From Candidatus Peribacteraceae bacterium (GTDB lineage Bacteria; Patescibacteriota; Gracilibacteria; Peribacterales; Peribacteraceae), in assembly GCA_028703445.1 (NCBI GenBank), contig JAQVMW010000002.1, positions 62,001 through 126,000 on the forward strand: 64,000 nucleotides of DNA, read 5' to 3'. Shown here in pieces: positions 1 to 64,000 of the stretch (within the stretch, counting starts at the first letter, position 1; each line of letters opens with the position of its first letter). Below the pieces are notes generated by a model. The model was not told the origin of the DNA, did not search any database, and worked only from the letters and a program-made list of their open reading frames with translations. A program made the position numbers and the translations under genes.

Positions 1-1080
1 TGCCTCAACAAGACTTCCCCGCGCTCCCTCCTTCGCTTCAACGTGCTTCATGAACTCGTCCATGCCCAGCAAATGTGCAATCTGCAGATGCATACCGATT
101 TGTTCGATACCGTCGAACGATGCTGTGCCCATGAAGCGGAGGCCTATACCGTTTCTTGCCGCGTACTCGCAGAAGATGGCATCCTGGATGAAGTAGACCT
201 CTCGCTGGAGGAATGCAGGAGCGGACTGACGAATGTGAGTTGTAAGCGCTTCGGAGAGAAGGCCTGCTCTGATTTCGCTGCCGCGGACATCAAAGACAAA
301 ATTGAAACAGCGCTCAGAAACTGGGAGAGGGAGTCAGGAAAGGATCTGCCGTCTTGCTATGACCTGACGGGTGAGGGAATGACAACAGGGATGGCACGCT
401 TGGATAGCCGCATCCTCTCGATGATGGAAGGACTGAACGGCGCCTGCACTCCCGGATGCCCGACGAAGTACGAAAACACCATTGGCAACAATCTCTGCTA
501 CATCGGCCAGTGCGTTGAGCAGTCTATTGAGCAGTCACGCGTCATTCCGGGCCGCATGGCACTGGTCGTGGGCGATGAATCCTTCCCCTGGGACTCCTGC
601 GCACTCGAAAATTCCCAGGCAGGCGGAATGATTACGCTGCCCGCCATCTCGCCCCCCCTCACGCCCGCCTACAATCCGCGCCTGCTCGTGGAAACGCTGG
701 ATCGCGCGCTCTGCCAGTTGAACGGACTTCCCTCTTCCACGCCCCCAATCCTCTGTCAATTCGACTATCAGCGCAGGCTGAATATCCCCACCAGTGACTA
801 CGTATCGACGGTGCTCAGCTTCACGTCGCAAATTGAAGAAAACGACACGCCGACTGCCTCGCTGCAGCGCATGACGCAGGGCATGGCCACGCGCATCGGC
901 ACTTCGCTGCTTACGCGCTACCTCTCGTGGGCGGGTACCGCCCTTTCCGACACGCTGCGCACGGGCAACCAGCTATTGAACTCAATGGAAAAAACGAAAT
1001 TCCCGCTTAGTACCTGCCCGCGTATCGCGACAGAGAAACCTGATTTCTGCGCCGCTTCTGCATCTTCATCGCCGGAATGA
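1..1080 (+). CDS. Cys-rich protein with HExxH metalloprotease-like motif, 5' truncated by window edge
   Basis: Frame 1 is open from base 1; translation ...LHELVHAQQ...CCAHEAEAY. The tracked start at 43 is GTG inside an open frame, so the true start probably lies outside the window. Confidence 0.6.
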   Translation, partial: CLNKTSPRSLLRFNVLHELVHAQQMCNLQMHTDLFDTVERCCAHEAEAYTVSCRVLAEDGILDEVDLSLEECRSGLTNVSCKRFGEKACSDFAAADIKDKIETALRNWERESGKDLPSCYDLTGEGMTTGMARLDSRILSMMEGLNGACTPGCPTKYENTIGNNLCYIGQCVEQSIEQSRVIPGRMALVVGDESFPWDSCALENSQAGGMITLPAISPPLTPAYNPRLLVETLDRALCQLNGLPSSTPPILCQFDYQRRLNIPTSDYVSTVLSFTSQIEENDTPTASLQRMTQGMATRIGTSLLTRYLSWAGTALSDTLRTGNQLLNSMEKTKFPLSTCPRIATEKPDFCAASASSSPE

Positions 1081-2639
1081 AACATATTCCCATTCTCCTC
1101 GCCGGCATTCTTGCGCTCTCCATCGCCGCGACGGCGAACGCTGCAGGAGATCAGTACGCCGACTTGAAGCCGGTCTCTCCCTACTTGGAGCGAGTGGTTC
1201 GTCGCGTACGCGCTGGGCTGGATGCCGCGGGCGGCGGTGATTCCTCCTCTGATCGAGTACTCAAGCTCTTCTGGCTCGATAAAATCACCGGTGCCATCTT
1301 GCTCACGGTCGATACGGATCTGCGCATCGTGGAACAGCAACAGGACCTGACCGAAAATTCGCCGTGCCTGCGTATCGATACGCTCATCATCGAAGGATGG
1401 ATGGAGCGGGCGAGGAAACGGAAAAATGATGCCCTCGATGCGGGGCGCATCTCGGAGGCAACGAAACTGATTTCGATGCAGCGGTACCTGAATAACCGGT
1501 ATAAAGCACTGCTCCTGGGCGCGAGGGACCCCGTGTATGTGGATGAGGAAGAGGGATCACTCTACGGCTTTGATCCGCCGCCCTACTGGTGTTGCCCGGG
1601 CGATGTGGAGAAAGGCGAACGGGATACCACGTGCACGCAGGTGACGGATGATGCAGGGTACTCTGAATGTATGAGCGCAAGGGGAGAAGCCTTCAAGCGG
1701 CGTTACGCCTGCGTGCAGGCAGGCTGCACATCAACGGAAACGGGGGGAGCAGATGAAGGGGAACCGTGTCCCTTCAGTACCGACTATCTGCCGCCAACCG
1801 GTGTCGGGTATGGATGCGACCTCTCGGTCTTGCAGAACCGCACAGGTGTCCCCGACGGCATCACGAAGGAAATTGAGAGTCTGCAGAAGTTGATCAATGA
1901 CCGGGATGCCGCAATCGCAGACATTGGAACGGTCAAAGACACCATCGTGAATCTGGAACAGCGTCTGGGTGGAGGAGGAACGGATCTCTCGAATTTCGGA
2001 GGAGGAGCGAGTGACAAACGAAAACACCAAGTGAAGAATGGATGCCTTGCGGAAGATGAGAAACTCCCCGAGGGCATCGCCTTCTGGGCGCGCCGCGGCC
2101 CTTTCTCGTTCTCGCCGAATGAACTCGTCCTCATGCCGAAACTCTCAATCCTGTGGAATGCATGGGGCAACCAGCGCCTTCCTCCCGCCTATCTGCGCAA
2201 TGCCAATCAATTGCCCGAGGGAACGCCTGAGCGGGAAGCCGCGGAAAATATGGAAAATAACATGCTCTTTTGGCTGCTCGGCGCGCGTTCGGATGTGCAG
2301 CAGTACCTTCAAAAGTTCAGCGTAAGTCAAGCCAAAGAGGAGAGCACGCAGATCGCCAAAACCATCGATGCTCCTCTCCGGGTCATCGAGACGCTCACGC
2401 CGCTTCGCAAGGAGGTGCGCGAGCTCGCGCTAGCTGTGCAGACTTCCGACAAGGGACTGCGAAAATTCGTACGTGACTATGCGGCGTTCTTGCGTACTTC
2501 CTGCATCTTCCGTCCTTGCAACGAACAGCTGGACCGTATCTTAAAGATCATCTTCGCGGATGAGTGTTTTCCGTATGTGAATGGGGCGGCTCTCGATGAG
2601 GACGTAGCGGAAAAATGCAAAAATGCCGCCGGGATCTAA
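1077..2639 (+). CDS. Hypothetical secreted protein
   Basis: N-terminal signal peptide MKHIPILLAGILALSIAATANAAG; ATGA overlap with the upstream ORF; many Cys. Confidence 0.75.
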   Translation: MKHIPILLAGILALSIAATANAAGDQYADLKPVSPYLERVVRRVRAGLDAAGGGDSSSDRVLKLFWLDKITGAILLTVDTDLRIVEQQQDLTENSPCLRIDTLIIEGWMERARKRKNDALDAGRISEATKLISMQRYLNNRYKALLLGARDPVYVDEEEGSLYGFDPPPYWCCPGDVEKGERDTTCTQVTDDAGYSECMSARGEAFKRRYACVQAGCTSTETGGADEGEPCPFSTDYLPPTGVGYGCDLSVLQNRTGVPDGITKEIESLQKLINDRDAAIADIGTVKDTIVNLEQRLGGGGTDLSNFGGGASDKRKHQVKNGCLAEDEKLPEGIAFWARRGPFSFSPNELVLMPKLSILWNAWGNQRLPPAYLRNANQLPEGTPEREAAENMENNMLFWLLGARSDVQQYLQKFSVSQAKEESTQIAKTIDAPLRVIETLTPLRKEVRELALAVQTSDKGLRKFVRDYAAFLRTSCIFRPCNEQLDRILKIIFADECFPYVNGAALDEDVAEKCKNAAGI

Positions 2640-2737
2640 AAGGGAGCAACGGTCTATCAGAGGGGAATTCCCGAGCAGTGCGCCGATATTCTGATACTCT
2701 ATCATTCCTCGTGGATACCCGCTCTCTATACCATCAC

Positions 2738-5700
2738 ATGAAAGCCTCCGACTTTGTTCATCTCCACTGCCACAGTACCTACTCCCTCCTCGAGGCTCTC
2801 CCCAGCCCCGAAGAGATCGTGGAACGCGCGAAAGAACTGGACCAGACTGCCGTCGGCATAGCCGATAAAGGCTATGTCTACGGTCTCGTGGAGTTCTACC
2901 AGGCGGCAAACAAGGCGGGGCTCAAACCGATCCTCGGGTTCGAAACCTACGTCGCTGCCCGCACGCGCCTCGACCGGGAGACCGGAACCGACACCAAGCG
3001 CTACCCCTTGGTCCTGCTCGCGGAAAACGAGGAGGGCTACTTAAATTTGCTCAAGCTTGCCACGCAGGCCGCCCTCGAAGGCATGTACTACAAGCCACGG
3101 GTAGATAGCGAGCTCCTGAGCAAGTACGGCAAGGGACTCATCGCCCTCACGGGCCCGATCTCGGGTGCCATTCCGCAGGCGGCTCTGGTGGAAGATGGGG
3201 AACGCATCCAGGAACTCACGGAGCTCTATCGATCTTTCTTCGGTAAAGATAACGTCTATTTCGAATTGATGGATCTTCCGCGTGTCACGGGACAAAACGA
3301 GGTGAATCAGCAACTCATTGCATGGGCAAAGAAGTTGAATGTCCCCCTGGTCGCCACATGCTCCAGCCACTACTGCCGTCCGATGGACAGCGAGGCACAC
3401 GACGTCCTGCTCTGCATCCAGAAGAACGCGAACGTCGCCGACCCCACACGTTTCTCGATGCGCGACAGCGACTTCTCTATGCGCCCGTTTGAAGAGTTGG
3501 AGCAGGCATTCGCCCACGTTCCGGAAGCGCTTGCAAATACCCGCGCGATCGCCGACCGCTGCTCCGTCGCTTTGGAATTGGGAAAGTACCGCATCCCCCG
3601 TTACCCGGTACCGAAGGGCACCACCGAGGAATCCGAGCTCTCCCGCCTCGCGGGAGAAGGCTTCGCACAGAGGTACCCGAACGCCACGCAGGAACAGAAG
3701 GAGCGTCTGAAACATGAGCTTTCCGTCATCAACAGCATGGGATTCGCCGGATACTTCCTCATCGTGGCCGATTTCATCAACGAGGCGAAGCGGAGGGGGA
3801 TTGCCGTGGGACCCGGGCGCGGATCGGCTGCCGGGTCCATCGTGTCCTACAGCCTGAACATCACGACGCTTGATCCCCTGGAACACGGACTTCTCTTTGA
3901 GCGGTTCCTCAACCCCGAGCGCATCTCGATGCCGGATATTGACACGGATTTTGCCGACACGCGGAGAGATGAAGTGCTGGGATACGTCCGCGACAAGTAC
4001 GGCAACGACCGGGTCGTGCAAATCTGCACGTTCGGAACGCTGGCGGCCCGTGCGGCCGTGAAAGACGTGGGTCGCGCCTACGGCGTACCGTTCCTCGAAA
4101 TGAATGCACTGGCGAAGCTCATTCCCGAACGCCCCGGAACCACGCTGAAGGACGCCATGGAAACAACGGAACTGAAGGCGGCCTACGACGCCAACGAAAC
4201 CTACCGAAAGATCATCGACACCGCGTTCAAGCTGGAGGGAAAAGCGCGCCATGTCTCGGTGCACGCGTGCGGCGTCATCATCACGCCGGAGCCCACTGTG
4301 CACTTTTCCGCGCTCCAGCGCGCTCCCAAGGACGAGAACATCATCATCACACAGTACGAGGCAAAACCGCTGGAGGCGCTGGGGCTTCTGAAAATGGACT
4401 TCCTGGGGCTCACGAACCTCACGGTCATCCAAACAACGTTGGAGATCATCCGGCGTCTCTACGGCATGCAGATCGATATGGCGCATTTGCCTCTGGACGA
4501 CAAAGCCACGTACGAGCTGCTGCAGCGCGGAGACACGACGGGAGTGTTCCAGCTGGAATCCGCCGGGATGCGCCGGTACCTGAAGCAACTTATTCCCACG
4601 ACATTCAACGACATCACCGCGATGGCGGCGCTCTTCCGCCCGGGACCCATGGAATGGATCCCAAGCTTCATCAAGCGCAAACACGGCAGGGAACAGGTCG
4701 CATACCTCCATGCGGACGTGGAACCCATTTTCCGCGAGACCTACGGCATCGGCGTCTACCAGGAGCAAATCCTGCAGCTCGCCCGCGTGTTCGCCGGTTA
4801 TTCATTGGGAGAAGCGGATCTCCTGCGGCGCGCCATCGGGAAAAAAATCAAGAAAGAGCTCGACGCGCAGCGGGACAAGTTCATCACGGGAGCGGCGAAG
4901 AAAGGACACGGGCAGGCACTGGCAGAGAAGATTTTCGACGATGTCATCCTGCCGTTCGCAGGCTATGGGTTTCCCAAGGCGCATGCCGCCGGTTATGCGC
5001 GCATCGCGTTTGAAACCGCGTACTTGAAGGCGCACTTCCCGACGGAATTCATGGCGGCGCTTCTCTCCAGTGACGCGCAGCGGACGGACCGCGTGATGAT
5101 CGAGATCGAGGAGTGCCGCCAGATGAGCATTCAGGTGCTCCCGCCGGACATCAACGAATCGCTTCGCCACTTCACCGCCATTCCGCCGGAAGGAGCCAAA
5201 TTCCTGCGCGGCACCGCCCAGAAAGGTCTGCCCGCCGAAGCCAAAGGCGCGAAGGCGGGATCTATTCGCTTCGGCCTGAGCGCCATCAAGGGCATCGGGG
5301 ACAGCTCGGTGCAGCAGCTTATCGCCGTCCGCGAAGCGGGAGGGAAATTTACGTCGATCGAAGACTTCGCTCATCGCGTTCCGTCGAAGGTCCTCAACAA
5401 AAAACTTCTCGAGGCTCTCGCCAAATCCGGCGCATTCGATTCTCTCGGGGAGCGACGAACATTAGTGGAGCACTACGAACATATCGTGGACTATGCCAAA
5501 TCCTGCGGGGATGTTTCTACGGCGCAGCACGATCTTTTCGCTGCGACGAGCGCCAGCATGGATGACGCGAAGATCAATTTCCCGAAGGTGCCCGAAGCGA
5601 CGGCGCTTGAGAAACTCCAGTGGGAGAAAGAGACGCTCGGCATGTACGTCAGCAGCCACCCGCTCGCGGGACTGAAGAAGTACATCGGCAAGAAGGCGCA

Positions 5701-6526
5701 ACTCATTGCCGACCTGACTGCGAAGGACAGCGGCAAGAAGGTGAAAATCGCCGGCCTCGTCGAGAGCATCAAACGCATCACGACCAAAAAAGGCGAAACG
5801 ATGGCCGTCATCCTGCTCGAGGACCCGACGGGGAAAATCGAAGTGACGCTCTTCCCGCGCGTCTACGCCGAATTCGCCCAGCTGTTGGAGCTCCCTGATT
5901 CGGTGCTCGTCGTGGGAGGAACGGTGGACATGCGAGCCGGGCAACTCCAGATTCGCGTCGATGCCCTCAAGCGTGCTGTCCTCTCCACGATGATCGCGCA
6001 TGCAAGGGCAGAAGGATTCTTTGATGAGGAAGAGGCGCGCCATGGCCTCTCTATCATGCGCAAGCGCCTCGATGAATCGGAAGAGATTGATCTGGTGGAT
6101 GAGGAGGGAAATGTCATTGCCGGCGAAACCGTAATAGTGGGTGAGACTGTACAAACGAATGACTTCTACGGACCCTTAAGCGCATGGATCTTGAAGGGAA
6201 TGCCGATTACGGATCTCCTGCAGGAAGTGGGTTTCACGGACACCGAGGCTCCGAACCCCGCAACAGAAGAGGCAAAGCCCAAAAAAAAATCGACGGAGCT
6301 CAAAACCTACTCCACCGAGATTTCCATCCACACGATCAAGCTTCCGGAACGCGCGCCCAAGAAACTCCTGCTCGATTTAAAGCACGTACTCGAGACATTC
6401 CCGGGCAAGGAGAAAGTACAGCTTAAAATCGGCGGCCAATTGATCCCGCTCCCGCTCACGATCAACATGTCGACGATTTTGGAAAAGAAGATCGAAGATG
6501 TTCTGAGCGAGTATGCAACAACATGA
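2738..6526 (+). CDS. dnaE: DNA polymerase III alpha subunit
   Basis: PHP-domain start MKASDFVHLHCHSTYSLLEA, PDIDTDF catalytic motif, full-length DnaE architecture. Start set to ATG 2738; the ORF track start at 2615 overlaps the upstream gene. Confidence 0.97.
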   Translation: MKASDFVHLHCHSTYSLLEALPSPEEIVERAKELDQTAVGIADKGYVYGLVEFYQAANKAGLKPILGFETYVAARTRLDRETGTDTKRYPLVLLAENEEGYLNLLKLATQAALEGMYYKPRVDSELLSKYGKGLIALTGPISGAIPQAALVEDGERIQELTELYRSFFGKDNVYFELMDLPRVTGQNEVNQQLIAWAKKLNVPLVATCSSHYCRPMDSEAHDVLLCIQKNANVADPTRFSMRDSDFSMRPFEELEQAFAHVPEALANTRAIADRCSVALELGKYRIPRYPVPKGTTEESELSRLAGEGFAQRYPNATQEQKERLKHELSVINSMGFAGYFLIVADFINEAKRRGIAVGPGRGSAAGSIVSYSLNITTLDPLEHGLLFERFLNPERISMPDIDTDFADTRRDEVLGYVRDKYGNDRVVQICTFGTLAARAAVKDVGRAYGVPFLEMNALAKLIPERPGTTLKDAMETTELKAAYDANETYRKIIDTAFKLEGKARHVSVHACGVIITPEPTVHFSALQRAPKDENIIITQYEAKPLEALGLLKMDFLGLTNLTVIQTTLEIIRRLYGMQIDMAHLPLDDKATYELLQRGDTTGVFQLESAGMRRYLKQLIPTTFNDITAMAALFRPGPMEWIPSFIKRKHGREQVAYLHADVEPIFRETYGIGVYQEQILQLARVFAGYSLGEADLLRRAIGKKIKKELDAQRDKFITGAAKKGHGQALAEKIFDDVILPFAGYGFPKAHAAGYARIAFETAYLKAHFPTEFMAALLSSDAQRTDRVMIEIEECRQMSIQVLPPDINESLRHFTAIPPEGAKFLRGTAQKGLPAEAKGAKAGSIRFGLSAIKGIGDSSVQQLIAVREAGGKFTSIEDFAHRVPSKVLNKKLLEALAKSGAFDSLGERRTLVEHYEHIVDYAKSCGDVSTAQHDLFAATSASMDDAKINFPKVPEATALEKLQWEKETLGMYVSSHPLAGLKKYIGKKAQLIADLTAKDSGKKVKIAGLVESIKRITTKKGETMAVILLEDPTGKIEVTLFPRVYAEFAQLLELPDSVLVVGGTVDMRAGQLQIRVDALKRAVLSTMIAHARAEGFFDEEEARHGLSIMRKRLDESEEIDLVDEEGNVIAGETVIVGETVQTNDFYGPLSAWILKGMPITDLLQEVGFTDTEAPNPATEEAKPKKKSTELKTYSTEISIHTIKLPERAPKKLLLDLKHVLETFPGKEKVQLKIGGQLIPLPLTINMSTILEKKIEDVLSEYATT

Positions 6527-7221
6527 CTTTTTTGCATGAACCATCTTCCACGTCTTTCTTTCCTTTCTCACCTTCCTTACTTTCCTTACCTACGATACCC
6601 CTGCTCGTTCTTCCTCCGTCTCCACAGGCCATCGATCAGGCTCTGAACATCCTCTCATCAGGTGGCATCGTCGCCCACGCCACCGAGACCTGCTACGGAT
6701 TCGCCTGCGACCTCACGAATCCCGAAGCTGTGGCACGTCTGTTCGCCATCAAGAAGCGGCCAAAAGATCAACCCGTAAGCGCCCTCTTCCCCTCCGTCGC
6801 GGAAGCGAAGAAGTACGTTTCGTGGAACGACCGCGCCGAAGAGCTGGCGGTTCGCCACCTCCCCGGCCCCCTCACGCTTATCCTCCCACGACACTCCAAT
6901 GCCCCGGTCATTTTCCTCAAACCAGTAAACCAACAAACCAGTAAACCAGTAAACCAAACCGTCGGTATCCGCGTGAGCAGTCATCCCCTTGCCATGGAAA
7001 TCGCACAACGCTTCGGCAAGCCACTCTCCACCACCTCAGCCAACCTGCACGGACAGCCGAATTCTTACAGCGCAGAGGAGATTCTGCGGCAGTTTGAGAT
7101 AAAATCCGCCCAGCCCGACTTGATTCTGAACTCGGGCGTCCTTCTTCCTACCCTGCCATCCACGGTCATTGACCTGACCGATGGAAAAGCACGTACCCAA
7201 CGGAAAGGAAACATCTCGTGA
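6523..7221 (+). CDS. Sua5/YciO/YrdC-family threonylcarbamoyl-AMP synthase
   Basis: QALNILSSGGIVAHATETCYGFACDLTNPEAVARLFAIKKRPKDQPVSALF. The N-terminal low-complexity part suggests the true start may be internal. Confidence 0.9.
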   Translation: MTFLHEPSSTSFFPFSPSLLSLPTIPLLVLPPSPQAIDQALNILSSGGIVAHATETCYGFACDLTNPEAVARLFAIKKRPKDQPVSALFPSVAEAKKYVSWNDRAEELAVRHLPGPLTLILPRHSNAPVIFLKPVNQQTSKPVNQTVGIRVSSHPLAMEIAQRFGKPLSTTSANLHGQPNSYSAEEILRQFEIKSAQPDLILNSGVLLPTLPSTVIDLTDGKARTQRKGNIS

Positions 7222-7613
7222 TTCCCCACTTCTGTATGCCCATTATGAGCCCCGAACAGTATCGGCACATCGCAGATGAGAACATGCCATCATTGCTGCA
7301 GCTGCTGCACAGCGCACGGAACGCCTCAGACCAAAACTGGAAAGAGCACTTCTCCGCACTGTGCGAATCCCCGAAGAAAGCGGATGTCCTGGCCTTTCTT
7401 GCCTTCGCCCGCGGAACCACCGACGAACGGACGCTCCCGAAGATCGATATAAATCTCGTGCAGGCGGCTGGAACGGAATGTACGGCATTGAGTAGCCATG
7501 TATGCCATATCGCGGATGAGCGTATTGCCGCTGCCATAATTGGACTGTATAAAAAAGCCTATCGCTTAGCTCTTCGTTCTTCTTGCACAATGACAGATCT
7601 GCCTGATTCGTAA
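7218..7613 (+). CDS. Hypothetical protein
   Basis: 131-aa ORF, overlaps the preceding gene by 4 nt. Confidence 0.5.
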   Translation: MIPHFCMPIMSPEQYRHIADENMPSLLQLLHSARNASDQNWKEHFSALCESPKKADVLAFLAFARGTTDERTLPKIDINLVQAAGTECTALSSHVCHIADERIAAAIIGLYKKAYRLALRSSCTMTDLPDS

Positions 7614-7655
7614 TGCACGAAACAGGTATACTGGCTCCCGCATACCCCCTCCCCT

Positions 7656-7799
7656 ATGGCCAGAAACGAGAAAACCAGCCCACGCGTCGCCCGCATCGCC
7701 GCACGACTCATGAAGAGGAGCAAAAGCAGGAAAGTGCGCACCGTTTCGGCGAGCGCCCTCACGCAGTCAGCCGACCGCAGCAGGGCAAAAAAACGCTGA
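7656..7799 (+). CDS. Small basic protein (47 aa)
   Basis: ATG...TGA: MARNEKTSPRVARIAARLMKRSKSRKVRTVSASALTQSADRSRAKKR. Below the ORF-track cutoff; followed by a hairpin. Confidence 0.6.
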   Translation: MARNEKTSPRVARIAARLMKRSKSRKVRTVSASALTQSADRSRAKKR

Positions 7800-7800
7800 A

Positions 7801-7825
7801 TGAAAAGGGCGGAGCCCCTTTCTTA
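7801..7825 (+). terminator. Putative hairpin terminator after the 47-aa ORF
   Basis: gaaaagggcggagcccctttct: AAAGGG..CCCTTT arms. Confidence 0.4.
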
Positions 7826-7856
7826 GACTGCGTAAAGCCGAGTAAGCTTTGCGTGT

Positions 7857-8303
7857 ATGCACTGTCCACGTTGTAAAACCACCGATACGGCTGTGATTGA
7901 TTCGCGCATCGCGGAGGAGGGACGGGCAATCCGACGACGACGCGAGTGCGCCAAGTGCAACCACCGCTTCACCACGTTCGAGCGCCAAGAGCTCTCGAAC
8001 CTCATTGTCATCAAGCGTGACGGCACCCGCGAGCCCTACAGCCGCACCAAGCTGGAGCGTGGCATCTGGCTTTCATGCACCAAGCGTCCGATCACGCAGG
8101 AAAAGATCGACCGTCTGCTCACGCGGCTCGAGGAAAAGTGGGGCGGAAACCGCAAAGAAGTCTCGAGCGGAACGATCGGCACCGATGTCATGCGGGAATT
8201 GAAGAAGCTCGATACCGTCGCTTACATTCGCTTCGCCTCCGTACACCGGGAATTCAAGGACGTACAGGAATTTAAGAAAGAACTGGGGCAACTGCTGAAA
8301 TGA
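7857..8303 (+). CDS. nrdR: Transcriptional repressor NrdR
   Basis: MHCPRCKTTDTAVIDSRIAEEGRAIRRRRECAKCNHRFTTFER: Zn-ribbon plus ATP-cone. Confidence 0.97.
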   Translation: MHCPRCKTTDTAVIDSRIAEEGRAIRRRRECAKCNHRFTTFERQELSNLIVIKRDGTREPYSRTKLERGIWLSCTKRPITQEKIDRLLTRLEEKWGGNRKEVSSGTIGTDVMRELKKLDTVAYIRFASVHREFKDVQEFKKELGQLLK

Positions 8304-8351
8304 GAATAGTGACACCTTTGACATCCTTTCAAATGACCGTACTATGCATTT

Positions 8352-8963
8352 ATGCCCCTACATCACTCCTCCATCTCTTCAGAAGAGACCGACAAACTTG
8401 CTACCGCTTTCGACACCATCGAGAAAGCAATCCTCTCGTCCCCGAAAGGTATAGAGCAGCAATGCCTTGCAGAGATGCTCGCTGATATTCAAATACAAAT
8501 GGGAGGAATACTCGCGCCGGAATTGGATGAGGCGACAAAGCAACAGTTCCAACAGTGGAGCAAGAAAGTCAGCGAGACCGGCGGAGTTCTGGGTTTGCTG
8601 GAGCATCTTCACCTCAGTCTTCGCATAGCCAGAGCTATTGCTGCCAGATCCGCTCCCTTGAGCGTGCCACCGGAGAGTCTCGCACTGTTCGTTTGTCGCA
8701 CGGTCTGTAAACTGTGGCTAAGATTTGAGAATCACAATAGTAGCAGGGCACGAGATGAGCACACTGGAATTCAAGCCGATGCACTCGCACGGTTGATCGA
8801 AAAGATCTTGCCCTACCTCCCCGAGGGGGATGAGCGCCGATCAGTGCTCGAAAAAGTGACAATGCTCAAGCGCATCGCGCAGGGGGAGGCGATTCGAACT
8901 GTTCTCGAGGACACTCTGAAAGCGCGGGCAAAGGATCCGGCTCCTGCCCTAGCCGACGGGTAG
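8352..8963 (+). CDS. Hypothetical protein
   Basis: 203-aa ORF with TACTAT box 6 nt upstream. Confidence 0.6.
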   Translation: MPLHHSSISSEETDKLATAFDTIEKAILSSPKGIEQQCLAEMLADIQIQMGGILAPELDEATKQQFQQWSKKVSETGGVLGLLEHLHLSLRIARAIAARSAPLSVPPESLALFVCRTVCKLWLRFENHNSSRARDEHTGIQADALARLIEKILPYLPEGDERRSVLEKVTMLKRIAQGEAIRTVLEDTLKARAKDPAPALADG

Positions 8964-8984
8964 TATTGACCCTATACTCACACC

Positions 8985-10748
8985 ATGTTGCGAACACATA
9001 CCTGTGGGGAACTCAAGATTGAGAACGCCGGCAAACCGGCGACCTTATGTGGCTGGGTGCACCGGCGCCGTGACCACGGCGGACTCATCTTCGTGGATCT
9101 GCGTGACCGCTATGGCTTCACGCAGATCGTGTTCGACCCGAAGAATAAACCCATATTCGCAGCCGCGGAGAAGATCCGTTCGGAGTGGGTGTTGAAAATC
9201 ACCGGAGTCGTCCGCAAGCGCGTGGAGGGTGCCGAGCGCAAAGAGAATCCTACCGGCGGAATAGAGGTATTGGTGGAAAAACTGGAAGTCCTGAACGAAG
9301 CCAAGACGCCGCCCTTCGAAATCGACCAAGAGAAGGATGTGGGGGAGGAGGTGCGCCTGCAGTATCGCTATCTGGACCTGCGCCGCGAGCGCATGAGCCG
9401 GAATATCGTCCTGCGCCACAAGCTACTCCAGGCCACGCGCCGCTTTTTCTATGATCGCGACTTCATCGAGATTGAAACGCCTATCCTCATCAAAGGCACG
9501 CCCGAAGGCGCCCGCGAATACATCGTCCCCAGCCGCGTGTACCACGGTCAGTTCTACGTTCTCCCGCAGTCCCCGCAGCAGCTTAAACAACTCTCCATGG
9601 CGGCGGGTTTGGATCGTTACATGCAGATCGCCCGCTGCTTCCGGGACGAAGATTTGCGCGGTGACCGTCAGCCGGAGTTCACACAGATGGACTTGGAAAT
9701 GAGCTTCGTCACCGCCGAGGATGTGATGCAGATTAATGAAGAGGCGCTCATCACCATCACCAAGGAGCTCAAACCGGACGTAAAGCTCCAGACTGTTCCG
9801 TTCCCACGATTCAGTTGGCAGAAAGCCATGGAGAAGTATGGCTCCGACAAGCCGGATCTGCGTTACGGTCTCGCACTCGCGAGTATCACCGATCTTTGCG
9901 AGAAGTGCGGCTTCGCCGTGTTTGCCGATACGGTCACCCGTAAGGGCATCGTGCAGGCACTGCGCGTGCCGGGCGGCACCTCGTTCTCACGCAAAGACAT
10001 CGACGATCTCACGGAAACCGCCAAGATCTACGGTGCCAAAGGACTTGCATGGATCAAACTGGTCAAAGGCAAATACGAGGGCGTGCCGGCAGCCAAGCTT
10101 GGCGAGGATCTGACGCAAAAAATCTGCCAGCGACTCCAAATGCAGGAGGGTGATATCGCCTTCTTCGCGGCCGATACGTTCGAAGCGGCCTGCGTCAGTT
10201 TGGGAGCCGTGCGTTGTGAGATCGCCCGCCGCTTAAAGCTCATCCCCGAGAACATCTTCGCCTTCTGCTGGGTGACGGATTTCCCCATGTTCGAAATCGA
10301 GAAAGAGACGAAGCAGATCGCCGCGATGCACCATCCCTTCACGCGTCCCAAAGATGAAGACCGCGCCAAGCTCGAGTCAGATCCCTTGCATGTGAAAGCA
10401 GAAGCCTACGACATCGTGCTCAACGGCTACGAGATCGGTGGCGGAAGTATCCGTATTCACGAACGCGACCTGCAGAAGCAAATCTTCGACATTCTCAAAG
10501 TCTCGGATGAGGATGCGGAACGCCGGTTCGGTCATATGCTCAAAGCCTTCCAGTACGGGGCTCCGCCGCACGGCGGCATCGCATGGGGACTCGATCGCAT
10601 TGCCATGCTCTTCGCCGGTGAGCCCAATATCCGCGAGGTGATCGCCTTCCCCAAAGATCAGAAAGGCAAGGATCTGCTCCTTGGTGCTCCCTCCATCGTT
10701 CCGGAAGCCCAACTTAAGGAATTGGGGATCCGTATCGTGGAAAAATAG
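8985..10748 (+). CDS. aspS: Aspartyl-tRNA synthetase
   Basis: Class II motifs: FRDEDLRGDRQPEFTQMDLEMSFV, GGGSIRIHERDLQ, GAPPHGGIAWGLDRI. Confidence 0.97.
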   Translation: MLRTHTCGELKIENAGKPATLCGWVHRRRDHGGLIFVDLRDRYGFTQIVFDPKNKPIFAAAEKIRSEWVLKITGVVRKRVEGAERKENPTGGIEVLVEKLEVLNEAKTPPFEIDQEKDVGEEVRLQYRYLDLRRERMSRNIVLRHKLLQATRRFFYDRDFIEIETPILIKGTPEGAREYIVPSRVYHGQFYVLPQSPQQLKQLSMAAGLDRYMQIARCFRDEDLRGDRQPEFTQMDLEMSFVTAEDVMQINEEALITITKELKPDVKLQTVPFPRFSWQKAMEKYGSDKPDLRYGLALASITDLCEKCGFAVFADTVTRKGIVQALRVPGGTSFSRKDIDDLTETAKIYGAKGLAWIKLVKGKYEGVPAAKLGEDLTQKICQRLQMQEGDIAFFAADTFEAACVSLGAVRCEIARRLKLIPENIFAFCWVTDFPMFEIEKETKQIAAMHHPFTRPKDEDRAKLESDPLHVKAEAYDIVLNGYEIGGGSIRIHERDLQKQIFDILKVSDEDAERRFGHMLKAFQYGAPPHGGIAWGLDRIAMLFAGEPNIREVIAFPKDQKGKDLLLGAPSIVPEAQLKELGIRIVEK

Positions 10749-10809
10749 GCATGCCACGCGCGGCAAGGGAGCGGGCGTAAAAGGCTTTTTTGTGCTACAA
10801 TATCCAGAT

Positions 10810-11796
10810 ATGGCCGAACCTGCTGACCCCAAAAAGGCCGACCTCGCAAAGCAATTGGAGCACGCCCAGGAACTCAAACGTGAGCAGCTGGAAAAGGAAA
10901 AGGAACACCGTGCAGGGCGAAAGCAGGAAACCACGGAACGCGGTGAACGTCAGCACATGTTTGCTGAGGCGGAGCTTTTGGAACAGGAACGCAAGAGGCG
11001 GGAACTGAAAGAATGGCAGGCAGCGGAAGTGGAGAGAAAGAAAGCTGTTGCCGAGATGAAGAAGAAAAAAGCGGAAGAGCGGAAATTTTGGGAGGACCAG
11101 GCGGCGAATCGCGAAGAGAGAATGAAGAAGCGCCGCGCGTATATGAAACAGATGCACGAACAGAACGCAAGAATGATTGGACTGGAACGCCGCAAGAATG
11201 CTGCGAAGAAACTTGTAGACGACACACGAGAGAAGGCGGAATGGGACGCCCTGCGTACACGACAGCAGGCAGGATTATGGGCTAAGCAGGAACGGAGCCG
11301 GACGGAACAACAGGAGCGCAGAAAACGCGCGGATGCCGATCAGGAAGAGCAACGTCTGAAGGAAACAGCGGATGAGAATGCCCGACAGAAGAAAGCCAAA
11401 TTGGAAACGCAGGAACGGGAAGCGTTGTCTCGGTTGGACGGTGAAATGCGCCGACTGCGCATGGAGGCTTCCAGCCTGCCCGTGGGCCTACGCGAAGTGG
11501 AACTGCGTAAGATTGACAGCGATGAGCGCAGGGAACGCGAAAAAATCGCACAGGACAAGCGCCTGAAACAGACCGCGGTGGATACCGACACCAACAAGCA
11601 TAAGTTGGAAATCGAAGCGCTCTGCCGCCGCAAGCACGATGACGCGGTGCTCCGCGAGCGCGAAGGCCTACGGATGATTGAACAGGAAGAAAAACGGCGC
11701 GGCGACCAGGCAGGCAAAGAGGCGATCCTCAGGGAAGAGGATGCCGCCCGCCGCGCTGATCGCATCGCACGGGGGGAGGAAGAAATCCCTTCATAA
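10810..11796 (+). CDS. Highly charged coiled-coil protein
   Basis: E/K/R-rich helix throughout. Start reassigned to ATG 10810 (MAEPADPKKADL), with TACAAT 8 nt upstream. Confidence 0.7.
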   Translation: MAEPADPKKADLAKQLEHAQELKREQLEKEKEHRAGRKQETTERGERQHMFAEAELLEQERKRRELKEWQAAEVERKKAVAEMKKKKAEERKFWEDQAANREERMKKRRAYMKQMHEQNARMIGLERRKNAAKKLVDDTREKAEWDALRTRQQAGLWAKQERSRTEQQERRKRADADQEEQRLKETADENARQKKAKLETQEREALSRLDGEMRRLRMEASSLPVGLREVELRKIDSDERREREKIAQDKRLKQTAVDTDTNKHKLEIEALCRRKHDDAVLREREGLRMIEQEEKRRGDQAGKEAILREEDAARRADRIARGEEEIPS

Positions 11797-11915
11797 TCGA
11801 CCAACCCCCCTAGAGCAGGCATCCCCGCCTGCGACTCAAGGCGTTCTAAGCCTGCGGTTGAAAGAAAAATCCGATAGAATGAGAGTGTGGCCATCTCGGC
11901 CACGATCATCGATAA

Positions 11916-12002
11916 GCCATGGTGGCGGAACTGGAAGACGCACTAGCTTTAGGAGCTAGCGTCCGCAAGGACGTGTGGGTTCGACTCCCACCCATGGCAC
12001 CA
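11916..12002 (+). tRNA. tRNA-Leu(TAG)
   Basis: Acceptor gccatgg/ccatggc, anticodon arm ctagc-ttTAGga-gctag, long variable arm cgtccgcaaggacg, T-arm gtgggTTCGACTcccac, encoded CCA. Confidence 0.95.
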
Positions 12003-12475
12003 TTCGACTCGGTGTTTTGCGCCTCGCTCATGGTCCTCGCCCCTCCGGGACTCGGGCCACTTTTCACAGCGCGAGTCGACAGTGAGCGGAGCGGAGTCGA
12101 ACTGCCACTCAACTAATGATCAATGGCTGCTTCGTGCCCCGCAGTGACGCGAACAAGATGAGCGTCTACTGCTGGGCAATTCAAATATTCGCTGCAGGAA
12201 AACTTGAGCTTGCCGAAGGGGAGCCGAGGGACAATCACGTAATGGGCGAGAAGTGGATCTTCAGCGAAGCCAAGAGAATTGACAGAAATAAAAAAGCATT
12301 TAAAATGCTCCGCTACTGTAGCCGGTCTTTGTCACCATCGTGATCGCCCCCACCTACCCTCATTTCCGTGGCGTAGTCCCCGGGAAATTCTTCATCTCAG
12401 TTTGTAGGGGAGTACAAACAGGGAATGAGGATACTGTGGGGGAGAGCAACCAAAACCGAAGGAAAGGAAACTACT

Positions 12476-13117
12476 ATGAACCGCGGCACGCTGCACGGAA
12501 CACCGGATACGGAATACGGTGAGTTTAGAATCCAATGCTGGTACGAGGAGAATACCCTCATGTTCGCGATCAGGGCTCCTCAGGAGCCCAAAAAACGGAT
12601 GAGAGTCAATGTTGGCGACGGCATCGACGCCACCGTGACGTCTTCGAAATCGGAGACCATTATTGCCATCGATGGCGTTGTGGTCTTCCGGCCCCTCACG
12701 TTCCACACTGGCGAGCAAGCCGTCGTGAACCTCGTGCGCAAGCGCACGGGGATCGTCATGATCGACCTCCTCGTGCCGCAATGGAACAGCGCCGTGGTCG
12801 AGAACCATGTCTCAAGTGCGTTTTTGATGTCCGGTGACGCACTGGAATTGGCAGACAGCCTGGTCACCGAGGACATGGTGGTCAGACACGCCCACAAACT
12901 GGGGCTCATGTCGGGTGGAGAGGCGATCGAGTATGCTCGTCGCCACGGATACGTCCTGGTCCCGCAGGGCTCTGTGATCGTGAGCAAACAACGCCTCTCA
13001 GCTCTCGTAAAGATGGAAGCAGAGAACGCCGAGAAAGCTGCCAATGCCCGCGCACCCAGGAAGAAGACGGCCATCGGCGCCCACGCGCCCAAGGCGCAGA
13101 AGCCCGCCAAGAAGTAG
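12476..13117 (+). CDS. Hypothetical protein with Lys/Ala-rich C-terminus
   Basis: MNRGTLHGTPDTEYGEFRIQCWYEEN; GGAAAGGAAACT Shine-Dalgarno-like sequence before ATG 12476. Confidence 0.65.
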   Translation: MNRGTLHGTPDTEYGEFRIQCWYEENTLMFAIRAPQEPKKRMRVNVGDGIDATVTSSKSETIIAIDGVVVFRPLTFHTGEQAVVNLVRKRTGIVMIDLLVPQWNSAVVENHVSSAFLMSGDALELADSLVTEDMVVRHAHKLGLMSGGEAIEYARRHGYVLVPQGSVIVSKQRLSALVKMEAENAEKAANARAPRKKTAIGAHAPKAQKPAKK

Positions 13118-13212
13118 GCGGACCCGGATCCATGTTCGGGAGAATAATTTCCTACTGCTTGGCACACCGTGCCGTTGCAGTAGACCCAAGAAAAGGGAGC
13201 CTCCGGGCTTCC

Positions 13213-13237
13213 AGGTTGTGCTCCCCCACAACCTTTT
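13213..13237. terminator. Hairpin terminator between convergent genes
   Basis: AGGTTGTG-ctcccc-CACAACCT followed by TTT. Confidence 0.55.
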
Positions 13238-13279
13238 GTCGTGCAAATGAAATTCCTCCGCGCCATGTGATGCGCATCC

Positions 13280-14761
13280 TCACACTCCCACTCTCATATC
13301 CAGCTTTGGTTGGAACACCTGTCCGTGCGGCTTTTCGTCGGTCAGGAAGTTTGCGAATTGCCATGTGGAATCATCAACCGGCTGACCTGTGGGCGTCCAG
13401 TCGATGGGAACGGAGGGAAGCTTGCCTAGGTACGGAGCCGCTGACTGCAAAATCTCGCGGTGAGGCAGTTGATCGGGTATGTTCACGCCCTCTTCGGGAT
13501 GGCGGATCATCCAGCGCACTGCCGCCATGACCGACGCCGCCACCTGCAGCGTCGTTGCGTTCTGGCCCGGCACGAGCCTGCGCGCCTCTTCGATACTGAG
13601 GATGGAGCCCATCCACCATGCTTTGAAAGCATGCCCCAGAAGCAAAACGCCCAACTCATCAAAACCGCTCTCAATGTCATCGTCCAGAATTCTCCAATTC
13701 TCCTGCGGTACGTACTTTCTGTCACGCAGGTCGTCGAGGCTGCGGATGGCTTCCGGACAGGGGCAATAGGCATAGTGCACGGTCGGCCGGTGTGCGGGTG
13801 TTCCATCGTCGTTCCATGTCGTTAGGGCATCGGCGAGCGTGAATGCCTCCCCGTGGCGCACGATCATGCCGACGATTTCCTGGCTCGGCACGCGCGACTT
13901 AACGCAGGTATTGATGCCGAAACGCTTGAGACAGATCTGGTTGCGGGGTCCGGCTGCATGAGCGAAACCGTCTTCCGGCATCGTTCTCTCGTGCGTACCC
14001 CACCCCATCTCGGCCGGCGCGGTTCCTTCTTCGCGGAATCCCTCCACACTCCATGTATTGAGAAATGTATGCGGATCGTGAGGAGCAAAAGCAACTTGCG
14101 TGTCGATTTCGCTGATGTGAATCGTCTGCACATTGAGGAGCGCCGCGAGTGCGGCGAAGTTTCCGTACCGCATGGCGTAGTCAATCGCCTCCCGACGCTG
14201 ATCGCGCGGCTTCTCACTAATGAGTTTCCCGCCGATGTCGAGAAGCGCCTGCTTTGCGAAATGCGACACGAGCCCCGGATTCGCCCCGTGTTCCACGACG
14301 GCGGTGGGACCGGGCCTGTCCTTCCAGGAGTGTATTAGCTCGCGAATCGCCATGTGACGGACGTAGAGCGTCTGATCACAGGGACTGGAGTTTTCCCTCC
14401 CCTCATAGGGATCCCACAGTTCGACAGTAGTATTGATGTAGAGCACGCCGTTTCTGTGGCACCAATCGAGCAGGTCGGTGCATGCGATGTTCCACGCAAG
14501 ATCCACAAGCAGGTCGCCCTGCTTCAGGATGGCGGAGAGCTGCGCTCCCATGGTTTCCCGCTCAAGACGCTCATGCCGGAATGTGAGCCCCTGCGGGAGA
14601 TATTCCTTCAGGTGTTCCCGCTGATCTTCCATATCCATCACCGTGATCTGCTTTGGCGAGACAGCGAGATTTCGGAGGAGGAGCGGGAGCGTGCATTTGG
14701 CGACCCCGCCGAACCCGAGCATCAGAATGTGCCCGGTGAAGGGGATTTTCGTCGGTACCAT
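13280..14761 (-). CDS. Homospermidine synthase (saccharopine dehydrogenase-like fold)
   Basis: GHILMLGFGGVAKCTLPLLLR Rossmann motif; VLYINTTVELWDPYEG; LYVRHMAIRE; GPTAVVEHGANPGLVSHFAKQAL. Confidence 0.85.
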   Translation of the reverse strand: MVPTKIPFTGHILMLGFGGVAKCTLPLLLRNLAVSPKQITVMDMEDQREHLKEYLPQGLTFRHERLERETMGAQLSAILKQGDLLVDLAWNIACTDLLDWCHRNGVLYINTTVELWDPYEGRENSSPCDQTLYVRHMAIRELIHSWKDRPGPTAVVEHGANPGLVSHFAKQALLDIGGKLISEKPRDQRREAIDYAMRYGNFAALAALLNVQTIHISEIDTQVAFAPHDPHTFLNTWSVEGFREEGTAPAEMGWGTHERTMPEDGFAHAAGPRNQICLKRFGINTCVKSRVPSQEIVGMIVRHGEAFTLADALTTWNDDGTPAHRPTVHYAYCPCPEAIRSLDDLRDRKYVPQENWRILDDDIESGFDELGVLLLGHAFKAWWMGSILSIEEARRLVPGQNATTLQVAASVMAAVRWMIRHPEEGVNIPDQLPHREILQSAAPYLGKLPSVPIDWTPTGQPVDDSTWQFANFLTDEKPHGQVFQPKLDMRVGV

Positions 14762-14872
14762 GAAAGCCAGTGTACAGATATTTCAAAGTTTAAAGAGATC
14801 TTTTGTCTCCGACATTCCTGATTGTACGGCGCTTCGCTCTCTTAGTCGGACATCACAATCGTGCAGACCCGC

Positions 14873-17203
14873 TTAGAACAATCTAATAGAATGCCCACCC
14901 TTAATCCGCTTGAAAATATTCTGGATGTACTCGGACAGACCTGCTTTTTGCAGTTCCTCGGCAGCACGATCCTGAGTGAAAGCCGCGACAAAAATTCTGT
15001 CTGTATCCAATCTGATTGAGAGATTGTTCTGAGCAAAGTAACGTGCCGCATCCATGGCATCTGTTTCTTTCAAAGCTGCTATTTGGGTTCGTACAAGCGC
15101 CCTGAAGAGCGGCTCATTCTCCGTGGTTAATCCGGAACCAATACGATCAGTAAGTACCTGATTGAACCTTCGCACTAGATCCCCGTTGGGAACGAGCTTT
15201 TCTATGGTTTCAAATTCGTCCGCAAGCTGCTTATTCGTGACACGTGAAAAATCAATTTCTCCATCCGGCCCAATCAGGAACCCTCTTTCTTTGAGCATAG
15301 CCTTCTGATCAGTGACTTTGGAAACAAGCGACTCAAGCTGCTGCATAAAAACAGAGGGATCCTTGAGAGTACCCGTTTCTAGATCGATGCCGGAAGCAGC
15401 AATATCCCCACCGAGTGCGTCCCATGCTTGGAGAAATTCGTTTATGGTGTGCTTTTGTCCGGCTCCAAAAGACAATGCTATTTCCAGCTCATCCTGAGCG
15501 ACGGCAACTAAATCAGGCAAAACCTCAAAGAGCATATCTGTAGCCCAATCCTTACCCACGAAAGGTTTGAGCTTTATTTCACATGCTTTGCAGGTTTCCC
15601 GCATAGCCTTTACCTGAGCGAGAGTTTGCTGTTGTACATCTTTGATGGCTTTGATTTCCGCATCAAGACGAGTAGTTGTGGCCTGCTCGCGATCAAGTTG
15701 CTGCTGTAAATCAGCCACTTCTGACACCACAGTGGTGAGAATTTTTTTCTTATCGGCAAGTTCCTTCTCGTTTTTAGTCTTTTCTTCTCCCTTAGCCCAA
15801 TTATCCTTTCCTCCTTCCAGAGTTTTCACCTCCTGTTCTGCCTCAGCTTGCCGGCCTTTCGCTGCCGCAAGATTTTTTGCAAGCCCGTTCGTATTGTCGT
15901 TCCCCCCATCAATCTTCTTCTGTGTCTCCGCTTTCGTTTTTTCTCTCTCTCCAATAAGTTTCGTGAGATTTTGTGCCTGACTTTCCTTTAACATTTTTCG
16001 TACGCTCTCACGCCCCGTGACCACCTCGGCGGCTTTCTGGGCTTCGGGGGTTTTCTCCGCTCCCTTCCCTGTATCCGTCTTCTCCCCCGGCTTCAGCATG
16101 CCCTTCATCTTCTCAATGCTGAGCAGAACGTAGCCGATCAGTCCCATGATCTGATTGAACCCGCGCTCCATGGGCGAGCCTTCGAACACTTTCATCTTGG
16201 AGGGATCTGTGAAGATTTCCTCGGCATTATTTGTATCGATGCCACGCATTTGGAGCTGTGCGAGCACAAGATTCTTATCTATTTCGGAAGCTTTCGAAGC
16301 ATCGAATTTCTTGTCCAGCAACCACTTCTTTGCGCCATCCAGCTTGTCGGCGCGCTCTTCGTCAGAGAGATTATTACTTTCCTCTGCAAGGGCGCTTTGG
16401 GTTCTTGCAACAAGCTTCTTCGCTAAAGCTTGCCCATCCGGACCCAACTCCTTCCAAAATCCCTCAATCTCTTTCCGAACCTGCGACGTAGCTACGGCCC
16501 TTTCCAAACCAACTTTATTCATGAATGCGTTCGCTCTTTTACTGAGCTGGGGACTGGCCTCAGCCAGTTTCTCTCCGCTCAGAATTGTGGCTGCATTTTG
16601 GTCAAAATATCTGCGCGCCTCCGGGCTAAGATTACCCAGAGCGCGACTGAATGTTACGGTGGCTTCTCTCATTTTTGGGTCACTCAAAATTTCCCGCATA
16701 ATTTGTTCTGCCGTCTTCCTTATATCCTTCGGAAATGACGTTAGGGCATCCTGTAGCCGCTGCTCATCTTCCGGACTCAACTGCGGCTGCTCTTTCTTCC
16801 CTTTCGACGCTTCTGCGGCCACCGCGACAAGCTTGCCATTTTCAAATTTGAAGCTTACCGGTGATTTCGCCGCCTGAAATACATCATTCACTTTCTTCAC
16901 TTTTTCGGCTTCCGTGCCTTCTGTCAGTGATTTATAAAAGGCATCGGCAGACTGCTCAAGAGCAGAATGGAACGCTTCCTGAAATTTCTGCGCATCTTTA
17001 TCCGCATCTTCAACTTTAAACTCCACAATTTTTGCCGCCGCATCGGGGTCGGCCTTGAGCGCGCCCATCACTTCATTCGCCTGCTTTTTCTGCGCCTCAG
17101 TTATTTCAGCCACGGGTGCCGCGCCTTCGGCGGGTGCCGCTGCTCCCCCGTCGAAAATCAATCGCTGCTCCTTCTCTACCCTGAATGCGGGATGAAATTG
17201 CAT
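14873..17203 (-). CDS. Large coiled-coil hypothetical protein
   Basis: 776-aa ORF, E/K/Q-rich heptad-like segments. Confidence 0.7.
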   Translation of the reverse strand: MQFHPAFRVEKEQRLIFDGGAAAPAEGAAPVAEITEAQKKQANEVMGALKADPDAAAKIVEFKVEDADKDAQKFQEAFHSALEQSADAFYKSLTEGTEAEKVKKVNDVFQAAKSPVSFKFENGKLVAVAAEASKGKKEQPQLSPEDEQRLQDALTSFPKDIRKTAEQIMREILSDPKMREATVTFSRALGNLSPEARRYFDQNAATILSGEKLAEASPQLSKRANAFMNKVGLERAVATSQVRKEIEGFWKELGPDGQALAKKLVARTQSALAEESNNLSDEERADKLDGAKKWLLDKKFDASKASEIDKNLVLAQLQMRGIDTNNAEEIFTDPSKMKVFEGSPMERGFNQIMGLIGYVLLSIEKMKGMLKPGEKTDTGKGAEKTPEAQKAAEVVTGRESVRKMLKESQAQNLTKLIGEREKTKAETQKKIDGGNDNTNGLAKNLAAAKGRQAEAEQEVKTLEGGKDNWAKGEEKTKNEKELADKKKILTTVVSEVADLQQQLDREQATTTRLDAEIKAIKDVQQQTLAQVKAMRETCKACEIKLKPFVGKDWATDMLFEVLPDLVAVAQDELEIALSFGAGQKHTINEFLQAWDALGGDIAASGIDLETGTLKDPSVFMQQLESLVSKVTDQKAMLKERGFLIGPDGEIDFSRVTNKQLADEFETIEKLVPNGDLVRRFNQVLTDRIGSGLTTENEPLFRALVRTQIAALKETDAMDAARYFAQNNLSIRLDTDRIFVAAFTQDRAAEELQKAGLSEYIQNIFKRIKGGHSIRLF

Positions 17204-17208
17204 GGAAA

Positions 17209-17559
17209 TCAGTGGGTATTGAATGAAGATTCGATGGAAAGTAATTTCTGCTGGTCAGTCTCCGATGCCTTATTCTCGACAAAGTGAATGGCACCGATCT
17301 TGAATGAGCGCACTTTGGCATCCTGCTCCTGCAAATACGCGGCATAGCGCCGTTCATACTCCTCCATTGCTTCCGCATAGCGCTCGCCGCGCGCCTTCTT
17401 CTGCTCGGGTGTCTCATCCTTGTACTTCTCCTTCATCAGCGGAATCTGATCCGTGGTGAGCTCCGGCTCAATTTCGCGCATGATGCTGTTGTAAATTTCT
17501 GCACCGGACTTGGCGGCGGGAATCGCGGGAATACCGGCGGCAGACGGAGGATTTGGCAT
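17209..17559 (-). CDS. Hypothetical protein, probable operon partner of the 776-aa coiled-coil protein
   Basis: 116-aa ORF, 5-nt gap; upstream extended -10 TGGTATAAT. Confidence 0.65.
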   Translation of the reverse strand: MPNPPSAAGIPAIPAAKSGAEIYNSIMREIEPELTTDQIPLMKEKYKDETPEQKKARGERYAEAMEEYERRYAAYLQEQDAKVRSFKIGAIHFVENKASETDQQKLLSIESSFNTH

Positions 17560-17589
17560 GGGTTTTGGTGTGTGATCGTTCGTTAGTAA

Positions 17590-17600
17590 TTATACCAAAT
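17590..17600 (-). promoter_or_regulatory. Extended -10 promoter element
   Basis: Minus strand TTTGGTATAATTAC upstream of the 17559 start. Confidence 0.5.
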
Positions 17601-17994
17601 TTTCATGAATTCCGCCATCCCTTGGTTTGGCTGATGGGAACAGAGAAATACACACAGAAACAGCACACAACATACGGAGGGGTGGCGCGCCACGGGGGGT
17701 GAAGAGGAAGGCCATGCCCCGCGAATGCGGGGAGCGCCGACGAGTCGGCTCCGAAACCTTGGAGGAGCCAGCGAGGAGGCACATGGCCGGGCGGAGGGGC
17801 GTTGGCGCGCCGGCGTTTTGGCCAAAGCTTTTTCGCCGGAAAAAGGTGGAAGAGAAAAAGTGTGTATCAACTAAAGTCTTGCGCTAAAGCGCAGAGTTTT
17901 GACTCACGGGCGGGGACAACAAAATATCGGAAACCCGCCTATGTGGCGGCGACACGGTCGGTTGCGACCGACGTGTCGGCGATAGCGGAGAAAC

Positions 17995-20900
17995 TCAATT
18001 CTTCTCTTTTGGCTTCCCGCTGAGCATTTCGACCTCCTTCGTGAGCTCCGAGAGCCACTTGGACTCATCTGCGCCCGCTTTCTTGATGAGTTCCGTAAAC
18101 GGCAGGTGCAGGTTATTGCCCGAGATCTTCCACTGCGGGTTTTCTTTGAGCAATTGCATGATCTCTTTGGCAGTCACGCGGCCGGCCAGCGTGAGGACGA
18201 CGAAATCCTCCCGCGCTTCGTGTTCCATTTTGATACGGATTACTCCTGCGTGACGACATACCAATTTAAGCTTGAGAATCGCAAAGAGGTTCTTGACCGG
18301 CTGCGGCGGCTCGCCGAATTCATCGCGCAGATCCTCTTCGAACTCTTTCAGTGTCGCCTCGTCTTCGCTGCCGGCAAGCTTCTGGTACACCGAAATGCGC
18401 TCCTGCTCGTCCGTGATGTAGAACGACGGCAACATCGCCGAAACGGGCAGCAGGATCTCGGCCGAGATCTCCTCCTCCACCTCGCCCTTCTCGCCCGCTT
18501 TCAGTTCCTCTACGGCCCCCTTGAGCATGCGCAGGTAATGGCTCACGCCCACGGTATTCATCGTGCCCGACTGGCTGGCGCCCAATATTTCGCCTGCCCC
18601 GCGGATCTCAAGATCGCGCATGGCCACCTGGAATCCGCTGCCGAGTTCGCAGGCCTCCACAATCGCCCTGAGACGCTTCTTCGCATCGTCCTGCAGCTTC
18701 TGACCGTGATAGAGGAAATACGCGTAGGCCTGCACGTGGCTGCGACCCACACGACCACGCAGTTGGTAGAGCTGGGCGAGACCGAAGTGTTCCGCCTCAT
18801 CAATGATGAGGGTATTCGCGCGCGGCAGGTCGATGCCGTTCTCGATGATCGTTGAACTGACGAGGATATCCGCCCTTCCCTCTTTGAACTCCAGCACGCG
18901 CGCTTCCAGATCGTCGGCCTTGAGCTGCCCGTGAGCGACGATGAACTTGGCCTCTGGAATCAGCATACGCAGCTTGTCGGCGAAGGCATCGATCGTCTCG
19001 ACGCGATTATGCAGGATAAAGGCCTGTCCTTTGCGCTTGAGTTCGAAAATGATCGCGTGGCGGATGAGGGAATCGGAATAGCGCCGGACCTCGGTAATGA
19101 TCGGCAGTCTGCCGGGGGGCGGCGTGGTGATCGTGGTGATATCTCTCAGTTTATGGAGCCCCAAGTTGAGCGTACGCGGGATGGGGGTGGCCGTGAGGGT
19201 GAGGATATCCACCGACGCGCGCATCTCTTTGAATTTCTCTTTTTGCTTCACGCCGAACCGCTGTTCCTCATCCACGATCACGAGTCCCAGATTGTGAAAT
19301 TTCACATCCTCCTGCAGCAACCGGTGCGTGCCGATGACAATATCCGCCTCGCCCTTCCTCAGTTTCTCCAGCGTCTCCTTCTGCTCCTTGGGCGTGCGGA
19401 ACCGGCTCATCATTTCAACGCGAACATTGAATGCCGTCATGCGCTCCCGGAAACTATGGTAGTGCTGGTCGGCAAGAATCGTGATCGGCGCGACGACGGC
19501 CACCTGCTTGCCGCTCTGCACGGCCTTGAAGGCGGCGCGCATGGCCACTTCGGTCTTGCCGAATCCCACGTCTCCGCAGATCAGGCGGTCCATGGGATGT
19601 CCGCTCTCCATGTCCTTTTTCAAGTCCTCAATCGCCTTGCGCTGGCCGGGAGTTTCTTCGTACGGGAACGACTCTTCGAACTTGCGCTGCACGTCGGTGT
19701 CTTCCCCGAAGCCGAATCCCTTGGCCTTGGCACGCTTGGCGTAGAGCAGCAGAAGCTCCTTGGCGATCAGCTCCGTCTCCTCCTTGGTCTTCTTCATCAC
19801 GCGTTTCCACTCATTGGTCCCAAGACGCGTGAGAATGGGCTCCTGGCCTTCTTCGTAGACGAATTTGCTGAGTTTGTCGGCCTGATCCACCGGCACGAAC
19901 AGCTTGTCCCCCTCCGCATAGGTCAATTCCAGATACTCGCGGTTGGTCCCGTCCACTTCCTTCTGCGTCATGCCTTCGAAATGCCCGATACCGTGTTCCA
20001 TGTGCACCACGTAATCGCCGGGGACGAGCGAGGTGATGAAATCGAGCGCGAGTTTCTGGATGCTGCGCTGCTTGCCCGCCTTTTTCAGTGAAAAAATCTC
20101 ACGATCCGTGAGGAGGGCGAATTTCAAATCCGGATTCTGGAGCGAGTGCGGCAGCAATTCATCCTCCTCGGCGGAAACGAGGGTGAGTGTGCCCGGGGAA
20201 CGTTCCTCCTCCGTGGTACAGGGAATATGCTCCTCCTTGCAGATGCTCTCCAATTCTTCCCGCCGCTTAGTCACGACGAAGATCGCCCACTTCTGGGTCA
20301 GCTTGTCGCGCACGTCATTGAGGAAATCGCCGAGCGTGTAGAACTTGAGCACGGAGAGGTAGCGCAGATGCGCATGATGCTCGTCGGTTTCGGGGAACGG
20401 CGTGAAGCGCAGAGCGGAGACCGTCAGCGGGAATTCCACGTCGTCCTGATCGTCGATGGCCAGAAGCGCCTTGGCGGGGAGTTGCCCGGAAAGAGGAATC
20501 ATCTGTTCGTAGAGCAATGGAAAAATCTTCATCTCTTTCCCACCATCCTCGGTCTTCGAAAGATCCACCGGGTCGACGGTCATGATCCTCTCAACCCGAT
20601 CCACATCAAAAGAAACACGATAGGGATGCGCGGATTGGATCGGGAAAATGTCGAACACGTCTCCGATGCGGCGATATTCGCCGGGCGAAAGGTACAGATC
20701 CTCCCCGTGCTGATAGCCGCGCTCGATCAGGTCTTCGACGAACTTCGTGAAGTGGATTTCCCGACCAACCGTGAGCGTGAGCGTGCGATCGAGGAGTTCG
20801 GCATAACGAGGGAATGTCTGATCCCACGTTTCGCGCGCGCAGAGGAAGACCCTCCTTCGCTCCTGCGGAGCTTCGGAAGGGCGAGCGCCGTTAGCCGATT

Positions 20901-21210
20901 CCTCCTCCTGCATAAACTGCAGAAAAACCTGCAGCGAGTCGGGCAAGACCTCTCCGTCCTCATTCTCAATGGAGTGCAAGATATGTGTTTCCTGCTCAAA
21001 AAACTGCAGCCAGTGTTGCAGGGCATCGGCTTCTTCTTCCCGCCCCGTGAGGAGCAATGTGCGCTGCGGATGCTGTTCCAGAAACAAGGAGAGGAGGAGA
21101 GCCTTTGCTGTTTCATTGCTGGCGCCGGACAGCACAAGGCGCCGCTCCTTTTTGAGCAGCTCGGTCAGTTCCCGGTGAGTGTCTCTCCCGAGGAGGAGAG
21201 AGGGTTTCAT
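17995..21210 (-). CDS. mfd: Transcription-repair coupling factor
   Basis: CarD-like [20 protein letters not shown]; helicase motifs [45 protein letters not shown]. Confidence 0.97.
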
Positions 21211-21279
21211 TGCAAATGAGTAAATATGTCAAACCAATGAATGGAGCCCCATGGCAACCGTAGTTTTCCCCGTGTTTCC

Positions 21280-21320
21280 AAATCTCCTCTCCTTTTGGGA
21301 GAGGGTAGGGTGAGGGGACG
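21280..21320. repeat. REP-like palindrome
   Basis: cctctccttttgggagagggtagggtgagggg; related copies near 27864 and 44073. Confidence 0.5.
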
Positions 21321-21505
21321 CTGGGGATGTTGAGAATAGAACATACTCGATACGAGAGCGGTGATGTGGAGCTTAAATTTCGACTCCCCTCACAAAAAAT
21401 GAGGAGAGAGAACTACGTGAGCAACCGCCTTCTTCTTCCAGGCGATGGTGTACTCAGTATAGAAGAAACTGGCGGAAAATCAAGGAGGACTGTTTAATGC
21501 GCTCA

Positions 21506-21940
21506 TTAGATAGTTTTCGCGCCAAATGGTTCCTGGCTCAGGCAGGAAAACAGCGCATGTCGTGCAGCTTTCGTCGTATGACACGAAGAACCAACCCATT
21601 CACTTCCCTGAGACGGGTGAAGCGCCACGCACACCGCCAGATCCAGAGTACCGCCTGCTTGTTTTTCCAGAGTAATGCATACCGGCCGGCGTTGATCATC
21701 AGCGACGAAAAAATGGACAGTGCCTCTGTTTTGGACTTCCTGCCGTAAAGCAGAAGCAGCGAGAAGCCCCTTGCGCACCACCTCTTCAAGATCATCAAAT
21801 TTCCTCCTATCCAAACAATGCCTTTCGACAAATTGCCGAACGAGACCTGCCATGTAAGGACGATCCAATGCCTGTCCTGGGCCTATTTCAGATACTGTCA
21901 TCAGACATTCAATGGTATACGAAATGCCATCCTCCTCCAA
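21506..21940 (-). CDS. Hypothetical protein
   Basis: 144-aa ORF with TTG start; amphipathic composition. Confidence 0.45.
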   Translation of the reverse strand: MEEDGISYTIECLMTVSEIGPGQALDRPYMAGLVRQFVERHCLDRRKFDDLEEVVRKGLLAASALRQEVQNRGTVHFFVADDQRRPVCITLEKQAGGTLDLAVCVALHPSQGSEWVGSSCHTTKAARHALFSCLSQEPFGAKTI

Positions 21941-22011
21941 TCATTACTCTGATTTTCTGAAACCAGAAATCCCATACCCTCCGTCGAGCCTGCAACGGAA
22001 TTCGCATTCCA

Positions 22012-23196
22012 TTATTCTTCCTGCAACCGCAAAGGCATGATCAGGTGCAGGAAAAGGGGATTACTTGGGAACCGGAAAACGGCGGGATGCATGCTGTCCG
22101 TCAGCGTAAGCTCGACTTCGTTTTCGCCGTCGGCATGACTGAGGAAATCCAGAAGATAACTGGAGCTTAGGGCGATCTTGTTCGGCTCACCTTTGATCTG
22201 GGCCGGGAAGCTGGCCTCGTCGCGACCCGCCTGTGTCTGCGGCGTCTTCACGTACATGGTTTCCTTCGAAAAATCGAAGGTGAGGTTATTGTTGATCTCC
22301 TTCGCGAAGTAGTGCATGCGCTTCACGATCGGCAGGAGCTCGCGCACGGAAAGGCGCACCGTGGTCTTCTGCTCCTTGGGAATGATCTGCTTGTAATCGG
22401 GAAATCGCCCGTCGATGAGGCGCGAAAGCAGGCGCGTGGCGCCGATATGCAGTTCGATCTGTTGGCTGCTTAAGGCAACTTCCACCGGCATCAGCACCGG
22501 CTCCTGTTTTTCCTTTTTCTTATCCTTCTCTCCCTCCTTTTCCTTGCCGCCCTCCTGCTTTTCCGACTTGCGGGAACCCAGGATGGACTTCAATTCTTCC
22601 AAGACTTTAGTAGGCACAATGCAGGAAATATCGATAGTGGAGGCTTTGGTGGGAATTTTGTACTCCGACAAGCGGTAACTGTCGGTTGCCACGAAGGTGA
22701 GATGTCCTTTTTCTGCGTGAAGGTACACACCAGAGAGAACGGGGCGGAGCGAGGTTTTGGTGGAGGCGAACGTCACGTGGTGCAGCGCATTCAGGAGGGG
22801 AACCGCATCCAGTGAAAAAGTAATCTGCTTCTCAATGGGGGTAATGGTGGGGTACTCGCTGGCGGCCTCCCCGGCGATGAGCGTCTTGGCATGTTTCGAC
22901 GTGCATTTGAGCTGCGTCCCTTCGCTTGTCTCGAGAAGCACTTCCTGGTCGGAATTGTATTGGGCAAAATTTAAAATCGCTTTTGATGGAATAGTGATGG
23001 AGCCTTCATTTTCAATGGAAGCCTCGAAACTGGTGACGATACTCAATTCCAAATCCGTCGCACTCACTTTGCAACGTTTGCCTTCCGCCTCAAGAAGAAT
23101 GTTTCCTAAAATCGGGAGAGCCTGCTGCCCGCTGATGGCCCGGCTCACGAGAGTGAGAGCCTGGAGAAGATCTGAAGTTTTGCACAGGAGTTTCAT
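22012..23196 (-). CDS. dnaN: DNA polymerase III beta sliding clamp
   Basis: MKLLCKTSDLLQALTLVSRAISGQQALPILGNILLEA; LLSRLIDGRFPDYKQIIP; C-terminal LHLIMPLRLQEE. Confidence 0.97.
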   Translation of the reverse strand: MKLLCKTSDLLQALTLVSRAISGQQALPILGNILLEAEGKRCKVSATDLELSIVTSFEASIENEGSITIPSKAILNFAQYNSDQEVLLETSEGTQLKCTSKHAKTLIAGEAASEYPTITPIEKQITFSLDAVPLLNALHHVTFASTKTSLRPVLSGVYLHAEKGHLTFVATDSYRLSEYKIPTKASTIDISCIVPTKVLEELKSILGSRKSEKQEGGKEKEGEKDKKKEKQEPVLMPVEVALSSQQIELHIGATRLLSRLIDGRFPDYKQIIPKEQKTTVRLSVRELLPIVKRMHYFAKEINNNLTFDFSKETMYVKTPQTQAGRDEASFPAQIKGEPNKIALSSSYLLDFLSHADGENEVELTLTDSMHPAVFRFPSNPLFLHLIMPLRLQEE

Positions 23197-23370
23197 AAAG
23201 TGGTTTCCAATAGTAAATAATTAAAAGAAAGTATTCTAATAATTCGTCATCATCATAGACTCTCTACTAAAGTTCATCCCCGTCATTGTAGTCTGTGGAA
23301 AGTGGGAGTAATAGTTTCATTTTCTTTTCTTAAATAAGCCATTTCTGATTCATGGGGTCTATTCCTAAGC

Positions 23371-23537
23371 TGTGGAGGAGGTGTGGATAACTTGTGGAGA
23401 AGTGGTGGGGAAGATGTGCAGGAAGCCAAACAATATCTTCTTGGCTTTATGGAGCCAAAATACCAAACTTTACGTGCAGAACACCCTCTCATTCCAGAGG
23501 AACCCATCCACAGGGCTTTCCACAGGTGTGTGGATAA
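23371..23537. promoter_or_regulatory. DnaA-box cluster, candidate oriC
   Basis: Exact TGTGGATAA at 23382-23390 and 23529-23537; near matches at 23371-23379, 23393-23401, 23504-23512, 23516-23524; AT-rich tract 23200-23350. Confidence 0.65.
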
Positions 23538-23577
23538 CTTTTTTGCACAAAAAACCCTCCATCCATCCTTTTTATCT

Positions 23578-24144
23578 TTAAAGAAGCTCGAAATCGGCAG
23601 TGGAAAATCCCTGTTCTCTCCAGGAATGAATCACTTTCATTAAGAGAGGATTGAGTGCGTCGATTGCCCTGCCGCTCGCTCTGAAATCCAATAATTCAAC
23701 TGCTTTATGAAAATCCGTAAGTGCTTTGCCGATTGTCCCTGATACCGCAGCATCTTCCCCCTGATAGCACTGCATCAGTCTTGCACGGAGTTCTGCTCTG
23801 GTGCATTGAATGGCGGCTTCGCTGTATCCCTTCTTGCGCATTTGTTCGTGCCAGAATGCTTTCCATTGATTGTCGGTGGTGTAATGCCGAAGCAATGCCT
23901 GGGTGGTGTCTGCTCTCGTGTCGATCGGTTCGTCCTCTTGGTCGACATCAGCATATGCACGAGAGAAATCTCGCATGAGCTCGTCTTGAATGGTTTGTAC
24001 TGTGTCATTTTGGGAGGGTGTCCTATTGGAGTGAAGAAGAATATGGCGGGCAAGGTTCTTGCAGGCCTCGTAATCAGCCTCCGATAGTTCGGTTTCGGGC
24101 GGCATAAATGGAGGGCATTCTCGCTCTTTCGCGAGGGGATGCAA
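23578..24144 (-). CDS. Hypothetical protein
   Basis: 188-aa ORF. Confidence 0.6.
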   Translation of the reverse strand: MHPLAKERECPPFMPPETELSEADYEACKNLARHILLHSNRTPSQNDTVQTIQDELMRDFSRAYADVDQEDEPIDTRADTTQALLRHYTTDNQWKAFWHEQMRKKGYSEAAIQCTRAELRARLMQCYQGEDAAVSGTIGKALTDFHKAVELLDFRASGRAIDALNPLLMKVIHSWREQGFSTADFELL

Positions 24145-24167
24145 GAGTGTGATGCGGTTTTCTATCT

Positions 24168-25469
24168 TTAAATTCCCTTTTTAAACTCTTTCCGCGTTTC
24201 GGGAGACGGGACAGCGGATCTGTTCTCTCTGATGGTCATCTCCCCTCCTTTCATCGAGACGTAACTCTGTTCGGGGATATCTTTATCCACAAGAACGCCG
24301 CTCGAGACAAATGTTCCCTGCCCGATCTTGATGCCCGGGTTCAAGATGGAGCGGATACCGAGACGGCAACCATCCCCGATAATGCACCCGAACTTTGTGA
24401 GACCGGTCGGGACTTTCTCCTCCCCAATCATTGAAGAGATTTCCTGCTCATCCAATCGTAAATTGCCGGTCAGGCTCCCGCCGCCGAAGGAGACGTTAGA
24501 GCCGATCACGCTGTCGCCGATGTAGGTCATGTGCGTCCACACATGATTGCCCAGGATGGAGGCTTTGATTTCCGTCGAGTAGCCCACCACGCAATCCGGG
24601 CCGACGGAGCTGCCGCGCACGAGGGCGTTATTGGCCACGATGCTGCGCTTGCCGACGACGCAGGGGCCGACAATCGTTGCATGGGCGAGCACGCGCACGC
24701 CTTCCTCCAGAATCACGTTGCCGTCGATGACGGCGGTCGGATGCACCGTGGCGGTCGAATGGATGGATGGCTTTTGGATCTTCTTCAATTCGTGTTGCAG
24801 GAGCGCTATCAGGTGCCAGGGATACTTCACGGGGAGCCAGGGGCCTTCGTACGGAACGGCGCGGTAGATTTTCGTTTTGAAGAGAGCGGCGAGAGCCTGT
24901 TCGTATCCGTCGTCACGTGTCGGGTTGATTTTCTGGAGCTCGGTGAGGAGATCCGCTGGATTGTTGTGTACGTGGGCAACGATCGTGACGAGATCGCTCG
25001 GCTCTTTCCCCGCTCCGGGCTTTTCCACAATCGTCTCGATCCGTTCACCGACAAGCTTCAGGTAGCCACCGGGGAAGTATGTCGTCACGCGCTTGGCGAG
25101 CAGGGCACCATCAGTCCCCTTTTTCTGAGCCGCTTCCACAAGCGTCGTGTAGGCCTGCGGTTCCACGGTGTCGTTCCCGCCGACAATCATCACCGCTTCT
25201 TTTCCGATGGAAGGCAGTGCGCTCAAGAGCGCTCCGCGCATTCCGAGCGAGAGATCTTCCTGCTCGATCAGCTTCATGTCCGGACAGAGTGTTTTTGCCT
25301 GTTCAAGATTATGGTGCCCGCCGACTAATGTAATTTCGGATATTCCCGCGGCATGCAAATTCTCCACTTGAATTTCGAGCAGGGTTTTCCCGCAAATGGG
25401 AAAGAGAGATTTCTCGTGAAGCGGCCAGAAACGCTTGCTCTGGCCGGCGAGCAGCAGGAGAGCCTTCAT
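24168..25469 (-). CDS. Sugar nucleotidyltransferase with left-handed beta-helix (GlmU-like)
   Basis: MKALLLLAGQSKRFWPLHEKSLFPICGKTLLEIQVENL, followed by hexapeptide-type repeats. Confidence 0.85.
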   Translation of the reverse strand: MKALLLLAGQSKRFWPLHEKSLFPICGKTLLEIQVENLHAAGISEITLVGGHHNLEQAKTLCPDMKLIEQEDLSLGMRGALLSALPSIGKEAVMIVGGNDTVEPQAYTTLVEAAQKKGTDGALLAKRVTTYFPGGYLKLVGERIETIVEKPGAGKEPSDLVTIVAHVHNNPADLLTELQKINPTRDDGYEQALAALFKTKIYRAVPYEGPWLPVKYPWHLIALLQHELKKIQKPSIHSTATVHPTAVIDGNVILEEGVRVLAHATIVGPCVVGKRSIVANNALVRGSSVGPDCVVGYSTEIKASILGNHVWTHMTYIGDSVIGSNVSFGGGSLTGNLRLDEQEISSMIGEEKVPTGLTKFGCIIGDGCRLGIRSILNPGIKIGQGTFVSSGVLVDKDIPEQSYVSMKGGEMTIRENRSAVPSPETRKEFKKGI

Positions 25470-25562
25470 AAAAACAAGTGTACGCTCTAAGGGCTTGAAG
25501 GAGCGAGAAAAGGCTTACGACAGTTTGATTGACGAGAAGAACAATAATGTTATTATGTCCAT

Positions 25563-26069
25563 ATGCGCAATAGGACCGAAGACGGAATGACAACACAGGA
25601 AGCCCTTACTGTTTCACAAAAACCGAACACCCGGCGAGAAAAGTTGCTGCGAGCATTACGAGTGCTGGTTGAGGACCAAGGAGAAAACAGGATTTGGCAG
25701 GAGACACACTTTCAGCAGGCTCCGAACGTGGGACCTGCGCTCACCGCGCTGAAGAATCGTCTCTTCGGTATGGGAGAGCAATGTGCGATGGCTGCCCGAA
25801 GCGTACTTGCGTCTCACCCGGCAACCCTTTCTCGCTATCCTGAACTCGTCCAGGAAATGAGCATTCACGGTGCTGGGGAGTCCAATGGATTTACAGGTAG
25901 ACCCTCTCGGCAGGAGATTCTCGATTGCATGGTGTGTGACGGGGGCAGTATGGATGGCTTCCATCCGGATTGGCGTGCCTGGGTGGAAGACAATGCCGAT
26001 CCTAAGGATGTGAAGGTAATGGAAGAGCAGCTAAGGAATAACGAAGAACTTTGGCTGCGTTTGCGGTGA
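25563..26069 (+). CDS. Hypothetical protein
   Basis: 168-aa ORF; TATTAT box 6 nt upstream of ATG. Confidence 0.55.
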   Translation: MRNRTEDGMTTQEALTVSQKPNTRREKLLRALRVLVEDQGENRIWQETHFQQAPNVGPALTALKNRLFGMGEQCAMAARSVLASHPATLSRYPELVQEMSIHGAGESNGFTGRPSRQEILDCMVCDGGSMDGFHPDWRAWVEDNADPKDVKVMEEQLRNNEELWLRLR

Positions 26070-26171
26070 CATGGATGCGATCAGGGGCTTATAGAAGCCA
26101 GTTAGCTCAGGGAATAATTTAGGGCTTCGCCACTCGAATATTCCGTGGAATTCTGCTAGCCTCGCCCTCCT

Positions 26172-26897
26172 ATGCAACAACCATCTTCCGCATCACCGGA
26201 GTTTGCTATTTTCAAGCCCGAAGCTGCACGAGGGCATGCCGATCATCTTTTAAGCACCCTGCTCGCAACGATACGAACGGGGATTGAGCACTGTCTCCGT
26301 GCAGTTCCCGAGCCTGCTCATTACCTTACCAATCCGATCAGGGTGGGAGATCAGGTATTCCACATTCCCGCTTTTCCCAACATGGCAGCGCAGAAAGCGT
26401 TACAGGTATCTCTTGTTCAGTTGATCGGCGATAAGCCATTCAACGGTCTGCGGCGGTCGCAAGTTGATGATAGCGCCATTGCGCAGTTTCCCGAGCTTTT
26501 CGCGGCACTCTTCGCATGGGAATATCTCCATCCGGAAAGCGAATGGAAAGATGTCATTTGTCATGAGCCCACGCGGGGTACGTGCGGCGAGCAGTATCCG
26601 CAAGAGGTTTTCGCGGCATTTCAGGGGTTGCTTCATGGAAGTGAGGAGTCCGGCATCCGGTTTCAGAACGGTGAACGGCAGTTGTGTTTCAACCCCGCAT
26701 ACCAGGGGAGAGTGGCGAGAGTGGTTGCAGATTGTCTGGGTGTAGCAACATCGGAACTCTGCAATGGGCAGGAACCGGCTGCAGTCGCACAGATCCTTTT
26801 GAAGAAATTTCCCAATCTTCGAGGTCTTTCGCAACAATCCGAAGATGTGCTCGAGGCAATGGTGGCGGTTTTGCAGGGCAAAGAGAGCCCGGCGTAG
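26172..26897 (+). CDS. Hypothetical protein
   Basis: 241-aa ORF; TAGCCT 9 nt upstream of ATG. Confidence 0.6.
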   Translation: MQQPSSASPEFAIFKPEAARGHADHLLSTLLATIRTGIEHCLRAVPEPAHYLTNPIRVGDQVFHIPAFPNMAAQKALQVSLVQLIGDKPFNGLRRSQVDDSAIAQFPELFAALFAWEYLHPESEWKDVICHEPTRGTCGEQYPQEVFAAFQGLLHGSEESGIRFQNGERQLCFNPAYQGRVARVVADCLGVATSELCNGQEPAAVAQILLKKFPNLRGLSQQSEDVLEAMVAVLQGKESPA

Positions 26898-26913
26898 TCA
26901 TCGTGTTATTGTC

Positions 26914-27747
26914 TCAGAACGAGAGGTCGATCTCCCCTTCTTCCGTCGTGGTGCGTATCGGGATTCCGGCTGCAGAGAGCCGTTCCAAAGCTTCCGGATT
27001 CGGATGTCCGTAGTGGTTATCCTTCCCCACCGAGATCACGGCGAGGCGGGGATGAACGGCGGCGAGGAATGTATCCGAAGAACTGAAACGGCTTCCGTGG
27101 TGTCCGATCTTCAGCACCTGCGCCGAGACGTCGATGCCGGAAGCGAGTACTGCTTCCTCCCCTTTGATGCTCAGATCCCCCGCGAAGAGGACGGACCCCG
27201 TGCCGTACGAGGCACGCACGATGACGGAGGCGTCGTTATCCTCCATCGGAGGAACGGGATTGAGCGGCCAGAGAATGTCGAGCACGACGCCATCATGAAG
27301 GTCGATATCACGCGCGGGGTCCGCGGCGACGATCGGCACTCCTTGTTCCCGTGCGGTTGCTATGAGCGCCCTGTATGGCTCCTCATCGTTCTCAATCGCA
27401 GGGACGAGGAGCGCGCCCACTTCAAACCTCCGCAGTACTTCCGGGAATGCGGTGAAATGATCGGGATCGGGGTGCGAGAGAATGAGCAGGTCGATGGATT
27501 TTGCCGAGAGCGGCAGAGCTTTTCCGAGTGCTTCGAGCGTCGAGAGGTCAGGTCCTCCGTCGATGAGCACGGTTTTTCCCGACGGGCTGATAAGAAACGC
27601 ACTATCCCCCTGACCGACATCGAAGAACTTCACGATCAAATGTCCGTCAGGGACTTTCTGCAATTCACGAACGAGTACGAGTGATGCGGCGGCGAGGAGG
27701 ACGCAAAGGATGAAGAGCGGACGCCGAAAGCGAGAAGGCACATCCAT
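26914..27747 (-). CDS. ComEC/Rec2-like metallo-beta-lactamase-fold hydrolase
   Basis: VKFFDVGQGDSAFLISPSGKTVLIDGG...LSHPDPDHF...KIGHHGSRFSS; single N-terminal TM. Start MDVPSRF chosen; TACAGT box upstream. Confidence 0.85.
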   Translation of the reverse strand: MDVPSRFRRPLFILCVLLAAASLVLVRELQKVPDGHLIVKFFDVGQGDSAFLISPSGKTVLIDGGPDLSTLEALGKALPLSAKSIDLLILSHPDPDHFTAFPEVLRRFEVGALLVPAIENDEEPYRALIATAREQGVPIVAADPARDIDLHDGVVLDILWPLNPVPPMEDNDASVIVRASYGTGSVLFAGDLSIKGEEAVLASGIDVSAQVLKIGHHGSRFSSSDTFLAAVHPRLAVISVGKDNHYGHPNPEALERLSAAGIPIRTTTEEGEIDLSF

Positions 27748-27849
27748 AAGGCAGGCCACTGTACTCATTCCTGGTGAGGGGCGCCACATCTCTCTTGGCC
27801 TTATCTGCCGGAATTTCCTCCATCCCCATGGTCACTTCCATCCATGTTT

Positions 27850-28005
27850 TCTCCCCCACCCCTTGCCCCTCCCCCGGTGGGGGAGGGGAAACATTTGGAG
27901 TATGCCCTTCCCTTTCCGGGGGAAGGGTTGGGCATGGGGGAAACAAACCAAAAAACAAACATCTCCCCTCTCTCGTGGAGAGGGGGCGAGGGGGAGAGGA
28001 AATCC
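27850..28005. repeat. Cluster of three G/C-rich REP-like hairpins
   Basis: CCCCTCCCCCggtGGGGGAGGGG; GCCCttccctttccgggggaagggttGGGC; CCCCTCTCtcgtgGAGAGGGG. Confidence 0.65.
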
Positions 28006-28009
28006 AAAC

Positions 28010-29362
28010 TTATTTCCTTTTTCGCATCTTTCTCCACCCGACCAGCGCGCCGAAGGCGGCCAATCCGAACACGGCGCCCGCCCCGGTCTGCGACAGGCTC
28101 TTGGCTTTGGGGGCCGAAGGAGCGGTCATGGCCGAAGCGGATGACACAGAGAGAGAACTTGCGGAGGACGAAATGACCGTAGCGGTTGGGGGAGGTGCGG
28201 CCTGCGGGGTGTTCCAAGCGAAGATCGAGCGAAACACGCCGGGTGAGGAATGGCCCTCGGCGTCAGCGACGTACACGATGAGTCCGAAGTTTTGCGGCGT
28301 GACGTTTGGGATCTGTACCCCATCAAGATCCCTGGGCAGGAATTCCGGCGCGTTGAATGTCCGTCCGCCGTCGCGGCTCTGGCGCACGACGATGAATGCG
28401 CCTTCCGGTGTTGCGGGATCGTACTCCCACTGGCCGGTAACTTTGAAGAGTTGGTTTTTTTGCGGGCTTGCATTCAAACGGAAGTTCGTCACGTCGGGCA
28501 GGCTGCCGGGCTCAAGTTGGGTCGTCGCGGGAAGCGCCGTTGTTTGCTGCTGCAGCGACTGGGCGCGAGCGGCGGCTTCCTCCGGCGTAAGACCGGTGGC
28601 ATGTCCTGCGAAGAAGGCGGTGCGATCAACGGGGTCGAGCGGCAGTCCTCCTTCGCCGGCAAGTGGCTCGGTCAGACGCAATTGGTAGACCACTCCTGCG
28701 GCCTGACGCACGGTCTGTACCATGACATTCCTTCCTTCGATGGTGAGCTTCTCAATCGGCAGTGTCGTTCCCTGGGCATCAAGAATGGAGAAAGCGGACG
28801 GGGCTTGCGCGGCCTCGATGACCGGAGTCGCCGAGAATGTGAGACCGATGTGCGTGGCGGAGAGTGCCTGGGCAGAGAGCAAGTGAAGGGAAGTTGCTGC
28901 AGACGATGTTTGCGGAGCGGGAGAAGAAATGGGAACAGGCACCTCCGTGCTCATGGAGGAGGTGGAGGTGGGTGCAATGGGCTCGGTGACGGTACGGTCG
29001 ACACGCACTTCTTCCGTGAAGTACGGACTCTCTTCCCCCTGTATATTCACTGCCATCACACTGACGTAGACCGTTTCAAAAGCCTGCGGGACGTTCTGAA
29101 GCACGAGACTGGTCGCTGGTCCGTCGGTCGTTTCTACGTCATCATAGTAGCCGTCATTTTCCAGAATGGATTTTTGGCTGAAGTACACGCGATACGATTC
29201 GATATCTCCTGGAGTGGGTGCCCATTGCACCAGGATGGATCCATCAGTTTGTGCCTGCGCCTGCACACCGGTAACACTTTCCGGAGTTTCGGCGTGTGCG
29301 GGCAGAGGGGCTCCAAGGAAACCGAGGAGCACGAATGCGAGGAGGGCAAAATGTCTCTTCAT
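28010..29362 (-). CDS. Secreted surface protein with FN3-like domain and LPxTG-like C-terminal anchor
   Basis: Signal peptide MKRHFALLAFVLLGFLGAPLPAHA; VTGVQAQAQTDGSILVQWAPTPGDIESYRVYFS; C-terminus LSQTGAGAVFGLAAFGALVGWRKMRKRK. Confidence 0.75.
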   Translation of the reverse strand: MKRHFALLAFVLLGFLGAPLPAHAETPESVTGVQAQAQTDGSILVQWAPTPGDIESYRVYFSQKSILENDGYYDDVETTDGPATSLVLQNVPQAFETVYVSVMAVNIQGEESPYFTEEVRVDRTVTEPIAPTSTSSMSTEVPVPISSPAPQTSSAATSLHLLSAQALSATHIGLTFSATPVIEAAQAPSAFSILDAQGTTLPIEKLTIEGRNVMVQTVRQAAGVVYQLRLTEPLAGEGGLPLDPVDRTAFFAGHATGLTPEEAAARAQSLQQQTTALPATTQLEPGSLPDVTNFRLNASPQKNQLFKVTGQWEYDPATPEGAFIVVRQSRDGGRTFNAPEFLPRDLDGVQIPNVTPQNFGLIVYVADAEGHSSPGVFRSIFAWNTPQAAPPPTATVISSSASSLSVSSASAMTAPSAPKAKSLSQTGAGAVFGLAAFGALVGWRKMRKRK

Positions 29363-29400
29363 AGAGGTGTGGTGTGTTTGTAAGACTTAAGACTATTATA

Positions 29401-30900
29401 TCAGATCTCGCTTTTTCCGCCAAGACCGAGCGATTGGCGCTGCAAAGCCCCGAGCAGCCGTACGAGTCCGGTAATCCAGAGCAACACGCCCAAGGCAATG
29501 CCCGCGACCGCCAACCCGAGGAACGTCAGTGCATCGTTCGCGAGGAACGGCCGGGAGACCCAGAGCCCAACGGCGAGCAAGAGCGAAAAGACGAACCACC
29601 GTACGAATGCGGTGGGAGGGAAGAGGGGTTGGGCATACTTGAGCGTTGCGGGGAGCAGGAGGCTCACGAGGAAAGATTGCACGATGATGGCGGTCGTGGC
29701 CGCTCCCACGAAACCGAGATGGGGGATGAGCAGCAAGTTACTGCCGACAGAGAAGAGCGCGCTTACAGCGAGTGTGGCGATGAGGCGTTTCCACTCCCCG
29801 TGCACAAGAGCCATGTAGAAGGAGAAGAGGATGAATCCATAGAGGAACATGGGAACACTCGCGAGTCTAAGAGCGGTATCTGCACCGGGATGATCAATGG
29901 TCGAGAGATATTCACGCGTGGTCAGCAGTGCGATGAGCGGACGCGGCCAGAGTATCGCGAATAATCCTGCCGTTGTGCCGAGGAGCAGGAGCAAAAGAAA
30001 TGTTTTTCCCAGCAGAGAACTGGCGTCTTCTCCGCGTTCCTGTCGCTCACTGACGACCGGGAGGATGGAATTGAGCAGGAATGTGGGAATGAGAAACCCC
30101 ATTTCCCCCATCCGGAGTGCGAAACCATAGTAGGCATTCTGAATCTGGAAGTCATCGCGCAGGAGCGCGATCAAGGTCATATCGAACTGACGGCAGAAGG
30201 AGAGGAGCAGGTAAGCGGTTCCGAACGGGAGCGCGCTTTGGAGCAAGTGGCGCATGGTGTGTGCGTTCCATCGCACATGGAAGGTGACGAATTTGTGAGC
30301 GAACACATACAAGAGGAGGAGCAGGAGCAGAGCCCCGATACCGCCGATCAATGTGCAGTAGAGGAAGACACTTTCATTCGTGCTCCCGCGGATGCCAAAC
30401 AAAATGATGACACCCAACATCGTTGTGGTGAGGATGCGCTGGCTGACTTCGGCGATGAACACGTACTGCAGGCGATAGTTGATCTGGAAGACGGATCGCA
30501 ATGTCCCTGAAAGCAGGGAGAAAAAGGGTGTCAGCGCGGCGAAGGTGATTCCCAGTGGGAGAGGTGTTTCCCTCCACTGAGGCAGTAACCATGCGAAGAG
30601 GATGGCCGATCCCAGTGAGAGCGTGAGGATGATGGTTCTAAGAAAGATCAGGGCGCTCAATATCTCCTCTTTTCTGTCCGAGCGGCTCATTTCGCGCACC
30701 GATACGGCATAGAGTCCGAAATCCGCCAGAATGCCGAAAATCTGCAGATAGCCGTAGGAGGAATTGTAGTACCCGGCGAGTTCAAGGCTCAAGGCCGTGG
30801 CAACGAACTTCACGCTCAGGATCGAGAGCGCTGCCATAGCGACCTGGCTCGAAAGTTGCCAGAGCGTGGAAGCCATGATTTTTTTTGCCACGGAAGGCAT
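29401..30900 (-). CDS. MOP-superfamily polysaccharide flippase (Wzx/MATE-like)
   Basis: Many TM segments. Start MPSVAKKIMASTLWQLSSQ at 30900 preferred because the tracked start would run into pyrB. Confidence 0.85.
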   Translation of the reverse strand: MPSVAKKIMASTLWQLSSQVAMAALSILSVKFVATALSLELAGYYNSSYGYLQIFGILADFGLYAVSVREMSRSDRKEEILSALIFLRTIILTLSLGSAILFAWLLPQWRETPLPLGITFAALTPFFSLLSGTLRSVFQINYRLQYVFIAEVSQRILTTTMLGVIILFGIRGSTNESVFLYCTLIGGIGALLLLLLLYVFAHKFVTFHVRWNAHTMRHLLQSALPFGTAYLLLSFCRQFDMTLIALLRDDFQIQNAYYGFALRMGEMGFLIPTFLLNSILPVVSERQERGEDASSLLGKTFLLLLLLGTTAGLFAILWPRPLIALLTTREYLSTIDHPGADTALRLASVPMFLYGFILFSFYMALVHGEWKRLIATLAVSALFSVGSNLLLIPHLGFVGAATTAIIVQSFLVSLLLPATLKYAQPLFPPTAFVRWFVFSLLLAVGLWVSRPFLANDALTFLGLAVAGIALGVLLWITGLVRLLGALQRQSLGLGGKSEI

Positions 30901-30972
30901 CGGGGGAATTGTACCGGTATTCCTCTTCCTTCGCTTGCTCTCTGCAGTACGCAGCTTACACTGTGATCTGCC

Positions 30973-31890
30973 ATGCCGCTCCCCTTCCGTCACATCACCT
31001 CGACCAAGCAATTCACACGCGAAGATACCGATGCGGTTCTCAAGGTGGCGGAAAAGATGGAGAATGTCCTGGCGAAAGGTGGCAGCGACCTCCTGAAGAA
31101 TAAGATCCTCGCCGCGCTCTTCTACGAGCCCAGCACGCGTACCCGGCTCAGTTTCGAGACCGCCATGCAACGGCTCGGTGGTCAGGTGATCACGGCCGAC
31201 GGGTTACAGTTCAGCTCCATGTACAAAGGCGAGACCATCGAGGACACGATGATGGTGGTCGGCCAGTATGCGGATATCATCGCCATGCGGCATCCCGAAC
31301 AGGGCAGTGCCGATCGCGCGGCGGCGGTGTGCCCCGTCCCTTTCATCAATGCGGGCGACGGGCCCGGGCAACATCCGACGCAGGCGCTTCTCGATCTCTA
31401 TACCATTCGCAAAGAGCGAGGGTCCCTCGACGGACTCCACATCGCGATGGTGGGTGATCTCAAGTTCGGTCGCACGGTGCATTCCCTCTCCTTTCTTCTC
31501 GGGCTCTACCGCGATGTTCGTTTCACGCTGATCGCTCCGAAAGAGCTCACGATGCCTCCCAAGGTCACCAGTTTCTTCAAAGAGAAGAACATCGTCTTTG
31601 CCGAGAGCGAAAATCTTGAGCAGGGGCTCGGCGCAGATGTCATTTATATGACGCGGGTGCAGAAGGAACGCTTCGAAAACAAAGAGGAGTACGAACGACT
31701 CAAGTTGAAGTACGTTCTCAAAGCCGATCATCTGCGCAATCGCAAGATTACGGTGCTCCATCCGCTCCCGCGCGTGGGCGAGATCGCAACGGATGTCGAT
31801 CCCTTGCCCGGCGCCGCGTATTTCCGCCAGGTGCGCAATGGTGTCGTGATGCGCATGGCGCTCCTTGCGATGCTCCTCGGCAAAGCATGA
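30973..31890 (+). CDS. pyrB: Aspartate carbamoyltransferase
   Basis: LAALFYEPSTRTRLSFETAMQRLGG; INAGDGPGQHPTQALLDLYTI; VLHPLPRVGEI. Confidence 0.97.
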   Translation: MPLPFRHITSTKQFTREDTDAVLKVAEKMENVLAKGGSDLLKNKILAALFYEPSTRTRLSFETAMQRLGGQVITADGLQFSSMYKGETIEDTMMVVGQYADIIAMRHPEQGSADRAAAVCPVPFINAGDGPGQHPTQALLDLYTIRKERGSLDGLHIAMVGDLKFGRTVHSLSFLLGLYRDVRFTLIAPKELTMPPKVTSFFKEKNIVFAESENLEQGLGADVIYMTRVQKERFENKEEYERLKLKYVLKADHLRNRKITVLHPLPRVGEIATDVDPLPGAAYFRQVRNGVVMRMALLAMLLGKA

Positions 31891-33215
31891 CTTCGCTTCT
31901 CATTCGTGGAGGCACCGTCGTCCGTCCGACAGGCGATGAACGTGCGGATATTCTCATCAACGAGGGGGTCATCGATGAGATTTTCGTTCGCACGACCGGT
32001 CCGCAGAAACTGCTGGCAGCGGATCAGACTATCGAGGCGAATGGACAGTTGCTCTTCCCCGGTTTTATTGATTGCCATGTGCATTTTCGCGAACCGGGCA
32101 TGGAGCAGAAGGGCACCATGGAAACCGAATCACAGAGCGCGGTTGCGGGTGGCGTCACCACGGTGTGCGATATGCCCAATACCAATCCCCCCACTGTTTC
32201 CATTGCGGCGCTCAGAGAGAAAGTGAGAATCGCGGAAAGCATGAGTGCATGCGATATCCGTTTCTTCTTCGGCGTCACGCAGAGCGAACATATTCAGGAA
32301 CTCCGGCATCTCTGGGCGGAACAGGAGTTCGTCAGCCTTCGTGATCGTTGTTGTGGCGTAAAGCTCTATCTCGATCATTCCACGGGGAACCAGAAAGCAG
32401 CGAAAGGTGTTGCCGAAGAGGCATTTCGTACCTGTGCGGAACTTAAAATTCCACTCGTTGTGCATTGCGAAGACCCCGTGCTCAATGCGCGAGCGGCGAA
32501 ATTGAACACGCGTATGGACATCTCAGCACATTCCCTCATCCGGGCTCCCGAGTCGGAACAACGGGCAATCACCGTTGCCGTGGAGCTCGCGAAAGGAACA
32601 GGCGCGCATCTGCATGTTGCACATCTCTCGACGAAGCGCGGGCTTGAGTTGGTCGAGCAGGCCAAGAAGGACGGTCTTGCCGTTACCTGCGAGGTCGCGC
32701 CGCATCACCTTTTCCTTTCCACGGAGGATTACGAAACTCTGGGGACTCTGGGGAAAATGAATCCTCCGCTGCGCACGCCCGATCACGGCGAGGCGCTATG
32801 GGCGGGCATCGAGAAAGGCACCATCGATTGCGTGGCGAGTGATCATGCCCCGCACACGTTTGAAGAGAAGCAGACTGTGCCGGTTCTCACTGCTCCCAGT
32901 GGCGTTCCGGGAGTTGAAACGATGATTCCCCTGTTGCTCACCGTGGCGGCGGGCCGGTGGCCGCATCCGCGCCGCCGCTCCTTCCAGCCAAAGCTGATGT
33001 ACGCCGATATCCGGCGTCTGTGCTTCGATAATCCGAACCGGATTTTCTCGCTCAGGCAGACTGCAATCGAGCAGGGATCGATGGCGAATCTGGTCCTCGT
33101 TCAACCCGAAGAAGAGTGGGAGATCCGGGGTGCGCAACTGCATAGCAAGTGCAGATGGACGCCCTATGAAGGCTGGAAGGTCGTCGGAAAGGCAACGGTT
33201 GCCGGCAGATGGTAA
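31887..33215 (+). CDS. pyrC: Dihydroorotase
   Basis: LFPGFIDCHVHFREPGMEQKGTMETES; DMPNTNPPT; ASDHAPHTFEEK. ATGA overlap with pyrB. Confidence 0.96.
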   Translation: MTSLLIRGGTVVRPTGDERADILINEGVIDEIFVRTTGPQKLLAADQTIEANGQLLFPGFIDCHVHFREPGMEQKGTMETESQSAVAGGVTTVCDMPNTNPPTVSIAALREKVRIAESMSACDIRFFFGVTQSEHIQELRHLWAEQEFVSLRDRCCGVKLYLDHSTGNQKAAKGVAEEAFRTCAELKIPLVVHCEDPVLNARAAKLNTRMDISAHSLIRAPESEQRAITVAVELAKGTGAHLHVAHLSTKRGLELVEQAKKDGLAVTCEVAPHHLFLSTEDYETLGTLGKMNPPLRTPDHGEALWAGIEKGTIDCVASDHAPHTFEEKQTVPVLTAPSGVPGVETMIPLLLTVAAGRWPHPRRRSFQPKLMYADIRRLCFDNPNRIFSLRQTAIEQGSMANLVLVQPEEEWEIRGAQLHSKCRWTPYEGWKVVGKATVAGRW

Positions 33216-33279
33216 AGGCGTGAGCGCTTGGAACACGCATCCTTCGGCCCGTCCGTACCGACCAACGGCCGGGCGGGCT

Positions 33280-33330
33280 ACGCTCAGGGCGGTCTGAGCC
33301 TGTCGAGAACCGAGACCCGCGCTTCGCCGC
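33280..33330. repeat. REP-like fragment
   Basis: gctcagggcggtctgagcctgtcgagaaccgag, resembling the widespread CGACAGGCTCAG palindrome type. Confidence 0.4.
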
Positions 33331-33333
33331 AGT

Positions 33334-33978
33334 TCATTTCATTTGTTCCAACAGAGCGGATAGTTCCTGTAGGGAGTGGATCACGTGCATGGCGTTTTTG
33401 TGTGCCTGGGGCGGGGTGTGTTCCCGTACGATGAGGCAATTGGCCATACCAGCGTCGATTGCCGCCTGAATATCAAAGTCCTGATCCCCGATGTATATGC
33501 AGTGCTCGGGGGGGATACCCAAACGATCGGCTGCGAGCAGCAAACTGTGCGGATGTGGTTTGTCATAGGGCTGGCAATCATCAGCCGTGACGATTTCTGA
33601 GAAGAAAGAAGAGAGACCCAACCGTCGTTCGATGGCATCGACCCAAATTTTCCACGAACCTGTGACGATGGCGCGCGGGATTTTGTTGTCGAACGAACCA
33701 GCGAGAGACTTTGCATCTTCGAACCATGTCACCCGTTCTCCCAGTGTTTTCATGTAGAGATCATTACGGTGTTTGCGGATCTCGGCATCACGATGGCTCA
33801 AATGAAAACGTGCGAGGACATCGGCGAGTTTGTGATTCTCCCAGTAAATCTTATTGAATTCCGGCTCGCTCAAAACAAGTCCGAAGTCAGAGAGTGTCTG
33901 AAAGTAAGCTTGCTTGTAGAGCGGTATGGAATTGACGAGGGTTCCATCAAGATCGAAGAGGATCGCTTCTACTTTCAT
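33334..33978 (-). CDS. HAD-superfamily phosphatase
   Basis: MKVEAILFDLDGTLVNSIPLYKQAY; IVTGSWKIW; KPHPHSLLLAADRLG; YIGDQDFDIQAA. Confidence 0.88.
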   Translation of the reverse strand: MKVEAILFDLDGTLVNSIPLYKQAYFQTLSDFGLVLSEPEFNKIYWENHKLADVLARFHLSHRDAEIRKHRNDLYMKTLGERVTWFEDAKSLAGSFDNKIPRAIVTGSWKIWVDAIERRLGLSSFFSEIVTADDCQPYDKPHPHSLLLAADRLGIPPEHCIYIGDQDFDIQAAIDAGMANCLIVREHTPPQAHKNAMHVIHSLQELSALLEQMK

Positions 33979-34164
33979 ACATGTGCAGGAATGGGTTCCG
34001 TGTGAGCGTAGCATAGTGAAGGACGAGTAAAAAAAGAGCCCCGGATGAGGAAGCCCTGTTTTTGTGTACCGATGATGTGAGCCGGGATTCTTTATCCCCT
34101 GCGTCCCCATGTGTAGGTCATTGGGTAAGTTGGAAATGAAATAAAAATCATTGGAGTGCCGGGG

Positions 34165-36075
34165 TCAGACCTCCACAATGAGAGGAATGACCATGGGCTC
34201 GCGGTCGAGCTTGCGGTCGAAGTAGCGGTAGAGTGCGCCGCTGATGGCGCGCTTGAGCGCTTTGCGGTCGATCTCGCCGCGGGCGATGGCTTCGTCGTAG
34301 GCTTTGCGGACCACATCGGAGGCGTTTTTGGTGATCACCACCTGTTCCGATCCATAGATGAGTCCGCGCGAGATGATGTCCGGGTCGCCGACGAGACGCT
34401 TGCTCTGGGCGTAGGCGCGGAGCATGACGATGATCACGCCAGCTGAGCTCATCACCTTGCGGTCATTGAGCACGCGCTGGCCTTCGCCGGCGCTGCCGAG
34501 TCCGTCAATGATGACATCATGGATGAGGAATTTTTGCTTGCTCTTGCGGGCGTTGCCCTGCTGGTCGAATTCCAGGATTTCGCCGTTGACGAGTGAGTGG
34601 ATGCGGTTTTCCTCGTAGCCTAGATTTCGGGCAAGGTCCACGTGCGCGGAGCGCATGTAGGGCTCTCCATGTTCGGGAATGATGTGCTTGGCGCGGACGA
34701 GCTGGTGCATCAGAAGTAGGTCCCCCTGTTGGCCGTGACCGGTCGTATGGAGCGCGAGATCCGCGTTTGTCTTTACGATGGCGCCTTTGAGGTGCAGGTT
34801 ATTGATGACCTTTGAAACTGCGCGTTCATTTCCAACAATGGGGTTACTGCTCAGAATGACCGTGTCCCCGGCTTTTATGGAAATATGCCGGTGCGTGCCG
34901 AGACCAATGCGCGCAAGACCAGCCATCTCTTCACCCTGGCTGCCGGTGGTAATGATGATCGATTCGCGGTCAGGGGTTTTCTCCATGCCGGGACCCGCTT
35001 TGCGGATGAGTCCGCGTGGAGCCTTGAGGTAGCCCAAGTTCTGGGCGATCTCAAAATTCGTCTCCATGCTGCGGCCCGAGATGAAAACCTTGCGGTTATA
35101 TTTGCGAGCATGATCAATAATCTGCTGCATGCGGTTTAAGAGCGAGCTGAAGGTGGAGATGATCACGCGTCCCTTCGCGTCGCGGATGAGTTGGTGGAGT
35201 GTTTCGGAAATTTCCTTTTCACTCTTGCTGTTGCCGGGTTTGGTGGCGTTCGTGGAGTCCGCGACAATGGCGAGAACACCTTTCTCTCCCAACTGTGCGA
35301 AACGCTGGAAGTCCGCCGGTGGCTCATTCTGCGGGGTTAAGTCGAACTTGAAATCTCCTGTATGGAGGATGGTGCCGTAAGGCGTGTGCACGGCGATGGC
35401 AGCGGAATCAGGGATACTGTGTGTCACGCGCAGGAATTCCACTTCGATGCGTCCCAACCGGACTTTTTGGCCGTAGCTCACGACATTCATCCTGGCTTTG
35501 CTCGTAAGGTGCATTTCATCCAGACGCTTCCGTACGAAGGCCATGGTGAGTTTGGTGCCGAACATCGGTGGAAAATGGAGCTGAGGCAGCAGATGTTGTA
35601 CGGCCCCGATGTGGTCCAAGTGCCCGTGGGTGAAGAGCAGGGCTTTGATGCGGTTCTCTTTTCCTTTCAGCGAAGAAATATCTGGCACGAGATAGTCGAT
35701 GCCGAGCATGTCTTCGTCGGGGAACTGAAGTCCCAAATCGATGATGTAGAGATCGCCATCCACGTCGATGACAAAACAGTTGCGGCCGACCTGCTCGAAT
35801 CCGCCAAGTGGATAGAGCCTCAGTCCGCCACGCCGTTGATTTTGTAGCGGCTGTTGCTGTGGTCTCGGGTTGGCATTGCGCCTGAATCCCTCGTTTGTTT
35901 TGGCGGCGGCGGAGGCGGGGCGTTGCTGCTGTTCGAAGGAACGCGGAGGTTTCCCCTGATCGCCCATACGAGAGGGAGGGGTGGACTCCACTATGCTCTG
36001 CGAGCTTCGTGGGGTGAGAGAGGACGGTGGTTGATCCCCAATTTTCTTCTGTAACCACTCACTGATTGTTTTCAT
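34165..36075 (-). CDS. rnj: Ribonuclease J family
   Basis: LYPLGGFEQVGRNCFVIDVDGDLYIIDLGLQFP; LFTHGHLDHIGAV; HTGDFKFDLTP; HTTGHGQQGDL; Q/P-rich N-terminal extension. Confidence 0.95.
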   Translation of the reverse strand: MKTISEWLQKKIGDQPPSSLTPRSSQSIVESTPPSRMGDQGKPPRSFEQQQRPASAAAKTNEGFRRNANPRPQQQPLQNQRRGGLRLYPLGGFEQVGRNCFVIDVDGDLYIIDLGLQFPDEDMLGIDYLVPDISSLKGKENRIKALLFTHGHLDHIGAVQHLLPQLHFPPMFGTKLTMAFVRKRLDEMHLTSKARMNVVSYGQKVRLGRIEVEFLRVTHSIPDSAAIAVHTPYGTILHTGDFKFDLTPQNEPPADFQRFAQLGEKGVLAIVADSTNATKPGNSKSEKEISETLHQLIRDAKGRVIISTFSSLLNRMQQIIDHARKYNRKVFISGRSMETNFEIAQNLGYLKAPRGLIRKAGPGMEKTPDRESIIITTGSQGEEMAGLARIGLGTHRHISIKAGDTVILSSNPIVGNERAVSKVINNLHLKGAIVKTNADLALHTTGHGQQGDLLLMHQLVRAKHIIPEHGEPYMRSAHVDLARNLGYEENRIHSLVNGEILEFDQQGNARKSKQKFLIHDVIIDGLGSAGEGQRVLNDRKVMSSAGVIIVMLRAYAQSKRLVGDPDIISRGLIYGSEQVVITKNASDVVRKAYDEAIARGEIDRKALKRAISGALYRYFDRKLDREPMVIPLIVEV

Positions 36076-36301
36076 TAAACGGTGATTGAATAAAACGAAT
36101 GATGTCATCATCGTACTCTCCGGATGCCAAAAAAGCAATCATAATCTTGTCATACATTCAAGATTTTGGCTTGTAGATAACAAATTATTAGTTAATGTAT
36201 TTGTAATATATGTTCTGATGAAAGGGGGAAGCCGGAGAGCTTGATCATGGAAAATGGGCGCTTGCTCCCTTTGCGCAAGATAGGGTAGCCTGAACCCCTG
36301 T

Positions 36302-38248
36302 ATGGACGTGACGGTCCAGACGGGCATAACCAAATCGACGAAGGGGGTTTCCCTCGTCGCTCTTTCATTTGTTTCTTCCCAGAAGGAGCAGGTGTGTCTG
36401 CTTCTCGAAATCGAAGCGGATTCCTCCGAGGCGAAGACCACCGAAAAAGAGTGCATCACTATTGTTGAGCATGCGTTACTTGAAACAGAAGGCGGTGCCG
36501 CGGAGCGGCTGGATGGCACGCTCAAGGAGCTCAACGGGCTTCTCAAAGGGCTCATCCTCTCCAAGGCAATCGAGGGCGTTCATGCCATTGTGACGATCGT
36601 GGATCGCGATCTCCTGCTCCATGTTTCTCATGCGGGGAGCGCCGAGGCCTATATCATCCGTGCCGGAGCAGCGAGCCAGATCACGGAATACACCCGTGGC
36701 AAGCCGGTTCCCGCCTTTGTACACATCGCCAGCGGGCGGCTGGAAGCACGCGATACGGTGGTCTTCTCGACGCAGCGACTGCTCAGGGCGGTGACGCCGG
36801 CACAACTGGCGCAGCACGCCCAGCGGGGCGACCAGCTGCTGGATGAATTGGTGAATACGCTCGAATCCGAACGGGAATATGCGGCGCTCGGTGTCCTACA
36901 TGCGAGTGGTGGGCAAATGAAGATCGGCGAGGCACCCACTCGTCCTGCGGGGCGGGCACTGGCATCGCGGCACGACCGTCGTGGAAAAAACTGGGGGGGC
37001 ATGGCCGTTGTCGCCAAGATCGGTGAACGGGGACGTGCGTTCCTTTCGCTCGGAATCTTCCGTCAGTTCTGGGAGAAGATGAGTGACTGGGCTGCAGGGT
37101 TCTTTGCGGATCTCAAAAATCCCAAGCGCAAACGGCGTGCTCATCTTCTCATCGTTGCAGGGGCGCTCGCCGTTTTCATTCTGCTCTGGGTGATGGTGAA
37201 TCTCTCCACATCCACGGAACGCGGCAAGACGAAAGCCGAACTGACGCAGCTCATGGAGCAGATCGATCAGGAGGTTCGTACAGCGGAGAACCGTCAGCTC
37301 AGTGGAGACATCGACGGGGCCAACCTCGTCCTGGATCGTGCGCAGGAGGAGGCGCAGCAGGTGATGAATAATGAGAGTGGTCTCTATCGCCGTGAGGCCC
37401 TAGACCTTCTCGATCGCATTCGCACGAAGAAAGAAGAAATTAATCACATCGTGCGCCTTTCACCACGGCCCGGGCCGAATATTACCTCGAAAGATTCCTC
37501 GGCGGTTCTGGAAGGCATTGTTGGGACATCATCTATCGAAGCTCTCTACGACAAGGCGAATCTTTACCGTCTTCTCAATACTATTATCGAAGATCCTTTG
37601 CAGATCAGTAATCAAGGGATTATTACGGATGCCGTCGCATTGGAGCGGTACCAAACGGTTGTTTTCCAGCTTGCGGATAACAGTATTGTTGAAACGATTG
37701 GCGGGCAACCAACGACAATGAAAACAGAAGATCCTGCGGGCTGGATCAGCGGCAAGGACCTGAAGACGTACCTTCGTTTCCTCTACGTCCTCTCACCCGA
37801 AAACAATCAGATTTACAAGTATGAACGTCTCAGTAACCGTTACGGCGCCCCAACGGAATATAATGTGAACGGTAAGCTGGAAGGGGCTATTGATATGACG
37901 ATTGATCAGGCCATTTACGTACTCAAGCGGGGGGGAGAAATTGTGAAACTTTTCCGCGGAGAAGTGCAGCCTTTCACCATTCTGCACTCCCCGGAACAGA
38001 ATATTCTTTCGACAGTAACAAAGGTTTTCAAACTCACAGGAGGTGATTTCTACTTCCTCGATCCGACGGGATCGCGCGTGATTGTGGTGGCTGATGGCGG
38101 ATCCGCAGGAGAGGCTTCCTATAAAATGCAATATGTTCTGGAGGGTGACCAGGTGGGGACCCTGAAGGATTTCTTTGTGGATGCAGATGAAACGCGTCTC
38201 TATGTCATTGATGAGAAACGTCTCCATGAGGTGGATCTGGTGAAGTAG
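36302..38248 (+). CDS. PPM-phosphatase-like N-terminus, TM helix and predicted beta-rich C-terminal domain
   Basis: Cytosolic part with HAGSAEAYIIRAGAASQIT; TM AHLLIVAGALAVFILLWVMVNL; C-terminal region with repeated blade-like strands. Confidence 0.6.
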   Translation: MDVTVQTGITKSTKGVSLVALSFVSSQKEQVCLLLEIEADSSEAKTTEKECITIVEHALLETEGGAAERLDGTLKELNGLLKGLILSKAIEGVHAIVTIVDRDLLLHVSHAGSAEAYIIRAGAASQITEYTRGKPVPAFVHIASGRLEARDTVVFSTQRLLRAVTPAQLAQHAQRGDQLLDELVNTLESEREYAALGVLHASGGQMKIGEAPTRPAGRALASRHDRRGKNWGGMAVVAKIGERGRAFLSLGIFRQFWEKMSDWAAGFFADLKNPKRKRRAHLLIVAGALAVFILLWVMVNLSTSTERGKTKAELTQLMEQIDQEVRTAENRQLSGDIDGANLVLDRAQEEAQQVMNNESGLYRREALDLLDRIRTKKEEINHIVRLSPRPGPNITSKDSSAVLEGIVGTSSIEALYDKANLYRLLNTIIEDPLQISNQGIITDAVALERYQTVVFQLADNSIVETIGGQPTTMKTEDPAGWISGKDLKTYLRFLYVLSPENNQIYKYERLSNRYGAPTEYNVNGKLEGAIDMTIDQAIYVLKRGGEIVKLFRGEVQPFTILHSPEQNILSTVTKVFKLTGGDFYFLDPTGSRVIVVADGGSAGEASYKMQYVLEGDQVGTLKDFFVDADETRLYVIDEKRLHEVDLVK

Positions 38249-38395
38249 TTTGGCGGAAGTCGAGATGGAGCCGAATAAGAAGAAGGAATGATGGATGGAG
38301 AATGAGGTGGGCAGGCTCTGGATCTCGGTCTATTTTTCATGATTCATTCTTCATTCTTCTAAAAAACGAGAGATACTTCCACTATCATTCCTGCG

Positions 38396-38779
38396 ATGAG
38401 AGTCCTCCTCTTCGGAACCTTTGATCGGTTGCATCCCGGTCACAAGTTTATCTTCGCCGAAGCGCAGAAGCGTGGCGAGCTGACGGTCATTATTGCCCGC
38501 GATGTGACGGTCCAGCGGCACAAGGGCAAACTTCCCGTGCAGTCGGAGAAAGAACGAAGGGCGGCAGTTCATCATGCCGTGCCGTCGGCGCGGGTGTTGC
38601 TCGGCGATTATGATGACTATCTCCGCCCGGTTCGCGAGAACGCCCCTGATCTGATTCTGCTTGGGTATGATCAGGCGCTGCCTCATGGGGTGAAGAGCGA
38701 GGATCTGCCCTGCCCTGTGGAGCGCTTGCCCGCCTTCCATCCGGAGCGCTACAAGAGCCGCTTGCAGGGGAATGACTGA
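38396..38779 (+). CDS. Cytidylyltransferase-like (TagD/RibL type) nucleotidyltransferase
   Basis: VLLFGTFDRLHPGHKFIFAEAQKRG HxGH motif. Confidence 0.85.
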   Translation: MRVLLFGTFDRLHPGHKFIFAEAQKRGELTVIIARDVTVQRHKGKLPVQSEKERRAAVHHAVPSARVLLGDYDDYLRPVRENAPDLILLGYDQALPHGVKSEDLPCPVERLPAFHPERYKSRLQGND

Positions 38780-38861
38780 AGATTCCCTTGGTGTTGCTGT
38801 CGAAAAGGGTGTGGAAGCCGAAGGTTATTTATGCTAGAATGAAGAGATTCCTCCGCCGATC

Positions 38862-39482
38862 ATGGAAACAAACAACCAGCCCAAACGTCCTTCTCTCCTC
38901 AAACAACTGCTCGGAGCAGCGGGTGGTGCGGCAGTCGCCCTCCTGCTGTACCAGGGGTACGAGATCGGCGCGCCGGTGGTGACGGCATGGTTGATCGTAC
39001 CGCAGTCGCAGATCGACGCAGACCACCCCGGAGCGGTGCGTGCGAACAGGGAGATCAGCGAGTACGAGTTCAATCGTCTGGCTGCCAAAGCCAAAGAGAT
39101 CTACCAGCGTTTCGCCGCAGAGCCGCTGCCTCAGGCGGAGCTATCTCGTACAGGCATTGAGGTGACGCAGCCCCTTGCCGCGCATTCCAGTTCCATTGCA
39201 CGCGTGGATTTGGAGGATTTGGTTGCGCGGTCATCGGTTTCTTCCGCTTCTTCTTCTGTTTCTTCCGAGGCATCCTCTTCTTCGTCTTTGTCTGGTTCTT
39301 CCGTTCCAGCGGAGATGGTGGTTGCCGATGCCGCTTCTTCGGCACGTGCGCGCGCAGAAACTCGATTACAGGCGAAACTTGCCGACAAGAACCTTCCCAG
39401 TTCGGGAATCGGAACGTCGCTCGTGGCTGCGATTGCGTTTGGCACTGCAACATTGCTCCGCAAAAAGCGCGGTGCGCGGTGA
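38862..39482 (+). CDS. Ser-rich surface protein with LPSSG C-terminal anchor-like motif
   Basis: N-terminal TM; Ser-rich linker SSVSSASSSVSSEASSSSS; C-terminus NLPSSGIGTSLVAAIAFGTATLLRKKRGAR. Confidence 0.7.
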   Translation: METNNQPKRPSLLKQLLGAAGGAAVALLLYQGYEIGAPVVTAWLIVPQSQIDADHPGAVRANREISEYEFNRLAAKAKEIYQRFAAEPLPQAELSRTGIEVTQPLAAHSSSIARVDLEDLVARSSVSSASSSVSSEASSSSSLSGSSVPAEMVVADAASSARARAETRLQAKLADKNLPSSGIGTSLVAAIAFGTATLLRKKRGAR

Positions 39483-39521
39483 GCTACCGGAGTGGGATTC
39501 AATCCACTAGAGTAGAAGGCA

Positions 39522-40280
39522 ATGGTTGATAGCGATCAGTTTTGGTTTGTTCTCTTCGCGGTACTCGGGCTTGTGTTTGGCAGCTTCGGGACGGTACTCA
39601 TCGCGCGTGTTCCCGCGGAACAGCACCTGGGTGGTCGCTCGCGCTGCCCACGATGCAAGCACGTGCTTGGCGTCATTGAGCTCGTTCCGCTCCTAAGCTA
39701 TCTGCTGCTGCGCGGCCGGTGTCGCCATTGCCATCGATCCATCAGTGTTGTGTACCCGCTTACAGAGCTCCTTTCCGCGCTCGTCTTTTTGTGTGCGCTC
39801 TTCATTGGGTCATCACCTCTTTCCTCGCTTCTCCTCGCGTTCTCACTGTGGTTGCTGCTGCTTATTGCGATCATAGATGCGCGTACGCAAACCATCCATG
39901 ATGCGCTGAATTTCTCCTTCATCGTTTTTTCCGCTGCCCATGCAGTGGCCATCGGGCAACTGCAGATTTCCGGCGCGCTCCTCCTGGCGCTCTTTTTCGG
40001 CGCACAGTGGCTCGTGAGTCGCGGGCGGTGGGTGGGGAGCGGTGACATTCTGTTAGGCGTTGGCATTGGTTTTCTCTTGGGTGGCTGGGAGCAATCATTG
40101 CTCTGTCTTGGTCTGGCGTACATCCTTGGCGCGATGGCGGCTTCGTGCCTGCTTCTCCTCAAAAGAGTCTCTCGCAAAAGTCATATTCCCTTTGGGCCGT
40201 TTCTGGCCGCGGCAGCTTTGCTCACGATCATGTTTGGAGATCGGATACTTGGTCTGATCGTTCCAGGACTATTGATGTAA
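39522..40280 (+). CDS. pilD: Prepilin leader peptidase
   Basis: GSFGTVLIARVP; two CxxC pairs (CPRCKH...CRHCHR); YPLTELLSALVF; multiple TM. Confidence 0.95.
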   Translation: MVDSDQFWFVLFAVLGLVFGSFGTVLIARVPAEQHLGGRSRCPRCKHVLGVIELVPLLSYLLLRGRCRHCHRSISVVYPLTELLSALVFLCALFIGSSPLSSLLLAFSLWLLLLIAIIDARTQTIHDALNFSFIVFSAAHAVAIGQLQISGALLLALFFGAQWLVSRGRWVGSGDILLGVGIGFLLGGWEQSLLCLGLAYILGAMAASCLLLLKRVSRKSHIPFGPFLAAAALLTIMFGDRILGLIVPGLLM

Positions 40281-40455
40281 GCTTTTCGCATGAACATCCA
40301 CAAAAACATCAACAGTACACAAACAAAAACAAAGGAAATAATCGCGCGTAGATGAGCTTGAGACATGAAAAATGGGCACTCGCCCGACAAGAGTTGGGCA
40401 AATGCCCAGAATGACGCCATCGTTTACACTATTCGCCCAGAAAACTGGAGCGCCG

Positions 40456-40521
40456 CCCCCCTCACTATTTTAATGTCCCGTCTATTCGTTCTTCTGAGGA
40501 CCCCAAAATAGTGAAGGGGAG
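40456..40521. repeat. Inverted repeat / hairpin
   Basis: CCCCTCACTATTTT ... AAAATAGTGAAGGGG with about 33-nt loop. Confidence 0.6.
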
Positions 40522-40647
40522 GAGTTATGTGATGGCTTCAATATCCTACAGAGAAAGTCATCAGAATGTCAAGTCGCCGTAACCTATACAATTTGGCCAA
40601 GGGAAGCCATTGGCTGCCGTCCTTCCTTTCCCGCATACTCCTCCCCG

Positions 40648-41085
40648 ATGAAGGTCATCGCCGAAAACCGCCGGGCACGTTTTGATTTCGAGATCCTCGA
40701 GACAGTGGAGGCCGGCATCATGCTCACGGGACCAGAGACGAAATCTTGTCGCGCAGGACATGTGAATCTTGCAGGGGCGTACGTCACCGTCCGTGACGGA
40801 AAGGCTTTTCTGAAAAATGCGACTATTGCGCCTTACAGTTTTGCGGCGCGCATGCCGCACGAAGAGCGTCGTGACCGCGCACTGCTTCTGAAGGCGGTGG
40901 AATTAAAGAAGCTCGCCGCGCGCGCAGAAGAAAAAGGCTTCACGATCATTCCTCTCGCCATGCATGTGGGGCATTTTGTGAAGGTAGAGCTTGGCATCGG
41001 ACGCGGGCGCAAGAAGACCGATAAGCGCCAGCACATTCGCGAGCGCGAGGTCGCGCGCAAGCTCAAGCAGACGGGGGATTACTGA
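40648..41085 (+). CDS. smpB: SsrA-binding protein
   Basis: NRRARFDFEILETVEAGIMLTGPETKSCRAGHVNLAGAYVTV; KKTDKRQHIRERE. Confidence 0.97.
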   Translation: MKVIAENRRARFDFEILETVEAGIMLTGPETKSCRAGHVNLAGAYVTVRDGKAFLKNATIAPYSFAARMPHEERRDRALLLKAVELKKLAARAEEKGFTIIPLAMHVGHFVKVELGIGRGRKKTDKRQHIREREVARKLKQTGDY

Positions 41086-41139
41086 GGATGTACGAAAGGC
41101 ATTCCCTTCATTTTCCGCATACTGCATACTGCATTCCCG

Positions 41140-41736
41140 ATGTCCCTTCTCCCCCCGCAAATCACGAAGGCCATAGAAGAATTCAGTAAGCTCCCAGGTA
41201 TCGGATCCAAATCCGCCGAACGGCTCACATTTCACCTGCTTCGCAGCTCCAAGGCCTCGCCGGAAACGCTCGGCAAGGCGCTGACGGGCCTGAAAGTGGA
41301 ACTGAAGTACTGCAGGCACTGCCAGATGGTCACGCTGCAAGAAGAGTGTTCCATTTGCATGGATACTTCACGCGACCATGCGACAATTCTCATTGTCGAG
41401 AATCCGTTGGATGTCATCGCATTCGAACGCTCCGGATACAAGGGTGTCTATCACGTTCTGCACGGCGTCCTCTCTCCCATTGACGGCATGGGGCCCGAGC
41501 AACTGAAACTCCGGGAGCTTGTCGACCGCTGTGCGGACGGCAAGGTGGTAGAAGCGATCGTGGCGACCAATCCGGATGTGGAGGGCGAGGCCACGGCAAG
41601 CTTCATCCGCGAGCGGCTCAAAGATACGGTGCAGAAGATCACCCGTCTTGCGCACGGACTTCCCATGGGCGCGGATATCGAATTTGCCGATCAGGTGACG
41701 CTGAAAGAGGCGGTGGAGGGGCGGAGGAAGCTTTAG
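41140..41736 (+). CDS. recR: Recombination protein RecR
   Basis: ITKAIEEFSKLPGIGSKSAERLTFHLL; Zn finger CRHCQMVTLQEECSIC; TOPRIM domain. Confidence 0.97.
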   Translation: MSLLPPQITKAIEEFSKLPGIGSKSAERLTFHLLRSSKASPETLGKALTGLKVELKYCRHCQMVTLQEECSICMDTSRDHATILIVENPLDVIAFERSGYKGVYHVLHGVLSPIDGMGPEQLKLRELVDRCADGKVVEAIVATNPDVEGEATASFIRERLKDTVQKITRLAHGLPMGADIEFADQVTLKEAVEGRRKL

Positions 41737-41740
41737 TTCT

Positions 41741-43075
41741 CTACGGTTCGAGATGCCGTTCCGGGGTTTTCCCATCTCGGGAGAGGCGCATTACATATTC
41801 CTCTGCCGGAAGAGAAAAACCGTTGTGGTGTCTCCACACTCCATGCATTTGGTAAACGGCGCAAGAATCCTGAGGAAGCACGGAACCGTAGGGTATGGCC
41901 GTATCGTAGCGCCAGGTGACGATGTTCCGAATTCCCTGTTCGCGCGCGAAGTCGCTCCGTGCGACACGGGCGGCAGCAACAATGCCAGCGGCCGAAGATT
42001 TTCCTTGAGAACTGGCCGCTAAGCATCCTTGGTTGAGCGTTTCGAACATTGCTTCGCTTTCATCGCGACTGATGAGGAGGATATCCCGGAGATAGCCCTG
42101 TTGTTTAAGGTCGCCGAGTCGCTGAATTGCAGGGAAATTTGTCTCCAAATTTCCTGTTCCGTCAATGCCATACAGCGTCACACGATCCTCCCTCATATCA
42201 TCCGGAACTTGCCGTTCCATCAGTTGTTGAAAGGCGCCGGGATTGCAGCATCCCTGGTACCCCCAGAGGAGTATCTGCCTGTAACGTTCCTGAAATTCCC
42301 TGAAGATCCCTTCGGTGGAGGTGCCGTTTCCGATGCCGAGCACCAAGGCCTCGGGCCATACCTTGATCTTTTCCAGCAACCCGATCGCACGCCTTCCCAT
42401 TGCACGGGTCGCTTCAATGGTGGCTGTCACCATGGAATGATTCGGGATGGCATAGCGGCCTTCATGAAGGCCTTTTTTGCCACCCCAAACCTCAACCAGA
42501 CGCTTGCGGAAGAGGGCAACGGCGCCCGCGAGAAATGCCCCGGTTTCTTCCGTTGGGATGAGCGTCCCCTCAAGAGAGTCTCCGCGGATTGCCTCTTCCA
42601 TCACGGCCCATCGTGCGGGGTCCCACTGCCGGATTTCTTGTGGAGCGATGAGTTCCCGCGGGTAGCCGACCAATCGCCCGACGTGACCAAATGCCGTGCC
42701 CGCACTCCCCGTTGTCACTTCAATCATCGTGGTTTTTCCCGGGATGATCTTTTCCCCGGGTCTCGTATCCTCCTCCATTTTTTGAAGGAGGTGCACGTAG
42801 GTCGGAGCGTAGTGCGTGGACGAGAAATTACCTGCAAAATCCACCTGCCAGATTTTCGTTCCGGGGTATTCGTGGTGATGGTGCATTTCACAGTTCCTCA
42901 ACGGCCGGATACTGTTCTTCTCAAGGAGGTAACAGTTGAGGCGCGCTTGATTGGAAAGCGCGGTGAGATCGTTATACATCTGCACACGTTTTTGGCCGGC
43001 CACTTGTTCGGGATGAGGGTAGCGGTCACGGAATTTTTCCGTGCGATTAAGGAAAAGCCCTTCAAGAGCGCTCAT
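41741..43075 (-). CDS. PLP-dependent fold-type-II enzyme, cysteine-synthase/TrpB-like
   Basis: IEVTTGSAGTAFGHVGRLVGYP, ALVLGIGNGTSTEGIF, SSAAGIVAAARVA. Start at 43075 preferred because TACAAT overlaps the 43081 start region. Confidence 0.6.
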   Translation of the reverse strand: MSALEGLFLNRTEKFRDRYPHPEQVAGQKRVQMYNDLTALSNQARLNCYLLEKNSIRPLRNCEMHHHHEYPGTKIWQVDFAGNFSSTHYAPTYVHLLQKMEEDTRPGEKIIPGKTTMIEVTTGSAGTAFGHVGRLVGYPRELIAPQEIRQWDPARWAVMEEAIRGDSLEGTLIPTEETGAFLAGAVALFRKRLVEVWGGKKGLHEGRYAIPNHSMVTATIEATRAMGRRAIGLLEKIKVWPEALVLGIGNGTSTEGIFREFQERYRQILLWGYQGCCNPGAFQQLMERQVPDDMREDRVTLYGIDGTGNLETNFPAIQRLGDLKQQGYLRDILLISRDESEAMFETLNQGCLAASSQGKSSAAGIVAAARVARSDFAREQGIRNIVTWRYDTAIPYGSVLPQDSCAVYQMHGVWRHHNGFSLPAEEYVMRLSRDGKTPERHLEP

Positions 43076-43178
43076 AGTCATAATTGTATTTTGTTTTATT
43101 ATTACAAATAGTCAAGAAGTGTTATAGAGTGTTATACATGTAAAATATTGAGAATTGCCGATTTTACGGTGATTATGA

Positions 43179-43212
43179 TATAATAGCTATATAATGTAGA
43201 TTATTATCTACA
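43179..43212 (+). promoter_or_regulatory. TATAAT box plus palindromic operator candidate
   Basis: TATAAT 43179-43184; TGTAGAT-TATT-ATCTACA 43195-43212, ending 1 nt before ATG 43214. Confidence 0.55.
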
Positions 43213-43213
43213 T

Positions 43214-43990
43214 ATGATCCCAGAACTTACAGAACTTGGATTCACGCGCAACGAGGCGAATGTGTACTTCGCTTCCCTCAAACAGGGTGCCTGTTCGGTG
43301 CAACAGCTCGCCCATGCCACCGGTCTCAACCGCATTACGGTGCACAGTATCGTCGAGAAGTTTCTCTCTCTTCAACTTTTTCAGCAGAGCATGGAAGGCA
43401 AGCGTCGCAGAGTCACCGTTGCATCACCCGAAAGGCTGTCGCTCCTTCTCGAACAGCCCGAAGAAGAACTCACACGGAAGAAGCGTTCCCTCGCGGCGAT
43501 GTTACCGGCGCTCCAGGATCTTTACCGCCAGAAGGAGCGCGGCCTGCAGATCAAGACCTTTCATGGCGTGCCAGGATATGTGCGGATGTGCGAGGACATC
43601 CTGACTTCCAGAACGGAAACACTCGAATACGCAAATATCGAGGCGCTCAATGCCGTGATCGGCCCCTACGTTTTTTCCGATTACCTTCCCAGCAAATATC
43701 AGCGGAAGATTCCAACGAAGTTTCTCTACATTGATACGCCTGCCTCGCGCGCATACATCCGCAAGGCATACCTCGAGCGCCCAGAATCATCCCCGGCGGA
43801 AGCTAAATTCGTTCCGCGTGAGGAGTTTCCCATGGACAGCTTCTTCGTGATCTACGATCAGAAGCTCGCCATCTTCACGCCCTCCACGATGGACGGGGTC
43901 CTCATCCACGATCGGGCGATCTACGAATCACTGCGACCGTTCTTCTACTCCGTGTGGGCGCGGGCAGGGAAGGCCGTGACGAATCGGTAG
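43214..43990 (+). CDS. TrmB-family transcriptional regulator
   Basis: LTELGFTRNEANVYFASLKQGACSVQQLAHATGLNRITVHSIVEKFLSLQL HTH plus C-terminal effector-like domain. Confidence 0.85.
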   Translation: MIPELTELGFTRNEANVYFASLKQGACSVQQLAHATGLNRITVHSIVEKFLSLQLFQQSMEGKRRRVTVASPERLSLLLEQPEEELTRKKRSLAAMLPALQDLYRQKERGLQIKTFHGVPGYVRMCEDILTSRTETLEYANIEALNAVIGPYVFSDYLPSKYQRKIPTKFLYIDTPASRAYIRKAYLERPESSPAEAKFVPREEFPMDSFFVIYDQKLAIFTPSTMDGVLIHDRAIYESLRPFFYSVWARAGKAVTNR

Positions 43991-44127
43991 AGGGACGGAA
44001 GAAGTTATGAGTAATTTGGATTAGGATTAGTGGGGAGGCTGAGAAGGTTTGTTAGGTATGTTAGGTTTGTTGGGAGAGGGAGGAGGGGGTGAGGGGAATC
44101 CGCATTGATGCCTGAAACCTCTCACTC

Positions 44128-44334
44128 TTAAAGTTTAGAATCCAGATTAATAACTTGCTGAGCTTCTTGTCGGACACTTTCCTTAATGGGGTCAAAAAGC
44201 TCTGCGTCCTGTTCAGGATCATAAGGCACACCTTTGCTCGCGAGCTCACCACCTACCTGAGCGACTGCGTCTCGCCAATAGGGATTGCCCCACCGCTTCT
44301 CAAGATCTGCGACGAAACGAGAATGTCTTTCCAT
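44128..44334 (-). CDS. Hypothetical small protein
   Basis: 68 aa, MERHSRFVADLEKRWGNPYWRDAVAQVGGELASKG; immediately downstream of purH. Confidence 0.5.
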   Translation of the reverse strand: MERHSRFVADLEKRWGNPYWRDAVAQVGGELASKGVPYDPEQDAELFDPIKESVRQEAQQVINLDSKL

Positions 44335-44336
44335 GG

Positions 44337-45854
44337 TTAATGGCGGAAACCGCGGATGCCGGTAAGGATCATCGGTATCTTAAGCTCATTTGCTTTGGCA
44401 ATCACCTCCTCATCGCGGATCGATCCACCAGGTTGGATGATGGCGGCGATGCCGTATTTGGCGGCTTCCTCCACGCTGTCGGGGAAAGGGAAGAAGGCGT
44501 CGCTGGCCATCATGGCGCCCTTGGCTTTCTCGCCCGCCCGCCGTGCCGCGATGATCGTACTGTCCACCCGGCTCGTCTGACCGGCACCGATGCCCACCGT
44601 GCAGGCGTCTTTGACGAAGACGATGGCATTTGATTTCGCATGCTTGACGACTTTCCAGGCGAAGAGAAGGTCACGGATCTGTTCCTTCGTCGGCTTTGTG
44701 TCCGTCACGCACTTCAAGTCCTTCTCCGTCACCACGCGCGTATCCAGGTTCTGCACGAGCATGCCGCCGAGCGCAGTACGGAACGATGTGATTTCGGCCT
44801 CGGGTTTTTGGCAGTGGTTTTCGATCACGCGGATCCTCGGCTTTTTCCGGATGAGCTCCAGAGCCTCCGGCTCGTATGCGGGGGCGATGATGATCTCGAC
44901 GAAGATCTTCTGTTCCAGGATTTTCTCAACCACCGCTTTCGTACACGTGCGGTTGAGGGCGATGATCACGCCGAAGGCGGACAGGCGGTCGGCGTCGTAC
45001 GCGCGCTGAAAGGCCTCGGCGATGTCCTTGTGCGAAGCGACGCCGCAGGGGTTGGCGTGCTTGATGCACGCGGCCGTCGGCTCTTCGAATTCGCAGACCA
45101 GATTCCATGCACCGTCCGCGTCGAGGATGTTGAGGTAACTCATCTGCTTCTCCTCCTGCTGCAGCACGGTCCAATCCAGCGGGTTCCCTTTCAATTCATA
45201 GAAGGCGCCCCACTGGTGCGGATTCTCGCCGTAGCGCAGCTTCATCCGGTTCGTGAGCATTACGCCCGCATGATCGCCGTCCGAGAGCGTGCGGGTAATG
45301 GCGCAGTCATAGGCGGCGGTGTGCAGAAAGACTTTTTCGGCGAGTCTCTTGCGCGTCTCCGGTTTCGTGTCTTTGGCATCCTTCAATTCCGCGAGGACGG
45401 ATGTGTAATCCTGCGGATCGCAGAGCACCGTCACGCTCTCTGCGTTCTTGGCCGCGGCTCGCAGTAAACTCGGCCCGCCAATATCAATCTGCTCAATCAT
45501 CTCTTCGCGCGTGACCCCGGGCTTGGCCGCAGTCTCCTCGAATGGGTAAAGATTGACGCACACGAGGTCGATCGGTTCGATGTTCAATTTCTTCGCCTCG
45601 GCCACATGGGTTGCGTCACCGCGCTTGAAGAGAATGCCGCCGAAAATGAGCGGGTGCAGGGTTTTGAGTCGCCCACCGAAGCACTCGGGAAATCCGGTCA
45701 CTTTCTCGACCGGCGTTACATTGATTTTGGCTTTCTCCAGGGCTTTTTGCGTTCCTCCGGTAGAGATGATTGTAAATCCGAGTTCGACGAGCCCCCGGGC
45801 GAAATCTTCGATACCGTGTTTGTCACTGACCGAGAGAAGGGCAGAGCGAGGCAT
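44337..45854 (-). CDS. purH: Bifunctional AICAR transformylase / IMP cyclohydrolase
   Basis: RSALLSVSDKHGIEDFARGLVELGFTIISTGGT; GRLKTLHPLIFGGIL; RYGENPHQWGAFY; KHANPCGVA. Confidence 0.96.
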   Translation of the reverse strand: MPRSALLSVSDKHGIEDFARGLVELGFTIISTGGTQKALEKAKINVTPVEKVTGFPECFGGRLKTLHPLIFGGILFKRGDATHVAEAKKLNIEPIDLVCVNLYPFEETAAKPGVTREEMIEQIDIGGPSLLRAAAKNAESVTVLCDPQDYTSVLAELKDAKDTKPETRKRLAEKVFLHTAAYDCAITRTLSDGDHAGVMLTNRMKLRYGENPHQWGAFYELKGNPLDWTVLQQEEKQMSYLNILDADGAWNLVCEFEEPTAACIKHANPCGVASHKDIAEAFQRAYDADRLSAFGVIIALNRTCTKAVVEKILEQKIFVEIIIAPAYEPEALELIRKKPRIRVIENHCQKPEAEITSFRTALGGMLVQNLDTRVVTEKDLKCVTDTKPTKEQIRDLLFAWKVVKHAKSNAIVFVKDACTVGIGAGQTSRVDSTIIAARRAGEKAKGAMMASDAFFPFPDSVEEAAKYGIAAIIQPGGSIRDEEVIAKANELKIPMILTGIRGFRH

Positions 45855-45923
45855 GAGAAGAAAAGAGCGGATGCAGTCTAGCGTGATGAAGGAGAAAATC
45901 AACACAAACAGCTTTCCTATGCG

Positions 45924-45952
45924 TTGACTGAAGCATTTGACAAAGCTAGATT
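45924..45952 (+). promoter_or_regulatory. Putative sigma-70-type promoter
   Basis: TTGACT-17 nt-TAGATT upstream of a 27-aa ORF. Confidence 0.4.
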
Positions 45953-46052
45953 ATGGTTGGATCTGCTGAAAATCAGATCTGATCATTCAGAGTGTCGGCA
46001 GGCACAAGGCTCCGAAGATATTTCCCTCGTATCCCCAGAAAGGACACGAACT

Positions 46053-46136
46053 ATGGACGACTTCGGTCACGTTTGGGCGAGCATCACGCTTGCCTTTGTC
46101 ACGCTAGCGAGTACCGCAAGCGTGTGGCTGTACTAA
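46053..46136 (+). CDS. Possible 27-aa membrane peptide
   Basis: MDDFGHVWASITLAFVTLASTASVWLY*; AAAGGA upstream; downstream hairpin. Confidence 0.4.
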   Translation: MDDFGHVWASITLAFVTLASTASVWLY

Positions 46137-46153
46137 CTTGCCGGTCCCCTTTC

Positions 46154-46190
46154 CCTCCCGAGTTCTGGATAAGAATTCGGGAGGTTGTCA
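46154..46190 (+). terminator. Hairpin terminator candidate
   Basis: CCTCCCGAgttctggataagaatTCGGGAGG followed by ttgtcatattc. Confidence 0.45.
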
Positions 46191-46232
46191 TATTCAAATG
46201 AGATTTGGAAAACTGTGCGGAGTTACCAAAAT

Positions 46233-46264
46233 CCGTAGCGGAAGATCGCGATCTTCCGCTACGG
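46233..46264. repeat. Perfect 32-bp palindrome
   Basis: CCGTAGCGGAAGATCGCGATCTTCCGCTACGG. Confidence 0.85.
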
Positions 46265-46286
46265 GGATGAACAGAAAAAAACAGAA

Positions 46287-46352
46287 TCAGATGAACAGCG
46301 CCGCGAGTGCGAGCGTCAAAGTCGAGAGGAGCTTGATCAAGACGTGCAGGCT
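46287..46352 (-). pseudogene. Duplicated 3' end of hppA
   Basis: 66 bp identical to 46766-46831 apart from one base; encodes SLHVLIKLLSTLTLALAALFI*. Confidence 0.85.
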
Positions 46353-46420
46353 CTCAAAAAACTCTTCCGGGCGAGATTGTCCGGAAGAGTGGAAGATTCA
46401 TCCATCAAATCGGCGAGCTG

Positions 46421-46630
46421 TCAGCCCTTCCGTTTGGGAGAGGCGCGTAAACTCCTATGGCAGAGCACAAGGATTCCGGCGCATCCTGCCATGAGAGCCA
46501 GTGAGCCCCACAGACCGAGCGCGGCAAGGTGCCACGTAAGGTTGAGGAGCAACCCGGCAACAAAACAGATGCAAAAGCAGCAGAACAGCACAACAGCAAA
46601 AACACGACCAGCCGTCTTCAGCGTTTCCAT
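46421..46630 (-). CDS. Small membrane protein (two TM)
   Basis: METLKTAGRVFAVVLFCCFCICFVAGLLLNLTWHLAALGLWGSLALMAGCAGILVLCHRSLRASPKRKG. Confidence 0.5.
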   Translation of the reverse strand: METLKTAGRVFAVVLFCCFCICFVAGLLLNLTWHLAALGLWGSLALMAGCAGILVLCHRSLRASPKRKG

Positions 46631-46765
46631 GGGATAGCTCCAATATTGAAGGATCGAATCCGCATTCGTAAAAATGCACCTCGGTATCGAGGTAAGGAGA
46701 GTATAACTTTCTGTGTATGAAAAAGCCGGTTTTACCCGGCCTTTTCAAATCCAGAATCAATGGCT

Positions 46766-48883
46766 TCAGATGAACAGCGCCGCGAGTGCGAGCGTCAAAG
46801 TCGAGAAGAGCTTGATCAAGACGTGCAGGCTGGGGCCGGCCGTGTCCTTGAAGGGATCGCCGACGGTATCGCCCGTGACGGCGGCCTGATGCGCGGGGCT
46901 CTTCTTGCCGCCGTAGGCACCCGACTCGATGAACTTCTTGGCATTGTCCCACGCGCCACCGGCGTTATTCAGGTAGGCGGCGAGGATGACGCCAGTGATG
47001 GTGCCGACCATCAGGAACCCGGCGGCAGCCTCCGCGCGGAAGATCACGCCGACCGCGATCGGGGCGATGACCGCCACGAGACCGGGCAGGATCATTTCTT
47101 TGAGAGCGCCCCGCGTGGCGATATCCACCGCTGCGGCATAATCCGGTTCCTCCGTTCCCTCCATGATGCCGGTATGTTCCCTAAATTGCTTGCGGACCTC
47201 CTCCACAATCACGCCTGCGGCGCGACCCACGGCGCGAATGGTGAGGGAAGTGAAGAAGAAGACCACAACCGCGCCGAAGAAGGCTCCGACGAATACGGGA
47301 ACCTTGGCGAGATCCACGACGGTGATGTGCGCTTCTCCCAGAAAAGCCGAGAAGAGCAGGAAGGCGGCGAGCGCGGCGGAGCCGACGGCGTAGCCTTTCG
47401 TCAGTGCTTTTGTAGTATTGCCGCACGCATCGAGCTCGTCGGTGACCTTGCGAAGCTCATCGGGAGCCTTGCTCATTTCCACGATCCCTCCGGCATTGTC
47501 TGTAATGGGTCCGAACATGTCCATGGCGAGCACGTAGCCCACCATCGTGAGCATTCCCATGGTGGCGACGGCCGTTCCGTACAGGCCTCCGGCGGAGATG
47601 CCCGTCTGCTCACCGCACCAGTAGGAGGCGAGGAGGGCGAGACAGACCGTCAGGACAGAAAGCCCCGTTGATTCCATCCCGATGGCGGTGCCGGAAATGA
47701 TGTTCGTGGCATGGCCGGTCGTACAAGCCCTGGCGATCGCCTGCACCGGTCGGTGGTCCTTGCTGGTGTAGTAATCAGTGATGTACACGAAAGCGACGCT
47801 GGTGAGGATGCCGGCGACTCCGCAGAGAAAGAACCACGGAGCGGCATTCGAGAGTTGGAAGAAGGCGATGAGAGCGCCCACGACTCCCGTCGAGGAACTC
47901 GTGCCGAGCATGAGTGCGGAACAGACGAAGAGGATGACGGTTGTAAGGATGGTGGTGATCCAGTAACCGCGCACCATCGCCCCCATGGGGGTATCACCCT
48001 CTTTCGCGCGGACGGTGTAGACGCCGACGATAGTGGCGAGCAGCCCGAAGGCGCGGAGCACGAGCGGAAAGAGGATGCCCTTGAGGCCGAAAACAGGGAA
48101 GAGCGCGACCCCCAGCACCATCGCGCCGATGTTCTCTGCCGAGATGGATTCGAACAAGTCCGCACCGCGGCCGGCGCAGTCGCCGACGTTGTCGCCCACG
48201 AGATCCGCGATCACGGCGGGGTTGCGGGGGTCATCCTCCGGAATTCCTGCCTCGATCTTCCCTACGAGATCCGCGCCCACATCGGCTGCCTTGGTGTAGA
48301 TTCCGCCGCCGAGTTGCGCGAACAGCGCCACGAAGCTTGCGCCGAATCCGTAACCGACGATCAGCGCCGGAATGCGTTCGGCCGACAGGCCCATGCCGAC
48401 GCGGTAGAAGAGGTAGAGCGCGCTGATTCCCAAAAGCGAGAGAGACGTGATGACGAGTGCGGACACCGTACCGCTGCGCAGAGCCATCTTGAGCGCGCTG
48501 TCGATGCCTTCGCGGGAACTGGCTGCGACTTTCAGGTTGGCGCGGGTCGCCACGACCATGCTCACCACTCCGGCGATACCGGAGAGCAGGCACCCGAGCA
48601 GGAACGACACGCCGACCTCAAGGCCGTGTGCCCAGCTCTGCTCTCCTCCACTGAAGCCGTAAACCAGAATCATGAGCAGCCCGGCGGCAATCGCAAGGAT
48701 CGTAATCGTGCGGTACTGTCGCTTGATAAAGGCACGTGCCCCGAGCGAGATCGCGCGAGCAACCTTCTCCATGGCGGGCGTGCCGGTTGGGGCCGCTTTC
48801 ACCGCGTTCCAAAATACGAGACTGTAGAGGAGCCCGATGATGGCGATGATGGGGGCGAGGACTTCCAGGAACAGGGCATTCAT
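46766..48883 (-). CDS. hppA: Membrane-bound proton-translocating pyrophosphatase
   Basis: GGGIYTKAADVGADLVGKIEAGIPEDDPRNPAVIADLVGDNVGDCAGRGADLFES; GNTTKALTKGYAVGSAAL; GDTVGDPFKDTAGPSLHVLIKL. Confidence 0.97.
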   Translation of the reverse strand: MNALFLEVLAPIIAIIGLLYSLVFWNAVKAAPTGTPAMEKVARAISLGARAFIKRQYRTITILAIAAGLLMILVYGFSGGEQSWAHGLEVGVSFLLGCLLSGIAGVVSMVVATRANLKVAASSREGIDSALKMALRSGTVSALVITSLSLLGISALYLFYRVGMGLSAERIPALIVGYGFGASFVALFAQLGGGIYTKAADVGADLVGKIEAGIPEDDPRNPAVIADLVGDNVGDCAGRGADLFESISAENIGAMVLGVALFPVFGLKGILFPLVLRAFGLLATIVGVYTVRAKEGDTPMGAMVRGYWITTILTTVILFVCSALMLGTSSSTGVVGALIAFFQLSNAAPWFFLCGVAGILTSVAFVYITDYYTSKDHRPVQAIARACTTGHATNIISGTAIGMESTGLSVLTVCLALLASYWCGEQTGISAGGLYGTAVATMGMLTMVGYVLAMDMFGPITDNAGGIVEMSKAPDELRKVTDELDACGNTTKALTKGYAVGSAALAAFLLFSAFLGEAHITVVDLAKVPVFVGAFFGAVVVFFFTSLTIRAVGRAAGVIVEEVRKQFREHTGIMEGTEEPDYAAAVDIATRGALKEMILPGLVAVIAPIAVGVIFRAEAAAGFLMVGTITGVILAAYLNNAGGAWDNAKKFIESGAYGGKKSPAHQAAVTGDTVGDPFKDTAGPSLHVLIKLFSTLTLALAALFI

Positions 48884-49063
48884 ACGAAAAGGGGAGAAAA
48901 GTGTACGAAAGCATCCTTCTGCTTTAAGTGCGCAGGGGGGACGTCGCGCTAGAGACTAGAAGCGGTGTTCCCGCTTCGTCAACTTTTCGCCCGTAAACCT
49001 GCTCCCAACGGGCTTTGCTGGAAATGCGGTTTTGTGCTATCATACGTAGTAAGACACACACCT

Positions 49064-49519
49064 ATGCCGAATCCCAAAAAACCCATCCCCATTGCGGCAT
49101 TGAGCCAGGAAAAGGTAATCCCTTCGACTGTGCAGGAGGAGGTGCCTGCCAAAGGCCAGAATCTGAAGCACATTCTCATCGTGGAAGACGAGCGGCCGCT
49201 CGCGCATGCCCTGGAATTGAAATTTCGTCATGAGGGGTTCGATACGCGCATCTGTCTCGATGGCGAAGAAGCGCTCAAGGAGATGACGGAAGGGAAGTAC
49301 GACGTCATCCTGCTTGACCTCATTATGCCACGGATGGATGGGTTCACATTCCTGCAGGAAATGAAGAATCGTGGCATGAAGACACCGACTGTCGTGCTCA
49401 GCAATCTTGGCCAGGACGAAGACAGAACGCGCGCCCAGTCCCTGGGAGCCGTGGGCTACTACGTGAAATCCAACACACCGATCATGGAAATTATCAAACA
49501 AGTGCAATCTCTTCTCTAA
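49064..49519 (+). CDS. Response regulator receiver-domain protein
   Basis: HILIVEDERPLAHALELKF; VILLDLIMPRMDGFTFL; GYYVKSNTP. Confidence 0.93.
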   Translation: MPNPKKPIPIAALSQEKVIPSTVQEEVPAKGQNLKHILIVEDERPLAHALELKFRHEGFDTRICLDGEEALKEMTEGKYDVILLDLIMPRMDGFTFLQEMKNRGMKTPTVVLSNLGQDEDRTRAQSLGAVGYYVKSNTPIMEIIKQVQSLL

Positions 49520-51346
49520 ATGCCTATTTCTGATATCGATCTCGGCGCCGTTCTCGTTCAGCAGAATTACCTCTCTGAAGAGGATCTGAAGCGTGTTGAT
49601 GCATTGGCCAAAGAGCGGAATCTCCCGCTCCTCTCGCTTCTGTTCGAGCAGGGGCTCCTCACACAGGATCTCTACGAGGGAGCGATTGCGGAGCACTACA
49701 AACTGCCGTTCTACGATCTGCAGGCGCACCTCCCCTCCCCCGAAATCATTGCGGAGTTGCCCGAAGAGATTGCGCAGACATACCACATGATTGTTGTGGA
49801 ACACACAGGAGATCGGGTGACCATTGCCACCGCCGATCCGGGGCAGGAGAAACGAGAGGAGATCGTTCGTCTGAATCTGGGACAGAAAACAGCGGTTCCT
49901 TTGCCGGAAATTGACGAAGCGAATACAGAGGGGGCAGAAGAGAAACCGCAACAGAAGAAAGTCGTGCAGCGCTTGCTCACATTGGGCAAGAAGGAGGAGA
50001 AATCCGAAGCACCGCAACGGTTCACCGGGACCGTCGCATTCGTCTACACTCCGCAGTCCGGCATTGATGCGGCGTGTCAACACTATCGAAAACCCCTCTC
50101 CACGCGCTTTCAGGCTATCATTTCGAGCGAGGGGAAGGTCGCGCCGGAAATTCTAGAAGAGATTATCAATGATGGAATCGAACTGCGTGCGTCTGACATT
50201 CACTTTGAGCCACAGGAAAAAATTGTCGTCGTCCGCTTTCGTATCGACGGCGTGATGCACGAAGCGGGTCGCATTCCCAAAGAGCATTATGAGGGCGTGG
50301 TGAATCGCATCAAGATTCAGGCGAATATGCGCATTGACGAGCACTACGCTGCCCAGGATGGAGCCATCCGTTACACATCGCCGCACGGTGCCTTGGATAT
50401 TCGTGTTTCGATCGTGCCGCTCGTCGAAGGCGAGAAAGTGGTGATGCGTCTGCTCTCTTCCTACGTGCGTTCCATCACACTGCTCGATCTCGGTTTTTCC
50501 CAGAAGAATCAAGAGATTCTCACCGAAGCCGCGCATAAACCCTTCGGCATGGTGCTCACCACGGGTCCGACGGGTTCAGGAAAATCCACGACCCTCACGG
50601 CGCTCCTGAAGATGCGCAACACGCCCGACGTGAACATTTCCACAATCGAGGATCCGGTGGAGTACAAGATTCCCGGCGTGAATCACATTCAAGTGAATCC
50701 GAAGACCAACCTCACCTTTGCCTCCGGACTGCGTGCCCTCGTGCGTCAGGACCCGGATATCGTGCTCGTGGGCGAGATCCGCGACGGCGAGACGGCGGAT
50801 ATTTCGGTGAATGCCGCGCTCACGGGTCACCTGGTGCTCTCCACACTGCACAGCAATGATGCAGCCACGGCCATCCCCCGCCTGCTCGACATGGGCGTGG
50901 AGCCGTTCCTGCTCGCTTCCACGCTGGAGGTGGTGGTCGGACAGCGCCTCGTGCGGCGCGTATGTCCCCGATGTCGACACAGCGTGAGTATTACGGCGGA
51001 CGAGGGGGCTAAACTTTTTCCCGGTGCTGAAAAAATGATCCCGGCCAAAAAGCCTCTGACACTCTACCGTGGCAAGGGCTGTGAAGCCTGCAGTTCTACG
51101 GGGTATCGCGGCCGTATCGGTATCTACGAGTTACTTCTCATCACTCCGGAGATCGAAGAGCTCATTCTCAAGCGCGCCTCCAGTTCCGAGCTCAATGAAA
51201 CGGCGGTCAAGGGGGGCATGCGACTGATGTTCGAAGACGGATTCGACAAAGTTCTTGCAGGTGTCACCACGATCGAAGAGCTCCTGCGCGTTGCGGCACC
51301 GCCCGCCATCATCTTCAGCTCCACTCATGGCCGAGACAGCGACTGA
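49520..51346 (+). CDS. pilB: Type IV pilus assembly ATPase
   Basis: GMVLTTGPTGSGKSTTLTALL; Asp box; ILVGEIRDGETADISVNAALTGHLVLSTLHSNDA-type motifs; CxxC Zn motif. Confidence 0.96.
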   Translation: MPISDIDLGAVLVQQNYLSEEDLKRVDALAKERNLPLLSLLFEQGLLTQDLYEGAIAEHYKLPFYDLQAHLPSPEIIAELPEEIAQTYHMIVVEHTGDRVTIATADPGQEKREEIVRLNLGQKTAVPLPEIDEANTEGAEEKPQQKKVVQRLLTLGKKEEKSEAPQRFTGTVAFVYTPQSGIDAACQHYRKPLSTRFQAIISSEGKVAPEILEEIINDGIELRASDIHFEPQEKIVVVRFRIDGVMHEAGRIPKEHYEGVVNRIKIQANMRIDEHYAAQDGAIRYTSPHGALDIRVSIVPLVEGEKVVMRLLSSYVRSITLLDLGFSQKNQEILTEAAHKPFGMVLTTGPTGSGKSTTLTALLKMRNTPDVNISTIEDPVEYKIPGVNHIQVNPKTNLTFASGLRALVRQDPDIVLVGEIRDGETADISVNAALTGHLVLSTLHSNDAATAIPRLLDMGVEPFLLASTLEVVVGQRLVRRVCPRCRHSVSITADEGAKLFPGAEKMIPAKKPLTLYRGKGCEACSSTGYRGRIGIYELLLITPEIEELILKRASSSELNETAVKGGMRLMFEDGFDKVLAGVTTIEELLRVAAPPAIIFSSTHGRDSD

Positions 51347-52529
51347 TCCAGCGGCCCAGCCGATCACTCCTGCGCCTGTTCCGGAACAGACTGTCGTCAC
51401 ATTTACGCCAAAACCAGCCCCGTCAAAATTTGCCGCGCAGCGCAAGGAGCTGCAGAAATTTTTTGCGTCGCTCAACCATCTGGGCATGGGCAAGCAGCGG
51501 ATGATGTTCATCCAGAGCATGGCGATGATGCTCACTGCCGGTCTCTCACTTGTCGATGCTCTGCAGACGCAGTTGCTCGAGGCAAAATCCAAGGCCGTCC
51601 GCAAACTCATTCAGGGCATCATCACGGCGGTCGAAAACGGATCGTCGCTCTGGAAGGCGATGGATGACCAGTCACTCTTCTCCCCGTATGAAATCGCTCT
51701 CGTACGTATCGGCGAAGAGGGCGGCAATCTGGCGCGGAATATGGAGTATCTGGCGGAACAACAGGAGAAAGACCGCGCGCTCAGAGCGAAAGTGAAGATG
51801 GCGATGACCTATCCCGCCATTATCGTTGTTCTGGTCTTCGTTCTCATCATGGGACTCGGTCTCTTCGTATTGCCCAATCTCGTGCAGGTGCTCTACTCAC
51901 TCAATGTGGAGCTGCCGCTCGCCACGCGCGTCGTCATTACCATTTCGCAGCTCTTCGAGGCGCACGGGATGGTGTTTGCGCCCCTGCTCTTTCTCGCGCT
52001 CATCATCGTGTTGCTCATGGGAAAATATACGCGGTTTCGTGCCGTGGCTCAGTGGGTGGTCTTTCATACGCCCGGCATCGGCAGCCTGGCGCGTGAGTCG
52101 ATCATCGCACAATTCGGCGTGATCCTCGGCGGGCTCCTGCGTGCGGGCGTACCTCTCGTAGAGGCGCTTTCTTCCCTTGCCGAGGTCACGCACACCGTCT
52201 CGTATAAGCATTTCTACCAAAAACTGCTGGAGCATGTGAACGCGGGTGACTCGTTCAGTAAGAGTTTTAAGGCGCTTCCGGAGTGCAACCGTCTGTTTCC
52301 CATTTCCGTGCAGCAACTCATCGTAACCGGCGAGCGATCGGGGGGGCTTTCGGATGTGCTCATGAAGATCTCCGACATGTACGACAAGAAAGCCTCCGAA
52401 ACGGCAGAGAAGCTTCCGGTGATCCTGGAGCCACTTTTGCTCATTATCATTGCCGGTGTCGTCGCAGGCCTCGCATTTGCTATCATAGTACCTATCTACA
52501 AAGTCGTCGGGAACATCGGTCGAAGCTAA
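51327..52529 (+). CDS. pilC: Type IV pilus inner-membrane platform protein
   Basis: Tandem T2SSF domains: MMLTAGLSLVDALQTQ, LGGLLRAGVPLVEALSSLAEVTH; start reassigned to 51327 (MAETATDPAAQP). Confidence 0.93.
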   Translation: MAETATDPAAQPITPAPVPEQTVVTFTPKPAPSKFAAQRKELQKFFASLNHLGMGKQRMMFIQSMAMMLTAGLSLVDALQTQLLEAKSKAVRKLIQGIITAVENGSSLWKAMDDQSLFSPYEIALVRIGEEGGNLARNMEYLAEQQEKDRALRAKVKMAMTYPAIIVVLVFVLIMGLGLFVLPNLVQVLYSLNVELPLATRVVITISQLFEAHGMVFAPLLFLALIIVLLMGKYTRFRAVAQWVVFHTPGIGSLARESIIAQFGVILGGLLRAGVPLVEALSSLAEVTHTVSYKHFYQKLLEHVNAGDSFSKSFKALPECNRLFPISVQQLIVTGERSGGLSDVLMKISDMYDKKASETAEKLPVILEPLLLIIIAGVVAGLAFAIIVPIYKVVGNIGRS

Positions 52530-52554
52530 TTCTCTTTCTTTTCCCCCTCACAGT

Positions 52555-55422
52555 ATGGCGCACAAAGGGTTTACCGCGGTTGAGATGCTCCTCACACTGG
52601 GCATCATCGCGATCACTGCCGGTGTGAGCGTTCCGCTGTACCGTACGTACCAGCTGCGTAGCGATCTGGATACGGCAGTCGAACAAGCCAAACACGCATT
52701 GGAGCGTGCTCAGGTGCTGGCGCGCGCCGGTCAGAACGATTCCATGTGGGGGTATGCGGCGAGCGAGGGCGTCCTCTTTCAAGGAGAAGCGTTCGCTATC
52801 CGCGAATCGCAGTCGGATGAGCTCTACATCGTTCCTGGTACCGTGCATGTTTCCGGTTTGCCCGAGGTGGTATTTCAACGGGTTTCGGGCGAACCTCTGA
52901 CGATTGGCGAAATCATTTACGAAGCAGGGAACGGTGAGCGGCGCGTGATCACAGTGGCGACGGAAGGCCCTCCCATTGTAAGCCCCTTGCTGCCTCCGGT
53001 TGAGCAACAGTCATCGAGCAGCACTGTGGCAAGCGAAGGAGCGTCAAGCTCCGTGCCGGGTTCGAGCGCCGCGAGTGCAGAAGGGAGTCAGGGAAGCACC
53101 GACTCCACCGGTTCGACGGGGAGCAATGGGTCTGACGCCGGACAGGGAGGGACGAGTTCCAGCAGTGCCACGTCGCTCTCGAGCGACAGTGACAGCGCCG
53201 CAACGTGCGAAGACGCATTCACGCTTCTGCCGGACGGGACCGTACAAACAACGGGTACCGTGGATGCGACGGTGAAAGTTCTCGGATCGCAGGTGAGCGA
53301 GGGGGCGGGTGGAAACTCTGCCAGGATTGTCGTATCCATGAGTACCGATGAGGGTGAAACGTGGGTGTCTCTCTTCAACGGTAATTCCGTCAGAGGTGGC
53401 GAAGAAGAAATCGTTCCGAACCTCCCTTCGGGTACGAAGCTGCTCGTACGGGTGAATGGCCGTCACTCCTGGCTTTTCAATCGCACGTTCCTGTCGAATA
53501 ATTCTGCGGGACACATGCTCGTGTTGCGCAACGGTCATCTGATGCCGTCCGACATGTATAATGCTTTCAACAACACTACCAGTCTCGCGCCGTTCCTTCG
53601 CGCAGTCATCGAGAACGGACATGTAAAAATTCATCCGCATGCCATCCTCTTTCTCACTGAACTTGATGCGCTCTGGAAGGGTTCTTCCAAATTTCAGGAT
53701 GCCGTGATTCAGGTCACATTCGCGGTGAAACCCGGCAGCTGCGCGCAGAGCACAGATCCCAAAGTGAAGATCGTTTTCGACCGCATTGAAAATCAAGGTG
53801 CGGGTGATGCGAAGCGGCGCGCGTATGTCGGGGGACAGGGTATTCTCTTTGCAGAGGGCCAGTGGATCCCCCTCTCGACGGCGGGTGTGACGATGGCAGA
53901 CGATTCTCTGGTAGAGGATGTTCCGGGTATGGCTGTAGAGCGTCGCAGCGGGGTTCTGCGCGTGCTCCTGCATGGTTCGCACATCATCCCCTCCGGCAAA
54001 GAAATCGCAGATGCGCGCATCATTTTCGACCGTGCTCAGGTGACTTCCATCGAGGCTGATACCGGACAAAATGCTCCGGAAGCCGTTTCGGATGGAATCG
54101 TAAACGACGGGGAAGGAGGCGATGAAGCCACCATCGACGCCGACGGGCGTTCCGTTCTCTTCCAAACACGTGTCACCGCTGCGGATGATGCCATTCTTAT
54201 CCATTGGAGTATCGCCAGTAGCGCCAGTTCCAGTGCGGCATCGGGAGCAAGTTCGTCCAATGCGAGCGAAGCCTCTTCCGCTTCATCTCAGACAGGGTCA
54301 GAACAAGCCGGGAGCGGAAGCAACCTGCCTGCGGATCCTTGTGCCGCAGCCTACACGATGGATGATCGTGGCCGCATTGTTCTCGGAGAGAAGGCGGATG
54401 TGGCGTTCATGGTCCTCGGGTCATACGCAACCTATGGTGCCAACGGTCCGATGATCCACGTACAGCTGAATGCCAGTCTTGATGGCGGAAGCACATGGCG
54501 TGGACTCTTCAACTTCCGCGACATTCTGAGAGGAGATTCTCAAACGCTCCGTGACGTGCCTGCCGGATCCATCCTTTCGCTTTCGGCGGAAGGCCGCTAC
54601 TCCTGGCTCTTCAAGCGCGTTGCCAACCTGACTGATCATGCGGATCGCGTGAAGATCCTTCGCCCCGGTTCCGCACTCCCCGCCATCGGATTGCTCTCCA
54701 CGCCCACGCGCTTACAGTCGTTCCTGCGCGATCGTATTGTCGATGGTCACGTCGACCTCGGTCGTAGACAGGTGCTCGCGCTCGTGGAATTACAGGATTT
54801 GGATGACACAGCGGACTTCCAAGATGCCGTCGTCCTCATTTCTTTCAGCAAGTCGGTGAGTGACGGCGTGTGTGCTGATGCGGAAACAGACAGTCAGACA
54901 AGTTCTGCCGGAACCTGCTCTTCTTCGTCTTCTGCCTCTTCGCAGGTTGCGGGACACAAGATCAAGATTTGCCATTTCACCACCACTGATCGCCTGCATC
55001 CTTCCACGATTGAAATCGACGAATCTGCATGGTCGGCCCACAGTGCCATAGGTGATCGTCTGGGAGAGTGCGAAGCGGACGACGATGGTGACGGGATTCC
55101 GAATGCCCAAGATTTCTGCCCGGGGACATTCTTGCCGGAATCGGTGCCGACGGAGTTCATGCTCTTCAATCGCTATGCCCTCATGAGTACCACGGGCGTC
55201 TTCCGCGAAGGCCCGCGCAAGCGCGTGAGTTCCTTCTCGCTTGCCTCTACGCGCGGGTGCAGCTGCGAGCAACTGGTCGATGTGGCCGAGGGCGTGCGTG
55301 ACTACTACTTCGCAAGCGAACCGCTCTTACTCAGGGAGATGAAGAGTCTCTTCCCGTTCTACACGAACGGGGCGCGGCAGTTCGGTTGCGGGACAGCCAT
55401 TCTGCGGATGACGCGGCCGTAG
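52555..55422 (+). CDS. Giant multi-domain pseudopilin / putative adhesin
   Basis: Class III leader MAHKG|FTAVEMLLTLGIIAI; GspH-like N-domain; Ser-rich linkers; duplicated about 180-aa domain; DDDGDGIPNAQDFCP near the C-terminus. Confidence 0.8.
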   Translation: MAHKGFTAVEMLLTLGIIAITAGVSVPLYRTYQLRSDLDTAVEQAKHALERAQVLARAGQNDSMWGYAASEGVLFQGEAFAIRESQSDELYIVPGTVHVSGLPEVVFQRVSGEPLTIGEIIYEAGNGERRVITVATEGPPIVSPLLPPVEQQSSSSTVASEGASSSVPGSSAASAEGSQGSTDSTGSTGSNGSDAGQGGTSSSSATSLSSDSDSAATCEDAFTLLPDGTVQTTGTVDATVKVLGSQVSEGAGGNSARIVVSMSTDEGETWVSLFNGNSVRGGEEEIVPNLPSGTKLLVRVNGRHSWLFNRTFLSNNSAGHMLVLRNGHLMPSDMYNAFNNTTSLAPFLRAVIENGHVKIHPHAILFLTELDALWKGSSKFQDAVIQVTFAVKPGSCAQSTDPKVKIVFDRIENQGAGDAKRRAYVGGQGILFAEGQWIPLSTAGVTMADDSLVEDVPGMAVERRSGVLRVLLHGSHIIPSGKEIADARIIFDRAQVTSIEADTGQNAPEAVSDGIVNDGEGGDEATIDADGRSVLFQTRVTAADDAILIHWSIASSASSSAASGASSSNASEASSASSQTGSEQAGSGSNLPADPCAAAYTMDDRGRIVLGEKADVAFMVLGSYATYGANGPMIHVQLNASLDGGSTWRGLFNFRDILRGDSQTLRDVPAGSILSLSAEGRYSWLFKRVANLTDHADRVKILRPGSALPAIGLLSTPTRLQSFLRDRIVDGHVDLGRRQVLALVELQDLDDTADFQDAVVLISFSKSVSDGVCADAETDSQTSSAGTCSSSSSASSQVAGHKIKICHFTTTDRLHPSTIEIDESAWSAHSAIGDRLGECEADDDGDGIPNAQDFCPGTFLPESVPTEFMLFNRYALMSTTGVFREGPRKRVSSFSLASTRGCSCEQLVDVAEGVRDYYFASEPLLLREMKSLFPFYTNGARQFGCGTAILRMTRP

Positions 55423-55445
55423 ATGGCGTTTATGCATTGATGAAA

Positions 55446-55487
55446 GCGGTGCCACCCTGAGCTAGCCGAGGGGTGGCACCGCGTTTT
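55446..55487 (+). terminator. Intrinsic terminator
   Basis: GCGGTGCCACCC tgagctagccgag GGGTGGCACCGC gTTTT, perfect 12-bp stem. Confidence 0.88.
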
Positions 55488-57033
55488 GTATGGTTCATTC
55501 CTCGACCCAGTGTATCCCGAGCGGGTCGAGGGGCGCAAAATCATCACGCTCTTCTCCAGAGCTCTCCCTGTATACTGCATAACTGTTCTCCCATTTTTCC
55601 GTCCCCAATCCGGCTCGCTTCTGCTTGAGACCATTCTGGGCGTCGCGATTTTTGCTGTCCTTGCCGGTGCCGTGACTGCCGTTCTGTTCGTTGGGCAGGA
55701 GAGCACTTTGCAGAGCGGTGCTCAGGTACGGGCAGTCCATCTTTCCTCGGAGGCGTTAACCGCAGTGCATTCCATGCGCGATGCCTCTTTCGATCAACTG
55801 ACAGTCGGCCAGCATGGCACGTGCATCGGCGCGACGGGTCTATGGGAGTTCTGCGGACAGGAGAACGTGACGGCAGACGGTTTTCACACACTGATCACCG
55901 TAGAGCCTCTCCTGGAGAATCACGTGCGTGTAATCGCAGAAACGCGTTGGCAGGAGGGGAATTCTCGATCGGGATCCGTGCTTCTTGCGGAGGAGCTCAC
56001 AGACTGGCGTGCCGTAAAACCCATTGGTGACTGGACGGCACCGCGGCTCGAAGGTTCCTATACGATCGAAGGTCAGCCGCTCTTCTCCGGTCTCGCTCTC
56101 AAGGGGGACATCGTGTTCGCCACCAGCGCGTATGGAGAGGGCGGCAAGGGGCTTCAGGCGTTCGATTATGTTTCGGGCGACGATCCGATGCCCGTTGCCA
56201 CAGGATTCGATTTGGGTGTTGCAGCGTACTCGGCAGTCGTCGCGGGGGATGTGCTCTATGTTGCGGCGGCCGATTCTTCTGCAGAGATCCAACTCTTTGA
56301 TGTGACGGATCCGGCGGCTCTTTCGCAGACGAAACGCCTTGCATCTGTGAATCTGCCGGGCGAAGGGCGCGCCCGGTCGCTCGTATTTTTCAATAACACT
56401 CTCTTTGTGGGAGCAACGGAAGATGCGGTGGAACCGGAGTTATTCGCTTTCGATGTCACGGATCCCGATTCCCCGCAGCTTCTCGACACACTGCAGGATT
56501 CCACGTCGATCTTTGGCGTAAGCCTGCATGAAGGATTCGCCTACATCGCAGGATCCATGGATTCCATGGAGTTGCGCGTCGCAGACATCTTCGATCCTAC
56601 CGATCTCTCTTTTGCTTCAGGGGAGGGTTACAACCTCACGGATGTGCACGATGCGCTTTCTGTCGTAACAGTGAACGACGATCTGCTGCTCGGTCGTCGT
56701 AATGGTGAAGCGATTGATGAACTGGTGCTCTTGGATTTGAGCAACGGCGCGGTTCCCTCTTCGCCGCCCGGGCCGTGGTTCCAGGAGATCGGAGGAAGTG
56801 TTCCATCGCTCATAGCGGAACCCGGAGGGCGTTTCGCGTTTATTGCCACGGATAATATTGCCGCACAGCTGCAAGTTGCGGACATTGCAAAGTTCCGTGC
56901 CGGCCAGTTCCCCATCGTTGCCACGGCAACCACGCTGACCGGTGGCGGACGTGCCGTAGCCTACGATGCGCAGCGGGACCTCGTTCTGCTCGCCACGGAT
57001 CGCGGGATTCTCCTCTACCGTCCCGGCCCATGA
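55486..57033 (+). CDS. Pseudopilin N-terminus fused to LVIVD-type beta-propeller
   Basis: QSGSLLLETILGVAIFAVLAGAV followed by repeated VAGDVLYVAAADSSAEIQLFDVTDPAAL / FNNTLFVGA..LFAFDVTDPDSP / HEGFAYIAGS..LRVADIFDPTDL. Start codon uncertain. Confidence 0.75.
   Translation: MYGSFLDPVYPERVEGRKIITLFSRALPVYCITVLPFFRPQSGSLLLETILGVAIFAVLAGAVTAVLFVGQESTLQSGAQVRAVHLSSEALTAVHSMRDASFDQLTVGQHGTCIGATGLWEFCGQENVTADGFHTLITVEPLLENHVRVIAETRWQEGNSRSGSVLLAEELTDWRAVKPIGDWTAPRLEGSYTIEGQPLFSGLALKGDIVFATSAYGEGGKGLQAFDYVSGDDPMPVATGFDLGVAAYSAVVAGDVLYVAAADSSAEIQLFDVTDPAALSQTKRLASVNLPGEGRARSLVFFNNTLFVGATEDAVEPELFAFDVTDPDSPQLLDTLQDSTSIFGVSLHEGFAYIAGSMDSMELRVADIFDPTDLSFASGEGYNLTDVHDALSVVTVNDDLLLGRRNGEAIDELVLLDLSNGAVPSSPPGPWFQEIGGSVPSLIAEPGGRFAFIATDNIAAQLQVADIAKFRAGQFPIVATATTLTGGGRAVAYDAQRDLVLLATDRGILLYRPGP
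55500..55531. repeat. REP-like palindrome
   Basis: CCTCGACCCagtgtatcccgagcGGGTCGAGG. Confidence 0.6.
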
Positions 57034-57452
57034 TTCTCCTGCGTGCCCGCTGCGGCTACATCTTCCTCCTGAGCATTATCATGGTCGGGGCGGTTGCCGT
57101 GGCCACGTTAGGTTCCCTCCTTATGATTGGTGTGGGTTCGTTGCAAATTGGCTTCACCGTGCGGCAATCCGAACAAGCCCGTTTATTGGCCCAAACCTGC
57201 GCGGAGCGGGCACTCCGGGCGCTGTGGGAGGATACGAGTTACACAGGCGTCGAAGAATTGACGTTTGATGAAGGCCAGTGTGACATCCTGCGTGTAGGCG
57301 GATCTGGCAACGATGGTCGTTCCGTCTGTGCCGAGGGGCGGGTTGGACCAACCGTACGACGCTACGAGATTCTGCTGGAGCGCATTCTTCCATCTATTCG
57401 GGTATCCGTCTGGCGCGAAGTGGAGCAATTCGCTGCCTGTTCTTACCAATGA
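57030..57452 (+). CDS. PilX-like minor pseudopilin
   Basis: Short basic leader and hydrophobic helix MILLRARCGYIFLLSIIMVGAVAVATLGSLL; overlaps neighbours by 4 nt. Confidence 0.65.
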   Translation: MILLRARCGYIFLLSIIMVGAVAVATLGSLLMIGVGSLQIGFTVRQSEQARLLAQTCAERALRALWEDTSYTGVEELTFDEGQCDILRVGGSGNDGRSVCAEGRVGPTVRRYEILLERILPSIRVSVWREVEQFAACSYQ

Positions 57453-58090
57453 GTATGCGCCATGATCACCATCGGCCAGGCACGACGCTCGTGGAACTTC
57501 TGCTCTTCCTTGCCTTTTTTGCCGTTGTCGGAGGGACGGTTGTGTCCATTCTCTTCGCCACAAGTGACCAACGTGCACGACAGCAGACCATCGCATCCGT
57601 TGAGCGTACGGGGCTACAGGCATTGCAGGCACTTCGATGGCGCATTGAACATGCCGAACGGGTCTTAGACCCCCAGAGAGGTTTTTCGGGGTCTGTTCTT
57701 GCTCTGCAAATGGCTTCCGAAGCGAATGATCCGCTGATCATCGCTGTCGATAGCGGCTCTCTGATTTTTGTATTGCATGAATCCAAGAAGACCCTCACCT
57801 TCGAAGGAATGATCGTCTCTCATTTCGTCGTACGCAATTTATCTCCTTCTGAAGATCGTCCGAACGTGCTTCTCTCTTTCGATCTTGCCGAGGCGTACCC
57901 TCTGCCATCCAGTCCAGTTTTGGAGTACGCACAACATTTCGAGATGGCTGTTTCACTCCTCCCCAAAGATGCCCCCGTGGGCAATGCGTGCGGATGCGCA
58001 TTACCCGCATGTATCGCGGGTATCTATCAGTGGCAGGTGTGTAGCGATGAAGAGTGTGTTCCAGCCGTCATGACATTCCCATGTTCCTGA
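57449..58090 (+). CDS. PilW-like minor pseudopilin
   Basis: HHRPG|TTLVELLLFLAFFAVVGGTVVSIL class III leader. Confidence 0.75.
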   Translation: MSMRHDHHRPGTTLVELLLFLAFFAVVGGTVVSILFATSDQRARQQTIASVERTGLQALQALRWRIEHAERVLDPQRGFSGSVLALQMASEANDPLIIAVDSGSLIFVLHESKKTLTFEGMIVSHFVVRNLSPSEDRPNVLLSFDLAEAYPLPSSPVLEYAQHFEMAVSLLPKDAPVGNACGCALPACIAGIYQWQVCSDEECVPAVMTFPCS

Positions 58091-58222
58091 TGAAGATTCC
58101 AAAACTTTTTTTTCATCAGTCAATGAAATCAGAGCAGGTAAGGGAAAAAGTTGTTACACTACGATTGAGCATTCTCTATTTTCCATGCTCGTTCTCTTCT
58201 TATCTTTTCCCCACTCTTTCCT

Positions 58223-58672
58223 ATGAAGCTCCGTCTCTCTCGTGAGGGGTTCACGCTGATTGAACTTCTCCTTGTCATCGGGATCATCGCGATCCTCGCT
58301 TCCATCGTCATTGTGGCGATCAATCCCACCAAGCAGATGGGGGATGCGCGCAATGCACAGCGCCGCAGTGATGTGAACACCATTCTCAATGCTATTTATC
58401 AGTATGCCATCGACAACAACGGCACCATGCCGGGCTGTCTTGCGAGCGGAAGCGGCGGCAGCATCTGCGTGAAGGGAAGTAGCTGCACAGGTGTTGTTGG
58501 AACTTCATGCGATTTGGATGCCCTCACGACGTCGTACATCGTGGACATTCCCACAGATCCTTCGGGTGCCACTGGCAACGATACGAACTACGATGTCGCT
58601 ATCACGAACAGTCGCGTGACCGTGAACGCGCCCGAGGCGGAACAGGGTCAGACCATCTCTGTTACACGCTAG
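58223..58672 (+). CDS. pilA: Type IV major pilin
   Basis: MKLRLSREG|FTLIELLLVIGIIAILASIVIVAINPTKQ; short compact pilin with paired Cys. Confidence 0.92.
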   Translation: MKLRLSREGFTLIELLLVIGIIAILASIVIVAINPTKQMGDARNAQRRSDVNTILNAIYQYAIDNNGTMPGCLASGSGGSICVKGSSCTGVVGTSCDLDALTTSYIVDIPTDPSGATGNDTNYDVAITNSRVTVNAPEAEQGQTISVTR

Positions 58673-58700
58673 TAGAGAACGAGAGTAATTCGTCCGTTTA

Positions 58701-58734
58701 CCCTGCACTCTTGGAGACAAGAGTGCAGGGTTTT
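58701..58734 (+). terminator. Intrinsic terminator downstream of pilA
   Basis: CCCTGCACTCTTG-GAGA-CAAGAGTGCAGGG-TTTT; 13-bp perfect stem with GNRA-type loop. Confidence 0.93.
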
Positions 58735-58793
58735 GGTATTGCACCTGATATTTTGATGGTAATTCGATAGTGGTAAGTATCGAATAAATATGG

Positions 58794-58799
58794 TATAAT
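58794..58799 (+). promoter_or_regulatory. Extended -10 box of histidine kinase gene
   Basis: TGGTATAAT 21 nt upstream of ATG 58820. Confidence 0.6.
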
Positions 58800-58819
58800 C
58801 GCTAATAAGACACATCCCC

Positions 58820-60358
58820 ATGATCAGAGTTCCCTCAAAGCCTATCCGGCCGGAAAACCCCGCGCATGCGGAATCCATCCTTTGGCGTACGATGCGGCAA
58901 TTCGCACTTCTCGCCACTTTTTCGGTGGTATTATTTTCGGGAGCAATCGCGATCGCCGCCCGCCCGCTTCCCCCGTTCCTCGCCTCGCTCTTCTTCCTGC
59001 TCGGGATACTCGTTTTCGCTCTCGCGCTGGTGCTGGCGTACTTCCTCGCAAAAGGACTGACGGAGCCGATTGTATCTTTGAGCCGTAGAGTCGCTCGATT
59101 GGGTCCGGATCACTGGTCGTATGAGACTACGAAAAACGGAGTGGATGAGGTGGGAACACTTGATGCCGTGATTGCAGACATGGCCTTTCGTCTCGAACGT
59201 GGGTACCAGTATCTTCAGGATGAGGTTGCGAAACGCACGAGCGAACTCAAGGAGCAGTACCTCAAAGATCGTACGATCCTGACTTCCATCCACCACGGCG
59301 TCGTGGTGACAGATGCGTACGGCATCATCGTCGATGCTAATCCTATGGCGGTACAGATTATGGGCATGAGCAGACCGGAGGAAGTATTGGGTAAACCTGT
59401 CACCGAGGTGTTGCTACTCTCGAGCCATCATCACCCCGTATCAAATGAGGAGCATCCTGTGACGCTCTGTTTGCGTTCTCGTGCCGAAGTCCGGCCTCGG
59501 CCGCAAGAACAGGTGAGCGTGGAGCACCCCGATCGCTCCCGCGTCCCGGTCATGTTCGTCGTGAGCCCCCTTCTTTCAGGCGAACAATTGCTCGGTGCCG
59601 TTGCCGTTTTCCACGATGTTACGGAGGAACGGAAACTCGATTACATGAAATCCGAATTCATCTCGCTTGCTTCGCACCAGTTGCGCACGCCCCTCTCGAC
59701 TATTTCGTGGTACGTGGAGCTTTTGCAGACCGACAGTCAAGAGAAGCTCACAGCTACACAGGAGTCCTACGTCGCGGAAATGCGCACTGCAAGCCTACGA
59801 ATGACGCATCTGATTGACGCTCTGCTCCATGTTTCCAGGCTGGAGGGCGGGGGTATTGCAGCCGTGATGCAGGAGGTGGATATCGCGGCACTCGTGCGGG
59901 ACACGGCGGAAGACGAGCGTTCCTTTGCCAAGGATCGCAGGATCAGCCTGGAACTTGCCATGCCCGATCAACTGGCGATCGTCACGGATCCCACGTTCGT
60001 CCAGATCATCCTGCATAACATCCTGAGCAATGCCGTAAAGTACTCGAAGGCAGGAGGCAGCATTGTCGTTACCCTGCATCAGAACGATACGCATGTCTCT
60101 GTCACCGTGCAGGACACGGGTCTGGGCATTCCGCAAACGGAGCAGCGGTATCTCTTCACACGTCTCTTCCGCGCCTCCAATGCGACGAAGGTCGATACTA
60201 CCGGCAGCGGTCTCGGGCTCTACATTTCGCGGATGCTGGCCGAACAATTGAAGGGGAGAATTTCATTCCTCTCGACGGAGGGCAAGGGGACGTCGTTCAC
60301 TCTGGAGTTGCCGTTGGATATACAGAAAAAGCCCGATGCAGTTCCTTCCGCAGCGTAA
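58820..60358 (+). CDS. Sensor histidine kinase (TM-HAMP-PAS-HisKA-HATPase)
   Basis: FISLASHQLRTPLSTISWYVELL H-box; NAVKYSK N-box; DTGLGIP, GSGLGLYISRML. Confidence 0.95.
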   Translation: MIRVPSKPIRPENPAHAESILWRTMRQFALLATFSVVLFSGAIAIAARPLPPFLASLFFLLGILVFALALVLAYFLAKGLTEPIVSLSRRVARLGPDHWSYETTKNGVDEVGTLDAVIADMAFRLERGYQYLQDEVAKRTSELKEQYLKDRTILTSIHHGVVVTDAYGIIVDANPMAVQIMGMSRPEEVLGKPVTEVLLLSSHHHPVSNEEHPVTLCLRSRAEVRPRPQEQVSVEHPDRSRVPVMFVVSPLLSGEQLLGAVAVFHDVTEERKLDYMKSEFISLASHQLRTPLSTISWYVELLQTDSQEKLTATQESYVAEMRTASLRMTHLIDALLHVSRLEGGGIAAVMQEVDIAALVRDTAEDERSFAKDRRISLELAMPDQLAIVTDPTFVQIILHNILSNAVKYSKAGGSIVVTLHQNDTHVSVTVQDTGLGIPQTEQRYLFTRLFRASNATKVDTTGSGLGLYISRMLAEQLKGRISFLSTEGKGTSFTLELPLDIQKKPDAVPSAA

Positions 60359-60413
60359 AGAGAGATACGGTCATGAGCCCAAGGGGATTCCCTTCAGGCT
60401 CATGATGATGTTT

Positions 60414-60873
60414 GGTCCCACTCTTCTGTACGCCGGGTTCTGTTCTCCGTGCCATGAAGCGCGGAGAGATGACCATCTCTCTGGGGTCACGGTTACCCAA
60501 TGACCTCGGCCCGCCTCACGTGTGAGACAAGGCACTGTGCGGAGGAGTCGACGGCACAGCGGAACCACTGCGTGATCCGACGACCCAAATCCTCCTTGCT
60601 CCACCTAGAGTTTGCCAACCCAGCACTTTTGCGAAGCAAGAGTGCTGGACCTCGGTGCTCCGAGGCGTTTCACTCCCCGCATCCTTGCAGAGCAAAGGTG
60701 CGGGGCTCGTCTCTGTGGCACTGGTCCGTGCCCGCCTTTACCGGATATGTGACGGGCAGGTGGGCGTTACCCACTAGGCGTTCCCATGGAGCCCGGACGT
60801 TCCTCCCACGGCGTAGTCGCGGCTCTGCGAAGCAGAGACAGACGAAGCCGGGGCGATCATCCAAAGAGCAGGA
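60414..60873 (-). ncRNA. rnpB: RNase P RNA
   Basis: Minus strand contains GGAGGAACGTCCGGGCTCC, GACCAGTGCCACAGAGA, GGTGGAGCAAGG and GAACAGAACCCGGCGTACAG; P1 pairs TCCTGCTCTT with AAGAGTGGGA. Confidence 0.93.
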
Positions 60874-60936
60874 AACCCTATTTTCCTGCAGAGACCGACT
60901 TCCCGCAAGGAGATCATGAGGAGAAAATGGAGCCTC

Positions 60937-61569
60937 CTACTGTGCGGAAGTAAGAGTTTCCCTCCCTCGAGGACCGGTTATTTTTGAAATATACAACCTC
61001 CGACTTTCTGCTCTTGGTCTCTCGTCTCTCTTTCCTAATTTATATCCTCGTGCAAGGAGCATGCCATTCACCTCTGTCTCCAACTGCCAAAGCTGCTGCA
61101 GCGAGATTTCAAACTCCCGCACAAATACAGTCTCAGGAATGGTCCGGGTGCGACGTCCATGATTCGTTTTGGCTTCCAGCAGCTTCAAGACCAATCTATC
61201 TGCCAAAACATCTGTGGATTCTCTTTCGAGTAAATCCACAAACATTCCCTTCGGTCCCAAAGAAGGGTTGAGAACGATCGAACGTCTGGGTCGGAGTTGT
61301 CCCTCCAGCCGCGAGCGCAATGTCTGGCAAAGACGGAGAGTCGTCTTTTCTTGGCATCTTTGTTCTATAGCCGACAGAGTTGAAATATCAGCCTGGATCT
61401 GTTGAGCATTTGTTGGGCGGAGCTGCTCTTCGATTTTTCTTCTCAGTGCACGACAGAGACCAACAATTTCACCATTTTCTGCATACAGTTTTTCAATCTT
61501 TTCCAATGATGCAATATCCCGTTGAATCAGTTCGGGCGAAAGAATGCCGTCGTCGGACGTCTCGGCCAT
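60937..61569 (-). CDS. Hypothetical protein
   Basis: 210-aa ORF; TATAAT 6 nt upstream of ATG. Confidence 0.65.
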   Translation of the reverse strand: MAETSDDGILSPELIQRDIASLEKIEKLYAENGEIVGLCRALRRKIEEQLRPTNAQQIQADISTLSAIEQRCQEKTTLRLCQTLRSRLEGQLRPRRSIVLNPSLGPKGMFVDLLERESTDVLADRLVLKLLEAKTNHGRRTRTIPETVFVREFEISLQQLWQLETEVNGMLLARGYKLGKRDERPRAESRRLYISKITGPRGRETLTSAQ

Positions 61570-61677
61570 AATGATATTATAAATATATATCTGAAAACAT
61601 CAACATTTATGTTTGGCTTATCGTGGAGCGAAGATTTTGGAGCCTCTTTTAGGGATTTGTCCGGCTTCGTTTGTGGG

Positions 61678-61938
61678 CTACCATTGCAGATCATCTTGGT
61701 CGTGAGGCAGGCCAATCGTGTCGCACATCTGGCGATTATTGAGGCTCACATCATCGTCAACTTCATCCTGCGCGGGTTGCCAACCGAAACGTTGAAGATC
61801 GAGAGTGCGTGCATCTACGATGCGACCGGAAATTTCCTGAAGAGCGGCCGTGATCCGATCTCCCGTATTTTTGATGCTTTCGGATTCGGGCGTGAGTTGA
61901 GGTGATTGGCCGTTCATTGTGTCGATATGCTCTGCCAT
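61678..61938 (-). CDS. Hypothetical small protein
   Basis: 86-aa ORF MAEHIDTMNGQSPQLTPESESIKNTGDRITAAL. Confidence 0.45.
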   Translation of the reverse strand: MAEHIDTMNGQSPQLTPESESIKNTGDRITAALQEISGRIVDARTLDLQRFGWQPAQDEVDDDVSLNNRQMCDTIGLPHDQDDLQW

Positions 61939-62065
61939 AAATGTGGGGGGTGTTAATGATAACCAGTAAGAGGCCGACCTTCCGCGCGATCATAATTGAG
62001 CGTCGCACACTGTGCAATCCGCGCTATCTGTAGCAACGCAGGGCAGTGCGGGAATCTTGCTTTGT

Positions 62066-62095
62066 CCTCCTTCGCTCCTTCGGAGCTACGGAGGA
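62066..62095. repeat. REP-like palindrome, related to a copy inside mfd
   Basis: cctccttcgctccttcggagctacggagga; 26/30 identical to 20851-20880. Confidence 0.6.
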
Positions 62096-62228
62096 CACAG
62101 TATCTTCGGCCTCATGCTGCGCCTGCGGCTTGCACTCGACTCGAATTCAACTGTGGAGCCGCTTCTCCCATGTGGGACTGCGATCCAAGCCTTTCGCACG
62201 GCGCTCTTCGCGCTTGTGCTCAAGAGCT

Positions 62229-62303
62229 TGGCTCTGGGAGAGGGATTTGAACCCCGGACCTACTCATTACAAGTGAGTTGCTCTACCACTGAGCAGAAAG
62301 AGA
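62229..62303 (-). pseudogene. Degenerate tandem tRNA-Thr-like copy
   Basis: 53 bp (62242-62294) identical to the tRNA-Thr body at 62317-62369, exactly 75 bp apart; acceptor stem does not pair. Confidence 0.8.
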
Positions 62304-62378
62304 TGGAGCCGCTTCGGGGATTTGAACCCCGGACCTACTCATTACAAGTGAGTTGCTCTACCACTGAGCTAAAGCGGC
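62304..62378 (-). tRNA. tRNA-Thr(TGT)
   Basis: Acceptor gccgctt/aagcggc, anticodon loop ctTGTaa, T-arm CGGGGTTCAAATCCCCG, encoded CCA. Confidence 0.96.
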
Positions 62379-62583
62379 ACATGTATCGGGATGGCAGAAA
62401 GATCAATGTATTCACACGAGCAAAGCCATTTTATCTGACGCTGTGGCAGGCCGCAGCTAGGCACTGAGCTAAAGCGGCTTTCGTGATGCCAGTATAGGGT
62501 AAATCCCGCGCTGCAGAGTAGAGGTGTTTCCTCTTGATTTCAGTGTTAGAAATATATAACATACCGGTGTTTCCCCTCTTCTC

Positions 62584-62973
62584 ATGACGCTCAAGCACTA
62601 CACCACTTTCCGTATCATGATTGCGGTCCTCCTTTCCGCATTCATTGCTTCATCCATCGTCCGGCACGACTACTTCTGGCCGATTGTCGCGATGGTTTTG
62701 GCCATGCTCATTCTTTTCGCGCTGCGTTCACGCGTAAAAGAGATTCTCGCTGATGAGCGCGATTATGTCCTTGGAGGAAAAGCGGCGCGCTGGGCCATGC
62801 AACTGTTCAGCCTTATTGCAGTGATCGCGATGTTCATTTTTCTCAATCTGGGCGAGAGCGATCCCCAGATGACCGTCATCGCGCACGTTCTTGCCTACTC
62901 GGTCTGTGCCCTGATGCTTCTCTATTCCGCTCTCTTCGGGATCTTTCGGCGCTTCAATATCCCAGTTCGATGA
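62584..62973 (+). CDS. DUF2178-like membrane protein
   Basis: Four [26 protein letters not shown]; paired with XRE regulator. Confidence 0.7.
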
Positions 62974-63158
62974 AGAATCGCATCCGCGAATTCCGCATGC
63001 AGAAGAATATGACGCAGGATGCCCTCGCGCAGGCTGCGGGCGTCCGCCGCGAGACGATCGTATTTCTCGAGCAGGGCAAGTACAACCCGTCCCTGGAGCT
63101 GGCGCATAATGTTGCGGTTGCACTGGGCCAAACCATTGATTCGCTATTTTCGTTCTAG
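62970..63158 (+). CDS. XRE-family HTH regulator
   Basis: [53 protein letters not shown]. Confidence 0.94.
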
Positions 63159-63197
63159 GATAAGGAGCCCAAGGATATTCGTAGTACACTTTCTCTC

Positions 63198-64000
63198 GTG
63201 AAACGTTCTGAGCTCCTTCTCGGCCTGCTGCGTTTGCCCGTCGACGCCCTGGCGGTGATGGCTGCGCTTCTGCTCGCCTATCGGCTGCGCGAAGCGCAGG
63301 TGGACCTTGTTCCCGGCGTACAGCTCCTGGAGCCGGCGACCACGCTCCCCCCGCTCGGGTTCTACACGGATACATTCGTGCTGCCGAGTATGGGCGTCTT
63401 TCTCGTTCTGGCGGCGGTCATGGGCTTGTACGCGCTTCGCTCCACGAGGAGCGCCTGGTGGGAAATGGGAGGCGTCATCGTCGCATCGTTGCTCTGGCTC
63501 GTCCTTGTCGTGGCGTGGTTTTTCTTCGTCGAGAAGCAGCTCTTCTATTCCCGCATACTCCTCTTCCACGCCATTTTCTTTCTGGTGTTTTTCAGCGTGG
63601 CAGGCCGGACAACGCTCGTCTTGCTCCAGCGCGCGATGCTTAGGCTCGGCATCGGCGTGCGCATCGTCGTATCGGTGGGGCGGCACACGATCACCTCTCT
63701 CGCCCGACGCACACTCGAGCGCGATTGTCGCTACCGGTACGTCGGACATTTGGAGGATCTGGCGGGTATCCGCCGTCTCGCACATGTGCCTGTCATCGAT
63801 CTTGTTTTGCAGACGGATCCCAACCCGGATAGCGAAGAGACGGTGGAATTGATCGATTTCTGCCGCAGCCGCCATATCGGGTACGGATTCTTTCCGCCGG
63901 TTTTCTCAGATGTTCCGCATCAGCTTCGCATCGAGCGGTTGGGGATGCTCCCGATGATGCGTTTTCAACCGACCCCTCTGGATGGCTGGGGACGCATTGT
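63198..64000 (+). CDS. Polyprenyl glycosylphosphotransferase-type membrane protein, 3' truncated
   Basis: GTG start; MKRSELLLGLLRLPVDALAVMAALLLAYRLRE..., multiple TM, then RRTLERDCRYRYVGHLEDLAGI..., HIGYGFFPPVFSDVPHQLRIERLGMLPMMRFQPTPLDGWGRI. Missing from the ORF track because it runs off the window. Confidence 0.75.
   Translation, partial: MKRSELLLGLLRLPVDALAVMAALLLAYRLREAQVDLVPGVQLLEPATTLPPLGFYTDTFVLPSMGVFLVLAAVMGLYALRSTRSAWWEMGGVIVASLLWLVLVVAWFFFVEKQLFYSRILLFHAIFFLVFFSVAGRTTLVLLQRAMLRLGIGVRIVVSVGRHTITSLARRTLERDCRYRYVGHLEDLAGIRRLAHVPVIDLVLQTDPNPDSEETVELIDFCRSRHIGYGFFPPVFSDVPHQLRIERLGMLPMMRFQPTPLDGWGRI

Follow-up and report, generated by a model that had tools for sequence, protein, structure and literature searches.

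A single intact open reading frame in the window (the 64,000-nucleotide stretch of a Candidatus Peribacteraceae contig analysed here) encodes a 955-aa pilin that is more than four times the size of a usual pilus subunit. Behind a small pilin domain (N), this protein carries a string of extra modules, A, M, B and C, in which A and B are copies of one domain. The N-A-M-B-C pilin is probably the part by which the pili grip other cells or surfaces. The kind of protein is known, since modular pilins have already been described (more than 1,200 proteins in 264 architectures; PMC8179133). New here are the family to which A and B belong, an architecture of four modules, and an operon slot whose content is exchanged between relatives. 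The host genome comprises 1.37 Mb in 23 contigs and is 98.75% complete.

Domain map and conservation of the pilin

The gene (52555-55422, + strand) has exactly the boundaries given in an initial annotation of this DNA, and its product has a computed mass of about 100 kDa and a computed pI of 4.8. All of its parts are given here on the + strand. A prepilin leader, a hydrophobic helix and a small GspH-like pilin domain (52555..52971, aa 1-139) lead into the fast-evolving linker 1 (52972..53205, aa 141-217, 69% Ser/Thr/Gly/Ala). Domain A follows (53206..53742, aa 218-396, 179 aa, Asp-box STDEGETW), then the middle domain M (53743..54210, about aa 397-552), the Ser/Ala-rich linker 2 (54211..54339, about aa 552-595) and domain B (54340..54873, aa 596-773, 178 aa, Asp-box SLDGGSTW). 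The initial annotation had described this layout, from the first linker to the second copy of the domain, as we find it. It overlooked the terminal cysteines of A and B, a third Ser-rich linker (aa 774-800) with an adjoining HKIKICH...GEC segment (aa 801-839; together 54874..55077), and a C-terminal domain of about 100 aa. The region of linker 3 and the HKIKICH...GEC segment is kept in full-length homologues. The protein ends in a TSP3-like DDDGDGIPNAQDFCP motif and the conserved domain C behind it (55078..55419, aa 842-955). The segment formerly called Ca-binding-like is TSP3-like (aa 839-856, Pfam TSP_3 E 8e-5, just below Pfam's cut-off). Domain C shows 63% mean column identity in its alignment and is nearly restricted to N-A-M-B-C pilins. 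The linker regions of some genomes (e.g., L033 of genome G021) are Thr/Gly/Asp-rich where others are Ser/Ala-rich in the same place, with conserved flanking domains.

The pilin domain was assigned from TIGR02532, N_methyl, a profile comparison with solved pilins and an alignment of 46 N-domains. Its leader scored above the cut-off of TIGR02532 (17.4 bits vs 16.3) and, in the genome search, of Pfam N_methyl PF07963 (22.6 bits vs 21.2; 16.6 bits with the bare protein), as expected from the prepilin leader first annotated. It has the form of a class III leader, MAHKG followed by FTAVEMLLTLGIIAITAGVSV, with G at -1, E at +5 and the hydrophobic helix next, and the predicted cleavage site lies between MAHKG and FTAVE. 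The N-domain profile matched solved PilA structures at E 2.5e-10 and 2.5e-9, the latter spanning positions 6-122, and homology to the type IV pilin superfamily thus runs through both the helix and the globular domain. The more specific GspH label fared less well with family models: TIGR01708 gave 17.1 bits vs a cut-off of 80, and PF12019 matched 4 of the 46 N-domains (best E 0.0065). By position, the gene stands ahead of the I-, J- and K-like pilin genes in nearly all loci examined, as GspH/FimU would. The reading of the 955-aa protein as a 'modular pilin', as published work defines that term, in a GspH/FimU-like position is largely supported; A, M, B and C lie beyond the pilin domain, and both M and the A/B (AB) domain also occur on non-pilin surface proteins.

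Matches to the query were found in 57 of 74 genomes of the order. At least 31 of the 74 encode the whole N-A-M-B-C string as a single frame, some 910-1100 aa long, a count that leaves out three genomes in which it is broken by contig ends; one genome (G073) has an N-A-M-C variant. These fusions in related genomes, which the initial annotation had proposed to look for, stand in a pilus-operon context. An assembly fusion of separate genes, named there as a possible refutation, or a frameshift artefact is ruled out by the same module order in at least 31 genomes, one of which (G051) is a single-contig genome. Within the genus, amino acid identity was 77-80% for A, M, B and N and 86.5% for C, compared with 80% for PilC, 86% for PilB, 59% for linker 1 and 57% for linker 2; synonymous sites (dS) were saturated, and identities and dN only were used. 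The folded modules are conserved like PilB and PilC and the linkers less so, so the modules are under constraint and the linkers loose. Within the genus, the variability of A and B barely exceeds that of PilC, which counts against a fast-evolving, host-specific adhesin.

The A/B domain family

The second copy was taken from the start to be a duplicate, and it is a true one: A and B align by BLASTP at 33% identity (97.8 bits, E 8e-31), their local score of 239 compares with a maximum of 52 among 1000 shuffles, and every shared motif first listed is present in both. This similarity, and a family of 63 members, answer the concern that the two segments might not share a fold. Each copy has a cysteine as its first and its last residue. 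In the family, 56 of 63 members have a cysteine at both ends (first and near-last), most of them with just two cysteines, a pattern from which we infer a disulphide that probably closes the domain from first to last residue. An Asp-box-like motif was found in 52 of 63 AB domains, as compared to about 2 expected from shuffles. AlphaFold2 modelled copy A well from ten alignment rows (pLDDT 83, pTM 0.83) as a beta-sandwich with two short helices; the full-length model of the 955-aa pilin, from five rows, reached pLDDT 40.

Searches of Pfam, NCBIfam, PHROGs and PDB sequences assigned the AB family to no known family, and gave weak matches to BNR/Asp-box in 18 of the 63 members and to Reelin_subrepeat-B in 5 (best E 0.0098). 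The structure prediction that had been suggested as a check thus produced a good model of A and no fold match above TM 0.5; Foldseek found no confident structural relative (best PDB TM 0.42). The beta-sandwich resembles C2 domains such as plant CAR4 (PDB 5a50, Foldseek E 1.5e-4), but with a TM of only 0.40-0.42 to this top match, below the required 0.5, an rmsd of 8.7 and no sequence homology, assignment as a C2 domain was rejected. DUF4114 (PF13448) has a final D-[FY]-x-D motif similar to that of A/B, and a viral DUF4114 protein was matched by Foldseek at TMq 0.48; the profile comparison by hhalign gave a P-value of 0.14 over 14 columns, and this candidate was also dropped. Reelin subrepeats and Asp-box proteins share the Asp-box and the weak sequence matches, but A/B is not assigned there, and a BNR/Asp-box sialidase propeller was rejected on the single Asp-box place per domain and the 179-residue beta-sandwich model. 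No credible phage or plasmid relatives of A were found.

AB domains occurred in 36 of the order's genomes and, among 288 genomes of the class, in two more, and a 380-genome sample of the phylum yielded none outside the order. Judged by sequence comparison, A/B is thus an unnamed, nearly order-restricted domain family. In the tree, a single clade (support 100/99) unites the B copies of 30 genomes, and A and the single copies fall outside it, so the two-copy form goes back to one ancient duplication. In one of the two genomes from outside the order, AB sits on a GspJ-like pilin that also bears TSP3-like motifs (L103), in the other on a protein of locus L102. The latter (L102:7097-9148), from another family of the class, is a secreted non-pilin LVIVD-propeller protein with a terminal AB.

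Domain M was also considered as a diverged third copy of A/B and rejected, being unrelated by BLASTP and hhalign (P-value 0.14). It recurs in other large non-pilin surface proteins and, outside the order, in three of 287 phylum genomes. A 3,892-aa surface protein of a congener (L055:4376-16054) holds 17 DUF11 repeats and one M domain.

The pilus operon and its cargo slot

The gene lies within a pilus operon, all on the + strand, that begins with a response regulator (48965..49519, PF00072 1.3e-22, conserved position), the PilB assembly ATPase (49520..51346, PF00437 1.8e-120, MshEN) and the PilC platform protein (51255..52529, T2SSF PF00482 9.6e-51). The PilC ORF, taken from the first start, overlaps pilB, so the true pilC start is probably further in. 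After the modular pilin come a GspI/PilV-like pilin (SGSLLLETILGVAIFAVL...; 55486..57033, ORF from the first start, true start probably later), a GspK/PilX-like minor pilin (GYIFLLSIIMVGAVAVATL, no Glu5; 57030..57452) and a GspJ/PilW-like minor pilin (GTTLVELLLFLAFFAVVGG; 57449..58090). The I, K and J labels derive from N-terminal sequence alone, the K-like pilin having no Glu5; the K- and J-like genes are also placed by their conserved position, and neither product matched a family model. The C-terminal part of the GspI/PilV-like pilin, about 400 residues, is beta-propeller-like and resembles choice_anch_B/LVIVD (choice_anch_B E 0.0018, below the cut-off); this gene is syntenic in the order and usually includes the propeller-like part, which is lacking in the versions of L065 and L067. 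A probable major pilin of 149 aa (58223..58672, N_methyl 2.6e-6, above the cut-off) is, at 91% within the genus, better conserved than any other pilin encoded here. The last gene of the operon is that of a PAS histidine kinase (58820..60358; HATPase_c, HisKA, PAS; conserved position). A prepilin peptidase (A24) is encoded elsewhere in the window (39522..40280, + strand, PF06750 1.4e-27, PF01478 1.1e-8), and a PilT-family ATPase was found above the cut-off in the genome.

The same order was seen in the annotated loci, running from response regulator, PilB and PilC through the slot pilin(s), the GspI-, GspK- and GspJ-like pilins and the major pilin(s) to the PAS kinase. The stretch from PilB to the major pilin keeps this order in nearly all loci examined; an exception, L069, has no recognisable K- and J-like genes. 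The response regulator (48965-49519) and the PAS kinase (58820-60358) bracket the operon almost throughout the order, and possibly form a surface-contact signalling pair.

The position between PilC and the GspI-like gene is a cargo slot: across relatives the pilin stub stays, and the load that it bears is replaced or enlarged. In L067 and L069, or beside another pilin in L051, the slot pilin is bare (161-196 aa), and six loci (L053, L054, L058, L059, L061, L066) have a pilin with one AB domain (about 420-560 aa). Two loci (L043, L044) have an extra pilin+M gene (308-313 aa) ahead of the large slot pilin. In L050, the slot is filled by a 929-aa pilin with two Laminin_G_3/ConA-like lectin domains (Laminin_G_3 7e-47) and an AB domain. 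The same operon encodes a GspK-like minor pilin (L050:2928-4253) that has a Ser-rich linker and an AB domain of its own, and in all this genome has AB on four pilins of one operon. Directly ahead of the N-A-M-B-C gene in two genomes of one genus lie giant pilins of 3,498 aa (L035:5822-16318) and 3,519 aa (L037:5639-16198) with fn3 and DUF5122/PD40 propeller repeats, whose pilin domains match the N profile at 2e-19 and 1e-20.

Pilin leaders were also seen in two further proteins. One of 1,786 aa (L141:6568-11928, genome G046) combines a pilin leader above the cut-off with a Laminin_G_3 domain and some 11 fn3/purple-phosphatase-N-like repeats. The other, from the host genome itself (L112:4273-5118, contig C19), has a type IV pilin leader above the cut-off with a TPM_phosphatase domain (6e-42) directly after it, which is an odd combination.

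Proposed function and known systems

We consider it fairly likely that the protein is a modular minor pilin, from the type IV pilus of a Candidatus Peribacter species, whose A and B modules bind a partner, and that retraction then pulls the cell in. Prepilin peptidase, which is present, would cut after Gly5, as the leader motif suggests. The GspH/FimU-like stub would then join the GspI-, K- and J-like pilins at the filament tip, to judge from operon order and family knowledge, and the Ser/Gly linkers, flexible and possibly glycosylated, would hold out the string of A, M, B and C. Two of these modules are probably disulphide-closed and hence would be able to bear pulling force. A and B may attach to a ligand that another cell or a surface presents, and having the domain twice would provide avidity or a second specificity; PilT retraction would then draw the cell in. 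The initial annotation had proposed an adhesin carried on a pilin; the large modular minor pilin with its duplicated domain stands, and we infer the tip placement and adhesion from operon position, published precedents and the lectin- and A/B-bearing pilin in the same slot of a relative. The adhesin reading is favoured by AB domains on the GspK-like pilin of L050 and the GspJ-like pilin of L103; it is weakened by the AB on a secreted non-pilin protein (L102) and by the nature of the Asp-box, a structural motif that is not in itself a binding site. A broader and more tentative proposal is that the tip is a cargo-exchange platform without PilY1. The H- and I-like pilins of one conserved operon would permanently carry large ligand-binding modules (A/B domains, lectins or propellers, the largest reaching 3,500 residues), which lineages would exchange at a fixed gene position and which would choose the host cells that such reduced bacteria depend on.

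Several other roles can be weighed against adhesion. Together with the neighbouring propeller-like pilin, the ectodomain could act in place of PilY1, assembling or priming the tip and sensing surfaces, with the PAS kinase and response regulator reading contact. The two regulators do flank the operon at almost every locus of the order, a search of 70 genomes from the order gave no PilY1 family match, and the ectodomain is as conserved as the core machinery. However, the PilY1 search matched no control genome either and hence does not establish absence; in about half of the order the slot pilin is shorter or bare, showing that the full ectodomain is not needed for assembly; and nothing ties the PAS kinase to pilus contact. 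We think this role rather unlikely. It is unlikely, too, that the protein is the pseudopilin of a secretion machine with its ectodomain as a substrate adaptor. Pseudopilin and minor pilin families overlap, and among platform models HofC and GspF come closest, but a PilT-family retraction ATPase is present, the operon has a probable major pilin, and we know of no pseudopilin with an 800-residue ectodomain.

A DNA-uptake pilus, with the large tip pilin binding DNA like Thermus ComZ, would have precedent in the minor-pilin tip complexes that capture DNA in Com pili (PMC12153270) and in the large ComZ module, a beta-solenoid pilin proposed as a DNA binder (as cited in PMC8179133). Known DNA-capturing pilins use electropositive residues, whereas the 955-aa protein is acidic (pI 4.8); we consider this role very unlikely. 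An enzymatic ectodomain, for example a polysaccharide-degrading module on the pilus, is barely credible: Asp-box motifs are common in sialidases, and some pilins have been annotated with peptidase modules (PMC8179133), but each domain has a single Asp-box rather than a propeller set, and no catalytic family was matched in Pfam, NCBIfam or PDB sequences.

The adhesive minor pilin that we favour has parallels in known systems. PilB (vWA) and PilC (lectin) of Streptococcus sanguinis likewise link a small leader-bearing pilin module to a large extra module, which is tip-exposed by modelling and mediates adhesion (PMC8179133, PMC9934059). The present protein differs in having four modules of unnamed families on Ser-rich linkers, a GspH-like operon position and neither a vWA nor a ConA-like lectin domain, though the latter is present on the slot pilin of a relative (L050). 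PilX1 (jelly-roll) and PilX2 (beta-propeller) of Nanosynbacter lyticus TM7x are also patescibacterial minor pilins with extra C-terminal domains, but by the description in that paper their domains and operon position are different (PMC12206443); the neighbouring pilin at 55486-57033 looks like a better PilX2 analogue than the N-A-M-B-C pilin. When PilX2 is deleted in Saccharibacteria, the share of host cells bound falls from about 10.6% to 4.6% (PMC12206443). The available text of the first Peribacteria genome paper reports type IV pili as well as large exported proteins that are variable, and does not mention the 955-aa pilin (PMC4736985). The PilC/PilY1 tip adhesin of type IVa pili is also a large variable tip module presented by a conserved minor-pilin complex; PilY1, however, is not a pilin, while here cargo and pilin are one polypeptide, and a Pfam search of the 955-aa protein gave no match to the PilY1 propeller domain PF05567.

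Pili are strongly suspected of a part in how ultrasmall Patescibacteria recognise the cells on which they live, one of the main questions about these bacteria. The 100-kDa pilin described here, in which an unnamed and probably cysteine-closed domain occurs twice, is a concrete candidate for partner recognition. The order also offers a natural experiment: one slot is filled by bare, AB-bearing, lectin-bearing or 3,500-residue pilins, and each type of cargo can be set against the habitat and the partner of its bearer.
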